Positions 1 through 64,000 of a DNA stretch of 64,000 bases are shown in pieces (the first letter of the stretch is position 1; every line of letters starts with the position of its first letter). The stretch is from Byssothecium circinans. Its lineage: Eukaryota > Ascomycota > Dothideomycetes > Pleosporales > Massarinaceae. The notes under the pieces are model-generated. The model made no database searches and had not been told where the DNA came from. It was given only the letters and a program-made list of their open reading frames with translations. The DNA lies in NCBI GenBank assembly GCA_010015675.1, contig ML977017.1, positions 207,468-271,467 of the forward strand. The letters are read 5' to 3'. The position numbers and the translations under genes are program-made.

Positions 1-2
1 AA

Positions 3-218
3 CTTGAGGCCCTTAAGCCTCAACAGCCACGAAAGAGAATACGGGTAGACCTAAATCAACGCTTTGCAGATATAGATACAATCATGATAGCAAAACAGGC
101 AGCAGATCTTTTAGCGTTACAAAACAACGATAAAGCAGCAGAAAAAGAAGCAGAGAGAGCAGCAACTGAAGCAGCAGCTAAAACTCTTCAATCCATGTGT
201 ACAGAGTGGCAATTGTAA
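3..218 (+). CDS. Transposase C-terminal fragment (partial, 5' end outside window)
   Basis: An open frame enters from the window edge and ends at TAA 216-218, giving 71 residues. It has a basic stretch, PRKRIRVDLNQRFADI, followed by an Ala/Glu/Lys-rich helix (AEKEAERAATEAAAKTL). A basic patch with RVxxNxRFAxI is common at the tail of fungal pogo/Fot1-like DDE transposases, which cut and paste DNA through terminal inverted repeats. The catalytic Asp residues would lie upstream and are not visible, so activity cannot be judged. The visible part has no stop or frameshift. Family assignment rests on this tail and the adjacent terminal-repeat-like DNA. Confidence 0.55.
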   Translation, partial: LEALKPQQPRKRIRVDLNQRFADIDTIMIAKQAADLLALQNNDKAAEKEAERAATEAAAKTLQSMCTEWQL

Positions 219-270
219 CTAGGTTGAGGTAATTACATTGATTTTCTAAGGGGTGGCCGATTTCTAAGCA

Positions 271-302
271 GTGTCCCGGAACCCCGGGTGTCCCGGAACC
301 CC
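271..302 (+). repeat. Tandem 15-bp motif, probable transposon terminal repeat
   Basis: GTGTCCCGGAACCCC occurs exactly twice, at 271-285 and 288-302, separated by two G. It lies 52 nt after the transposase stop. Terminal repeats with an internal direct duplication are known in DNA transposons, so I read this as the right end of the element. Confidence 0.6.
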
Positions 303-711
303 ATCAGCTAGCTTATAGGAGGTTACTATGCAATACTAGACATGCTTCACATTGGATTTCCTAAACGCGCCCAGGCTCTCGCGGGGCTGTGAAAGCCGGC
401 AGTAGCACCAGTTTTAAAGCCCCCTTCAGAACTCTGGCAGACCTTTCTACAAAACTACCCCTGTAGAGAAGCTACCGTTTAGCTATCTACCTTGCTGCCG
501 ATTTCTCTGCTCCGACAGGCCGCGCACGTGCATAGACTTGGCATTGCCCCGCTAACGCGGAAGCTTCGAGCGTCATTCACATCTTCGAGTGCAAGCTCCA
601 TTTCCACCACCTTTGACTTTCGAACCCTCAATTACCACTCAGCACTTTCCATACAATACCAATACAGCAGAATCTGTTACGACCCTCAGATCTCAAAGCT
701 ATATTGCCGTC
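303..711. other. Transposon flank and 5' region of SGT2
   Basis: I see no gene in this stretch. It should hold the SGT2 promoter and 5' UTR. An open frame from 492 runs into the SGT2 frame, but it starts with TTG and includes the first intron, so it is not the gene start. Confidence 0.5.
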
Positions 712-1985
712 ATGGTAAGCTCCCGCCAAACAGACCCCTCTTCCCCCCTAATGCCATTATGCAGGCAACCGCACAATCCAAGAAGCGCCTTGCGCTCGCC
801 ATCCTCGATTTTCTCCAAACCTCGCAGACCGATGGCAGCGTCGCCGCCGATGACGCCGAGCAACTCGAAGTAGCCGCCAACTGCATCGCGGAAGCCTTCA
901 AGGTCGACCTCTCCGACACCTCCGCCGTGCAAGACGCGCTCGGCGGCCAGAACCTGATCTCCATCTACAATGTGTACGAGAAGCTCAAAGGCAAGACAAC
1001 GGCGTCGACACAAGGAGCGAGCTCAGCATCGGAAGCTCGACCCGCCACCCCGCAGACTGCGGCCAAGGAAGAGGGAATACCGAATAAGAGCGAGGGCGAG
1101 AGGCTAAAGGGTCTAGGCAATGAGGCAATGAAGAGGAAGGATTACGAGAGTGCGGTGAAGCATTACACGGCTGCCCTAGACGCCGTGCCCTTAAACCCGA
1201 TCTACCTTTCGAACCGCGCGGCTGCGTTCTCAGGACTGGGAAAGCATGCGGAGGCGAAGGACGATGCTGAGATGGCGACGGCTGCGGATCCGAACTACTC
1301 GAAGGCGTGGTCGCGGTTAGGACTCGCCAAGTATGTTCTCGGTGACTCAAAGGGTGCTATGGAGGCATACAAGGCGGGTATGGAAGCCGATGGCGGCTCT
1401 GATGTCATGCGCAAGGGATACGAGACAGCGAAGAAGCGGTTTGAAGAGGAGGGTGGGGATGTTGGGGCTCCGGATGCGTCAAGGGGCGCACCAGGAGGTG
1501 GTGCTGCAGGCGCAGGAGGCATGCCCGACCTTTCGTCTTTGGCGTCAATGTTCGGCGGCGGCGGTGGTGCGGGTGGCGGCGGTATGCCTGACCTGTCTGC
1601 GCTTGCGGGTATGATGGGCGGCGGCGGCGGTGGTGGAGGTGGCGGCGGTGGCATGCCTGACCTCGCGTCCATGATGCAGAACCCGATGATGAGGCAGATG
1701 GCTCAGAATGTCATGCAGAACCCAGATATGCTCAGGAATATCATGAGTAATCCGCGGGTTGCGGAAATGGCGGAGCAGTTTGGTGGTCGCGGTGGAGGTG
1801 GAGGAGCTGGTGGTGGGGCAGGTGGACCAAGCATTGCGGATATGATGAATGATCCAAGCATTGCTGAGATGTGAGTTCCATACAAGCCCTTCTAGTTGGA
1901 ATGTCTGCTGACTTTTATTATCAGGGCAAGGAACTTCATGGGTGGTGCTGGCCGAGGTGGTGCTGGACGGGGTGACTCTTCATAG
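712..1985 (+). CDS. SGT2: Small glutamine-rich TPR cochaperone SGT2 (SGTA homologue)
   Basis: SGT2 hands tail-anchored membrane proteins from the ribosome side to the GET pathway in the cytosol and binds Hsp70/Hsp90 tails. The model is join(712..714,765..1870,1925..1985), 389 aa. Exon 1 is only the ATG. The 50-nt intron (GTAAGC..GCAG) gives an N-terminus MATAQSKKRLALAILDFLQ, as expected for the SGTA dimerisation domain (about residues 1-65). Three TPR motifs cover about residues 110-210. The C-terminal part is Gly/Met-rich, with three MPDL copies before an NP-rich STI1-like segment (MQNPMMRQMAQNVMQNPDML). The 54-nt second intron replaces an in-frame TGA at 1872 and adds a Gly/Arg tail ending DSS. 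The gene is convergent with TMA20. The family is certain; the polyglycine runs are longer than in yeast. Confidence 0.92.
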
Positions 1986-2381
1986 TTGACCATGCCATGG
2001 TTGATGGCGGCGGCCTTGGACATACATGATGGGCGTGTTTTGAAAGGCTTTGGCCAACTACGGTACAGACTTAGTACGGAGGCTCTCGAAAAGCATGCGA
2101 TGAGCATGCACGGCTTCATGGATAGACGGAAACAATGATACCAAATTTCGTGTTCACGTGTGATTCTTATTCTCGACAGTGTGTCGTATGCTCATACGAG
2201 CTCTATGGAGCAGCTTGCACCTGCGTGGCCCTACTACTTTCATCATCCATGGACGCCGCATTCCCCTTCTCCATGCGTCTCTGTCCAACGCCCAAGCTGT
2301 TTATTTATGCCTCTCAACTGCATCTACACAGTCTGAACATGACTTGCATAAGATACCCTCACATCCCATCCCACACACCCC
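1986..2381. other. Convergent 3' intergenic region SGT2/TMA20
   Basis: About 400 bp between two stop codons pointing at each other. It should hold both 3' UTRs and polyadenylation signals. Several short open frames here have no coding character. Confidence 0.5.
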
Positions 2382-3131
2382 TCACCCCAAATTAAGCTGC
2401 CAAAGCCCATCACCCAAATAATGCCCGCCCTCACAAGCCTGCCCCTTCTTAACCTTCTTCATCTCCTCGGTCCCGACCTTCAAGACCCCCACCATACACG
2501 CCGTCTCCTTGCCCTCAGCCTCAATAACCACGACCTCTCCGGCATCTAGTTCCTCCTTGCCATATCGGCCCTCGGGATCTTGCGGGTCGTTGGGGAGTCT
2601 GCCGCCCGCGGAGGTCAGGCCGGGAGCCATGAGGGTGGCGCCAGAGAGCACGAAGCGGATTGCACCGCGGTCGATGCGGAGGCGGTGGAACGCGTGCGGG
2701 TATTTGTGCACGAGGGTTAGGTGGGGCAGGATGGCGTCGTCCATGTGTTGGAAGAAGAGGGGCGTTGTGGAGAGTGTGTAGAGGGATACGCGATCGGGTC
2801 TATGGGGGCGCGGGGGTCGCGTGTTAGCTAGCTATCGTAGTGGAAGCGTGGACGATGGTGATGGTGATTGAATGGAGGAGAAGGGGGTAGAGGGTGGAAT
2901 TGGAGAAGGAAGGCGTAAGTACAGTTTCACTAAATCGAGCTGTTCTTTCTTGGGCAGTATGTCTTCGATGTAGGGTTCGAGGCGTGGGTAGGTTTCCAGG
3001 ACTTTTGTGCGGATGGTGCGTTGGACGGAGGATTTTACTTTTGATTTCGCGCCGGGGGTGATGCTGCGAGGGTACATTAAATTCCTTATATACGAATCGT
3101 TTTGAGAAGGAGCTTACTCTTTCTTGAACAT
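2382..3131 (-). CDS. TMA20: Translation machinery-associated protein 20 (MCT-1, PUA domain)
   Basis: MCT-1/Tma20 works with Tma22/DENR to recycle 40S subunits and to promote re-initiation. The model on the minus strand is complement(join(2382..2799,2923..3063,3118..3131)), 190 aa against about 181 for human MCT-1. Exon 1 encodes MFKK plus two bases; introns are 54 and 123 nt, the second with a GTACTT donor. The N-terminal pre-PUA part contains KVKSSVQRTIRTKVLETYP and PKKEQLDLVKL. After the second junction come RVSLYTL and PLFFQH, matching the family. The C-terminal PUA domain (about residues 100-185) has HKYP, DRGAIRFVLSGA, APGLTS and the ending HYLGDGLW. All are hallmarks of the family. Confidence 0.92.
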
Positions 3132-3601
3132 GGTGGCGGTTTTTGTGGTGTATGGAGTGTTTGACTGTTGTTGATGATGAATTAAAGTGCCCCGCAGTTG
3201 GGATATGGTTTCTGCGCGTTTGGAGGAGGGGTAGCGGCATTGTACGGGTGGCGGGGCGGTACGGCGGGGTAAATAGGAGTTATGGCAGTTCTTACCATCT
3301 TCGGCGCTCTTCTTTATTCCTCCTCTTAGAAGTAACACTGTTTTTGGTAGATAATCTATACCCTACTTCCCCACACACACGATACTCTTCCGCTTCCGCA
3401 ACTCATTTCATCCCGTCATTTGGCATCTAATCTCATGTCTTCGAAATATTTTCAAAATCCGTTTTGAGATAAAGAACCAATTCTCGTTCTTTGCGCGAAA
3501 GCCAACCATACTGAAGTCTACCGCAGTGACAACATAAGCCAGGCCCTCATCAGTGGTTCCATTCCTCAGCTGGAACTGACGAAAAAATTCTCTGTCTGTG
3601 T

Positions 3602-4012
3602 CCATCTTTCGCGGTATCACAATGATGTTGATATTGTAAGCCTCATATTCCGCCTCATCTACTGGGCTATATCTCCAACACTGGAAACGCTAATCGACAA
3701 TGCACATGCGTCTACCAAACCCGTCTAGCCCAATATCCCGTCAAACAGTTCGACTGTTATCCAACAATATCTGTTGTCCTTGGCCATGATGGCCACCACG
3801 TCACCACCCTATCCCACAGCACCAACGTCATCTCTAGCAAGTTTGGAAAAGCAGTAGCCTACCCCAACATCCTGTCACCTATTCTCTCGAGACTAGCTGT
3901 GCTATCTTTCTACTACTAATCCTTCTTCGGCTACATGATTCGCTGGGCTGTCTATGGCGACATTGAGCTCCTCGTCTGTAAATGTATTGCGGGCATACTC
4001 CGCATGCCGTGA
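3602..4012 (+). pseudogene. Broken protein-coding relic of unknown family
   Basis: Two overlapping frames read like one interrupted protein. The first (3603-3728) gives DIVSLIFRLIYWAISPTLET and stops at TAG 3726-3728. The next frame (3710-3919) continues with VYQTRLAQYPVKQFD, VVLGHDGHHVTTLSHSTNVI and GKAVAYPNILSP, stops at TAA 3917, and reads on (SFFGYMIRWAVYGDIELLV) to TGA 4010. A frameshift and in-frame stops without plausible splice sites suggest decay. I do not recognise the family. Real introns in a living gene are a less likely alternative. Confidence 0.4.
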
Positions 4013-5210
4013 TTCACCTAATCTCCTTTCACAAAATCCTCATATTCACAGAAACTATCTTGTACCTTATCCAACGCTCCCTCTACTTCATCCTCTACTT
4101 TTCGTCCCACGAGGTTTTTGTGAACATGTCCACGCCATTATACCCAGCACGTCATATTGCGCATTCATCAGTATCTCTCTATCAACCATGCCAAAAACAC
4201 GGTTTCTCGCATACAACAACATCGCGCCTTCACGTAAAGGAAGCAACGGAAGCGCTGGATCGGGTGGCAATACGTTTATGTACGTTTTTGAGCATCTGGA
4301 ATCAAACAGAGTGGGACTTATAAGAAGGAATAGGAAGGTTGCGTGCGATAAAACGGAGGTGGGTACAGGATGGTGGAGAAGAGTTAGTGAGGGGAGTCAG
4401 TGGTCCTGGAAGAAAGAATGTGCAAGATGATTATTGGTATAGTTTAGTGAACTGGCGATAGTCTAGGCGAGAAGGGTCACAGGTAGATAAAGATAAAGAC
4501 AGAATAGGGAGCAGATCGCAGATCGGTTCAAGGATGAGTTACCGTTGCATGGTGAAAAGGTATGAGGGGTTTCCGGTCTAATAGTTGAGGGTGATTCGGG
4601 AAGAGTTGATGCGCGTAAATGTGTATAATATCCTTCCTCTCAACTCCCAGTTGTACTCAAATAAATTCCAGCGAGGTGAGTTACACCATGTCACAACAAC
4701 GTTGAAGTAAAATGTGTTAATACAGTCTGATGTCAGAGCGTATGGACTAACATCACGAAGTACTGTACATACATGTTTCAACGGTCATGATCATCCAAAG
4801 ATCATAGTATGATAAAGACATCCATTAAGGGTGAGTATGATGAATCTATTGTACCAGGGCAACCACTCAAAGCAGCTCATTTGCTCTAAAACTCTAACCA
4901 AATTAAGGAAAGCATTACCCAAGTCTCTGACGCCGCTTGATATTCGCGCGGCGATCGTTAGGTGTGCATGCTCCCCATCTCATTAAACCAGCAGTTCATG
5001 AGGAAGATGTAACAGATGACAGGTCGGGTATACAGCGTGATCCCCCAAAACCTGCATCCAAAATGCACCGTACTCTCCTTAACCACCCCCGATGTGAACA
5101 ATCCAACTGTGTAGAAATCCGATTGAGCATTGCGTCAAGTCATTGTTATGAATCATGCTGTGTGTTAGTGGCAGTACAGTCGTTGTATTGTGTCGTCAGT
5201 CGTAAGATAC
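4013..5210. other. Intergenic, no gene seen
   Basis: Open frames here (for example 3954-4430) overlap each other in several frames and show no motif. The first part may be further decay of the relic at 3.6-4.0 kb. The second half is the 3' side of the F-box-like gene. Confidence 0.4.
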
Positions 5211-6476
5211 CTAAGGCCAACTCTCCAGGTCAGTGCCCCAGGGCGACCCAAACTCCAGCTCTACACCATAACGTCGTCCTCCGTCTTTACATTGCTGTTG
5301 CATTAGTTCATACCTTGCCCATTCATTGAACAGATGGTTCTCGTGGAAAAACAATCCAGTCGCGAAAGATGCCTTTGTGAAGAAGTCGTGAGGGTATACT
5401 TGCTCATACTCTACCGTGATGCGCTCAAGCGCAGGCAGCGCAGCGTGGCCGAAACTCGGGACACGGCATCTGCCTTTGATCACAAATTCGAGCAGTTCTA
5501 GGATGCGGTAGTTGCGCCTCCGGAACTGGGTATCGAAGTCGACTTTGAAGATGGTCAAGTGTTTGAGTGATGCGGGGAAGAGAGTAGCAAGGTTTTGTGC
5601 GAAAGGCGCGCCAGTCATTTGCAGCGGAACTGTAACGTGCCTGTCGTACATGACGACAGTGTCGCCGGGAATCTGGCGACGGGAAACCTGCTTGTTGTCG
5701 AAGGCTGACTCTGGCGCGACGAGACGCGTGACGTTGGTAAACATGGAGAACTGAAATACCGGTATCTGTAGCTGAGTTGGATCGCGGTGCTTCAGTGCTT
5801 TTGATGTCAAAGTCGACCAGTCATGCGGTAGGTCAAGCTGTTGTAGAGTCTGACACCGGGACACGAAGATCCTGTCTAGATACCCAGCCTTCCACTCATA
5901 CGGCTGGTACCAGTCGTGCCAGCCCCTAGTCGGAGCTTTGAAGATGGAGTTGAGGAAAGGAAAGCGCCAGAGATGACTGTCACGCATGTCAAGGACCTCC
6001 AAGTTGGTCATGAGCGCGAAGAGCATGGCGAATGTTGCCCGTGTTCGCCCAGATTGCAAATCACGCTGCCATTCAATACGCGACGAATAATCCAAACCAC
6101 TGTCCCGGACTATAGGCAGACACGCGCGGAGGAAACTCTTGTCGGTCGGGAGCTGAATCGTGTTGGCGTCGTCGCTCTTTCCAATCTTTAGAGTCTTTGT
6201 CTTTTTCGCGAGGTCAGGGTACATGACAAGCATGAGCACGAGGCTCGGAACCTCACACCAGCTGATGCTGATGTCGCGTGTAAAGTGTTCAAGTACGACA
6301 GCTCGCGTGTGCTTGGCCACGAGAGATAGTGCAAGTAAGTCTTCGATGCCGGCATAAAGTGCTTCTAGCTCTTCTAAGTCGACATAGTAGAAGAGGCCCT
6401 CTGGCAATACCGGCGGGAGAACGCGGACCCATTGGACAACCTGTGCGAGAAGCTCGTCTGGAAGGCGGCCCGGCAT
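5211..6476 (-). CDS. F-box-like protein, function unknown
   Basis: A single-exon frame of 421 aa starting at ATG 6476. The N-terminus MPGRLPDELLAQVVQWV fits the start of an F-box, the helix bundle that binds Skp1 in SCF ubiquitin ligases. It is followed by a leucine-rich stretch (ELEALYAGIEDLLALSLVAK). The rest has no leucine-rich repeats or WD repeats I can define, but it is evenly hydrophobic and globular in composition (LEVLDMRDSHLWRFPFLNSI, FPASLKHLTIFKVDFD), as in many fungal F-box-like proteins of unknown target. If the F-box is real, the role would be substrate recognition for ubiquitination. No partner is nearby. Confidence 0.7.
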   Translation of the reverse strand: MPGRLPDELLAQVVQWVRVLPPVLPEGLFYYVDLEELEALYAGIEDLLALSLVAKHTRAVVLEHFTRDISISWCEVPSLVLMLVMYPDLAKKTKTLKIGKSDDANTIQLPTDKSFLRACLPIVRDSGLDYSSRIEWQRDLQSGRTRATFAMLFALMTNLEVLDMRDSHLWRFPFLNSIFKAPTRGWHDWYQPYEWKAGYLDRIFVSRCQTLQQLDLPHDWSTLTSKALKHRDPTQLQIPVFQFSMFTNVTRLVAPESAFDNKQVSRRQIPGDTVVMYDRHVTVPLQMTGAPFAQNLATLFPASLKHLTIFKVDFDTQFRRRNYRILELLEFVIKGRCRVPSFGHAALPALERITVEYEQVYPHDFFTKASFATGLFFHENHLFNEWARYELMQQQCKDGGRRYGVELEFGSPWGTDLESWP

Positions 6477-7308
6477 TGTGATACTGGGGAGAGAGAATTC
6501 GAAGTTTGAAGGAAAAGGAAGAGGTTGAAGGAAAGGAAAATACCGGAGGAGTCTGAAAGACCGGCCAAATTGTGATGAACGAGATGAATTGAGCGAACAC
6601 CAACGGCGGCGGTGCTCGCTGGCTGTGATATCTACGAAAGCCTGTCGCTAAGGCTGCCACTCGAAGTGTTGCGCCAATTGTGCGTCTTTCGCAAGTCGGA
6701 TAAGTTACGCCGAGGCAACACTGTTGCGCAAGCTTAAGCAGAAGTCGTGAATCCGTTTGGTACAGTACAGACAGAAAAGCCTGGGGAGCTGAAACCGTAG
6801 AACTCGCGGGTTGTTGATGCCGTGAATCTGCGTCGTAGCTGCAGAGTTGTAGAGCTTCTTTGGCGTGGTCACGGTTGTGGTTGCGGTGAGAACGGTCGAG
6901 GGCGTACGCGCTGGAGGATTATATTCGTTTTGTTTGCCAAGAGCGCGCTAGTCGACGAGCAATTTCAACACACGTGACGTCAGTGTGTTGGCTCAGGGAC
7001 CGCTTAGGAAAGTGCAAACGGCGGAGACGCGATCTTTCATATCATTATGTAGGAACTTACTTTGCGATTATATACGTGAAGATTGAAATTCGGTACGTTG
7101 CATATATCAGTGGAAAGAGGGCGACACATGTATTATACGAAGATAGATCTACTGACAAGATCACAAGACAGCTGATATTAATGCAAGAATGTGCTCGTGC
7201 TAATGCTATGCAATCAGGCTCCCGGTCTTACATTATCCCAAGAAACGCCCATTGTAAATGCCAACCCGGTCTACTAAGCTGAAGCTTTACCCAATACGCA
7301 ATGCCAAT
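6477..7308. other. Intergenic, no gene seen
   Basis: The upstream region of the F-box-like gene and 3' region of the HExxH gene. A 102-residue open frame at 6974-7282 shows no motif and looks random. Confidence 0.45.
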
Positions 7309-9144
7309 CTATCCATCCGAAACCTGCTCTTCCGTCATATCATCGTCAGACCTAGCAGCAACACCTTCTACAGGTTTATCGTTCTCTACTTTTGGTCCAA
7401 CTTCGACAACCTCTTGTGATACACAGGCCGCTTCATCTGCCGTCTTCGTCCTCTTGTGCCCGTATGGACTCCACCGCCGTCCATCTGTATGTCGCTGCGG
7501 TTTCCGATTGTTTGAATTCGGGTTCCTGACAATTTGGCCGTCGTCCATGCGGTGGAAGGTAGTGTCTTTGCCATCGATATGGTCTGAGATATCTGCATCC
7601 TTCTCGTCTTCCCATACCATTAGATTAGTACCGTTGATCTCGATAGAGCGACAACCAGTCCGTGGAACGTGGAAGATGTCGATGTCGGAGCCGGCGAAGT
7701 CATGCTCCCAGGTCCCCTTCTGCTGGAGCTTGGTGATGTAGTCCATGGGGAGCGTGTACAATATATTGTCTTCTTTATCGTACAGTTCCCGAAGTGGATA
7801 GCTGAGGACAGCTAGGCCAAGACCGCAGTCAACGCGGGAAGAAATGGGGTGCAGACGGCCGCCAAAGATCTTGAGTTCGAATGCGATACCCGATTCGGTC
7901 CATGTGTTGTCGTTGAAGAAGACTTCGGGTTCGCCAAGTGGATGTTCATGGTGTGGACCAGACACTTCGATGAAGTGTGCCATTTCATGCGCAAGACAAA
8001 CTGCTAGGAACAGATTGAAGCGCAGGACCATTGCAGGTTCTGGGTATTGCAGCAAGCTCAACTTCTTAGCCGTGGTGTAGAAGTCGGAATGTAAGCATAT
8101 TCTGCTGGTGTGGCACTTCTGATCCATCTTCCGCATCAACCCATTCTTGTAGTCGGCTACGAGGCTCATGGAAGCATATGCTGGATCCCGAGGTAGCGGG
8201 TCTCGATGAAACATAAAGTGCACTGTATGGATCTGTCGATCTATGAAAGCTCGAAATTCGGCTGCGTGTTCTTCTGTCCATGGGACATCTTCACGGATGC
8301 GGTGGCATGGTTGGCCATATGCTTCAGTCGAGACGGGACAGGGTTGTCGGTCACCCCAAACCAAAGTATGCCAGAAGGTGGACGTTGCTCGAGAGAATAG
8401 GAGCAAAGTACTAAGGCGCAAAGCAGGCTTCAGCGTCTCGTATATCTCGTCAGAGCAGCCGTGGAAGTTGTCTGCACGGAAAATCGCGTGAATTTCATTG
8501 TCCAGAGTCGACTCTTTCACAGGCGTATCTTCGGAGAAAGAGACGGCTTGTTTGTTGATGAGTTCGATGGGGTCAAAACCGAGCTTGAGGGATTTCCGCT
8601 TGGCTGGATCTTTGCGGTGCCCAAGCAACCTCCTATACTTCTCCAAGACTTTCCGATCCGCGACCTGGGCCAAGTGGTGGTTGATGGATATGCTAAGCTG
8701 AAGGCCGAAATCTTTCGGTACCTCAATGGTTGAAGGTGTGAAAGTAGCGGAGTTCTCGTAACTGAGGACGTCAGGCAGCTCACGCACAAGCTGGTCGATG
8801 CATTGATCCATGATAACGCCTTCCTGGAGCTTATGCAAAAGCACACCATTTTCTCCTCGCTCTTCAACCTGATATTCACCCTCCCCACCACCTGGTAGTA
8901 AATGGCGCATATTCTGTGCTGCACTTGGTGGGGGCCCGCATCCGTTGTTTGGTGGTGTTATGGCTCCGGTCGGTGTCCACTCCATGCTATCCGGATCGTC
9001 GTGCTGAAAAACCATCACATTCCCGTTCATCTCTGCGTTTTCTTCGTTTCCATCATTTTCTGTATCTTGGCTCAGGCGCACTTCGAGTAGTTTGCTGATG
9101 TGCAGCATAGCCTCGTAGGCTTTCCTGTAGCGGGAGGGCTCCAT
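7309..9144 (-). CDS. HExxH-motif protein, putative zinc metallopeptidase-like, fungal
   Basis: A single-exon frame of 611 aa from ATG 9144. Residues 386-391 read HEMAHF, an HExxH zinc-binding signature inside a hydrophobic helix (FNLFLAVCLAHEMAHFIE), followed by VSGPHHEH and, about 25 residues later, TESGIAFELKIFGG. The two His and Glu could form a gluzincin- or SprT-like site, with a third ligand from HHEH or the downstream Glu. That is inference; I cannot name the family. The first 140 residues are polar, and the C-terminus (after about 530) is basic and disordered, with RKPQRHTDGRRW and HKRTKTADE as a possible nuclear signal. No signal peptide is present, so an intracellular role is likely. 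Confidence 0.7.
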   Translation of the reverse strand: MEPSRYRKAYEAMLHISKLLEVRLSQDTENDGNEENAEMNGNVMVFQHDDPDSMEWTPTGAITPPNNGCGPPPSAAQNMRHLLPGGGEGEYQVEERGENGVLLHKLQEGVIMDQCIDQLVRELPDVLSYENSATFTPSTIEVPKDFGLQLSISINHHLAQVADRKVLEKYRRLLGHRKDPAKRKSLKLGFDPIELINKQAVSFSEDTPVKESTLDNEIHAIFRADNFHGCSDEIYETLKPALRLSTLLLFSRATSTFWHTLVWGDRQPCPVSTEAYGQPCHRIREDVPWTEEHAAEFRAFIDRQIHTVHFMFHRDPLPRDPAYASMSLVADYKNGLMRKMDQKCHTSRICLHSDFYTTAKKLSLLQYPEPAMVLRFNLFLAVCLAHEMAHFIEVSGPHHEHPLGEPEVFFNDNTWTESGIAFELKIFGGRLHPISSRVDCGLGLAVLSYPLRELYDKEDNILYTLPMDYITKLQQKGTWEHDFAGSDIDIFHVPRTGCRSIEINGTNLMVWEDEKDADISDHIDGKDTTFHRMDDGQIVRNPNSNNRKPQRHTDGRRWSPYGHKRTKTADEAACVSQEVVEVGPKVENDKPVEGVAARSDDDMTEEQVSDG

Positions 9145-9976
9145 GTCGCTGCCCGTTTCCCGCGATAGCTTTTTGCTATAAGCTCTTTTTGTCGATCAGC
9201 AGGTGCGGTCAGGCGGTTCACAGCCTCACGCCGTACACCAGGGTCGATTGATATGTAAGCAGTGCGGGTTGGGAAAGGCAGGCTGCGCTCAAGATCCAAA
9301 AATAATTTCAAGGGTGCGCGCTCCAATTATTCAGCCCCGCCTAATACGTGTATCCCAACTCCAGAGGCTACTGAAGGGCTCAATCGCGTGTGTCTCGGCA
9401 CTCATTGATCCCAGTCTCTCAAGCCGATCTCCCCTTCTGTTTCGGGGGCTATGCGGACGTGCTAAGATAGTAGCAAAAGGAAAGTTCCAGGCAGAGCTCT
9501 CCATAGGGTATGCCTCGCGTTGATATCCGCGCCCGGTCCAACAGCGGTGAAAGAAAGCCTGCGCTGAAAGCTAGGCTGTTTGGGGAGCTGCAATGAGAAC
9601 TAGCGTGACGATAATCCAAAGGACATGGCAGAGACCGTGGATGGATAGCAGAGGGAAAGCACAAAAGAGTATGGTGACGAATGTATGCATCAGGCAGCAC
9701 GATGATGAAGACGCATGAGTTGTTGTTCGGAAGCAACCGTGCCACCCCTGTCATAGCAAAACGTGTCTTGGCACCTCAATCGGAACGCCCCGACGACGCT
9801 CGCATAGGATGACTTCATACCTTTTCATCTTGTCGAATAAGCTGCACTTTCATTTCAAAGTTACACATCATTCCTGTATCCCCTCAAGAGCTCAGTTGAT
9901 TTTTTACTACCGGTTGTTATACAAGAAAAGGATATCTCAAACACTGATATAGCTGAAGCTCTCGTAAACTCTTTTT
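9145..9976. other. Intergenic, no gene seen
   Basis: Lies between the start of the HExxH gene and the 3' end of CWF19. Short open frames (9203-9523 plus, 9449-9754 minus) lack motifs. Confidence 0.45.
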
Positions 9977-12198
9977 CTACTCAGCAAGCATCCTCGTCCA
10001 ATCAAACTTCCTCCACCCTTTCCGCCATCCCTCCACCCTCCGGTCACCCTTCACCCACCTACCCTGCCTCTTCACGACCTCCATGTCCACATCCATCATT
10101 CCGCCCAGAACCTCTCTAGCGAAGAGGTCACTCCTAGGCCACCTCCTCTCATCCTCTACAATATGCCCTATGCCACCATCAAGCTCAAACCATACATGAA
10201 AATACGGCATCTCCTTCGCCAGGCTCTTTCTGAACGCCGCCTTCCCTTGCCCGTTCCTCGACGCCTTCAATGTATCAATGATGGGTTTATGTTGCGACCA
10301 CTCGTTGTCTGAGGTGAGGATAGCTTCGCGGAAGAAGGCTGGCGCGGTCTCGCCTAGCTCGTAGGGGATGGGGACGGCGTTCATGGCTGCATGGAGCTTT
10401 CGACTGGGGTTTGCGGCGTTTTCGTAGAACAGGACGTCGCGTCCTTGGTCGTGGTACATACGCGTGAGGCACTTCATGAAGTTGCGGATTTCGTCCCATT
10501 CGTCGTCGTCACACTCAAGGAGGTTGGTTCGATGTTGTATGGGAACTATGACGGCCCCGCCTTTTGTGATTTCGGGCTCGGTCGGCAGGGTTAGGAAAAC
10601 GCGGGTGGCGAGTGATACAATGGGAGCGATGGGAGGTTGTGGCGGTGACTTGTCTTCATGGTGGCAGAGGGGGCAGCTGTCGAGGATGCGATTGGCTTTT
10701 TGATATTCTGAAATCGCAGTGTTGCGGAGGTTGACGGTAGACTTTGGAGCGCGGGTGGCCAGCTTAGTAGCATTCTCGTCGAGATAATCGAGATCATTCT
10801 GATAGCTGTTAGTAATGCAAATTGCGAAAATTGAGAGTCTCGACTCACATCAAAATTCGAGTCTTTGGCAATCTTCTCTGCCAAGAGCATACCTTCGCCG
10901 CCGTGTTGACCTTTGGTACGGCGTTCTTGCCTGACCATGTCTTCGATGCTCATATCCTCATTTTCTACCACTAGGCCACGCTCTAGTCCCCTCTTATTTG
11001 TAAGTTCTTTGACTTCACCCTGTCTACCCACAAGCATTCGGTTCTCCATAGCATTCAGTATCACAACATTCGAGTCCCTATCGCTAGCCCCGCCAGCTAA
11101 GGCAGCGTTGTACTGTGCTTCAAGCTCGGCCGCATTTTCTGCGCCCTTCATCTTCGCTTTCATCATCTGTGCTTTGAGTTTGTTGAGCTCGGTCTGGCTG
11201 AGTTGAACCGTGTTTGTAGTCGGCTGTGGATTTGGAACAACTTCCCCTTGTGGGAGTTCTTTGGGATGCGATGATTCTTGTGGAGGCCTATGGATGCCAG
11301 CCTTCAGCCTCCTCTCCTCGTATAATTCACCCGAAGGCTTCTCCTTTCCAACATAGTCCTTGCCATACGTCTTCCTCCGTTCAACCTCAATCTCTTCTTC
11401 CCGAGCCTCATCAAAGTCACGCAAGTCACCGTACTGGGCAAGCGCGACATCCTCGACCGGTCGACCCTCCTCTTCAGCAATCCGATACACACCCTTGAGC
11501 TTTGTCATGCGCCATTGAGATCCCGCATCTCCGAATGTATAAGGAACATCCCTTTGTTTGAACTCTTCTTCAACGTGCTCCTCTTTATCCAGATCCTTCA
11601 AATGGTGCTCCACTTCGGCCTGATGCAGCTGCAACTCATGTTTTCTCTCGCTAGACCCACACACCCATTGGCTCTTTTCCTCCTTCTTCTTGCGCTCTAC
11701 GTAGTCCACATCCATCGCTGAAGGCGCTTTCATCCAATCGTCGCGCTCCAAGGTTTTTTCAACGGCTTCTTCGAGCTGACGGTCCAGGGTATCATCGTTT
11801 GGCGGCACATAGTCCTTGCCCATAGGCTCGTCAGACGCAGAGTCCTCTGCTACAAGATCACGGCGCGACTTGCGCTTCCGAGTCAATCGGTCCTCATCGC
11901 TTGATGCTGGAGAACGACTCCGTCTATCCTTATCCTTACGTTGCGGTCGCTCATTGTGGTCGTGATCACGCTCTCGTTCTCTTCGCTTCCTCCTTGAGCG
12001 TTCTTCCGAGGTCTCGCGGTGGTGTCGCGATCGCTTGTGGCTGTGTCGCTCATCTCTATCGTCATCACGGTACGGTCGGTGTTTATGCTCTCGACCTTTG
12101 TGATGATGTCTTTCTCGGCTCCGACTCTGATCGCGCTTCTTTCTCGAATCCTTTGCCTTGCCAGCGGCCAGCTCTTTCTCAAAATCCTCAAGGCCCAT
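9977..12198 (-). CDS. cwf19: Pre-mRNA splicing factor CWF19 (CwfJ family)
   Basis: Cwf19/CWF19L2 is a late spliceosome component with an HIT-like fold, associated with Cdc5/Prp19 complexes and intron-lariat turnover in the nucleus. The model is complement(join(9977..10798,10849..12198)), 723 aa; the intron is about 50 nt (GTGAGT..CAAG), and joining restores one frame. Residues 1-140 are rich in RS/RE/HK dipeptides (RHHHKGREHKHRP), typical of splicing proteins. The middle has VPYTFGDAGSQWRMTKL and VYRIAEEEGR, conserved in Cwf19. The C-terminal CwfJ domains start near residue 490 with SCPLCHHE (Cys492, Cys495), then GGAVIVPIQHRTNLLECDDD, and the second domain has MPYFHVWFELDGGIGHIVED. The gene is divergent from NPA3 with 258 bp between start codons. 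Confidence 0.93.
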
Positions 12199-12456
12199 GT
12201 TGGCCTCAGTTGAATGGTATAGTTGATGGTTGTTGGAGGGTGAACGCGTGAGGTTGAAGTTAGGGCTATTTATGGTCCGAGCGTTTGGTGTTTGACATCA
12301 CCGCCCCGCCAAATAATTTCCAGAGGAGCATTCCACACTTCACCCAACCGCTCACCACACTCTTTTAGACCAACCCGTTCACATACAACCCTCGATAAAT
12401 AAGTTGAGCAGCTCTTACCTATCTAGTCGCAGTCACCAACTTAGATACACACCAAC
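12199..12456. promoter_or_regulatory. Shared divergent promoter CWF19/NPA3
   Basis: Only 258 bp separate the two start codons, so both 5' UTRs and promoters must overlap here. No specific factor site was recognised. Confidence 0.5.
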
Positions 12457-13779
12457 ATGTCTGCATCGAAAACCCCCGCGGGCGCGTCTACGCCCTCGAC
12501 CTCGCCAGTATCAATCGTCTGTGTCGGTATGGCAGGCTCTGGCAAGACGACCTTCATGCAGCGGCTCGTCTCTCACCTATATACTCATCCCGACCCCACT
12601 GCGTCCGAACCCTCCGTCTCGAAAACGCCTCCGCCTCCTCCGTACGTCCTCAATCTCGATCCGGCTGTCCACCATGTGCCCTTCACTGCAAACATCGACA
12701 TCCGGGACTCGGTCAACTACAAGGAAGTTATGAAACAGTTCAACTTGGGACCAAACGGCGGCATCTTGACGAGCTTGAATCTGTTCAGCACCAAGATCGA
12801 CCAGGTGATAAACCTGCTGGAGAAGCGCACGCAACCGCCAGAGCCCAAGCCGCAGCCTGAACAGACCACGGTGGAATTCATGACGAACCAGGGCAAATCA
12901 ACTCCACCTCCGCCGCAGACACAAGGCGTCAAGCACATCCTAGTGGACACACCCGGTCAGATTGAAGTCTTTGTGTGGTCAGCTAGTGGAGAGATTCTGC
13001 TGAGCAGTCTGGCATCTACGTTCCCCACTGTGATAGCATACGTGATCGATACACCCCGAACAACTAGCACATCGACCTTCATGTCCAACATGCTCTACGC
13101 ATGCTCCATCCTCTACAAGACCAAGCTTCCCATGATCCTCGTCTTCAACAAGACGGATGCGCAAGACGCCTCATTCGCAAAGGAATGGATGACTGATTTC
13201 GAGGCTTTCCAAGCTGCACTCAGGAACGAAGAGGAGGGAGGCAGTTTCGGCGGTGAGGGCAGCGCAATAGGCGGCGGAAGCGGCTACATGGGCAGTCTCC
13301 TCAACAGCATGTCCCTCGTCCTTGAAGAATTCTACAAGCACCTCAGCGTGGTGGGTGTCAGCTCAGTCACCGGCGAAGGCATCTCCGACTTCTTCGCAAG
13401 CGTCGAATCCAAGCGTCAAGAATTCGAGCGCGACTACAAACCCGAACTGGAGCGACGCCGCGCCGAACGCGAAAACGAGAAACTCGCCCACCGCGAACGC
13501 CAACTCAACAAGCTCATGAAGGACATGAACGTCAGCTCCACATCTCCAAAAAAAGCCACCAAAGACGGTCCCGAAACCGTCAGCGATGCCGAAGATCAGG
13601 ACGACTCAGACGAGGATACGAATATGCACATGGAAGAAGACGACTACGACTCCGACGACGACAACTACGAAGGCCCCAGCACGAACGAGTCGCTTGCGAA
13701 GCGCTACCACGAAGCCTTCCAACCAGGAGACGAAGATCTTAGCTTCGCACGATATGTGCAGACGTCTAATATCGGTTGA
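12457..13779 (+). CDS. NPA3: GPN-loop GTPase 1 (Npa3/XAB1)
   Basis: GPN1 is a cytosolic GTPase needed for assembly and nuclear import of RNA polymerase II. Single exon, 440 aa. The P-loop is GMAGSGKTT (about residues 24-32), then [14 protein letters not shown] with the Switch I region, and the diagnostic Gly-Pro-Asn loop in [14 protein letters not shown] (G98-P99-N100). The G3 motif is DTPGQIEVF and the G4 is FNKTD. A Gly-rich insertion ([17 protein letters not shown]) precedes [12 protein letters not shown], the G5 region. The C-terminus is charged and acidic ([20 protein letters not shown]), as usual for this subfamily. A 31-residue proline-containing insertion before [11 protein letters not shown] is not a core element. 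Confidence 0.95.
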
Positions 13780-14363
13780 GTGAGCTTGTACTTTGTGTCT
13801 GGAATACGTAAGACGCGTGGCTGGCAGTGCGTGGTGTGGTAGCGCCTCCGTCCTCCGGGCTCGCGGGCGGATATCGAAAAAATACATGTGCGATACACCG
13901 ACTAGCGGGCTCTGCCAAAAATTGTTGGATTGACGCACAACATCGGCAGCTAGCTACAGGGTTTGCTTAGGTACGGGCCGTCATGCGTGGTTGTGCGCAC
14001 TTGCGACTTGGTTTTTATCGATCGCTCTTTTGTGGCACTTCACTGAGGTGTCTACCAATCGATTTCTATGCGGAGATACCCGTCTTTTGAAAAATCCATG
14101 GGAAATTGCTTTCTCATGTTCATCCGTTGGAAGGCATGTTTTTCATCTTTGCTTGGGGGAGGCACGCGGTTTAGGTTGAGGCCTGGAGTCATGTCTTAGA
14201 CACAGCGACGGCGGGATGACAATGCATCGATCAAAGACTCAAATGCGTAAGCGTCTGCATATGCCTTTTCTTTTTCTACCGCATGTCTTACTCTTTTTGA
14301 GAGCAGAGCCAGCCTTCCCGTCCGGTCCGTCAGCCCCAGATATCCCCAATCTAAATCTAAACT

Positions 14364-14387
14364 AGATCAGATCAGATCAGATCAGAT
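14364..14387. repeat. Pentanucleotide microsatellite (AGATC)n
   Basis: About 4.8 perfect copies of AGATC in non-coding DNA. Each copy spans a GATC site. No function is implied. Confidence 0.8.
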
Positions 14388-17300
14388 AGCAAGGTGTAGG
14401 TGTAGTAAGACCTACGACGAAGCCGTATCTCACTTCACGCGTGAAAACCAAAGAAAGTAGCCCCGATCACTAGATTCACCACACTTACACCTGCTCGCTT
14501 ACCATAACTTTCTGTCCCTCTGTACTCCCCTCGCCTCTGCACGTCTGCCCAACGCTCCCATGCATCCTTTCCACCCTATGCACTATGCCCATCGTACCCC
14601 ATCGAACGAGCCAGATCCTACCGCTCCCGCGTACCACGCAAAGCTCGTCAGACCCTTTAAACCTTAATCCCAGGGACGTAACCGGTATACTGCACTCACG
14701 TGTAGGGGTAGGTGGTAATGACTCGACTAACATGATACGCGCATGCATATGCTTGCATGTATGCACATAGGCAGGTAGGCAGGCATGCGGCCAGCCTTTA
14801 CTTATCGCATCCTTCGCCTACCCATGCACAGTAGCACCGCAGGAGGAATTCTGACAGTTTTCGTTGGCCTGCATCTTGTGGTTGGAAAGGGGAGTGGGCT
14901 GCATTGTTCTGCAGGTGTGGTTTGGAGTACAACAACGTGGCTTTTTTGACGTCTTCTTGACTTGGTATTTTGCAATGACGATCTTGGAAGGGGTGTTTGA
15001 GCCACGGTTACGCTGCTTTTGATGTGTTTAGTGGTGGTGGTGTTGGTGGTGTTGGGACGTACGTGGATTGGTGGAAAACGGGGAGGTTGTTTTCGAGCAT
15101 TGTCTGGGAGTACGGCATCTAAAGAAGCAGCTTGCCGGCTTGCAGCGTCGAAGTTATGAGTTGATGACGACGGCGACGGGTCGCCTTGGTGCATGGCTCT
15201 CTGAATCCTCAAAATGCAGCGAACCGCCGGACCCTTTCCTTTGCGCAATGGTATTACCTTCGTTTAGTATCTGATGCTTATTCGAGACGCACGATAGACA
15301 AAAAGTCGAGAGAGTCTGGGTCATCTCGTTCTTGTGGGCATGGACTTTGTAAAACAGTGTAACGGGCCACAGACCAGCCGCTTCGACATGCATGGCGCTA
15401 CCAGAATGTCTTTCTCGTGACACTCGAATGGCGTGGTATGGGGCTTTGTGGTTTGTGTGGGGTTGAGACCGGGCGTTGAGGGGAGGGTTCGAGAAAAGGT
15501 AAGCTAGGTAAGAGTCAATGTCATGGATATGGGTGTCTGAGCCGTTGTCAAACGTTCGAACGAGAACGCTGTCTTCAACAAAACAGAGTTCATTGGAAAC
15601 ATCGTTCCACTTCACCGATCTGGTTCTCCCGAGCCTCGACCGCCACCCTCACATATCGCATCGATTTTGACCAGGGACGGGGAATCGGCTCATCAGCAAC
15701 CTACATGGCCTCTGCATTTCTGAAGCACGCGACATGAATCCCTCTTCCCGAAGGGCCTCTACTCCTCCCCGCATCTCGCGTAACGACATGATGCTGTGAA
15801 AACCCTGGTGCTAGATTCTCGGGCCGATAGGCGATATACACGACAGCCATCTAGTCCTGTACCGGTGTGGTTGTGGTTCAGCCACACAGTGACACAGGGT
15901 GCTTGACGGACAGGGCCGCAGGGGTAGATAAAAGCAATGAAGGACTGGGAGTACAAGACAGGGACTGGGACGCAATAGAGAAGTTGGCAATACGGGATAT
16001 CGGGTGAAGGCTGAGATGGATGGTGAAGAGGCTGGTTGGTGGCGTAGGAGACGATGCGTAGCCGTTGCGTTACGTGCAGGGCAGAGGTGAACATTGAAGT
16101 ATAGTGGACATCAGATATTGCGCCACATGGATTGATCGACATCACGCGTCTCACCACAGACCACGCTGGTGGATGAAGAAAGGGACACTGCAGGAGAAAG
16201 AGAAAGAAGAAATGGCCACAGGAGAGAAAAGCGCACGGGACGGCCGGAGAGCAACATGAGTTCAGGGACAACAAAAGCAAAAGCAAAACGGCAAACCCGA
16301 GTCAGGAGTCAACGCTCTCCTCGTATCTCCCTCATCGCATGGCGCTCTCTAGTCATCGTAGTGTAAGCGAAGTGGTGTCGAATCTAGATGGTGGTGCGGC
16401 CGCAGGGGAGCGATGTCGATTTGATGTCGTAGCTCCCAAGGTCCATCATCTGCAGTAGCCTTCGCGGGGGTTGGGTTGGGCTGCAAGTAGTGTATGCAAT
16501 CAGAACGCCTCGGTCGCCCTCCTTGCAGGTGAAGGTAATTTGGGTGAGGTCTCAAGGTCCGCACGCATCTGATAGACTTCGAGAAAGGTGAGACATTATC
16601 GGAGCGAAGAGAGAGAGATGTAAGAACGAATGAAAGACTGTGGGGAAGCATGGGTAGACAGTTACTTTACCGGAAGGGAGAGCACGGTTGCCCGTTACGG
16701 AAACAATGAAAAGGTAAAAGTGACATGTCGCACCTTCCGTGGGTGTATGCCCAACCACCTCATGCCCTCCAAACCCGTGGCCTGTCACATTCATGCTCTC
16801 GTAACGAAAAACAATCCTATGCGTACCGCGCATAGGCCCGCGCGCTCTAGCAGAAGATAATCAAAAAAGCACTGCCACAAACCAGAACCATAGAGGAATT
16901 AAGTTCACTCTCCATCTCGCTATCCCGCACTGCTGCAGCAGCAATGTCGCAGAAATCCTTCGTGCGTGCATCTCCGACCGAGCGAGACACCGAAAGCTAA
17001 CACAGCCTTGCATGCAAACCAACGGCAAACTGTACTATACCATACCATACGGTCCGATCGAGGGTCAAGAAATACCGTAAACTACCGGATACTCCGTGCT
17101 AACAGCCTAGCTGCCGCATGACAGGACAAACATCAAGCATGAAAGACTTGGAAAAGGGTTCAACGGGCTTGGCGGATCGGGGAGGATGCACACGTGACAC
17201 ACGCAATGCAGGGACTCGGCAGGTGCGCGGGCGCAATTTCCAAAAAAGATTAATTAGTTAGCGGCGAGGAAGACGTTTTGGAGTCTTGGAAAGTTAGGCA

Positions 17301-17510
17301 GGGTCTACGGGCCTTTTCTTCTCCACGACAGCGACGTCGGACGAACGATGGACGTTGACGGACGTGACACATATTAAGGTTTTCGTTCTCCCCATGGCCA
17401 TGTCATTCCATGTGCAGGACACGTTGTATTTCGGCCTAACGGTCTATCGGTCGGCTACCATGCCCCGTTGTCAAAAGGTTGTTGAGTTTGCAACAGCACA
17501 GCATTGGAAA

Positions 17511-17564
17511 CGGTAATAGGTATGCTTGACAACACAGGGCAGTTGTCAAGCATACCTATTACCG
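17511..17564. repeat. Perfect 23-bp inverted repeat with 8-nt loop
   Basis: The left arm 17511-17533 and right arm 17542-17564 are exact reverse complements, with loop ACAGGGCA. Beyond an internal bulge the stem continues for five more pairs (GCATT 17501-17505 with AATGC 17569-17573). It lies in non-coding DNA 1.2 kb beyond the 3' end of the C2H2 gene. It could be an RNA hairpin (small-RNA precursor or 3' UTR element), a small palindromic insertion, or a cruciform; the sequence cannot decide. Confidence 0.85.
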
Positions 17565-18733
17565 ATATAATGCGGTGTACACTATCATGTAGCATACACA
17601 TCTGTCCAAAAGAAAGTTTAAAAAGGGAAAGAGAAAATAGGAGGTACAATTAAAGTTTGACAGCGCAACGGTAATCCACAAGGATACCGCCATACGGATC
17701 ATCTGAAACACAAAACAGGCACAACAGACAAGCACATGTTTGAGGGTAACGAAGAATGGGGTTTCTGGTTGGGTTGTTGTTAGGTATCGGCGTGATGAAT
17801 CCGTAATCAAGAGTCAGGCCCACATCATGGACAAGCAGCAGGGACCTGGGCTTTTGTGTTCTCTACCAAACTCTCGTTCCCTAACTTCCTTTGCAACCCC
17901 TGCTCGGGCCTTTTGGCGAATAGCGTTTGTGTGCGTTCCGCTTTTGGGGGAGGACGGAGGGTCTTGCGAACACTTTTGGGGGATCGCCGTTCGTTATTTC
18001 GCCGTTTGCCGGTCCGGGCTAGGGAAGCTTGAGTCGGAGGGTTTCAATTGCTTGTTGGTGATTCAACGTTGTGGTCTAGAGAATTGGTTTGATGCAGGCG
18101 ATTCAAAGGCTACTAACACCGGATATTATGTTGAGAAGAGGAGAGTGCCGAAGCCACAATGGAAACGAGAGAGAGAGACATGCAGGTGTGTTTTTCGCTT
18201 TGGTACATGGTTGGATTAAGACGAGTGCCGTGATCAAGTGCCACCTAGTACTGTTGTGGGATGGAACCTCACACTTGCAACCTCATCGCAACCCCCTTTC
18301 CCTTTCTGACCACCGTGAACAATCAATGCCCATACACATTGTTGAATGTAAGAAGATAGCACGTGCACCTTGGTCCAAGGGCGGGGTATCCATGTTTGCC
18401 CTATTCCTGATCTCAACAGACCATTACACCCCGTTGAAACGCCCCAGCAACGGGAGAGGAAAGCACTATGTAGCCGCCCACCTATTAAACAACCAAAATA
18501 GAGAAAAGGATGACCGAAGTCACGAGAAGAGAAGAACAAAGTGTACAGAGAAGAAGAGGCCGTAATCGTTGATGTCATAGCCATGACGGCATGCGTCTAT
18601 TTCGTGAAGCGCCCTATGATTTTTGGTAATGCCGAAACAATCCTTTGAAAGCCGTCCAACGCCGCGTTGAACAACGTGAGGGCACCGGCCAGACTCCGTT
18701 CAGAAAGTAGTGGACAAGATGGGCCGAAAGGCG

Positions 18734-19741
18734 CTAGGATTCGTACTTGCGCTTCTCACCGCTCGCAGCGATGGCAAGTGCGTCCAGACCGTATGACGAT
18801 TGGGCAGGGTAGGAGTGGGCCATGGCGAAGGGGGTGGGATCCGGATATGACATCCGTTGAGAGTAGTCTCCCGTCATGTAATCGACCTGTTGCACAGCAG
18901 GGGCCATGGCGAAGGTTGAGCTTGCTGGACTCAGTGGAAAGCTCGGTTCGTTTGAGGTCATTGAAAACGAGGACACGGAAGACATTGACTGGTTGTTGGA
19001 CGACTGCAGCGGACTGATCTTCGGTCGCGGCTGCTTCGCTGTCTGCTTGGCCTTCTTCACTTGGACATCACCGCCTTTGGCGGCATTGCGGCCGCTTTGG
19101 TGGGTCCGGCGGTGCTGCTCCATGTTGTCCTTGCGCGTAAAGGCCTTGTTGCACTCAGGACAGAGGGCATCCTTCTTGCCCGTGTGTTTCTTTGCGTGGC
19201 GCGCTGCGTGACCTGAGGTGGTGAAAAAGTCGTTGCAGTTGTACTGCTTCGCGTGTGGGCACGGGTAGCTGTTCTTCTTCGATCTTTGATTGGCTGGGGC
19301 TGCCGGAGACGCGCTCTGGTTCTCCGGTATCTGTTGCGAGCGGTAGTAAGCAGGCTGGGCTGCTGCTGTAGGGGGGTAGGGTAGCGGACCGGTCATCTGG
19401 GGCATGGGCGGATACGTTGAGGGTAGCCCCTTCTGCATTGGGAAGAAGCTGGCCTGCGAGAAGACGGGCGATGCATGCTGGTGCTGGTTCTGCTGCGGGA
19501 GGCCATCGTCAAAATTGAAATCGGGCGTGACGGGTGACGGCGTGCCCATGTCGGCGGTGGAGTCTGAGGAATTGCTGCGCACGAGCTGCGGCGTGGGGGG
19601 TGAGTGCACGGGGGATGACGTGTAGCTCGAGGATCGCGAGGCTAGCGAGGACGTGTAGGAGGGCAAGCGGAGAGGATGCGGAGGGGATGGGTTGTCGTTC
19701 AAAAGAGAGATGCGGCGGCCAGAAGAGTTCTTGCCGTCCAT
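18734..19741 (-). CDS. C2H2 zinc-finger transcription factor, CSP-1/Nrg1-like
   Basis: Single exon from ATG 19741, 335 aa. Two adjacent C2H2 fingers bind DNA. Finger 1 (C161 to H186) has an unusual C-x7-C spacing (CPHAKQYNC) followed by FFTTSGHAARHAKKH; finger 2 (C194 to H214) is canonical, CPECNKAFTRKDNMEQHRRTH with C-x2-C-x12-H-x3-H. The FTTSGHxARHxKxHTG segment is typical of the Nrg1/CSP-1 group of fungal repressors (glucose response, clock-controlled and conidiation genes). The N-terminus RRISLLNDNPSPP and long Ser/Pro/Gln stretches are outside the DNA-binding part. The orthology call comes from memory of the finger motif and is moderate. The gene sits alone between two long empty regions, which suggests large regulatory regions. 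Confidence 0.85.
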   Translation of the reverse strand: MDGKNSSGRRISLLNDNPSPPHPLRLPSYTSSLASRSSSYTSSPVHSPPTPQLVRSNSSDSTADMGTPSPVTPDFNFDDGLPQQNQHQHASPVFSQASFFPMQKGLPSTYPPMPQMTGPLPYPPTAAAQPAYYRSQQIPENQSASPAAPANQRSKKNSYPCPHAKQYNCNDFFTTSGHAARHAKKHTGKKDALCPECNKAFTRKDNMEQHRRTHQSGRNAAKGGDVQVKKAKQTAKQPRPKISPLQSSNNQSMSSVSSFSMTSNEPSFPLSPASSTFAMAPAVQQVDYMTGDYSQRMSYPDPTPFAMAHSYPAQSSYGLDALAIAASGEKRKYES

Positions 19742-22700
19742 GGTTTTCTAGTGGGCAAGGCACAGACTCGCGCCAGTGCTGAGGAATGCGGCCAATTCGC
19801 GGGGAATGACGCACGTGAAGCGCGACTGAGGAGAGCTCGACACGGTCAACGACGGGAAGCGGTCGAGTATTTGTACAGCAGCCCACAAGCAAGCCAAGGC
19901 GGGGAGGGTATTTGGTACGGTTGCGGCGGCGAGGGCACGGGGACAGCAATGGCGACGAGCGGAGAGGGATCAGCACGTCGTCGGCGTGTGAGGGCAAGGG
20001 CAAAGGCAAAGGCGAGGGCCTGGAATGGGATGGGATGAAATCACCGGGCGGCGGTTGGCGCAGTGGAGGAGTGAGTAGTACAGTAGTGGGAGCAATGGAA
20101 GCAATAATGGAGCACTTGTGGGCAGCAGGAGCGGGACATGATGAAAGCTTTATTTCGTAGTGCGCCAGGGAACGTTTACGCTCCGCCGGGCTTCTTCCAA
20201 GGGAGCCATGAGCCGTGAGCCATGAGGAGCTTTAGCCCGGGCACGACAAAGACAGGGCAGAGCAGGCAGACTTGGGCGGGACCAGGGTATCCCATGCAGA
20301 TGCATTTTGTGTCAGTGAGATGGGATTGTTCGCACCGAGACCGGGATCCAGCATGCAGCATCAGCCATCCCCCATCTCGCTAGCGCCGCCCGCCGTCCGC
20401 CGTCCCCCGTTCCACACGTCAAGCCACTCGAGCTCCGGTGCCGTCCAGCCCAAGTCACGTCAAGACGTCGTACACCCTGCTGAGCGCCATTGTTCGCGCC
20501 CTCTGCCGGTATTGCCCTCTGCCGTGTCCAAGCCTTCGCCCTTCGCCCTTCGCCCTTCACGCTTCACGTCGGAAACTCTGTAATTTTTCAGTTTGGCAGC
20601 GCGGAGCCTTCTCGGCCAGGAGGCAGAGTGCGCGGCCAATAACGGACGGCCGGCCGCTGGCTCTGGGCATCGATCGATCGATTCTGTTGCCAGTGCCAGC
20701 TCACTGACACTCTGACACTCAGACACTGTCCGGCCGTTCCGCTCGTTGCTCGCAGTGTCGGCCTTTCTTTCTTGCTTTTGCTTTCGCCTTCATTTGCGCA
20801 GTGAAGCGATGCATGCTGATGCGACACGCATCACAAATCCCAGCCGAAGGTTTGTCGCTGCCTCACAACCTTATTTTCAAACCCGTTCTGCCACCCCGCC
20901 CGTGCCTTGAGATGCGTGGGCGCATTATTGTTCACAGTTCACACCTTCACTTGTTCACACGTTGTCGCTGAGGTAATCATCCGGTGAGACCCTGAACCGT
21001 CGTCCAATTGACCCCAACGGTCGTTCCATCGACCCTGACGGCCGCTAACCATCTTGGGCCTGCACTCGGCAGAACGATCGAGACCTCTGCGAACGATCGG
21101 ACTTTTGCTCACCGGCGACGTCATGCTTGCCGCACCAGCCACAACCAAATGACCGACGTACATAAATTCTGCTCCACCCCGTTTGGCGGAGATCGGTGAT
21201 CAGTTTGCATTTTCTCGATCTTCACCCATGGCATTCTGTCGACACATGACCCCGACTGCCCAGCTGGAACAGCTTGTCCCTTGTATGGAGTATCGTGTTT
21301 TATGCCGACCGAAACTATCCCCTTTCTTTTTTAAACCTTTCCGAACCGCGAATCACCTGGCGCAAAGACGTCGGTCGTTGTTCGAATCAAGTTGCAGGGA
21401 ACGGCTCCGACTTCATGGAATTTCTACCCTACGCCCAATCGGGCAATTGTCGAGAGCGCAAAGAACTCGGGTCGACTCGAACACCAGATGCGCTGCGCCC
21501 AGCCAAGTGTCGCCGTCGCAACCTTATCCACGAATAATGTGTTTGGCATCCTAGCCATCATCCCCCTTGAGGCTCCTTCTTTTAAAGCTTCCACGTTCGT
21601 CGTACAGTAGTCTGTCCCGGTGCGGCCTGATCGTGCATTACTGTAAAATGTCGTAGCGCTTTAAAGGCATTCCGCGACAACAAAATAAACTATGAACAAA
21701 TAACAATTCAAGGCCTTCTGCCGGCGAAATACGCCTTCGTAAGCGACGGAAGGATGCTACCAGTCTGATAAGGCTATCGACTTCAATGTTCATTTCCAAG
21801 TCGAAGAAAAACCACTGAATCTTGACCCGCGGTTATGGTCAGCAAACCGTTATTTTGCTCTACCATTGGTCGGAGCGTTCTACCGCAGCCGCGTTGAGGA
21901 TGGCTTTCTTTTCCCGTGGTCCCTTAAGACCCTCCGTCCACCTGTCGTGAAACCCTGATTTGGACATGGCAGCCACCTAGGACCCTTTCGTTTCGCTGGC
22001 TTGGAACACATTGCACGGCTCTTGATCATTGTACTGTATGTACATCCAGGTTTCAATGCGATCCAAGCCGAACAAGTGTCGATCTCCGTAAGAATCGAAT
22101 ATCAGTCACAGCGGGTAGCCGTCACCTATGTCATTTTGAACGTCTGTCGGCCTCTTGAGCCAGCTCAGGCTTCAGTGCGTTCTAGGCTTCAGCCCCATCC
22201 AGCTAGCTTCGAACAGCATGGCATACGAAGTTATAAAGACGCTTCGTTAAATATGTATCACCGGTGATAAGTTAGTAACAGCGGAAGGGCTCGCGTTCGC
22301 ATCCACGCTGCTCTCAAGCTTTCATCGGAACCGAGTTTATGCTGCCCTTTACCCGGCCCTTCGGTATCAACTCCGCTTGTTCTCAAGTGTCGGATCTTCT
22401 CATCTTACAATAATCCAACGGCGCAGTGCGGTTAACCGCTTCCCCAGCACTGACGGACCCAATCACTCCACTCAACATCATCGGGCCCTTTCCGACAAGC
22501 AAAACTAAGTTGCTTTATTCAAGACTCAATAGTCTCTCTATCAGACAGAAAGCGCTTCGAATCATCGACGGTTGTATATCTCGTCGCACGACCATCAAAT
22601 ATCTCACAATGCGACCAATCAATATCAACGATTAGCTCACTCAATACCACCGGTGGTCCTAGCGTCTTAAGTTGCGTGGATTTATGTCATAGATCGTGAG

Positions 22701-24900
22701 ATCGGACACAAGTTGCCAAGCCGAGACGTCTTAGCCTAACTGGGCTAACCCAACATTATTGAACGCCAACGGCGTACCCTGCTTTTCCACAAGGCGTGGC
22801 GTGGCGCAGGTCAGAACGGAGTCGCTAAAAGAAAACTAGGTTTCGGTGCCTTTCTCCCGTCCAATCAGCAAACTGTCGCTTTTCCGAACAGATGGGTCGA
22901 ATCTTTGTCGTTGACAGAAACGTATCATTTGAATTGATCGAAGCGAGACAAGTTGCGACAATCAACAACTCGACTGCCTGCGACGGCTCTGTATAGTTAT
23001 GATGAAACATTCCCGTCTCTGTTTCGCGACACAGAGAGGCAAACTACTATATGTACGGTCGGTACGGAACGGATATGGGAATAATATGCTCGGCAAAGAA
23101 ACGCGAAATCATCATCATCGGATTTCAAAATCCCATGTTGGAGCCCAAATTCCCATGACACATTCTGCGGTAAACAGGGAAAACCCGCTCACCCTCAAAG
23201 CGGGTAAAGATCGACCCTGCATGACAGGGTCCCAGTTACTGTACAGGGTTCCGCGGAGAGCTCGGCTGCCGTCACCGACATTTCTTGGGAGGATGTTTGC
23301 CTGCCTTGGGAGGGAAAGTGGACTTCAACGACGTTGTGGAGGGGTGATTTCTGACTGGAGGACTGGTAAGAACTTAAGAAGTGCATCAATTCGAAATGAA
23401 GCACATACTCATGCTCTTGTAGAACCTCTGCAAACCTCTATATCCTACTGCTGTCAGCAACACCGCCACTCACCTACTAGCAACACCACCATCAACACAG
23501 GCCCGTGAAAGTGCCATGCTTTTTTTCTTTTTTTCAAATCGTTACTATGACTAGCAGTTACACACTAAACACGATGCAATATCACGCATCCTCAAGTTTG
23601 CCTCTGCCCGCAAGCCTTCATCTCGGGCCCCCGTATACCTAGTCCTTCTTCATACGAAGAAAAAACCTCCATCCGTCATCTCCACAGCTCTACATACTAA
23701 AGCCTGATCTGGCTGTTCTTTGCGAGCCGTTATCCACGCTCTTCTCCGTTCTCAACCGCATCCCCATACCCATACATCCCTACCTCGTATCCGGTACTCT
23801 GGAAATAACAAACTCCCTCCCACCAACACATGTCATCCTATCCTATCACGCCGACCTTCCCACCCTTCCACCTTCACCCAGCCCAGCCCAGCACCCGCCA
23901 CCCCAACCCCACCCTTCCATCGCACTCTCCACCTACCACCTCTCACCCTCCTCTCCCATGAAAAAACGTACCACTACTGTACGACGACCCTTCTTTTTAC
24001 CGGCGCAGGTGCTGCTAGAATCGGTCCTACAATTCCCTTTCCCAGCACGTACCCCTGCCCCTACGTAATACCGTAAGACAGGGGCCCGCGTTAAAAGGGG
24101 GTCCACACACGCAGCGCAAACACGCCAGCAAAAGTTGAACAGAGAAAGTGACTCGGTTACGGTGGTCTAGACCGCGGTCTTGTGGATCGCTGTCGGACAG
24201 GGGTCGGGAAAAACAAGTTTCTTGCTTGGAGAATGGCGTGGTGGGGATCGTTGGGACGGTGAGGTCGCGTGAGCTGTGCCGTTGGGTTGATGGGTTGGCA
24301 TGTTGGGAGGGGTTGTCGGTTGGTGGTTGGTGGTTGGTGGGGATGGGTGATGAGAGGGAATGCTGACACTGGCAAATAGAACGGAACCTGGGAGGAGGAA
24401 AATAAAACAACGACAACAAATGAGGGGGGTTGAACAGTCTATTGCGCAAAACTGTGGTTGCTAGAGAGTTCGCGAGGCTCGCTATTTGAGTGTTGGCTTC
24501 AGGTTCATTCATCCAAACCTGTAAGCTTGGGAAGGAGTATTTTAGTAATTAACCTGCAAGTCTGGCTATACTTAGATTATACTACAATCATCACTACTTA
24601 CAAAAGTAAAAGGGAAGCCCTGGAGATGCAGTGAATCTTCCATTGCCATAGCCGATCACTCAGCTCAGAGGGCGCCATGTCATGTAGATTGAATCATTAC
24701 AAAAGTAGGGGATATCTACACGAAGAGAAGATGATGAACAAGACAAAGCATGCACAGCTTGACTAGCTCCGCATACCGCCCCATGAGCCCCAACTCCTTT
24801 GCTCCATCCATCCTGTCCCATCCCATCCATCCACGTCCATTGCCAATTGATCCACAGTTTGCAGATGTTAACACCTTGGTGTATCCAGAAGACCGTCCAT
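19742..24900. other. Large upstream region of the C2H2 gene, no gene recognised
   Basis: More than 5 kb between the C2H2 start codon and the 3' end of MAK21. No open frame here is longer than about 170 codons or shows a motif. 19.7-20.8 kb is GC-rich with short repeats such as tandem CGCCCTT near 20.53 kb, which fits a promoter and long 5' UTR. The remaining sequence has stops in all frames. No transposon ends or tRNA were seen. Confidence 0.5.
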
Positions 24901-27710
24901 CTACTCGCTGTCATCATCGCCAATCAACTTGGCGTAGTCTTCCGCTGAAGCAAACGTTGGTAGATGTTTGAGTTTCCTCTTCTTGCTGCGACCCTTCTCT
25001 TCATCTTTGGGATCGTCTTTACTCTTCTTTGACTTGGGTCCAGGGGCTTCTTCGACATCGGTGTCGTCGTCATCCATGTCGATGTCGACGTCCGCATCGC
25101 TGTCTAGGAAGGCTTCTTCATCGTCTAGGTCGAAATTATCCATGCCGTTGTCTTCCTCATCCTGTGCTGCACCGTCCGGACCGTCGTCGTCGCTGCCGAG
25201 GTTGAGCTCGACACCATCATCCATGGTAACACCGCCATCGGCGTCATCATCGCTCATCATGTCGTCCATGTCGATGTCGCTGAAGCCCTCATCATCAATA
25301 TCACCATCACCTTCAACTTCTGGACGGCTGTTGACAAGAGCCTTCCAGATCTCGTCCTCGCCCGACTCGTCCTCGTCTGCGTCATCCTTCTTCTTCTGCT
25401 TCTTGTCCTTCTTGCTGGCTTGCTTCGCTTTGCCAGCCTTCTCGAAGTAGTTATGGAAGAAGACCTCGTCGGCGCGAACGTCATCGATCTTCTTGCGCCA
25501 GAAGGCTTCTGAGTTGAGGGGATCGTGCATCTTGTCACCGTCACGTGAGGACACGAGGTAATCAGCCGCTTTGGAGGTGCCGGACATGGGTTGCATGATG
25601 GACGATCCGTGTGCGGCTTGCGTCCTCGTCTTTGCGTTGCGGAAAGAAAATTTGTCGAGGAAGTTCATGAGCGTGTAGATGGTTGGGTCGGGCTTCTCTT
25701 TGATGGGATCCTGCTGAAGAAGCTTCGACGCAAGAACGTGCACCGAAGGGTGATAGTGCGCCTGTAGCGGTAGGAGCTCCCATAGACATGACAAATCGGC
25801 ATGAGCATGATCAGGATCGCGCTTTCGAGCATCGTATTGTGGCCGTGTCGACTCTAGCTTTACCTTAGCAGCGGCGCCATTCTCTTCCTCCTGCACGTCC
25901 TCATAGTGCTCATCATCACTATCGGAATCGTGGTCTTCGGGTGTAGACAACATCGACTTGATGCTGGGGAATGTGATGATCAGCTCGTTGATAAGATAGA
26001 GAACACCGCAAATGAAGGGAGGTTCGTGGAGGTGGATGATTTGAAGTAGACGCTTCACAAACGCTTGCACACGCTTGATGCTGATGTCCGCCTTCAAAGA
26101 CCGATAGAGAAGGTTTAGGTACATGATATGCTTCGAAGTTGAAATGAGACGGGGATCCAAAAGAGATTCGTAGAGTGTACGGTAGAAGCGGTCGGAGGAA
26201 ATATGCTTCGTGGCTGAAATTTGCTGGATGAGAGTCATGGCTTGGATGCTGGTATTGAAGTTGGAAGAGTGAGTGACTTCAAAGATGGTGTCGAGCTGCT
26301 CTTCGAATCTGTCCTTGTTAGTCTAGGCAGTGTGAAGGTTGGGGTTTGAACATACCTTTCATCGTCTGTCTTTGCAAAGGGAAACGCTCGGTTGACGCCA
26401 GTCAAGATGGACGAGACCAGCTTCTCCCTGCTCTCATCTTCCGACTTGTGAGCTTGAGATGCCGCCTTCTCGGCCTTCTTTTTGGCCATCTTGCCGGGCT
26501 TGCTTCCGCCACCTTGGACGTGGCCATACTTGTTCACCCGCTTCGCTTCCCTCTCTTCCTCCTTGTCTTGCTCTTTGTGCTTTTTGAGGAGGCCAACGAA
26601 CAAGCTGAAATAAATCTCCAACAGCTTGTTGGCCACTTCCTGTTCCCGAACGCTCAAGACAGTCTGATTTAGAGTGATGACGGCGTAGTACTTGGCGTGG
26701 GCGGCCTGGTTGGGCCTGAACAGGAGATCCGACTCGATGGAGTTGATAATGACACCCTTCATCAGTGGGTGGGTGATCTGGAGCTGCAGAAGCAAGTATG
26801 ACGCCCGCGACGCGACCTTCTTCTCCTTGTCTCCAAGCTTGTTGATCAGCAGGCGCAGGAGGTTCTCTTCCTGCTCCGGCTTCTCTTTCAGCAGCTCCCA
26901 GACGAAAGTAACGGCGCGGTTACGCGAGTATTCCACCTCATCGTTGGACCAGGTTTCAATGATCTTGAGCATCTCAAAGTACTGCTTCTTCAGCCAGTCC
27001 TCATACGCCCACGCAATCAGGTGCACTTTCTGTAGCTGGCCGGGGAGCTTGTCGCCGTACTTCCAGGAGGCGGATTTGCCTTGCAGCGCACAAATCAGAC
27101 CCGACTGTCTTGCAAACGCCTTCAATTTTCGGTCTGGCGGAAGCACAACGCCCTGCCCGAGCAGATCCTTGAGCGCGGCCAAAGCCATCATAGCGGCGTT
27201 CCTGCTCTTCTTGCGCGACAGTCCAAGCAGCTGGTCAAAGGCCTTCGTAGTATGCAACGGCGACTCCTGGACAAGCAGGGTCAAGGCCGACACCTTGTCT
27301 TCCATGGTGCCGTCGGCCATGACGGTCGACATGAACTTGTGCGACGAGTCTTTGGCCAGGTGCGAAGTCGCATACTCGGTCGCCTCGGCTTCCAGAAGCT
27401 CGTCGGCATATTGATGCAGCGCATCGATGATGTTACGCGGCGGGATGGTAGGGTTTTCGACAGAGGGGAGCTCCGGCAGCTCGACCGTGTGCCATTCCGG
27501 CTGCGGCTTGAACAGCTGTCGGGCGTTAGCACCCATCAACACAGATGTTGTGTCGCGCATCGCTGTACATACCAGTGCGGGTTTCGGCCTCGCCTCGCCG
27601 TTCTTGCGCTTGTCCCTGTCTTTCTTGTCGTGTTTGGCTACCCGGTTCCGGTCGGGCGATGGCTTCGTGAAGCCATCTCGTGTCTCGGCATGGGTCCGCT
27701 TCTTGCCCAT
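24901..27710 (-). CDS. MAK21: Ribosome assembly factor MAK21/NOC1 (CBF domain)
   Basis: Noc1/Mak21 pairs with Noc2 in the nucleolus on early 60S precursors. The model is complement(join(24901..26308,26356..27710)), 920 aa (yeast about 1025). The 47-nt intron (GTATGT..ACAG) joins AKTDDER to FEEQLDTIFEV in frame. The start is MGKKRTHAE at 27710; an in-frame ATG at 27743 would add 11 residues. Visible family segments include KVSALTLLVQESPLHTTKAF, QLQKVHLIAWAYEDWLKKQY, SRASYLLLQLQITHPLMKGV, AHAKYYAVITLNQ and, in exon 2, STSKHIMYLNLLYRSLKAD and LHEPPFICGVLYLINELI of the CBF domain. The tail is highly acidic and ends with Lys-rich KSKKSKDD. The start is divergent from TRP4. Confidence 0.94.
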
Positions 27711-28093
27711 TTGAGGTCGCTGGAGTTGTGTGTAGTGCTGCAAGGCCCGTCAGAGAATGAACTCCGACTCGTCATGACCTTGGGAGAGGTGGTTGTGACT
27801 CGCCGTGGTTCAAATTTGAGATACGGCCCGGATTAACGTAGCGCCGTGTGTCTGTGCGACTAGCCGGGATCGGCGTAGTGGGGTGCGCGTGGGCTCGATT
27901 GCGGTCGCCGACAGAGCGAACCACGGCTGAGTCAGTCTTCCTTTCCCGATTTGTCTTTTCCTAGCTGTCTTCTTCTCTGCACTTAGAAGAGTTCTTCAAT
28001 TCTCTCATTGGAATTATCCGTGCGGAGTTCCTAGCCTTCACCTTTCATCTCGGACACGAAATTAGAAAGCCAGATACGCATCGGTATCAAGCA
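27711..28093. promoter_or_regulatory. Shared divergent promoter MAK21/TRP4
   Basis: A 383-bp interval between two divergent start codons. It contains a perfect CPC1/Gcn4 site (27928-27934), listed separately, and a TGACTC half site near 27795. Confidence 0.55.
27928..27934. promoter_or_regulatory. CPC1/Gcn4 consensus site TGAGTCA
   Basis: An exact palindromic TGA(G/C)TCA element 160 bp upstream of the TRP4 start codon. In fungi this is bound by the bZIP activator of cross-pathway amino-acid control (Gcn4, CPC1, CpcA). An amino-acid biosynthesis gene is the expected target. A 7-mer can occur by chance, but position and context support it. Confidence 0.6.
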
Positions 28094-29404
28094 ATGGCTA
28101 CCGTACAAGGAGAAGACCAGAAAATCTCAATCACACCCCTTCTAAAACGATTATGGCACGAATCTGCCGCCACTAAGCCAGATGCCACTGAGATTGCCGC
28201 AGCCATAGCCCTCGTCTTCACCAACAGCTTATCTGAAGTCCAAACAGGAGCTCTCCTGACATGTCTGCATTTCACCGACCGCGACCGACAAGCTGACGTG
28301 CTAGCAAAATGCGCTGATGCGATGCGGAGTTTTGCGACAGAGATCAACACTGATGGGCTTTCCAAGCTATTAGCAGAACGAGGGAGAAAAGAGGGAGCTT
28401 ACCATGGTGGACTAGTATGTTGTTTCAACTTCATCTCTTGGTCGTCCATATTTGATTGTCTTTAGCCCTTGAGCGTTATATAAACTGACCTGTTCCAGTG
28501 TGATATTGTGGGAACAGGAGGCGACTCGCACAACACCTTCAACATCTCCACTACGTCCTCAATACTAGCCAGTGCCCTCCTCATGATTGGCAAACACGGG
28601 AACAAAGCTAGCACATCTCGATCCGGCTCAGCAGACCTACTCTCCTGCGCGCCTCCAAAGCCACCCCAAATTTCTGCTGTCACTCCAACCACCATCAACG
28701 AGATCTACGCCAACACGAATTACGCCTTCCTCTTTGCCCCCATCTTCCATCCCGGTGCAAGACACGCCGCCTCCATTCGAAGACAGCTCGGATGGCGCAC
28801 CATTTTCAACCTACTAGGTCCTCTGGCAAACCCACTGCACCCCTTGATCGAAGCACGCGTCCTTGGTGTAGCGCGGAAAGAGATTGGACCGGACTATGCA
28901 GAGGCCCTTCGACAGTCAGGCTGCAAAAAAGCCATGATCATCTGCGGCGACGAAGAGTTGGATGAGCTATCCTGCGCTGGCCCAACACACTGTTGGAGAC
29001 TCATCGAGAACCCCGAAACCAAACAAGTAGACATTAACTACTTCACCGTTACTCCCTCAGACTTTGGCCTCCCTTCACATCCACTCACCGACGTCTCGCC
29101 CGGCCAATCGCCAGAAAAGAACGCCGAGATTCTAATGCGCATATTGACTGGCGAGGTCTCGCCTGACGACCCCATCCTGCACTTCGTCTACATCAACACT
29201 GCGGCGCTATTCGTCATAAGTGGAATCTGCGATACGGATAAAAGCGATATGGGCAATGGCGATGATGGAAATGTGATCACCGAAGTCGGGCCTGGTGGTG
29301 GACGCTGGAAAGAAGGCGTACGGAGAGCGAAGTGGGCAATTGCGAGCGGGGAAGCGTACAGGCAGTGGCAGAAGTTTGTGGAGGTCACCAACAAAGTGGC
29401 ATAA
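28094..29404 (+). CDS. TRP4: Anthranilate phosphoribosyltransferase
   Basis: The enzyme joins anthranilate and PRPP to phosphoribosyl-anthranilate, the second step of tryptophan synthesis. The model is join(28094..28414,28499..29404), 408 aa; the 84-nt intron (GTATGT..CCAG) joins YHGGL to CDIVGTGGDS in frame. The PRPP-binding loop is VGTGGDSHNTFNISTT, followed by IGKHGNKASTSRSGSADLL, both diagnostic. IRRQLGWRTIFNLLGPLANP and CGDEELDELS complete the nucleoside-phosphorylase-like fold. The N-terminal helical domain has ALVFTNSLSEVQTGALLTCLH. Fungal Trp4 is normally monofunctional and about 380 aa, in line with this. Regulation by general amino-acid control is suggested by TGAGTCA in the promoter. 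Confidence 0.95.
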
Positions 29405-29849
29405 CTCATACCCTGAAGGATTTCATGTACTGGCCCGCAATGGCAAAATGTCAGTGCCTTTGAGGAAAATAAACCAATCGGCCTCGTCCAAATGCCGCTG
29501 GACTTCAATGGCTCTGAATCGCGTCCTCCAGATGTTCTCAAGTCGTGGTGTTTCCACTGGTCCTGGTCATGTCGATGGAATCTATTAGTGATCTGCAAAT
29601 GACAAGTTCATGAGAATCATAAGGAAGACGCTTAATGCTGCAGTCAAATTTGTAACCATTGTAGTGTGTTTACAGGCACAGCCCAAACAACCCATGTCTC
29701 CGTCAACATCGAGATTTCCCGTAAGATATTCCGAACCCGTCGCTCATACCACTACTGCACTGTCCGTAAAGAGAGTGTGGCTGTTCTGAACCACACGCTC
29801 CGAGAAACCTGCAAGTCTGAAAAGAAGTAGACCTTCAAACACACTCAGC
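29405..29849. other. Convergent 3' intergenic region
   Basis: Lies between TRP4 and the AT-hook gene. An open frame on the minus strand overlaps the TRP4 end antisense and has no motif. Confidence 0.4.
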
Positions 29850-31026
29850 TCACCCCTTAAACACATCTATTTCATCCCCAACGAGCGCGATTCGCCTCCG
29901 CAGCCGCCCCCCGGGAGAAATTGTTCCAATTCTCAGGCTGGTCCTAGGACTCACTATCGACCCTATCGCCTCTAAAAGCTCACTGCGCCCCCAACACAGC
30001 AAACGTTCCAACACCCTTAAAAGAGCTACACTTATCATCTGCGAATTTCAGTATCCCCGTCTGTGTGGCCCTCGCGCTTGGCCAGGCCTTATCCTCGTCG
30101 TCAACATCGCGACCGCGCCAAGTGAAGTATACTATACGACTGTTGAGATTGGGATCGGATGATATATCGGTATTCTCGCTGCTGTTGCTGCTGCTGCCTC
30201 CTTCTAGCTCTTTTTGTGCGGGTCCGAGAGTTTCCTTGTTGGTGGCGAGGAGCATGGTGCCTTCGTTGACGCCTAGGTTGAAGGAGGCGATGAGGCTGGA
30301 TTTGGAGTGGGGAAGGGCGCTGATGGAGAGGCTTATTTCCTCTGCTTTGTCGGGCCAGTAACTTTCTACCTCGTCGCAAAAAAGTTCGTAGGTGCCGATG
30401 ATGCCGGAGAGTTGGATTCCGGGTTTAGCTATGCCCTTAGGAGATGGCTTTTTTGCGGAGGGGGCGCGTGGTAACAGCCTCTTGGTTGGCTAGTTTGGCA
30501 GGTGAAGAAGCCTCCTACGAGGTCTTTGTTTGATGGTCATCCTTTGGTGAGGAGACTACTCTGATCGGCGCAGCGCAGGTCGGGGTGAACCAGGGGATGT
30601 CGGAGTAGAGTATGCGTCTTCCTTAAGTCCAGATTCCATTACAGAGGATGATGCAGCTGCCTCCTTCTTCGGTCGTCCACGTCCACGGACTGGGGCTGCA
30701 GGGTCTACTGCTGGTGATGGTTCAACTGCTTCCTTCCTTGGTCGTCCACGCCCCCGACCTGCAACCTTGAGGCTCTTCACAGGTGGGGATTCGGTCGGAT
30801 TCTTTCTAGGTCGTCCTAGCTTTGGTGCATCCGGGGCTCGTGGGGGAGGTGCCGGTACATTCGGATCTTTCCGCGGACGTCCTCTTCCTCGCTTGGGAGC
30901 ATTTGGGTCCTTGGGCGGTGATGGAGGTGCGTTTGGATTTTTCCGTGGTCGGCCTCTGCCACGCTTAACAGCAGGTGCATCATCGGCGTCCTCTAGCGGT
31001 CCTTTCATGGTGGTTTTGGGAGACAT
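29850..31026 (-). CDS. AT-hook DNA-binding protein with C-terminal WRGR-type domain (splicing uncertain)
   Basis: The start is MSPKTTMKG at 31026. The first exon encodes five AT-hook motifs (four RGRGRP[RK]K and one KLGRPRK) separated by Pro/Asp/Asn linkers, which bind the minor groove of AT-rich DNA. Its frame stops at 30556, but a second coding segment (about 30465-29980) reads IQLSGIIGTYELFCDEVESYW, then SLIASFNLGVNEGTMLLATN, IVYFTWRGRD and GILKFADDKCSSFKG. Fungal AT-hook proteins often carry such an 'xxKWRGREtGeg' domain, so I treat both as one gene. A likely intron runs from GTAGTC just before the stop to an AG around 30476. A further intron may replace TGA 29980-29982 and add RIALVGDEIDVFKG, ending at 29850. 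The exon borders are tentative. Confidence 0.6.
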
Positions 31027-32451
31027 TTTTGGTATGTTGCTTTCGTGACGGGTAGTCGTTAGCGTCTGAAGGTGCCGGTTCAATTTTTGCGTTTTACGCG
31101 ACGTGATTCCTGTTCATATCCGGCTTAGGATTATAAGGATACGCCCGTTATAAGGATCAAAACAGCTGGAAAAATCGGTGTCCTTATGGCGGACGTATGA
31201 CTATACTCAGGCTTATGTAGGAGTAGAAGGGAAAGTGCTCGCGGTTAGATTGGGTATGAGACTAGCTGTTATCGTCCGCCCCATCCGAGCTCTCATTGGC
31301 CGAGAGATGCCCCGAGCTCGGAATTGCCGACGACCTCCCTCTTTCTTTCCCCCGTTCCAACCTTTCCTCTCACCCATTATCTTCACGGTATCGAGGAGGC
31401 CACAGCTCATTGAGCATCTCTAGCGTATGTTAGTTAAGTCCATCGACCCTAATCATCTTTCAAGTGCCTCATTTTTCTCGCATAGCACTTTCAATGCCGG
31501 CACGAAAGTCCGCTCGCACAGGCACAGTCAGAATGTCGACGATAGCAAGCAAAATAGATGCCTCTCCTTTTTATTCTAACCCATCGGGTACCGGATACTT
31601 CACCTTGATGTGGAGGCGATGACCACATCGCGCATAGCTCGTCGACGGTTACATGCTACAAGAGCAGGATATAAGACAATCGCGATGGCTGAGAGTAGAG
31701 GCATAGATGGTTCTGCTCTTTAGGCCCGGTTTTTATGTACCGTGGCGGAATGGGTTCTCGCATGACATCAGGCGGCAAAGATAAAGATATCAGCCAACAT
31801 CTCCATGCATGATACAGCTCAACGAGAAAACAAATGGCCGTGTGGAGACAGATTGCGTCGTGGCTAATCCGATGAGGTCACAGCATGACCCTTGGTCGAG
31901 GTATGTTGTTGAAGAGGGATGAACATCGCTATTAAACGACGATTCAATCAAAGAAGGGAGCAATGCTCGCACGAAGAGTGATCCACCAAAGCGGTTAGAT
32001 ATGTTCAAGTCACAGCATTTTTAGACAAGGTGAAGAAGTGAGCAATGGATATTAGTGCAGCAGTGTAGCTACGCGCCAGGGGTGAAACTACCCCCTATTA
32101 TGACTGATGTAAGTGTCAATAGACAAAGATTTTGGTAATCCCCCTCCAATCCTCCCCCAATTGTAATACCATAGCCCTGACTTCATACGGGATAACTTCC
32201 ACCATAGTCTTACAATCCATCTAGACCTCTCGCCTCCATTTTACTCTCAGTCAGGTAACCTTTCATCAGCTACTTCTCTCGCCAAAAAGACCGCTTATTG
32301 GCCGAAGAGTGTTCAAGAACTATCCGAAGTCAATATTTCAAGCAACAACCCGTGGAGTAAGCGATACGTTACCACACAACGGCTGCCAGACATCAGCATT
32401 CATTTCGTTGACACCGTTTCTCGCATCGTTGCGGTCCTTGCTCTTTCACAA
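31027..32451. other. Intergenic, no gene seen
   Basis: The upstream region of the AT-hook gene and downstream region of the disordered protein. Only short frames without motifs. Confidence 0.45.
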
Positions 32452-33369
32452 TCAGCGTCGCAAATCGTGGCTGCTGGGCGACTTCTTGACTTCCGACTTG
32501 GAGTTGGGCTTGGGTCGGTAAGGAGTCGTCATGCTCGCCATCATGCTGGTGTTCAGCGACCTGAAGAGGTCAGACGTGTCGACGACCTCGCCACTGCCTG
32601 CCGAGGTGGAAGATGGGCCGGCTGAAGAAGGCGCCGTATCCGCCGGGTTCGTTGCAGCTCGGGACGACGAAGGCGTAGTTGCAGTCACTGAACTCGATCC
32701 GGCTCCGGCTTGGAAGGCTGTAGGCCTAACTGGTTCACGCCGGGGAGTCGTGGGAGCTCGGAAGTCCGTGGACAGCCGGAATGGTTCCTGACGATTTGCC
32801 TCCGGACGAGCAGCTCCAGTATGGAACGGATTGATGCCAAACGGGTTGAACGGATCGATGGTGCGGGTGTAAGTGGTTTCCGACGGTCCCGCAGTCTGGG
32901 GAGGCTGTTCTTCATTACCATACTCGTACGGCGGGTAGTGCGGCGAGTAGTTTTCCTTGCCCGGAGACGTGGAATAGTCACTTGCCTGTCCATCGTCTTC
33001 AGAGTCTATCATACGAGTGTCACCCTGAGAAGACGCCGCGCTAACACCCGGAGAAGATGCCGCGCTAACGCCTGGAGAAGACGCTGTCGTCTGCCTTCCC
33101 TCCGTCGATGCCTCGCTTGCAGAGTCATCCTGAGCACCAGATCGAGTCGACAAATCCATGGCAGACCGAACGCGTCGGGCAGGCACGAATGTCGGTATCG
33201 GACGTCCAGTCCTTCGAGCGTGCTCCACCTCTCGGCGAAAGAAGACGAGCTCTGTCGGGCTCGGATCGTCGGGATCGTTGAAGAAGCGTGCGGACGGCGA
33301 GTTGTTGGGAGGAGGCGAGGAGGGCGGCTCGGAGCTCGTCTGCTCAGTGGGAGTATGCGGACCCGACAT
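32452..33369 (-). CDS. Disordered Ser/Pro/Thr-rich protein, function unknown
   Basis: Single exon, 305 aa from ATG 33369 (the open frame continues upstream without a better start). The composition is almost entirely Ser, Pro, Thr, Glu and Asp. The only ordered-looking segment is SPTELVFFRREVEHARRTGR with PIPTFVPARRVRSAMDL near the N-terminus, likely a short conserved helix. A tandem repeat of ASSPGVSA (about 33.02-33.08 kb) and SPGKENYSPHYPPYEYG with a KEN tripeptide are visible; KEN can be an APC/C degradation signal, but one tripeptide is weak. The C-terminus is DLFRSLNTSMMASMTTPYRP and a basic tail. No family is recognised. A regulatory or cell-cycle role is speculation. Confidence 0.65.
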   Translation of the reverse strand: MSGPHTPTEQTSSEPPSSPPPNNSPSARFFNDPDDPSPTELVFFRREVEHARRTGRPIPTFVPARRVRSAMDLSTRSGAQDDSASEASTEGRQTTASSPGVSAASSPGVSAASSQGDTRMIDSEDDGQASDYSTSPGKENYSPHYPPYEYGNEEQPPQTAGPSETTYTRTIDPFNPFGINPFHTGAARPEANRQEPFRLSTDFRAPTTPRREPVRPTAFQAGAGSSSVTATTPSSSRAATNPADTAPSSAGPSSTSAGSGEVVDTSDLFRSLNTSMMASMTTPYRPKPNSKSEVKKSPSSHDLRR

Positions 33370-34388
33370 TGTGGCGGCCGAGCAGGTGAGTAGGCTTGCA
33401 ATTGCTTTATTTGGTACTCGACAGCGTGCGTACGGGTCGCAGTAGGGAGTGAGTCTGACCTGCAGTACCACCACTTGTTAGCACTGTATCTTGTGGTGAG
33501 GGAAGGAGAAAAGAATCCGAGGCAGCGTGTTTTGATAAAAGATATTGAGAGCAATTTCCTTAGCACGTCATCCGTTGGTTGTTGTGGCGTGTAGGCGCAC
33601 CGTTGCTATGGGACAGCAAACGCGCCCGACGACGATAACATTCTATCGGGCTTCACGCTGTATTTCCCTAGTATGAATAGAGACTGATCTACACGGTCCT
33701 CCCTTGCGGCTAGTGGGTTATTGAGAGGACTTCAGAAGGATGGTAAAGGTGGTATACAATTTCGACGATAATTTTGGCGGCGTTTGGGAAAAGATGAACC
33801 GAAATGTTGGAAACTTATATGTACACGCAGCGGATACGTCCGATGAGATCCTAGGCACGTAGACATGAAGCAATGCTAGCGTTTGTGAAGTTGGTGGAGG
33901 GTTGGAATCAATCCGTATCGAGACCAGTCTTTTGAGGCGTCAACCTTCATGCAACGTTATGGTCTTTCATTTTTTTTACAAACATGTTTACAAGACCCGC
34001 TTCTCTTACGATTTAATACTACTGGTCGTCAAACGAGGAACAGTATGTGGCTGCTAGGCACGTGCCCCATAGATGGTGCATGTGAGTCTAGGAGTGAGCG
34101 GAACGGACACGAAAGAAAAAAGATTTACGAACAAAGAGAGAGATACAGAATACATAAAGGTATAAGCGAAGCCAGTTATTCTATATACTTTCCCACCCAC
34201 TCAATATCTTGAACAAAGAGAGACGGTCGAGCGCCAAGCGAACAATAGTTGACAAAAAAACATTTCGACAGAATCCACTCATTACCTCTACCCAGACTCG
34301 ACAACTTCCTCCCTCAAACTTTTTTTTCACCAGGTAGGGCACATACCTATAAGACGTGGAGAGATCACCATCACCCAGGGCCTCAAAG
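33370..34388. other. Divergent intergenic region, no gene seen
   Basis: About 1 kb between two divergent start codons, probably two separate promoters. An intron-like CAG after a poly-T run lies at about 34321-34333, so a 5' UTR intron of the coiled-coil gene is possible. Confidence 0.4.
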
Positions 34389-37292
34389 ATGGCGACCCGC
34401 AAAAGCCCATTTCCCGCAGACAAAGACAACGAAGCCAACCACCATTCCGACAATAACACTGCAAGTTACGGAGATACAGACGACGATGAAGAAAGTTTCG
34501 GCGACCACTCACCTCTCTCAGCAATTTTCCCCACCCCCTCGACTCCAGACGAACAGGATCTGTACTGGAAAGACTGGGTACTCGCAGTAATCCGAAACAA
34601 CGACAACAGCGACAGCCTACTCATCGACATCTCCGAAACTCTTCGGACGCTAATCGAAAATGACCCATTCACCGGGACCGAAGACGAGCTGCAAAGCGGA
34701 GAAGAGGGCGAAAGCGAGCAACGGGGGAAAAAGAATCGATGGAGTGTGGGAAGAAAAAGCTTTATGAACCCGACGAATGCTTCGTTACAGAAGAAACGGG
34801 GGAAGGCTGATGGAGCGGGGATGTTGAGGAGGACGTCGTCGGCGCTGACGAAAGGGCATGGTGGAAAGGGCGAGCGAAGGATAGTAGTTGTGAGACACAG
34901 GCCAAGTATGGCGGGGAAGGAGTGGACGGGGAAACCGCCACCGACGACGCGCATGCCTTCTTACACTGGGATGGAGGGTCAGCCTGAGGGCACCTTTGGA
35001 AAGTATGGAAAGCGACCATCTAATCCACGTCAAAGACCAGCGGCGGAGAATCTGGCTCCACTGAAGGCTACGCCTCAATCAAAACCCATACCGGCTCCGG
35101 AGGAATCAAAGCAAGAACAGTTAAAAGATATCTTCCCAATGATGAGACCCTCACAGGAAAAGAAGTTGTCCTCGACATTCCAAGCAGGTTCTGAAGCGCA
35201 GACTGTCATAGCTGACCAAGAGTTCACGGGTCAGGCCGCTGAGGCCGAAGACGACACTTCTCAGCTTGAAACAGTCACCCAGGAAAACCAGGCATGCGAA
35301 GGTGCTCTGTACAAGACGAAACGAGTGATCGAAAAGCTCAACAAAGATTTCGCGGTGCTGAAGAACGCCACTGAAAAGGTTACACTTCTGAGCGAGATCG
35401 CTGAACTTGAGTACAAAACCGAAATTGAAGCGCAGAGGGCAAAGAACGAGGCCATGCAGAAGGAAGTTGACCAGCAAAAAGCTCTCTACGAAGAATGCAT
35501 CGAGAGCCTGCAGAAGGACATTGAGATAGAGACGCTCGAGAAGGAGACACTTTCCGATGAGCTTGAAGAGTTTAGAAACCCGGCCTCTACCAGCGATGAT
35601 AAGATCAGAGAACTTGAAGAGCAGTTGAAGCAACGGGCCTCCCGCATCGCAGAATTGGAAGCGGAACTCGCCGTTGCTAACACGCAATATAAGCTTCGGG
35701 AAAGAGCAAGTGACGCGCAGACACAATTTGACGCCCGCATCAGTGAGCTCGAGGCCCAACTCAGTGCGACGCAAAACGAACCCAACCTGCTGCAAAAAGA
35801 GAAAGACCTGCGCGAAACCCTCTACAATCAGTATGCGAAACTTCAGAAAGAGCATGAGAAGTTACAAGATAAGAAAAAGAAAGCGGAGAAGGCAATCAAA
35901 ATGCACAAAAAGGTGTCTCAGGCGAGTCAGGATGCAGCAAACGACGCGACTAAACGCTACACTGAAGCTATTGATGATTTACAATCCGACCTTGATGATA
36001 TCCTCTACGCTCTTGGAACGGAAGATGACGATATCAGCACCTATGAGACTTTGTTGCAGGGCGATGAAGAAGACTGGTTACCGCACCGCATCTCAAGCTT
36101 ACGTGACAAGATTTGCGAGGTGATTAAAAGACTTCTCTCATCGCATGAGGATCTTGTCGAATTGTACGAGGATCTTAGAGCATCGCATGACGAACTAGTT
36201 GCATCTTATAACAAACTGGATGCATCGCACAAGGAACTTGTTGAATCGCATGAGGAACACGTCCACTCGCAAGCCGAACTCGTCGCAATGCACAACAGGG
36301 AGATTGCGACGCTAAAATCGAGCTTGCACATGAGGTCGGAAATTCTCCAATATGCCGCGGGACTCAATCCCGAAGATGAACAGAGATGGCTCCCTCTGCT
36401 CGACGAAGGGAGCAGCAAGTTCGCGAAACTGAAAGCCGAAAACGATCGTATGAAGGCAAAGCTAGAGGAACTGATCAATGGATGGCCGGAGATGATGAGA
36501 GCGAACGAAAAGTTAAAAACGAAGCTTTTGAAAATGGATGAGCGCGTCGAGGAACTCCAGGGAGAAGTTATGAAGTCGGAGCAGTTGCAAGCAGAGTACA
36601 AAGCTGCCGCGGAGAGGAGTGAGGCCAGTCGCGATGGGTATAAGGCTGATCTAAACGCTCAAATTGCTGAGATGCAAGCCACGATTAAAGAGTATCACGA
36701 TCGTATGCCAGAGAACGACGCAGATTGGTGGAAGGTCGAGATGTTGAGAAAAAAGGTTGTGAAGATGGAGGAACACTCGAAGAATTTGGAGGAGAGGTTG
36801 GAAAAAATGAAGAAGGAAAGAGAGGATGTTTATGGGCAGATTGAGGTGCTGATTGATGAGAAGAAGAACCTTAAGGAAGAGAATGAGGAATTGAAGCTGA
36901 GCGTGCCTTCTCCATCGGGAGCAGGCAAGAGCGAGAAGACTGTGCCTTTCGAGCCTCTGAGCGACGCAGAAGTGAGAGCGCTGTTCTATTTAACGCCCGA
37001 GGAGGTCAAGAAAAGGAGGATAGAGATAGCCTATTTTGAAAGAGAGCAGGATGATGCGAGATACGCGCAGAACAAAGCGTTCCAAGTCATGGAGCGTGTG
37101 AGAGAGTGGAAATTGGGATATCATTATCCACCGAAGAGGCGAGAGTGGGCTGCAGAAATGCAGAAAACGACGTGGGATAGGTGGGATGGAGAAGCTTGGC
37201 GGGAGACTGTCGCGACTGCGGAGGATTTGAAGTTGCTGAGGGAGTCTGGCATAGTGGCATATAACACTGGTAGCGATGCCGGATCCTTTTGA
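34389..37292 (+). CDS. Long coiled-coil protein, function unknown
   Basis: Single exon, 967 aa starting at ATG 34389 (an upstream GTG in frame is not used as a start). Residues 1-230 are polar and disordered. From about residue 290 to 870 the sequence is a heptad-rich Glu/Lys/Leu/Gln coiled coil (EELEEQLKQRASRIAELEAEL, KLQKEHEKLQDKKKKAEKAI). Around 36.14-36.30 kb lie repeated units of the type SHxELVxxYxxL (SHEDLVELYEDL, SHDELVASYNKL, SHKELVESHEEH). The last 100 residues form a Trp/Arg/Tyr-rich end (ALFYLTPEEVKKRRIEIAYF, WKLGYHYPPKRREWAAEM) that looks folded and conserved. No motor, kinase or membrane segment is present. It may be a structural or tethering protein; the family is not recognised. 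It is convergent with the kinase-fold gene, with only 78 bp between stops. Confidence 0.75.
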   Translation: MATRKSPFPADKDNEANHHSDNNTASYGDTDDDEESFGDHSPLSAIFPTPSTPDEQDLYWKDWVLAVIRNNDNSDSLLIDISETLRTLIENDPFTGTEDELQSGEEGESEQRGKKNRWSVGRKSFMNPTNASLQKKRGKADGAGMLRRTSSALTKGHGGKGERRIVVVRHRPSMAGKEWTGKPPPTTRMPSYTGMEGQPEGTFGKYGKRPSNPRQRPAAENLAPLKATPQSKPIPAPEESKQEQLKDIFPMMRPSQEKKLSSTFQAGSEAQTVIADQEFTGQAAEAEDDTSQLETVTQENQACEGALYKTKRVIEKLNKDFAVLKNATEKVTLLSEIAELEYKTEIEAQRAKNEAMQKEVDQQKALYEECIESLQKDIEIETLEKETLSDELEEFRNPASTSDDKIRELEEQLKQRASRIAELEAELAVANTQYKLRERASDAQTQFDARISELEAQLSATQNEPNLLQKEKDLRETLYNQYAKLQKEHEKLQDKKKKAEKAIKMHKKVSQASQDAANDATKRYTEAIDDLQSDLDDILYALGTEDDDISTYETLLQGDEEDWLPHRISSLRDKICEVIKRLLSSHEDLVELYEDLRASHDELVASYNKLDASHKELVESHEEHVHSQAELVAMHNREIATLKSSLHMRSEILQYAAGLNPEDEQRWLPLLDEGSSKFAKLKAENDRMKAKLEELINGWPEMMRANEKLKTKLLKMDERVEELQGEVMKSEQLQAEYKAAAERSEASRDGYKADLNAQIAEMQATIKEYHDRMPENDADWWKVEMLRKKVVKMEEHSKNLEERLEKMKKEREDVYGQIEVLIDEKKNLKEENEELKLSVPSPSGAGKSEKTVPFEPLSDAEVRALFYLTPEEVKKRRIEIAYFEREQDDARYAQNKAFQVMERVREWKLGYHYPPKRREWAAEMQKTTWDRWDGEAWRETVATAEDLKLLRESGIVAYNTGSDAGSF

Positions 37293-37370
37293 TTGTTTGT
37301 TAATACACAATTTTGGGGGGAAGGAAGAATGGCCTCTTGTGTTCGCGAAGCGCTAGCACTGCTTGTGGAT

Positions 37371-39127
37371 TTATTGGTCTTGTATGCGCTCCATTACTTC
37401 CACAATTTCCTGCGCTTGTTCGTAAGTATCATTTGAAGTGTAACCCTCATCTGTAAGCACTTGATTGACGCTCTTCCAAAATTCTTGGCTCTCGTTGAAT
37501 GTGTCGGTCTCTTTGTAATGCCGTTCTATCTCTTCTTCAGTGAAGTGATAAGGGCACGACTCGTTGACTCCGAAGTGTTCCCATTCCCTGCGTAAGAGTG
37601 AGTAGGTTTGACATTGCGACATCCAGGTAAACGGACCTCTCAACATTGATCAAGCACTCCCTCAAAGGAAAGAGGCAATTGTCCCAGGTAGAGCTAGCAA
37701 AGGCTTCAAGCTGCTTTAACGTCTGTCCGTGTGGGTGATGCATCATCTTGTGCATTAACGGATTTTTGTTTGCAGTCTCCGTTTCGTATCCGTAAATTAG
37801 AATAGACTGTGCTACCTGGTATCTTAGTTTCTGCTTCTCTGCTTCTTCGAGGGACTTGAAGTCATCAGGTAGCTTCATCAACATTTCGACACTATAATCC
37901 AGAAGCAGCGGGGGAGTGGCGCCAATAAAAACCGGCGTAGTCCAGGCTCCTTGCCAATCAATGATGCTTGATATCTGGCCTTCGTCGTTGACGTAGATGT
38001 TTCCAGCGTGAAAGTCGGGATGCCAAAATCGAGGGGAGACAAGATCGGGATCTTGAGGTACAATATAAGGGACAGCTGCCCTAAACTTCTCGAGAGCGGA
38101 TATGTGCGCATCCGGAGAGTGTTGGTCTGGGCTACTGTACTGAAACTTGCGTCGGCTATCTGTGGCTGCACCCTGGGACGGAGCATAGGCCTTTATCCAC
38201 TCAATCTCGCGATTGGCGATTGATGTGAGGTATTCCGCTGCCGATTTCCCTACATCGATCCATAAGCTGGTGTTAGGACAATTTGGGTGGGCGAATCTTA
38301 CAGGGGCCGTGGTGCTGATGCATGCTACTACGCTCCTTTCCCCAAAACTCTCGTCGAACGATAGGCCCGATGGAGAACTTTGATCGGATCTGATCGCTGA
38401 TGTTTTGTGAATCAGCTGTCGCAACAGCAGGTTCGCAGCCTGGTATATTGCTGTCGTGGAAATAGAGCGACCCGAGCCTGTTGACACGCGTCAACTATCG
38501 TATTACACGGCGTAAATTCAAACAAGGAACATACCTATGGAAAGATACGGAAAGCAGTTTGCTTTCAACGTCAACAATGCGATCCATGATGTCGCTCTTA
38601 GCTCGCAATGGGAGCTTCTCCCAGACTTCATGAAGTTGAGATCCTTGTGCTTCCTCCATGATGATGTACTCTGCCTCAACGGGATTTTTCTCAGAGGCAC
38701 TCCATGCAAGAATTTTCGGTACTGGCAGGCCTAAAATAGTACGGGCGAATTCCATAGTCGCCACTTCCGATGCAGTTGTGAAAACTGCCGGACCAGCATT
38801 GGGATGGGGAACCTTTGCAACAACCTTTTGTCCGCCCTCCATAACGAGCCGGTATGCCTTGTTGAAGTTACCTTCGCCTATCTTTTCTAGCGATAGGCAA
38901 CGAGTCGAACCAGTTGCGCGACAAGCGGCTTCCTCGAGCTTGGGCACATTGAAGCGTCGGTATCGCTCGTCGAGCTGTTTCTTTTCGTTCCAAAGCCATA
39001 GACCGCTCGTGTAAGTGAATAATGAGTCTGGATGGGTCTGGGATGGCTTTGATGAGTATGAGCATCTCATCACTCTAGTCAAGCAATTGAGCCGTGATAG
39101 ACGGAAGGATATGTGAAGCCGACGCAT
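37371..39127 (-). CDS. AIM9-like aminoglycoside phosphotransferase-fold protein, probably mitochondrial
   Basis: The model on the minus strand is complement(join(37371..37587,37637..38249,38302..38477,38535..39127)), 532 aa. Introns of 57, 52 and 49 nt restore one frame. At the second junction, CCC T|GG makes the family-typical GPW before KSAAEYLTSI, which supports the model. The N-terminus MRRLHISFRLSRLNCLTRVM is basic and amphipathic, as in a mitochondrial targeting signal. The kinase-like fold has KIGEGNFNKAYRL (ATP loop), KVVAKVPHP (Lys), EYIIMEEAQG (hinge), HPDFHAGNIYVND (catalytic loop HxDxHxxN) and IIDWQGAWTTP (DFG-like Asp). This matches fungal Aim9-type phosphotransferase proteins of unknown substrate. 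The start is divergent from SEN54. Confidence 0.85.
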
Positions 39128-39394
39128 GGTCAAGCAGCTTCTCGAGCCATATTGAGGGAATGGCGTCGATTCTTTCGCTTCAAGAAATCTCAATTGGAAA
39201 AACGGATATCGCGATTTTGAGGTGAAGGTGATACAAGAACGGGATGTCGTTCAAAAGTACCCCTCGCTACAACTTGCTGGAGTGAATGACTCTCCCCAAC
39301 TGGCAAGTCTAGCCGAGGCGAGTCATAGCTCCCAACTTTCTCGCACATCCCACATACCACCTTCCACCAACGTTAACACCCCTCTGTACTCACA
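39128..39394. promoter_or_regulatory. Shared divergent promoter AIM9-like/SEN54
   Basis: Start codons of two divergent genes lie 267 bp apart, so the promoter region is shared. No specific site was recognised. Confidence 0.45.
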
Positions 39395-40735
39395 ATGGCC
39401 GACGAAGACGAAGACGTACCGAATCTCCAGGCGCAAGATGCCGAAGATGTGGAAGACGATGAGGGAAGCAAAGAATATCTCCGAACATTGAGCAAATTGG
39501 CGTGAGTCCTCACCTCCGCCCTTGGGCCGCAACGCTAATCTTTGTATAGAGGAACTTCTCATGACACATCCTCTCTCACTCTTCCAAAGCGCGGCGAAAA
39601 AGACTTCGAGTCGCATTCCACCCAGCTCCAACTCTCTACCCTCGAAGCCTCGCGCGCGGCAATGCACAGCGTCCTCTCGTGGCAGCGCACACATAACCCA
39701 AAAGCCCACGTCCTCGCCGCTTACCACGAAGCCTCCAACATGGCCTGCGTTGACAAAGTAAGATCGTCACAGTTTCTCACAGTTGGACGATCAAGAGGGG
39801 GAAAGGAATGGCTGTTACCTGAGGAAGCGCTTTTCATGATTGAGCGGGGGACTTTGGATTGTAGATGGCCCGTATATCAGAGCGAGCAGGAGGATGTTGA
39901 AGAGGGTGGGAAGATGGAGGAAACGAAGAATGGAGCGCCGATGAGTTTGCAGGGAGCATATGCGGCGTTCTTGGGATTCGAGGAGGGGGTTGGAGGGAAG
40001 TTGACTATGGAGATGTGGATCGTCTATGCTGGGCTGAAGAGAGCGGGATATGTTGTCTTCCGGCATGGGGACTGGGATGATGATCGCGCAGAGTTACAAC
40101 CTCTCAAGCCAACAGCCTCGAGTAAGGAGGACCAGCAGCCGAGACTTATCTCGCGATTCTTCACAGAGATCTGGCGCCGCATAAGCCAACCCACCTATGC
40201 CGTCCAACCAGAAAACCTAGCCTTCGGTCCACTCATCAAACCAGGCCTCTACCGCTCCTACGCCGACATATTCCGCCTCCTCAACCTCATCCCCACGTAC
40301 GACCACGCCGCCGCTCCACAATTCACGCTTCCCTCTGACCCAACCAATCCTTATCGCATCCACTTCGATGTTTGGAAGACAGCCGGCAGTCAGCGCTTCC
40401 GCAAAGCGAACCGCCGACCCCCCGATTTCCGCGTTTGCGTCATCAACGCGCGCGAAACCCCCATCCCCACCGCCGCACAACTCAACGACTTATTAGCAAC
40501 AGTAGCAGATGATCCGCCGCCGACCACAAGCACGAATATCTTCCAGAATCTGAAATATGGTAAAAGGAATGTGATTCTTGCTATCGTGGATAATGGGATC
40601 CCGAGTTACATAACCGTCGCTGATGCGCCGTTTGTGGGGGAGAAGGTGTATGATAGAGGTGTGCGCGGTGGAAGGGGTAAAGGGGGTGCGAGGGGAAGGG
40701 GAGGGCGAGGGAGGGGAAGGGGGCGCGGGAAATGA
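39395..40735 (+). CDS. SEN54: tRNA-splicing endonuclease subunit Sen54
   Basis: Sen54 is a structural subunit of the tetrameric tRNA intron endonuclease (Sen2, Sen15, Sen34, Sen54). The model is join(39395..39501,39550..40735), 430 aa; the 48-nt intron (GTGAGT..ATAG) joins LSKLA to GTSHDTSSLTLPKRGEKDFE. The N-terminal Sen54 domain contains EASRAAMHSVLSWQRTH, GRSRGGKEWLLPEEALFMIE and RGTLDCRW, all strongly diagnostic. Then come SLQGAYAAFLG, MEMWIVYAGLKRAGYVVFRHG and the C-terminal nuclease-like fold with HFDVWKTAGSQRFRKANRRPP and NVILAIVDNGIPSYITVAD. The very end is a Gly/Arg tract (RGRGGRGRGRGRGK), an RNA-binding type tail. No catalytic triad is expected in this subunit. Confidence 0.94.
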
Positions 40736-41529
40736 AGAGAAGCAAGGGGCAGAGATGAGGATTTGACTTCCGACGAGGCGGAAGAAGAAACGGCCGCGTA
40801 TCCCGGTTTGCGGTCGCGTATAGAAGCCACCCTCATCAGCGAGACCGCAGATGCATGAGGCTATGCTAGGCTTCCATGACGACCCAAGATTCACAACGAC
40901 CATCATGCGAGCAGGAAGCGAAAGCATCTGCATCATGAGCGGCATAAATGCGGCGCCAGATATTCGCAGATGCGAGGAAAACTAGTAGGGTTGGACGGTC
41001 CGCCCTGATCTTAAGGCGCATCATATGCGGCATTTATTTTTCCATGCTGCAGAAAAGAAACCCAGGTCAGGCCACAGGGGAAACTGCAACATCTTGGCCA
41101 CTCTAACTCTTTTGCAGTCGAGGGTTCTCGAATGGAAAAGAGACGTTATATAAACTCTATTACATGTAATGAACGCCTGCGCTAAGCCCTACCTTGAATC
41201 TTCAATCCTGGTCCGTACTCGAACTGATTATACTCTCCAATGGGCACCTTTTTGCGTTGACATGACAGCGTGGAAACAGAGAGAAAGGAAGGATCAGAGT
41301 AGATGCAGATGTAGATGCTTCTATATAATCATTGCCACGTTATACAGAGCCACACTTACTCACTCACTCGCTGACAGATACTCTATAAACCATATACGCC
41401 ACATGAACCGCCGCAATAGAAAAAATAATCATTCATACTCCCCCCCCCCTCCCCCTTTCTCCAATCTCTATCCACCATTCCTCATTTCCCCGAAGCCCGC
41501 CCAGAACCACAACCAAAAACAAGGCCACT
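40736..41529. other. Convergent 3' intergenic region
   Basis: About 0.8 kb between two stop codons facing each other, including a poly-C run near 41.44 kb. No gene seen. Confidence 0.5.
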
Positions 41530-43983
41530 CTACGACCCCAGCAAAATCTTCAACGTCTCCACCCCCAGCCCCAGCACCTCCTGCCTCCGACTCTCCTTCA
41601 GCACCCCCTTAACAACCTCCACACCCCCCTCCGCCTTAACCCTCTCCACGCCCTCCCTCCCCCCTTCCTCAACCACACACCGCAAACACGCCACGCCACG
41701 ATGCCTCACCCCCTCATCCTCATCCCTGCACATTTCAAGCAGAAACCCCACACTCCTGTCCTGCTTCAAAAACGCATCGACAGCAAGATCGTAGCTGAGC
41801 AACTGCGCCAAGGCGCCGCCTGCTGCGCTGCGCGTCCCTACGTCATCGACGTCGGTGAGCGCGAGCACAAGGTGCAAGTTATTTTTCGCGCGGGGCAGCG
41901 CGGGATCGGCGAATTGCGCGATGCAGAGTGGGGAGGCCATGAGGTTGCAGAGGAGTTCTGTGGCGGCGCGTTTGACGAGGGTGTTTTCTTTGAAGAGGAG
42001 GTCGTCGATGAGGGTCGTGAAGGACTTGGTGATGATGTGGTCTTGGGTGGGGGTGTCTAGGGAGGCGAGGTTTGTGAGCGCGAGCAGGGATTCGAAGGCG
42101 TGGAGTTGCCAAGTCGAGGACTCGGTGGGGTGGAGGAGCGTGAGGAGTGGGCGGAGGGCGGTTTGGGAGGGGAACGAGGCGGAGAAGATGTGGGCGGGGT
42201 TTGTGGAGATGAGGATTCGGGAGAGGGCTTGGGCGGCTGTGGGGGCCGTGGTGGGGGGGTACGGGTTTGGGGTTGTGGTGGTGCTGGTGACGGTGTCATA
42301 GATTTGAGTGAGGAGTTTCACGGCGCCTTGTTGCGCTAGAATGCCGCGGCTTTTGGGGTCTTTGGAGAGGGAGAGGAGGATCAGGGAGATTTGGTTGTGG
42401 GCGCTTGGGGCGCCCTTTTTTGCGATTTGGACGAGGACGGGGAAGGTGCCGGCTTCGAGGAGGCGGCGGCATCGAGCTGTTACGTGAGTATCGTCGAGGA
42501 GGGGGTCGGGATCGGAGGGCTTTTGGACGTTGGCGTAGGCTTTGAGTTGGGCGATTCGCTTCTCTTCTTCCGATTGGATGGGTTGGTATGTGGTGAGGTT
42601 TACGAGGATGGTGAGGCCGCCGAAGAGGATGTTTGAGTGGGCGGATGCTTCGCTCATGGACTCTAGCAGCCTTCTCATAAATTTCGGGGACTTTGAGAGA
42701 TCTTCGCGGACCTTGGGCTGTAAGCTCGCGTATGCGAGGCCTTCGATAGAGTCAGGCTTGCTGGAAGTATCGGACCCAATAACCATGCTCTTGAAACTAG
42801 CGATCAGATCATTTTGATCGACCTTCCCTGGTGTGACAATGGCTGGTCCCTCCCCAGTTGTCTGTTCATCTCCAAGCTTTACAAGAATGAGCGCAGCCAA
42901 ATTCGATCTCTTCTTGTCTGGCGACGCCCCAACAACATCCTCAAGCCAGTGTCTGCAGTGCTTGTTGATGGCTTCACGGCAATTTTTATCCACGCACGCT
43001 GCGCTGATGAGCTCCAATACCGCCTGCTCCAGCTTATGACTCTTCTTACCCTCCACCAACGGCGCCAGCGTGCTCACAAACCCCTCGGTCAAAAACAACT
43101 GAGCAGCCGCCTGCACCGTAATCGGAAAGATAGCCGCGGCCGCCGAAAACGCCACGACTAAATCATCCGCATAGGATTTCTGCACCCTCGAAGTTACAAA
43201 TTTGGACACCAGATCCTGTGCCGTATTGGGCGCGAGTTCGTACAACTTGATCGTCGCAAGCGTCGCCTGACTGCGCAGGCTATTCGGCAACCGAATATCC
43301 AAACTTGTAAGAATGACGTCGAAGCTATCCGCGTCGATAATGCCCTTTAGGTGTTCAGCATAATGAGCAAGCAACTGTGCGACACCCTTCATAGCACGCT
43401 CGGGATGCTCCAGGGCCTCCTCCATCATCATAGCCAAGCTCAACATGAAAATATCACGATGGCCCTGCCTAAACGCCTCATCGCTCGGCCACAGACTCCG
43501 ATTCAACATCGTCTTAAGCAGCCCATCGATACTATCATCTCCCCGTTCGAAAAGCTCGTAGTATATATGCGTAGGTCGTTCCTGCACTTCTTTCGCGAGC
43601 CATCGCTGCGCGCTCAGATTCTGGAGTAATTCGCCGGTAACTTGGTCCAAGAGGTCGTCTTCACCCTTGAAATCGAACAGGATTTCCATGGCTTGCTCAG
43701 CTTCTTTTTCACGGAGGCCTTGGGCGCGGATGATTTTCAACGCTTCGTCGCCATCGGCTTCATCCTGACTCCGAACCCATGCCCTGCACACACCCAACAA
43801 CTCGCTCTTCTCCTCCTCTTCTCGCAAAGTGACCCATGCTTGCTTGACCAACGGATGCTCTGGGGCGATGGTCGTTGCTTCGCGGAGCAGCCGTGCAGCG
43901 TCTGGAAGCTTCCCCGATTGAGTAAGGTCGTTGGCTTGTTGTGTGAGCTCAATGGCGCGCCCGACATCCGTCGTTGATGCCAT
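41530..43983 (-). CDS. UCS-domain myosin chaperone (She4/UNC-45 family)
   Basis: UCS proteins fold myosin motor heads together with Hsp90 and support actomyosin functions such as endocytosis and the contractile ring. Single exon, 817 aa from ATG 43983. The N-terminus (residues 1-60, VGRAIELTQQANDLTQSGKL, DAARLLREATTIAPEHPLVK) resembles a degenerate TPR. The remaining sequence is an armadillo-like all-helical array with VVAFSAAAAIFPITVQAAAQ, KSHKLEQAVLELISAACVDK, SNLAALILVKLGDEQT, YASLQPKVREDLSKSPKFM, ILFGGLTILVNLTTYQP, NQISLILLSLSKDPKSRGIL and VKRAATELLCNLMASPLC, a strong match to fungal She4. A proline-rich insertion (TTTTPNPYPPTTAPTAAQAL) is species-specific. It lies next to the septation scaffold CDC11, a functional coincidence. 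Confidence 0.9.
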   Translation of the reverse strand: MASTTDVGRAIELTQQANDLTQSGKLPDAARLLREATTIAPEHPLVKQAWVTLREEEEKSELLGVCRAWVRSQDEADGDEALKIIRAQGLREKEAEQAMEILFDFKGEDDLLDQVTGELLQNLSAQRWLAKEVQERPTHIYYELFERGDDSIDGLLKTMLNRSLWPSDEAFRQGHRDIFMLSLAMMMEEALEHPERAMKGVAQLLAHYAEHLKGIIDADSFDVILTSLDIRLPNSLRSQATLATIKLYELAPNTAQDLVSKFVTSRVQKSYADDLVVAFSAAAAIFPITVQAAAQLFLTEGFVSTLAPLVEGKKSHKLEQAVLELISAACVDKNCREAINKHCRHWLEDVVGASPDKKRSNLAALILVKLGDEQTTGEGPAIVTPGKVDQNDLIASFKSMVIGSDTSSKPDSIEGLAYASLQPKVREDLSKSPKFMRRLLESMSEASAHSNILFGGLTILVNLTTYQPIQSEEEKRIAQLKAYANVQKPSDPDPLLDDTHVTARCRRLLEAGTFPVLVQIAKKGAPSAHNQISLILLSLSKDPKSRGILAQQGAVKLLTQIYDTVTSTTTTPNPYPPTTAPTAAQALSRILISTNPAHIFSASFPSQTALRPLLTLLHPTESSTWQLHAFESLLALTNLASLDTPTQDHIITKSFTTLIDDLLFKENTLVKRAATELLCNLMASPLCIAQFADPALPRAKNNLHLVLALTDVDDVGTRSAAGGALAQLLSYDLAVDAFLKQDRSVGFLLEMCRDEDEGVRHRGVACLRCVVEEGGREGVERVKAEGGVEVVKGVLKESRRQEVLGLGVETLKILLGS

Positions 43984-44552
43984 AATCGTGGTGCTTTTAT
44001 CTGAGGGTCAACATGTCGTTGGAATGGAAGAAAAGGGCGTGTGGATCCTGAGGCGGACGAATGTCACGGGAGTGTTCGTTTAATATCCATGTGCTGCAGT
44101 GGATATGAAGAGCTGCGAGAGCGCATGGGCCTTTCCCTGCTAGCGCGCGTCCGCCGCCTCATGCAGCTGCAGTTTCACACACATAAAGGACCATGAAACA
44201 GCATTATGATAAAGCTAGAAACATGATTTGAACTTGCAACTCCTCTTCATATCAATGCACTTCGTAACATCGCGGTCTTCAAACGGACCACACGCCCCAG
44301 CGCCCGCGGAAGCGCCATATAATGTACAGGTAAAATGCTCAAAAAGGTATACCCAATACTCCACGCCAGTTGTATCAGAAACAAAAGCATCAAAACTCCA
44401 TGTGACGCGGAATGCGTGACCCACTGTATGCAGGATGCCAAACACCAAAACACCTCCATACCCCGCCTGCTCATAAAAACAACACCAAGTGTTTGACTGC
44501 CCACTCATTGGGTTCTTCTTCCCCATACCTGTCATTCAGACTGGTGTGCTCA
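43984..44552. other. Intergenic between two minus-strand genes
   Basis: The UNC-45/She4 promoter and CDC11 3' UTR. Small overlapping frames only; no gene. Confidence 0.5.
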
Positions 44553-47500
44553 TCATCCAGTGATGTCGACCATACTATCGGGCTGCTTACGTTGTATCAC
44601 GCCGAGCTCAAGAAGGCGCTTCCAGACATCATCTTTGACGAGGATGCGCGACTTGTCGAAAGTAAGGCCATCGAGCTCTCGTAGGTTGACGCAGAGGTTA
44701 GCAAGCATCATCTCAGTCACTCGTCTCCGTATCCTTGTCTCGCCGTCTAGACGGGAGAGGTATTGCTGGTCTACATCCGCATCACCACTGGGAAGAACGA
44801 AGCGGTCTGTGGCTTGCTCGTCCGAAGGCTTTTGTCTAAGTGACATGATGCGGTTCTCAGAAGCTGGAGGGTAGAAGCGCATCGTGACAGGATTCTCTCG
44901 CCAGTCCAATTTCGATAGAGTACCGAGCTTTCCCAAGACCATGGCATTCGCGCGTAACCGTTCGAGCTTGTTGCCTGCTACTAGCAGCTCACTCAGCTTC
45001 TTGATATTGAGCAGTGGCCGGAGATCCCTGATGGAGTTGAAGTTCAGGTTGATTGATCGGATGTTTGGCGTCAACTGGCCAAAGTCACTCGGCAACTCCG
45101 TCAGGCCCATCGACGCAAGCTCAAGTCGTTGTAAGTTCAAGAGATGTTGAGAAATCTCCAAACCGCGGGTAGGATTGAGGGAAAGGTACAGGCATCGAAC
45201 CTCCGAATTCCGCACGAGATTGCCGACGCAAGTCTCCAAGTCAGAATCGCACTGTAGCATTTGGTCTCTCGCGGAAAATGTTCTCAAGTATCGTAGATGC
45301 TCCAGGCCAGAAACGTTGGTCAGTGAATTGCGATCAACATAAAGCGATTCAAGTCTCGGGAAATGATCGTCGACAGCAAGCAGAGTCATGTCGTTTCCGC
45401 ACAGGCGGAGGGACCTCAACGCCTTGCATTGACTTGCTGAGCCATCAATAAGCGGGAATTCGTCGAGCCGATTGTCATCTGAGATTGTTAACGATGATCT
45501 ATAGGCAACAACAGCACAGGAGCGTACCAAGATTGAGATGCTGTAGTTGCGGCAAACGATGGATGTTCCGTGCTTCATATAGTCGGTTGCCGCGAAGGTT
45601 GATATCAGTCAACGACTTTCTATAAGCTAGTCAGCAAGTATTCCAGATATGTTTTGAAGCAGCGGAACGTACAGAGTAGCGGCTGCGAAATCCACCATCT
45701 CAATCTCATTTCCTGCTACGCTGAGCTCAACGAGACCATCCAGGCGCATAACACCGTTCAGCGACCTGATGTTATTGTCGTTGGCCTTCAAGGTGCGAAG
45801 ATGAACGAGTTCACTTAGGCCGTCAAGAGTATCGATGTCGTTTCCCGAAATGTCCAAGTGTTGTAGATTCATCAAGGTAGTCCACGTTGTCAGAGCAGTG
45901 AGACGATTGTTCTGTGCTTGCAGCCTTCTCACTGTGAATGGAATGCCCTTTACTTGGTCTAAGTTGTTGTTCGACACATCGAGCTCCTCAAGTCGGTAAC
46001 AGAATTCGTCTAGACGATGTAGATTCGTGAGGTCTTTGTCGTGTAGGTCTACCTCACGCAGATCTTCCCAATACGGCTCATCGGGCTCGACGTCCTGGAG
46101 TGCTTTTACCAGCTCAGCGGTACCTAGGGCGTAGCGATCTTCCAACGCTTTGGAAAACTGGTGTCCATCGTGCTTCACTACGATCCTATCAGGAAGCTCG
46201 CACTCATCGACCTGGTTCAGCGTAAAATCGGGCAAATCGCTGAGCATGAATGTGACGTCTGCTTTTGTTGGGGACGATGGAACTAGCAACCCATCCTTCT
46301 GTGCTAAAACCGGCGCAGAGACACTCATGGAAAGTTGCATCCGATAGTTCTTGGAAGGCAAGTCTTCTAAGGTAGACATATCGCCATCATTGGAAAACAT
46401 TGCCCGGCGTGCTTTGCGACCATGTGGTAGGGTTTGGGCACTCCGAGTCTGTGCCCATCCTGTCTTCTTAACGGATTGCGGTGGATGGATGTTAGCATCA
46501 GTCCAGTGTTGAGGCGCTTTCTTTGCCGGGCTGCTTGTGTGCTGAGCTTGTGCTTCCAGATCAGCAAAATCTCGCTCTGCAATAGAAATGGTGATATCTC
46601 GAACACGACGTGTACCCGTCTCGGGGATGCCACGACCCTCAAAATATTTGATCTCATGCTCTACATCTTCCTCCTCCGACTCCGGAATCGCGGAAGTTGT
46701 CGGCACATGCTGAAGTTTCTGGGTTCCTCCTATATGCGCTTCCTGTTCACTATAAGAGGTCGCTCGTGTTTCGGTCTTCGGGAAACTCCAGGCGAAATTC
46801 GACGTCTTGGAGGGCACTGAGCTGGTATCCGTGAATGCAATTTCTCGACCTTCGCGAGTGATGGGGCGGGCTTTTTCTTGGAGCTGCTCCTCTTCTGTGT
46901 CCTCGAGGAATGTCTCCGCTGTCGCTTGCTGTCGCGTGGGAGAACCCTTGTCCATCAAGCGCTCAGCTGTCTCGTCAACAGTGAGATCAGGTATGTTGCC
47001 AAATGGGTCATCTTCACTTTCATTCGTGGCGCTGTGCTCTTCGATTGGACGGTGTTCCTTTGAAGGGCTCTTCTGGCGGACCCAGGTCTTGGTCGAAGGA
47101 TCAAAGCTCATACCTGCAACCTCATTTGGAATCAAATGTGCGACAGCTTCAGGCGCCAATGTAGCAACATGATCCGATCGTCGTGATGTATTGGTAGCTA
47201 CTGTTTGCCCCATTGACGAAGACGTTGAAGGGTGTGTACCAATAGTCCTTGGCTGTGAGCTGTTCCGGTCTTCGTCGTTTGGCTGATTTTGTTTGAGCCT
47301 GTTTCGGTTGTCGGTGATGCGAATGTCATCCTGCTCAACAATTATACTATCGTCCTCGGGCGCCGGGGGGGGCCTCATGCGAGAGAATCGTAATGAACGG
47401 AAAGATGAACCCAATACGTCATCCGACTCTTGCTCTTGATATTTACGCAAATGGCTCATGACTGCTGGATCCAAATCGCGTTTGTTCGGCTCCTTCCACG

Positions 47501-49982
47501 CAGAGAATCGTCCTTCACGACTAGGAGGCCTGTCGAACGTGAGAGATAGAGAAGAATCTGCGTTCTGGTTTGGCGCGACGAGTGATTCCGATTCCGATTC
47601 TTCAAGGCTGGCTAATCCACTTCTAGGTCGTCCCTTGGTTCGAATGAAGTTCATGATCTTCACAGCTTCGTCCAGGAAATCCTGAGTTGTGACAGACTTC
47701 TTACGGCTTTGGTCCCTCATTTGTTGCCTCTCCATGCTGAATGCAGCAACTTCGTTCGCGACAATGGTCGCGCGAGCCTCTTCTGAGGGCGCATCTGACT
47801 CGTCAGGATCTATTTGCTCTCGTATTGTATTCATCTTGGGCGAAGAGTGAATGAACGCTTCTGTAGCTTCGAGTATTTCGGCGTGGATTTCGTCCAGTCT
47901 CCTTTGACTTGGTGTTGGATTCCGGGGCCGCAGAATATGTCGTCGCGCTAGCACTTCGGGATCAGCGATGTTAATGGACTGATCGTACCTAGCGTCCTTG
48001 CGTCTGCGTCCTATTGCTGACTGGATCGCTACATGTGAGTCATTTATAGCGTTCAGACCACTGTCTTCGTCATCTTCATCCTCTTCCGCATTTTGCAACG
48101 TTCGTCGGCGCTTGGGTGTTGGGTCTTTAGAAGGTGACGTCGGCCCTCGCTTCCCTTCAGCATATTCGGTGGGCGCGTGCAAGGCTTCTTTCTGTATCGT
48201 CATTGATGAGCGTCGTCCAGCCTGTGATGACTGGCTTGCTGCCCGAAAAGGATTCGTTACACGCGTGAGGCCAGACCTCTTAGCTCTAGAAGGCTCTCGT
48301 GAGGTCGGGGAAGCATCCCAGTGGAAGTTCGTGGGCTGGTGACTCCCCGGCGGCGGTACATTCATCGAAGGGGACTCATCAGGTGCACTAAGGTCTCGAG
48401 AATCGTCGGGAGAAAGAATAGAGAAGTCATTCGAGAACTGATAAGCGTTGAAGTCGCCTTCACCGAAGGTTCCAACCCGTTGCCTTCCCGGTTGAGGTTG
48501 CTCCGTGAATTTGGAAGTGACTTCCTGCTGGACGCTGACTTCTTCAACCGATGTCAAGCGCGAGATCTTCTGGACAATCTTCGTTACCTCGTTCTTGTTC
48601 GTTTGAATGCTATTCGACGGCGTCTTGTCCGATCTGTGCTCAAGCTGGCTCAAGCGCCTCTGCAGTCGATTACTTGTGAAGGTGTCGTGGGCATCGAATA
48701 GCTTCAGAGGACTGCCAGAGCTCTTAGGTCGTTCTGGGCTCTGCAGCTTTGTATTGTCAGATCGACGCGGTGTTCTCGGTGCTTGATCATCGTCATGTCT
48801 GCGGTCCTGATCCGTCGCACGAGCGTCCAATTCTGCTTTGGGAGATGCAGCCTCGGTCCGTAGCGTACTCTGAGCTCTTTCCCTGTTTGGAGATGGACTG
48901 AGTGGCCGGGTTCGAAATGATCCATCCCTGGAGTATCCGCCTCTCCTCATCTCTACATAGCGACCGACGTCAGCAAGATCAGGAGTCCCGGCAGGGAGGT
49001 CCTCCGGGAGCGAATCATCCTGAAGTCGTGCGAAAGACGAGTCTCCACGATGTTGACTAGACGCGTTCGTCTCTGATCTAGGCTCGTGGGTTCGTATTTG
49101 CGGTGGTGTTCCAATGTGGCGTAACCGATGCGCCAGCTCCGATCCTCTAAAATCTGGAATGGGACCCGGGGTAGACCCAACTTTTAGGTTGGTGGATAAA
49201 TATACGGGACTGAAGTTCTCGTTTTCAAATTCAGTCTGCCCACTTACTGCGCGCGGCACTTCCGGGTAGTTTGCTGGCGCATCGGACGCCTCTTGCTGTG
49301 CGGCATCTTGGGTGTCCTCCATAGCCTCTTCTTCCATGACAGGCCGGCCTGAGGTGGGCCATGGAGGCGGGCTTGAAGGCATAGCACCGAGACTCTTGAG
49401 CATACCGAGCTTGCGCGAGGGCTTCTTTTCGTCGGAAGCACTACTGCTTGGCTTCTGAAACATGTTCTCCAGGCCGCTGGGCGCGAAGAGGTCTTTCTGG
49501 TCGCCGTATCCAAACTCGCCCTTTAGCAGCCTCCTCCTCCACTCTGGGGTATCATGAGACGCCTTCTCGTTCGAGCTTGACTTCTTCTGGGCTACCGTCC
49601 CGTTGTATATCATGGAGTCGAGTGACGCGGCGGAGAAGGAGCGCGAGGCGCAGCGGGAGGGGTCGATTTGCGAGGCGTCGGCGTCGGCGGATGGGGCGGG
49701 GGAGATGTTGGTGTCGCTGAGGCTGCGCTCGACCAGTGCGCTCCTGCGCTTTTGCACCTGCAGACCCTTTGCGCCCGGTCTCAGCTGGACTTCGGAGAAG
49801 GAAGCAGACGACTGGCGCATGCGGGGCAGGCGGCTTCGGGGCATCGACGGCGCGCTCTGTGTATTCTGTGAATTGTGTGTCGCGAACGGGTCTTGCGCAT
49901 CGTGTGAGGCCGCGCTCGGGGTGGGCAACGCCTGGGGAACCCACTCCTCGCTCAAGCCCTCCAACCACACGGGCTGAGCCAT
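44553..49982 (-). CDS. cdc11: Septation initiation network scaffold CDC11/Nud1-like, leucine-rich repeat protein
   Basis: Cdc11 (Nud1 in yeast, SNAD in Aspergillus) anchors the septation/mitotic-exit kinases at the spindle pole body. The model is complement(join(44553..45478,45528..45619,45673..49982)), 1775 aa. The start MAQPVWLEGLSEEWVPQ at 49982 is the conserved N-terminal motif. Introns of 53 nt (donor GTACGT) and 49 nt (GTACGC..TCAG) lie inside the repeat region and keep LRR phase (AATLKSLTDINLRGN; LQHLNLDDNRLDEF). About 1400 residues of Ser/Pro/Asp-rich disorder carry many candidate phosphosites. Then follow at least ten LRRs from about residue 1340 (LEELDVSNNNL, LQHLDISGNDIDTLDGL, LVELSVAGNEIEMVDF) to about 1660. 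The C-terminus has NLRELDGLTFDKSRILVKDD. The length is in the range of filamentous-fungal homologues. Confidence 0.9.
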
Positions 49983-50615
49983 GGTCAATGTCGATATGGT
50001 GGGTGGTCGCAAAGCGTCGCAATGGGCGGGCAGCCGTTGATGTCGGCGGAGACGTGTTGGGAGGGTACTCAATACAGATCCGCAAGCATTATGAGCAATT
50101 GAAGATATTTCCAGGCGGAGAAATGGGGCGGTTGGGGAGCAATAACGCGTCGATTGTTGGTGTGTCGGTGAGCATGGGTCAAGGATGCGTATCTCGATGG
50201 TGGCAGGGTACCGGCGGTCTGACGTGCGTCGTGCGTTGGCAGGGCAACGGGCCAACGGGAACATGAACATCAATGAGACCCTCTCACCGCGCCGGCAATC
50301 CAGCCCTTCACCGTGGGTTTACGAAGCCGACACTTGACATTTGGGTCCGTTTGCTTGCTTTCTCGCTTTATTTCTATTCTGTAGTGGAAGCGACGACTGC
50401 CTCGTCATGCACCCCCCCACACCGCTCTCGTTCCCCCCTTCACCACCCCGCAGACCCAGACCACGATACCTATCGATAGACGGCAGATCTTCACACGGCC
50501 CTTCGCTCGAACTGACCACATCTTGACCCGACGATCAGAAAGGATAGTGTCGACCACAGCCCTACGCCACTCCACCAGCGTACCGACCGTATCCACTTCG
50601 CCCGTCACCACCATC
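49983..50615. promoter_or_regulatory. Divergent promoter region CDC11 / uncharacterised gene
   Basis: 633 bp between divergent start codons. The open frame of CDC11 continues upstream to 50273 but adds no conserved residues, so it is probably 5' UTR. A TTG-started extension of the plus-strand gene (50523) is also not credible. Confidence 0.45.
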
Positions 50616-52907
50616 ATGAAGCGGTGGCGCGAGGAGCTCCCCCCGAACCTCGACTCCGACTGCTTGGAGATAGCCCCCGAAAACCTCCTCGAAACCATCT
50701 CCGACGACCACTACGATCCCGTGCGGCAGGCGGCAAAGCGGCGGCGGATCGAGAAAATTGCGACCGAGTATTTGAAAGGCAAGGTCCCTTTCATCGCATC
50801 GGCGAAACTTCGAGGGCCATTCGACAAGGGCTGGCGAAATCCTTGGACGTCGGAAGAGAAGGCTGCGCCGGTGCAGACGGCTGGATACAATCAGGATGGA
50901 ATACGTACAAGAAGCCAGATAGGAGAGCGGCTGTCGCCCGAGAATTCACGAGGGATTGACTCTGAACCCTTCTCTCCCGAACCCGAGGACGTTCCAATGA
51001 CCCAAGACGATGCCCCATTGAGCATCCCCGACGCCCGGCGAGACGACTCGGGCCCGACCGAGTTCTTCAGCTTGGATGCAGACCCGTCCGTAACCTACGA
51101 TACATCGGAGCACAATCCGTTTTGGCTACGGCGGCACCCGTCAAGCGGCGCAGACTTCGCCCAGTCCCGCGTTGGCCATGTCGACCCTTCGCCCACTCGC
51201 TCTCGGGATGGCAACCAACCTATAGATGGCAACGGCGGAGTGCGACTGGCACCGTCCAAGTTCCCATTAGGGTTGAGTTGCTCGTCCCCAATACTACCTG
51301 CTGTACCCAGCATCCCTTGGAAATCAAGTGCTTCTGAGTCGATTGCCATATCGTCTCCGGTCAATGCTCTCCCAGTGGCGAGCAGGCTCACTTCGGCCGC
51401 GAAGAAGACATTGTCTAGTCAATCGAGCAAAGGCGACCAAGTAAACAAAAAGAAAGATCCCCTAATTCCTCAGCCGCCACCTGCCACACCAAACCCCATA
51501 CCCGTACCGACCACCGTGCAAGTACCCACAACAGGCCTCAATACCACGGCACTGCAATGTGCACAGGAGCCAAATAACTCAACCCTTCCACCCCAGGTAG
51601 ATGTTGGCTCCACGCCGCTCGTCCCAGCTACGGATCGAGTGACTCACATGCCGCCTCCGCCTTCATTCACGCCTATCAATGCCGGAACTCTTCGCAGCTC
51701 ACAGATAGCCACACCCACTTCGTCAATTATATATCTGCAGAATGCTCCTCCATCAATCCTGGAAGGACATCTTGCTGCGACCCAGCTTGCTCTGAGCGCC
51801 GTTCAAACCGCCAAGGCTGCAAGGAGCGCTCGTCGACCGTCGAGGGAAGATATTCAGGCATCGGCGGAGAAATGCGATGAAGTGGTGCGCGACCCCATTG
51901 CGCAACCAAAGAGTAAAAGAAAGAAGCATACCACAAAAACTCCTGGTCCCAATCTTGTGGCCTCGCCCGCGCTCAACGCTTCTACCGGCTTCATGTATCG
52001 TAGGGTCGGAGAAGTAGCATCAAAGGCAAAAAGCGCAAAGAACTCTAAGCCACAAGCTATGGCCTTTGATTCGTCACCCGCAATGCTCAATACTCCAAAG
52101 ACGGGCGATGCTGCACCCCAAGTTTCACAGCAAGAGCTGACTCTGGTTGGAGGAGGCAGGGCCCGCCGTGATATTTATGAAGTACCAGAAGAGTCTTCCG
52201 ACGGCATCGAGCCTCAACAAAGCTTCAGATCTGGTCAACAGTCCAACCTGTCCACACAAGCGGCGATATTACGGGCCCACCAAGATTTCCAGGAGAGCAC
52301 GATTCCCTCCGCAACGGTGGAGACTCCTCGCGCTTCTCTACCATCCCCAGACGACACGCCACAGCCAGACCGTTCCGAGCCCAGTGTCGCCTTTACCGCC
52401 TTTTCTGCTTTCAATGCACAGTTGGACAAGCAGCATCCACCAGATAGCGTAATACAGGATCTACAGCCGGTCAACACGCAGGATCTCTTCGCAGCTGTAT
52501 CGCCCTTTTCGTTCAGCACGGTCAAGAAGAAACCTTCCAAGTCACTAGGGAGCAGCCTCAGGTTCGCCGTGTTTCCGAGCAGCGGGCACAACGGCCACAC
52601 AGAGGCGGACATCGGTGTTGGACATCCTACATATTCCAACCGCGTCCCGCTAAAGGACAGCAATGCTAGAAGCCCTACGCCTTCCGACCGTATGCCACTA
52701 GGCGACAGCAATGCGACACTATCTTTCCTGGGTATGGCGTCCGAGAAAGGATCTCAAGAGTCAGGAGAGTTATCCTTTATACAGATGACGAGGCAAGAAG
52801 TGGAGCTTCCTCAGTTAGACTTTGGGAACTCGCTGGGCAACTTTGAACCCAACGGCGACCTGAATCTTACAGACCGCTTCCTACAGCAATTGCACGAGTT
52901 GAGGTGA
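50616..52907 (+). CDS. Conserved fungal protein of unknown function
   Basis: Single exon, 763 aa. The start is ATG 50616 (MKRWREELPPNLDSD); a TTG 93 nt upstream is in frame but unlikely. The N-terminal 90 residues look conserved: KRRRIEKIATEYLKGKVPFI followed by KLRGPFDKGWRNPW, basic and aromatic, perhaps a DNA- or nuclear-pore-facing motif. Everything after is Ser/Pro/Gln disorder with a KRKKHTTK cluster (possible nuclear signal) and two RVPLKDSN/RMPLGDSN repeats at about 52.65 and 52.70 kb. The last residues, LNLTDRFLQQLHELR, form a short helix. I recall similar N-termini in other fungal hypothetical proteins but no experimental function. It is divergent from CDC11. Confidence 0.75.
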   Translation: MKRWREELPPNLDSDCLEIAPENLLETISDDHYDPVRQAAKRRRIEKIATEYLKGKVPFIASAKLRGPFDKGWRNPWTSEEKAAPVQTAGYNQDGIRTRSQIGERLSPENSRGIDSEPFSPEPEDVPMTQDDAPLSIPDARRDDSGPTEFFSLDADPSVTYDTSEHNPFWLRRHPSSGADFAQSRVGHVDPSPTRSRDGNQPIDGNGGVRLAPSKFPLGLSCSSPILPAVPSIPWKSSASESIAISSPVNALPVASRLTSAAKKTLSSQSSKGDQVNKKKDPLIPQPPPATPNPIPVPTTVQVPTTGLNTTALQCAQEPNNSTLPPQVDVGSTPLVPATDRVTHMPPPPSFTPINAGTLRSSQIATPTSSIIYLQNAPPSILEGHLAATQLALSAVQTAKAARSARRPSREDIQASAEKCDEVVRDPIAQPKSKRKKHTTKTPGPNLVASPALNASTGFMYRRVGEVASKAKSAKNSKPQAMAFDSSPAMLNTPKTGDAAPQVSQQELTLVGGGRARRDIYEVPEESSDGIEPQQSFRSGQQSNLSTQAAILRAHQDFQESTIPSATVETPRASLPSPDDTPQPDRSEPSVAFTAFSAFNAQLDKQHPPDSVIQDLQPVNTQDLFAAVSPFSFSTVKKKPSKSLGSSLRFAVFPSSGHNGHTEADIGVGHPTYSNRVPLKDSNARSPTPSDRMPLGDSNATLSFLGMASEKGSQESGELSFIQMTRQEVELPQLDFGNSLGNFEPNGDLNLTDRFLQQLHELR

Positions 52908-53939
52908 CGATTCTACTCCGGGTATCATTATCACTATATGGCTACACGTGGCTTATCTGGCGTCATGGATACATTGAGGCAGCCCCTGTCGCCGTTGTGG
53001 TGGAAGGGCACGTTGCCGAGCGATTGGACGATAATGGCCAATGTCCAAACTGCCCTGCATAGCTGTTGCAGAGACGTAATGGCTGTCATGTCTCGGACCT
53101 TCACCAGCGGGCAGGCATTCCTCGACGGATGCGCGGCACGCTTTGAATACTGGTACAGCTGAAAATTGGGGGGCTTGGATGTACCCATGAGTCGTTGCTG
53201 AGGACATGTACAACAAGGTTTTGCTTAGATCAGTGCATGTATTTGGATAAAAGAATCACATGAAGTCTTGGAGAGCCTGCGCCTCCAATGAATAGGTCGA
53301 TGTGCTTCACGTTGTGCGAAACGATTGTGGACGTGATGTTTTCTTTTGCATGGATGGATCCACGAATGTTTGAGTACCTGTGAGAGTCGATGTATGTGCA
53401 CGGACGCGCCTTCTGCGATAGGGCCGGGCTTGGCGGGCACCTTCTTCCGGCAGCGCTTCCCTGTATGATGTCTCTCTTGCCCAACGACCGCACAGTCGCA
53501 AACCACTGTCGGAGAGACAGGCGAGAGTCAGTGTACAGCAGGCGGGCAGAGGCGCAAATATAAACAAACCGCTGTCACCGACCTTCACTCTCGCCCATTC
53601 CCGTGTCGGCTTCCAGCAGCCCAGGCGCATCATTTTCCGACAGCCAGACGTCATCGCTCAGGCTCGCTTCTGCAATATCTCTGCGCCACTCGCTGCCAGG
53701 CCAGGCCTTGCCTTGCCTTGTCAAGACTCCAGTCTTTGCCCACACAACTTCACGTGCACCTCTCGCTGGCCCAGCAACAATCTGCGCTCGCCGCCGTCCA
53801 GCCTGTACCTGCCCTCGCGACCTAGCCAGCAGTGCCCGCGCCCGTCAGCGTCTCCGGTTCAGACACGCGTCGGCTAGATCCCGCTGTGCCCGCGAATCTG
53901 CCCAACGACCGCCGCCCAATTTGTCCACATGTTTCCTCC
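52908..53939. other. Intergenic: 3' region and 5' region of KCS1
   Basis: No gene recognised. The open frame of KCS1 extends upstream to a GTG at 53832, but the first ATG in frame is 53940. Confidence 0.45.
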
Positions 53940-56900
53940 ATGTCACCTCCCTCCAACGTCCCGCAACGGCCCTCGCCCCCTGCATCGGTGAGGTCAAATA
54001 CCCCCGGCCACGATGAAGGGGAGCCATCCTCCCCGTCGCCCGGTCGCAGTCTGCCGCCCAAAAGCCTCTCCCAGACAGGGCGCTCTAGGACGGTGCCTCT
54101 GGCTCTGAATCCTCTCTGGACGCCCTCTGTCGATCGTCCCCAGCTGTCGGAGCGTGACAGCATTTTTGCGACCACGTACCTGGCGTCGGACAGTCCAGCC
54201 TCCTCCCCGCGATCAACCACTCGAACCATTCGCCCACACGACAATGCCTCCGACGATGGCAGCTCAGATACGGCAATCGCTGAGTCTAGCCCGCGGAGAC
54301 TGACGGACGCTCCTGCTCATCGTCGGGAGCATCCTCGTCAACGCCCCTCTGCACAAAGAGACCACCACGGCTTGCTTTCGACACAATTCAAGCCCAACAA
54401 CACGCCCAATCCCGGTATGACTTCTGACGAGACTCGCGAGAGCCCTCCTCCATTCATGAGTCCCGCCGACTCGCCTCTCCATCGACCAACCACTCCCCCA
54501 CATGCTGTACGGACCGCTGCGCCGCTAGATGACGACCTGGTAGGATCCGAGGAAAGGATTAGGAACCGGCTGTGGCGAGAAGGAAAGGGCGAGCCCTATC
54601 TTCCCCACAAGGGAGCCCCGCACAATCTTGTAAGAGCTGGTCATGTGGATAAGAAGATCGAGGCAACATTGGCCAAGGTGGAGCCGCCAACTGCTGCAAG
54701 GAGCAGGAAGGCAAGCCACTATCTGCGAGTCTTCAAAGAAAATGACGCGGCAGAGGAGCAGAAGAAGCGTGAAGGTCGTGTAAAAGACCGTCGGCCCGCC
54801 GACAAGACGTTGCCCACTCATCCAGAAGAGGTGCCCGTCAGGTCGGACAAGAGCGCTCTATCAGAGCAATTGCAACAACCATCGCGCCCTTCGTCGGCAG
54901 CGCCATCGCCAGCATCCGGTCCAATCGAGGCATACTTTGACCGTATTCCGACCTCTGGCCCCGAAGAAAGTGTCTCCCAATTGTCGGCGGACGAGCCCAG
55001 TTACAAGCATAAAATTCCAGACGGGCTTCTCGACGAGATACGGAACTTTCCCAACCTTACCCCCGGTGCCGAGCGAGGATCTTCGTTTTCAAAAAGTCTG
55101 CCTACCGCTGCCGCCCAAAAACTGCGCGCCTATAGTCAAAAGGGGAGGCCATATGGCCGTGAACGCGATGCTACAGATTACTTCCAGATCCCGCACGATG
55201 ATGCTGCACAGCCATCGCCAGATTCGGAAGAAGAGGACTCCGAGCGGGAGTTGATTTCTTCAGCACTCTACTTCCCCCACCGTCAATTGAAGTCGCCTGA
55301 AGAGACACCTCCAGCAGAACACAATCGGCAAGCAGAGGTTGAAGCCATTCGGAAACGCAGCTCAATAAGCGCAGGCAAAGGTACCGTGCGAGGAGACAAG
55401 GAAGAGGCGGGAAAGATTCCGCAAAAAGTAGAAATTTCTCTACAATCCCAAGATACAAATTCATGCCTGCATGGTGATATCGCAACCAACACTTCTCTCA
55501 AACAGGATGTCGGCGGATTTCCGCCCCCTGCAACCGTTGAAGCGACCACTTCAGCTGAGTCTGATTATGAGTCGCTGGCGGAATCATCACATTCACTATA
55601 TGAGTCTGAGTCCAGTGCAACTGAAGATCTAGGCACTACACCGAAGGCAACACCATCGAAGAAAAAGACACAAAGTTTGGCAGCTACTCAACCACCGGCA
55701 CCACTAGGTGCGGTAGAACTGAAGCCCTACGACCACCAGGTTGGTGGTCACACAACGGTCTACCGCTTTTCAAGACGCGCGGTTTGTAAGCAGCTTAACA
55801 ACCGAGAAAATGAATTCTATGAAACTGTCGAACGAAACCATCCGGAGCTACTTGAATTCCTTCCCAGGTACGATTATCCACTACATTCGGTAGTTTTGAA
55901 GCTGAGACATCGGCGAAGTTCCATTCCGTCAATTCGGTATCCATCCCTCTTTCATCAACTCTGCTAACGTTATGCTATCTCTCTAGGTACATCGGTGTTC
56001 TGAATGTCACATATCGCAAGGCTCCGAAGAAGAAGAGGACACAGAAAGATAAGATCAAAGCCGATGCTACTAACTCAGGCTCTGCTGCTCAAATCGACGC
56101 TGATCCGTCAACTTCGAGGCAAGAATCGAGCCAGAGTGGAAACGGCGAGAGTCAACCTCGGATGGTTAGCCATTCTCAGCAGTCCATGCCTATACCGGAG
56201 GTCATTTTCGAAAACAATCGGCACATTATCCCTGATAACCTCTTTCAGGTGCCACCTCGATCCGCTACGCCAGACCCATGGAACCGTGGTGCATCCTTTT
56301 CCTCACAATTCCACCGTCGAAATCAGAGCGATGTGGGGCTTTCATCTGAGCAGAGAACTTCCCGGCCACCACTGCAGCATCAAAGCAGCTGGGGTGTCAC
56401 CACTATCAACAGAAAGCTCCAAGAAGAGGTGCTACGGCAGGTCTTCGCTCCTCCACCTATCCATCACCGGCATCGTCATCATCATCATGGTATACCTGCA
56501 CGTTTGTCAAAGGCAGAGTCTCAAAGTATTGTTGGGTCTGCACCATCAATGCGAAGGAACAGTACCGACGTTTCCAAGTCGGTCATCCATGAGGAGGGCT
56601 CGCCACGGAAGGCGGTGCTCAAAGCTGAGGCTCATCGACATAATCCTAGTTCCAGTGGAAGTCTGCCAGACAACACCGGCGATAGCACGAGCGAATTGAA
56701 GGTGCCACCTGCAACCCTGTCACGTCGCCGCCACTCTGGCGGTGGCCTGACGCGCAGACCGTGCGGCGTTGACTCGGACAAAAGATCTAACCTAGAATTC
56801 TACGAGGAGGAAGGTTATGGAGGCGATGGGGAAGAGGAGGTCTTTGCTATGGACGAAGATCGCACTTTGTCATCGTACGATAGGAGTAATTTGGCGCCTC

Positions 56901-57922
56901 TCCGCGATCAAAAACCAGCGAAACGTCCAGGAACAGCGCCTGAAGCAACAATGCTGCCGGCCCCGGTAATTCCGAAGCCTAAGAGCCCTTCACCCGCACA
57001 TCAGGAACCGCACAATCCCGAAGAGGCCCAGCAGCAGCCTGATGAACGTGTGCAGCACTTTCTTCTCCTTGAAGATCTTACAGCCGGGATGTCGCGACCT
57101 TGCGTACTGGATCTCAAAATGGGCACACGCCAATATGGGATCGAGGCTGACGAGAAGAAGCAGCGTTCTCAGCGTCGAAAGTGCCAGATGACCACAAGTC
57201 GTGAACTGGGGGTTCGTGTCTGTGGGATGCAAATATGGAACGTCAAGACTCAAAGCTATGTGTTCGAAGATAAATACTACGGCCGCGACTTGAAGGCAGG
57301 CAAGGAATTTCAGGATGCTTTAAAGCGCTTTTTCTGGGACGGTAACGGGTACAAGGCTGCGCTTCGACATATCCCCGTCATCCTGGAGAAGATCAGTGCC
57401 TTGGAGAATATGATTCGAAACTTGCCCGGTTACCGTTTCTACGCGAGTAGTCTATTGATGTTGTACGATCGCGGAGATGGAGAGCAGAAGGACAAGGATC
57501 CGGCTGCAGCAACGAACGGGCTATCAAGCTCTAGTACCGAGACCTTCGCCGGCGCGACATCCCCCAGCCCGAACAGACCAACGTCAAACCCTACACAACC
57601 GAAAAAGTTTCCCGAGATCAAGCTCAAGATTGTCGACTTCGCCAACTGCGTTACCGCAGAGGACCCTCTGCCGGACCCTGTCCCGTGTCCTCCAAAAGAC
57701 CCAGATGGCGTTGACAGAGGCTATTTGCGTGGCCTGCGATCTCTTCGACTCTACTTCCAGCGCATATGGCGCGATATCAATGAGAAAGACTGGGTCGAGC
57801 GCGATGAGGGCGAGGGTATGTTGAGAGATAGTAATCATCGCCCAGGTCTTACAGAGGGTGGGCCAGGATTCATGGAGCATCATGGTATCCACGAGGAGGA
57901 TACTGGGTACGTTAGCATCTGA
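53940..57922 (+). CDS. KCS1: Inositol hexakisphosphate kinase KCS1
   Basis: Kcs1 makes 5-InsP7 from phytate, a signal in phosphate, vacuole and stress control. The model is join(53940..55867,55987..57922), 1287 aa; the 119-nt intron (GTACGA..CTAG) joins FLPR to YIGVLNVTY in frame. The first 600 residues are disordered. The kinase begins at [16 protein letters not shown] and [19 protein letters not shown]; a 350-residue disordered insertion with a His-rich run ([10 protein letters not shown]) follows. The InsP-binding signature [14 protein letters not shown] starts at about residue 1014 (PxxxDxKxG), then [34 protein letters not shown] (SSLL motif) and KIVDFANC, the metal-binding Asp. The C-terminus has [19 protein letters not shown]. 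All catalytic elements are present, so the enzyme is likely active. Confidence 0.93.
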
Positions 57923-58690
57923 ACAATGGATCGAATGGCCAAATGGTGGTTGGACTGTTCGCAACATGGAAGAGGAGGCGGTCTGCGTTGCTATATTCCA
58001 GGCACGGCATGGCGTTTTCACGTGTATCGCTCGGGAGTACCCTTTTCCTATCTTTACATTCCGTCATTTCATCTCTTCTTTCAAACTCTGCAACACGGCA
58101 TTCGGCATTTGCGCAAGAGCAAAATTGTCCTTTGTTACATGTTCTGTCTGCTTGTTGGCAGTTTCTTGTTTAAATTGTGGGATGCATGGCGCATGGGACG
58201 GAGTTACAAGCGGTTCAAAATGGGGCACGATCAATGCGGCATCTTGTTTTCTGCGGAATGTGACCAAGGAAAGGTATAGCGTTAACTATCATGCGAGAGC
58301 GTGTAGTGGGAGAGCTCTATGTATTCTAAGTAATCGTAGAAGCGAAATATTATTCTGAAAAGCACATCAAGTCCTTCATCCAGTAATGTCATCCAGTGAG
58401 GCGCAGTAGTGCAAAATAGATCGAGTGTCTGTCCGCGTCGTAGTCATATTCCATCGCCCACCCCGAACCCTACGCAAAAGTTACCTCGGCATCTTCCCCA
58501 GCTTTTCGCCCTTCCCGCGCGCCAAATCTCCGCACCTAAACTCCGCATGTCTTCCCCTCCACTTTACAACGACATCTCACTCCTACTACCCATATTCTTA
58601 CAATTAAGATAACCCCGTACCCGGATACTTTTAAGCAAGAGCATCGTTAAGATAAAGAATTGAAGCTCAAAATATACGCTTGCGACGACA
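57923..58690. other. Intergenic, no gene seen
   Basis: KCS1 3' UTR and SDR promoter. Several overlapping short frames and no motif. Confidence 0.45.
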
Positions 58691-59759
58691 ATGCCTACCG
58701 AACCAAAAGTCAAACCGCAAGGCCTCAGCAGAGAGCTGTCTGAACCACTACCGGACCCGGGAGAATTCGAGGGCGTGAAGAGGGTTCGGAGTATTGCTGG
58801 GGATTTGGGGGATCAGTACGTTTGCGCCTTTCGTTCATAAAATGTACAGTACACCATAATGTGCATCAACGCTTCTACTAAACATGGGACGAACGGAATC
58901 CCGAAATCAGAACCCAAAAGCTAACCCCCCGCACCAACGCAGACGCGTAAAAGACGCGGTAATAATAATAACGGGCGCAAACTCCCTCCTCGGCATCGGC
59001 CGCGCCACCGCGCTCCAATTCGCCCAGCACGGCGCAAAAGCGCTCTACCTCTGCGACTTCGACCCCTCCAACCTCGCCTTCCACGCCCGGGAACTCACCT
59101 CCCTGTACCCGGCAACGACGATCCACACGCAGCAATTCGACGCCGCGGACGAAGCCGCCGTCAAAGCCGTCGTCGACGCCGCACTCCACACGTACAACCG
59201 TCTAGACGTCTTCTTCGCCAACGCAGGCACCACGTCGCTGAAAGTCTTCTGGGAAGAAGATACAGAAGGGTTTATGAAAACCCTGCGGACGAATACGCTG
59301 AGTGTGTTCCTAGCCGCGAAATACGCTAGTGCGGCTATGAAGAAGACGTCGGCGGAGAAACCGTATCCGGAGGGTAGTATCGTCGCGACGGCCAGCGTCG
59401 CCGGCCTGCGCAGCAACGCGGGTCCGTCGGATTACTCGGCCTCCAAGGCCGCTGTTATCTCGCTGATGCAGACGTGTGCGTATCAGCTCGCGGGCACGGG
59501 GGTTCGGTGTAATGCCATTTGTCCCGGGTTGATTGAGACGGGGATGACGAGGGCGACGTATGAGGCGGCGAGGAGTCGGGGTAGTGAGCGGAAGATTGGT
59601 CAGTTGAATCCGCTTAGGAGGGGTGGGCAGCCTGATGAGATTGCGAGGGTTGTGCTGTTTTTGGCGAGTCGGGAGAGTGGGTATGTTAATGGGCAGGCTT
59701 GGGCGGTGGATGGTGGGTTGAGTGCGGGATTGCCTTTTGTGCCGGGGAAGTTGGCTTGA
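58691..59759 (+). CDS. Short-chain dehydrogenase/reductase (SDR)
   Basis: An NAD(P)-dependent oxidoreductase of unknown substrate. The model is join(58691..58815,58943..59759), 313 aa; the 127-nt intron (GTACGT..GCAG) joins IAGDLGDQ to RVKDAVIIITGANS. The classical Rossmann signature is TGANSLLGIG (TGxxxGxG), then LYLCDFD (acidic end of beta-2, favouring NAD), DVFFANAGT (NAG), VATASVAGL (catalytic Ser), YSASKAA (YxxxK) and CPGLIETGM (PG motif). The C-terminus GYVNGQAWAVDGGLSAGLPF is typical of classical SDRs. The N-terminal 40 residues are an extra, polar extension. It is convergent with the repeat-peptide gene 950 bp away; a role in that peptide's maturation is possible but unsupported. Confidence 0.88.
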
Positions 59760-60710
59760 GCCTTGACGGTGGTGTGATTGTGTGTGCGTGTGTTATGGGT
59801 AGGAGGATAAGTGTGGCAAGTGGTGTGCGGCTGGCTATTCATGGCTTTCGTGTTTTTACACCATAGATGATGAACGATATGAAGTTCAAACGAAGCAATT
59901 TAAACCAAACCATTCTATATTCATCCCAACAAGAAAAACAAGGAAAAAGAAGTTTTTCCAATTTCTAAACTCTGCCACCTCTACGACTCGATCCCCCCGC
60001 CCCTGTCCCCCCACTTCCCCAAAAGGAAAATCCAGCAAAAAAAGAAATAATCCTTTTAACAAACCAGACCAAGCCGGTTGTTCCCCCTAGCATCTGCGTG
60101 TGGGTCTCAGGTTCCAATTTCCAGCTCTCGCCGACCTGACCTCGCCCTAGGGATAAGTGAGAATTTGTACTTTTAAAAGGATTATATAGGGGTGCAAAAT
60201 AGTGGTGGGTGTATTGCGTGGGCGGAGTGAGAGGGGAAGCGGGGCGTGAGTGATTGCGATTATGAGGGCTTGGGAGGTGTGTGGGTATGTGGAGTTTGGG
60301 GTTCTGTGTGCGTGTGTGCGGGTGAGACAGAGGAGAGGAGGAGGATGTAGATGGGTTTTCAGGGAGATGATGGCGATGATTATGTAGTAAGGCAGTTCAC
60401 AGTTCTTTTGTGTGAGAGAGAGAGCAGCCATGGAAGAATTACACATGCATTGCAGAACGCGACTAGGTAAGAGTGTAGGAACCGTGAGGGGGAAATGGGA
60501 GTGCCAGAGGATATCCACCATCATCAAACAACGTACAGACAAAACACCTCCGACCACGAACCTCCAACCACGTCGTCTACTTTTATGAAGTATCACAGGA
60601 ATAAAATGAAAGTTACAATTCCGACAACGACAACGTCTATATACTCGTTAGTCGTGATCTACCACCGGTCTCGTATGGTGAGTGATACTTACACATGGAT
60701 TGATCGACCT
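59760..60710. other. Convergent 3' intergenic region SDR/repeat-peptide gene
   Basis: No gene seen. Low-complexity G/T- and A/C-rich stretches; the frame at 60147-60596 is a shadow without motifs. Confidence 0.45.
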
Positions 60711-61526
60711 TTACTGCTTTCCCCACACAATTTCCGTAGATGGCGGCCCCAACTCGATAGTGTCCGGAGGTGCTTCGTTACGCTTTCCCCAGGTGACCTC
60801 AGTCGAAGGCGGGCCCAACTTAATAGTATCCGGTGGTGCCTCGCCACGCTTTCCCCAAATGATCTCGGTCGAAGGCTTACCTATTTCAATAATGTCGGGA
60901 GGAGACTGTTGGTCCCTCTTCCCCCAGCCGACGGACGTAGACGGCGGACCAAGTTCGATGGTATTCGGAGGAGTCTGGTCTCGCTTTCCCCAGCCAATGT
61001 GCGTCGATGGAGGGTCGAGCTCGATGGTGTTGGGTGGCGTCTGGTCACGCTTCTCTTTTCCCCAGCCTACGTGCGTGGATGGCGGACTTAGCTCAATCTT
61101 ATCCGACGGGGACTGATCCCTCTTCTCTTTACTCCAGATGACCGTCGTGGATGGCTTGCCGAGCCAGAACTCTGGCGGCGTCGGGTGCTCCTCATTTACT
61201 GTAGGTGTAGGATCACGCTTCTCCTTACCCCAGATAATCTCCGACGATGGAGGTGTGATAGTGATCACGTCGTCGTTGGACGATTGCGATTTCGCTTCAT
61301 CACGCTTGTTCCATGTCACATCAGTCGTTGGCTTGCCTAGCCATAACTCGTCGGCGGGCGTTCCACGTTTCTCCTTGCCCCAAATGATGGTCGAAGTGGG
61401 CTTGCCGAGCCAGATGGTGTTGGTGGGGTAGCCGTTGACTTCACGCTTCTCTTTGTTCCAGATGACTTCGGTGACCGGGGGTGTGATCTCAATTGTGTCG
61501 GGCGGGCTGGGTGCGGCGTCGTAGGT
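60711..61526 (-). repeat. Eleven coding tandem repeats (about 63-96 bp each)
   Basis: The DNA of exon 2 is a degenerate tandem array, in frame, that encodes the eleven peptide units. Units 7 and 8 (residues 185-228) are the most alike and units 10 and 11 are also very close, which points to recent local duplication; the N-terminal units are more diverged and longer. Confidence 0.85.
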
Positions 61527-61659
61527 CTGAAGATAGTTATCAGTGCATGTCTCTTATGGCTGTGAGTGATGGACGAGGTCCACATACCCCAATAGGCAGA
61601 CCGTTCACGTTAGCGAACAGAGCGCCAGCGGCAATTGCCGACACGGTTCTGTACAGCAT
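60711..61659 (-). CDS. Secreted Kex2-processed repeat peptide precursor (possible RiPP/signal peptide precursor)
   Basis: The model is complement(join(60711..61526,61588..61659)), 295 aa. Exon 1 is exactly the signal peptide: MLYRTVSAIAAGALFANVNG then LPIG; the phase-0 intron is 61 nt (GTATGT..TTCAG). Exon 2 is eleven imperfect repeats of 21-32 residues (25-52, 53-78, 79-99, 100-128, 129-160, 161-184, 185-206, 207-228, 229-251, 252-273, 274-295). Each ends in W[GNS]K, followed by EKR or R, except the last, which ends WGKQ and stop. Two core types occur: TIELGPPST (units 1, 4, 6-8, 10, 11; unit 9 mixed) and WLGKPST (units 2, 3, 5). There is no Cys. Kex2 in the Golgi cuts after Lys-Arg, so about ten small peptides would be released. 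The architecture matches fungal KEP and dikaritin RiPP precursors; the product is unknown. Confidence 0.85.
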
Positions 61660-64000
61660 TCTTCCCTTGATAAGATCAATATCGAAAGTATATCAAGAGT
61701 CAATAGCCACACGTGTTGGTACGTGGAACAAAGTTAACACTGGCGATGAATAGTAGAGTGGAAGTATAGTTCAAATCGACGCCAGTGAAAGACGGGTCAA
61801 CGGTCCTCATATACTTCAAGCCCCGTAAATAATCAGTCACTTTTGCCACCGCCTTCTAGAACTGAATGGCATCGTGCATGGAGACGGAACGCAGCAGGGT
61901 CTTTTCATGCTGGGGAGACGATAGCTAGGCAAAGCCGTATAGCTAATCTGGGTAAAGTATGCTGCAGCATCCGTCATAACGTCTTCGATTCGCGACAGAG
62001 CCTAGCCAACGCTCATGGAGTACGGTGTGTGAGAGGTTGTCTAATGGCGTGATGGACACAAGGAAGGTGGCTCCACAACGATCGCTATCGTCCGTCGACA
62101 CGGGATATATTTTGGGCTCAATACCTTGTCGTGTGGGATGTCTAGCTAACCCTGGCGCTGTGCACCGAAGCTGACAGAAGCCAGGATATAACGTCTTCCA
62201 TGTTGACGGATGGTCGGGCTAGCACTATGGTTCGGGCACTATATACCATCAGAGCGGCGCCAAGGTGGTCGTATCCTAGAGCGTAAGAGACTGTTCTTTC
62301 TAGGTGCATGACGCAGGATGAAGTTCAGAAGTCGCGGCACATGCAGCGGCGTTTGGATGGCTTCGACGACATGCAGCCGAAAGTGAACGCAGCCGGGGTA
62401 TCGAACTTTGTTGATGGAGATAGTGTCAAGTAACAAGCCTGTGTGTAGAGACTGGGGTACATGATCGCCGCGAATGTATGGAGAACTGAAAGAGTAGTCT
62501 GTCCCATGCAAGATGTTGATGATCCATGCATACTGGCTCGAAGAAGAAGGGACTGGACCAGACCATTCATCTGACCGGGATCGTCGTTGTGCGGTTTCGA
62601 TGTAGCCTGATAGCATTTTCATTTCACTGAATACCGTTTACAGCGTCAGCGTCTAAGTACAAGGTACTAAGCGAATGGGATAATTAAGCACATATCGTGT
62701 CCAGAATACAAGCAGGTGGAATCAAACAAAAACCCGGCCAAACGGTGGATTGAGAGATTCCGAAACCCAAAAATAGAACATGTCGGGCAAACGCTGACGA
62801 AAGTAGAAGGATCTCGTGAAAGAAATCAATTCGATGTGCGACTGAATAATATGTTAATTTAGACGACGAAGACTGTTACCTCTTGGACTTGTCTCGACCT
62901 TTCAGCGGAGATCTGGCCGGATGACAATTGTTGGACGACTGCATAGCGTCAACAGTTATTCCGTGCCGTCTCTTATCTCTTGCTTTGGAATGTAGTGTGA
63001 GTGCGCTGCTTGGAAGATGTTGATGTTAAAGCCAGCGGATATATTGCAGATCAATCTAAATAGAGAGATTTGTACGAGCTTGGCAAGCCTCAATCAGGTC
63101 AAGGGGCAGCAAGCGAGAAATAGTGTGCAAAATTCAATGTCGAAATCTTATACGCAGCTTGTGACTCGTCGTCGGTCCAAAGGCGCTCTGCGGCGTATTG
63201 AGGTGATGATGTTGGCAGGAACGAAGCACGTGAATGTTATTCGGTCGTATGTTGATGCCACAATCTCTGCACTCTAGAGCAAAGGGAAAAATCGCAACAA
63301 TTTCTCCTCTTTCCTAATATCATCCATTGGTAGCAGACTCGACCATCAAACGATGGCGTCGGAGAAGGCCTGACATTTGATGTGTGCAGCTATTCAGTCC
63401 ACCGTGCAATTACAAGAGTCTCGAGTCGCTTAGCGAGGCACTCACTGTCACCGAAAGCTCTATAGGCGATCTCTTTGCAGGCCTCAGCGTGGTCGGGTGA
63501 CGTAGTGGCGTTGGGCGGTCATTAATGGCGGTATGACGGGCTGCAAAACAGGCTGGGACAGGGGGAGATGGTTGATGATCAGTAACAAGTCTGGTACCGA
63601 CTTGGGGGTGGTGTAGCAGTAAGGTATCTGTTGGTTTGGGCCATGTGTATTGTTCAGCTCGATCCCATTGTCAGCTCAGTCATGGACTTGACGCCTGCGT
63701 TCGTTTTCAATGGTAACCAGCCCTGACATTCTGGATTTCACCGTCGTCGTTAACAGAAGGAATCCGGTAGCAAGAAGGCCTCAGCTTATTTCTAGGTTCG
63801 CAAGGGTAGGTGGTGTTGTTAGGTAGACGTGTCATCATGGGGGATATTCTCGACGCGGCAGTTTGATAACGGGTTGCAGCGGATACGAGATATTGCCGTC
63901 AACAGTAATTTCGTTGAGGAAGTATGTAAACATAATCACGCTGCCCCCATAGCGCGCTAGTATAGTAGACGTGGGAAGAAGGCGATGAGGATGCTGTGGG
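61660..64000. other. Upstream region of the repeat-peptide gene to window end, no gene recognised
   Basis: About 2.3 kb with open frames of at most 127 codons (62239-62622 minus, 63017-63277 plus) and no domain. In particular no HxxHC motif of UstYa/DUF3328 proteins, no tyrosinase and no P450 was found. A biosynthetic partner could lie beyond the window. Confidence 0.5.

What the first reader, a model, noticed from the sequence alone, without database searches (positions are those of the whole stretch)
60711..61659. Two-exon gene for a secreted precursor with eleven Kex2-type repeats
Seen: a signal peptide encoded by its own exon, then eleven repeats, ten ending in Lys-Arg and each with a Trp three or five residues before the end. 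Known: fungal dikaritin RiPPs (ustiloxin, phomopsin, asperipin, epichloëcyclins) and Kex2-processed repeat peptides (for example Ustilago repellents, alpha-pheromone precursors) use this design. The core here, TIELGPPST..W, contains no Tyr-x-Ile-Gly or Cys pattern I know, so it may be a new peptide family.
Basis: partly seen in the sequence, partly recalled or inferred. Interest (0 to 1): 0.88.

Follow-up and report, generated by a model that had tools for sequence, protein, structure and literature searches.

The report
Fungal precursor of tryptophan-ended secreted peptides
A fungus carries a gene, apparently missing from its public annotation, for a secreted protein that looks built to be cut into eleven short peptides with a conserved tryptophan; related genes occur in several other fungi, the general design is known, and what these peptides do is not.

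Summary
On the minus strand, 61659-61588 (signal-peptide exon), a 61-nt GT-AG intron and 61526-60711 encode a 295-aa protein of eleven units, ten ending in Lys-Arg. Residue shuffles never reach this (0 of 100,000). The genome is inferred to be Byssothecium circinans, Pleosporales. Of 24 related proteins, ten are named, from Bipolaris, Alternaria, Stemphylium, Boeremia and Ascochyta.

The conserved element is a 13-residue core, x-I-x-L-x-x-P-x-x-x-[IV]-x-W, followed by KR; 21 of 24 relatives stop 0-3 residues after their last Trp. A second gene in this genome, with relatives in nine other named genera, carries a similar core in longer proteins, most with a cysteine-containing tail.

The gene meets the tested sequence criteria of a Kex2-processed repeat protein (KEP), a published class. 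It is not in a dikaritin cluster: no UstYa or tyrosinase match on its 422-kb contig. It has neither known Dothideomycete alpha-pheromone motif. Most likely it yields linear secreted peptides of 19-30 residues. Function is undetermined; a signalling or environment-facing role is my guess. I found no description of this family in the texts I could search.

The parts
61588..61659 (-). Exon 1: signal-like peptide MLYRTVSAIAAGALFANVNG plus LPIG (24 aa)
   Evidence: Translation and hydropathy; 20 of 24 relatives begin with a similar stretch, e.g. MQYRLVSMLAAGVLVAMSSAAPVPS (judged by eye). Cleavage after NVNG is my guess by the -3/-1 rule; SignalP was not run.
61527..61587 (-). Intron, 61 nt, phase 0, GTATGT...CAG
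   Evidence: an intron at the corresponding place is inferred in relatives from insert/no-insert protein pairs
60711..61526 (-). Exon 2: eleven peptide units, ten ending in (KE)KR, stop after WGKQ
   Evidence: all eleven units carry the 13-residue core in register
60723..60761 (-). Example of the 13-residue core (last unit, TIELGPPSTEIVW, residues 280-292)
   Evidence: PSSM built from relatives scores it 33.7 bits; no hit outside the gene among 77,083 six-frame residues of the window scanned in open segments of 40 aa or more, gene included; coordinates

Best explanation
The gene encodes a Kex2-processed repeat protein (KEP). Shown by sequence: a signal-like N-terminus, eleven units with a core of fixed length ending in Trp, and a KR beginning two or four residues behind that Trp in ten of them. 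Inferred: the precursor enters the secretory pathway, kexin cuts behind KR, a Kex1-type carboxypeptidase trims the basic residues, and linear peptides of 19-30 residues ending in WG, WN, WGKE, WNKE, WSKE or WGKQ are secreted. The core x-I-x-L-x-x-P-x-x-x-[IV]-x-W has its hydrophobic residues at positions 2, 4, 11 and 13 around a Pro at 7, which would fit a small amphipathic beta-hairpin with cross-strand pairs 2-13 and 4-11. Function is my guess: an extracellular signal, or an agent acting on other organisms, rather than a modified toxin of the ustiloxin kind.
For: Repeat architecture far beyond shuffles. The last six cores differ much more at synonymous than nonsynonymous sites (pS 0.74, pN 0.23; all eleven 0.71 and 0.34), so old copies were held alike in protein. 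24 related proteins, 10 of them named, from 5 genera. Positions 2 and 4, which my core filter did not impose, are I/V/F in 89 of 93 and L/I in 85 of 93 relative cores, or 59 and 55 of the 63 distinct ones. In 21 of 24 relatives the protein ends 0-3 residues after its last Trp (10 end WS, 7 WGKE): the final unit then needs no cleavage site, and WGKE is what trimming of WGKEKR would leave. One kexin P-domain match in the genome. No UstYa or tyrosinase match on the contig. AlphaFold2 of the last three units draws strands at core positions 1-4 and 9-12 of the middle unit; in the exon-2 model 4 of 11 cores hold a pair of strands of three or more residues.
Against: No peptide, transcript or processing was observed. 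The AlphaFold2 models have low confidence (mean pLDDT 56.1 and 40.1), 7 of 11 cores of the exon-2 model lack such a strand pair, and one strand pair (25-30/33-38) lies across the border of a core, so the hairpin rests mainly on the residue pattern. In relatives only 84 of 124 Trp have a dibasic site within five residues. Three of 24 relatives do not end near the last Trp. Some rows are near-identical (P0006-P0008), so the counts are not independent. Cleavage before the frequent Asp at P1' is assumed. Nothing here tells function.
Confidence: 0.8

Rival explanations
1. Surface or structural precursor of repellent type: the released amphipathic peptides self-assemble on hyphae, as described for Ustilago Rep1. 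(It shares the cutting step with the best explanation and differs in function, so the confidences overlap.)
For: Alternating hydrophobic residues and Trp would give amphipathic strands; Rep1 is a Kex2-cut repeat precursor whose peptides form surface-active amyloid-like fibrils (PMC4617103, passages). The second gene of this genome has long acidic proline-rich linkers and a cysteine-containing tail, more like a wall or surface protein.
Against: Rep1 peptides are 35-53 residues; these would be 19-30 and are rich in Pro and acidic residues, so probably soluble. No assembly prediction and no sequence comparison with Rep1 was run.
Confidence: 0.25
2. Lineage-specific alpha-type mating pheromone acting on Ste2.
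For: Same precursor design; one Ste2-family locus in the genome (two exon matches); neither known Dothideomycete pheromone motif was found by exact patterns, and a looser pattern gave three single matches on three contigs against 10 for its reversed control.
Against: The core has neither PYG[LM]P[IV]G nor the two-Cys motif that PMC6339444 reports for Dothideomycetes; that paper reports the PYG type in Alternaria brassicicola, and this family also occurs in Alternaria. Ste13-type XA/XP dipeptides follow KR at 1 of 10 sites here and 7 of 62 in relatives. Eleven non-identical copies seem unlike a single-ligand pheromone (inference).
Confidence: 0.08
3. Precursor of an oxidised or cyclised peptide (dikaritin-like RiPP) whose UstYa-type enzyme is encoded elsewhere, perhaps joining through Trp.
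For: 56 UstYa matches in this genome; PMC7329392 names one W- and P-containing KEP type (P-3) with DUF3328 neighbours; Tyr does occur in 48 of 143 cores of the long second type.
Against: No UstYa match on C41, at least 153 kb to either side, nor on C10 with the second gene; the published average distance is 3.09 genes; no Tyr in the window gene's cores and in only 1 of 93 relative cores.
Confidence: 0.07
4. A secreted repeat protein that acts uncut; the KR sites are spacers.
For: No processing data; the long second type keeps large linkers.
Against: KR at a fixed distance behind the Trp in 10 of 11 units, and protein ends placed just behind the last Trp in 21 of 24 relatives.
Confidence: 0.08

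Closest known systems
Kex2-processed repeat proteins (KEPs) as defined by Le Marquer 2019 (PMC6339444) and surveyed by Umemura 2020 (PMC7329392)
   Same: Signal-like peptide, at least three similar units separated by KR, units taking up far more than 15% of the protein, no DUF3328 gene nearby, as for 78% of Umemura's KEPs.
   Different: The core x-I-x-L-x-x-P-x-x-x-[IV]-x-W is not among the motifs named in the sections that I read, and 'WGK' is in neither main text. Umemura's type G-9 occurs in similar genera without DUF3328 neighbours; its logo is in a figure that I could not see, so identity with it is open.
Dikaritin RiPP precursors (ustiloxin, phomopsin, asperipin)
   Same: Signal peptide plus KR-bounded repeats.
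   Different: No UstYa or tyrosinase match on the contig; no Tyr in the cores.
Alpha-type pheromone precursors of Dothideomycetes (PMC6339444)
   Same: Signal peptide and KR-bounded repeats.
   Different: Neither PYGxPxG nor two-Cys motif; Ste13 dipeptides at 1 of 10 sites.
Ustilago Rep1 repellent (PMC4617103, passages)
   Same: Amphipathic repeats cut by Kex2.
   Different: Repeats of 34-55 residues; no sequence comparison made.
Second gene of the same genome, P0025 (around C10:560264-560812; CC80DRAFT_19438)
   Same: Same core register and WGKR ends.
   Different: 509 aa, long acidic linkers, 16 Cys in the last 200 residues, no Pfam match.

Membership tests
KEP (Kex2-processed repeat protein) | Signal peptide, no membrane anchor | tested here: inconclusive
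   Hydropathy and likeness to relatives; SignalP and TMHMM not available
KEP (Kex2-processed repeat protein) | At least three similar fragments after cutting at KR/RR | tested here: met
   Eleven fragments, all with the core; criterion
KEP (Kex2-processed repeat protein) | Repeats occupy at least 15% of the protein | tested here: met
   Exon-2 part 271 of 295 residues; the cores alone 11 x 13 = 143
KEP (Kex2-processed repeat protein) | Actual cleavage by kexin | not testable with these tools
   One kexin P-domain match in the genome; no proteomics
Dikaritin RiPP | UstYa (DUF3328) gene near the precursor | tested here: not met
   0 of 56 genome matches on C41; the search goes exon by exon and can miss weak exons
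Dikaritin RiPP | Tyr-containing core | tested here: not met
   No Tyr in the eleven cores
Dikaritin RiPP | Tyrosinase gene near the precursor (ustiloxin, phomopsin) | tested here: not met
   0 of 30 genome matches on C41
Ascomycete alpha-pheromone | PYG[LM]P[IV]G or two-Cys core (Dothideomycetes) | tested here: not met
   Units; motifs
Ascomycete alpha-pheromone | Ste13 dipeptides (XA/XP) after KR | tested here: not met
   1 of 10 sites
Repellent (Rep1-like) | Surface-active amyloid-like fibrils | not tested
   Needs peptide biophysics

The most novel reading that the evidence does not exclude
Pleosporales carry an undescribed peptide system: two precursor architectures (a compact one and a long one with a cysteine-containing tail) deliver peptides built on one 13-residue Trp-ended core that folds as a tiny beta-hairpin, used as an extracellular signal or surface agent; the diversity of units within one gene gives a mixture rather than one ligand.
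Probability: 0.25. Interest if true: 0.65.

Novelty: new member of a known kind. Interest (0 to 1): 0.42.

Why it matters
KEPs are numerous, and their functions are described as largely unknown (PMC9769878 abstract). A family with a defined 13-residue core, two precursor designs and members in well-studied genera such as Alternaria, Bipolaris, Ascochyta and Stemphylium can be tested directly by peptidomics and gene removal. In this genome the gene appears unannotated: no near-identical protein came back for the window gene (one search scored a capped list of candidates), although the second gene of the same genome did. Surveys based on protein catalogues would then miss it.

Tried and rejected
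Dikaritin cluster: rejected on the location of UstYa and tyrosinase matches. C-terminal amidation (WGKR to Trp-amide): thought unlikely because 10 of 24 relatives end in WS, which offers no Gly; the search for the amidating monooxygenase domain found nothing, but no control genome rang either, so that is no evidence. Alpha-pheromone: tested by patterns. Rfam and tRNA scans of the window: no match. The bacterial promoter/terminator scan says nothing for a fungus. Of 11 matches to the core pattern in the genome, 4 lie in this gene, 5 in the C10 gene and 2 elsewhere (L020, L025; not translated, taken as chance; reversed control 0). A weak C8 protein match (L012, E 0.02, three stops) was translated and taken as chance. 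The structure models were too weak for a fold search; none was run. L026 was fetched and not used.

Counting choices. The core filter imposes Pro at 7, I/V/F/L/M at 11 and Trp at 13, so it drops cores such as GNASTVVTW; 93 cores were kept, against 124 Trp with 12 or more residues before them, in 24 relatives. The PSSM comes from relatives found with the window gene, so its scores on that gene are not independent; on the 20 long-type proteins it gave 0-5 hits each, 2 of 20 at zero, against a mean of 0.002 in shuffles. One search scored only the 7984, only the 7988 candidates sharing most words. Pfam was run on 29 of the window's 32 stop-to-stop ORFs of 200 aa or more plus one of 132 aa, and on 9 of the 40 ORFs of 120 aa or more in the 19 kb L013-L014.

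Full report
What is there. The window is stretch 207468-271467 of contig C41 (422,564 bases) in a 48.4-Mb, 109-contig genome. The species is inferred: a search with a second gene found here returned a 99% identical NCBI protein of Byssothecium circinans on a contig of 1,301,023 bases, the length of C10; taxonomy places it in Massarinaceae, Pleosporales. The gene lies on the minus strand: exon 1 61659-61588, intron 61587-61527, exon 2 61526-60711, 295 aa. Units 1, 2, 4, 5 and 6 end in KEKR, units 3 and 7-10 in KR, the last in WGKQ.

More than chance. Shuffling the exon-2 protein 100,000 times gave at most 2 WxK(EK)R motifs (10 observed) and at most 6 KR (10 observed). Between the eleven 13-codon cores pS is 0.71 and pN 0.34; for the last six 0.74 and 0.23. 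Synonymous sites are near saturation, so the units are old copies kept alike in protein sequence.

Relatives. The spliced protein found 5 proteins at E<=0.01. A profile of it and these five found 23, of which 19 were new: 24 in all. Ten rows carry names: Bipolaris maydis, zeicola, sorokiniana and oryzae, Alternaria sp. and A. dauci, Stemphylium lycopersici, Boeremia exigua, Ascochyta clinopodiicola and A. rabiei; 14 are unnamed. That these genera belong to Pleosporales is recalled, not looked up. By eye, 20 of 24 begin with a signal-like stretch like the window's; P0001, P0014 and P0024 do not, and P0004 has it behind an extension. P0006 against P0007, and P0003 against P0010 and P0005, carry a V...Q insert of 16 and 21 residues at the place of the window's intron, as a retained intron would.

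The core. All eleven units carry x-I-x-L-x-x-P-x-x-x-[IV]-x-W without gaps, with L or F for I in two units and I for L in three. Of 93 relative cores selected on Pro7, hydrophobic 11 and Trp13, positions 2 and 4, not selected on, are I/V/F in 89 and L/I in 85; of the 63 distinct ones, 59 and 55. In 21 of 24 relatives the protein ends 0-3 residues after the last Trp: ten WS, seven WGKE, one each WGKQ, WGK, WG and W; the exceptions are P0003, P0009 and P0023. The geometry 2-13 and 4-11 around Pro7 suggests a beta-hairpin. AlphaFold2 places strands accordingly in the middle of the last three units and in 4 of 11 cores of the exon-2 model, with a further strand pair across a core's border; confidence is low (mean pLDDT 56.1 and 40.1).

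A second architecture. The genome holds a second gene on C10 with units such as DTIIINPPTATITWGKR. Its annotated form, P0025, has 509 aa, long acidic proline-rich linkers and 16 Cys, all within the last 200 residues. A search gave 20 proteins, 10 named, each from a different genus: Byssothecium, Periconia, Kalmusia, Paraphaeosphaeria, Karstenula, Melanomma, Bimuria, Paraconiothyrium, Didymosphaeria, Lophiotrema; 19 of 20 have at least four Cys in the last 200 residues, P0042 has none there. Their 143 filtered cores are I/V/F at position 2 in 127, and 48 contain Tyr. The PSSM of the short family hits 18 of 20. Common origin of the two types is likely but not proven, as short repeats can converge.

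Surroundings. To the left lie an SDR-type reductase and an inositol polyphosphate kinase, further off LRR and UNC45-like genes; to the right PPR, RRM and permease matches; other ORFs had no Pfam match, and not all were scanned (see Tried and rejected). No UstYa (56 matches in the genome) and no tyrosinase (30) is on C41 or C10. One kexin P-domain match and one Ste2 locus exist.

Literature. I saw abstracts and outlines of PMC7329392 and PMC6339444, the Results of PMC6339444 in full with its sections 17 and 24, and sections 6-8 of PMC7329392. Neither main text holds 'WGK' at the start of a word. No paper of the held library has both WGKR and KEX2; ITWGK, VTWGK, SWGKR, TWGKR or IIWGK listed eight papers, none by title on fungal precursors. 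PMC9769878 was seen by passages: kep knockouts in Coprinopsis cinerea gave no detectable phenotype, and some basidiomycete KEPs have a C-terminal Trp. PMC4617103 was seen by passages for Rep1. Searches were otherwise seen as listings only.

Verdict. A real, conserved KEP-type gene whose family I could not find described; known class, unknown function.

Noticed in passing
L010; around C10:560264-560812: Second gene with the same Trp-ended cores in a long precursor with acidic linkers and a cysteine-containing tail; annotated as hypothetical protein CC80DRAFT_19438.
   Followed up: partly
window 60711-61659: The window gene returned no near-identical public protein, although the second gene of the same genome did: probably unannotated.
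   Followed up: partly
window 61302-61442 and 61119-61214 (units 2, 3 and 5): Units 2, 3 and 5 carry an extra Trp at core position 3 (xxWLGKP); 0 of 93 short-type and 0 of 143 long-type relative cores have Trp there.
   Followed up: partly
P0025-P0044 (long type): Cys numbers in the last 200 residues are mostly 8 or 16, suggesting a repeated disulfide module; the one member scanned (P0025) has no Pfam match.
   Followed up: no
G000 C103/C104 and C89/C94: Pairs of small contigs give identical match scores (tyrosinase; UstYa), suggesting duplicated or unmerged assembly ends.
   Followed up: no
window 60471-61091, plus strand: A 206-aa open frame antisense to the gene; not examined.
   Followed up: no
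G000: 56 UstYa-domain matches (exon pieces counted separately) may mean a rich repertoire of dikaritin-type clusters elsewhere in this genome.
   Followed up: no
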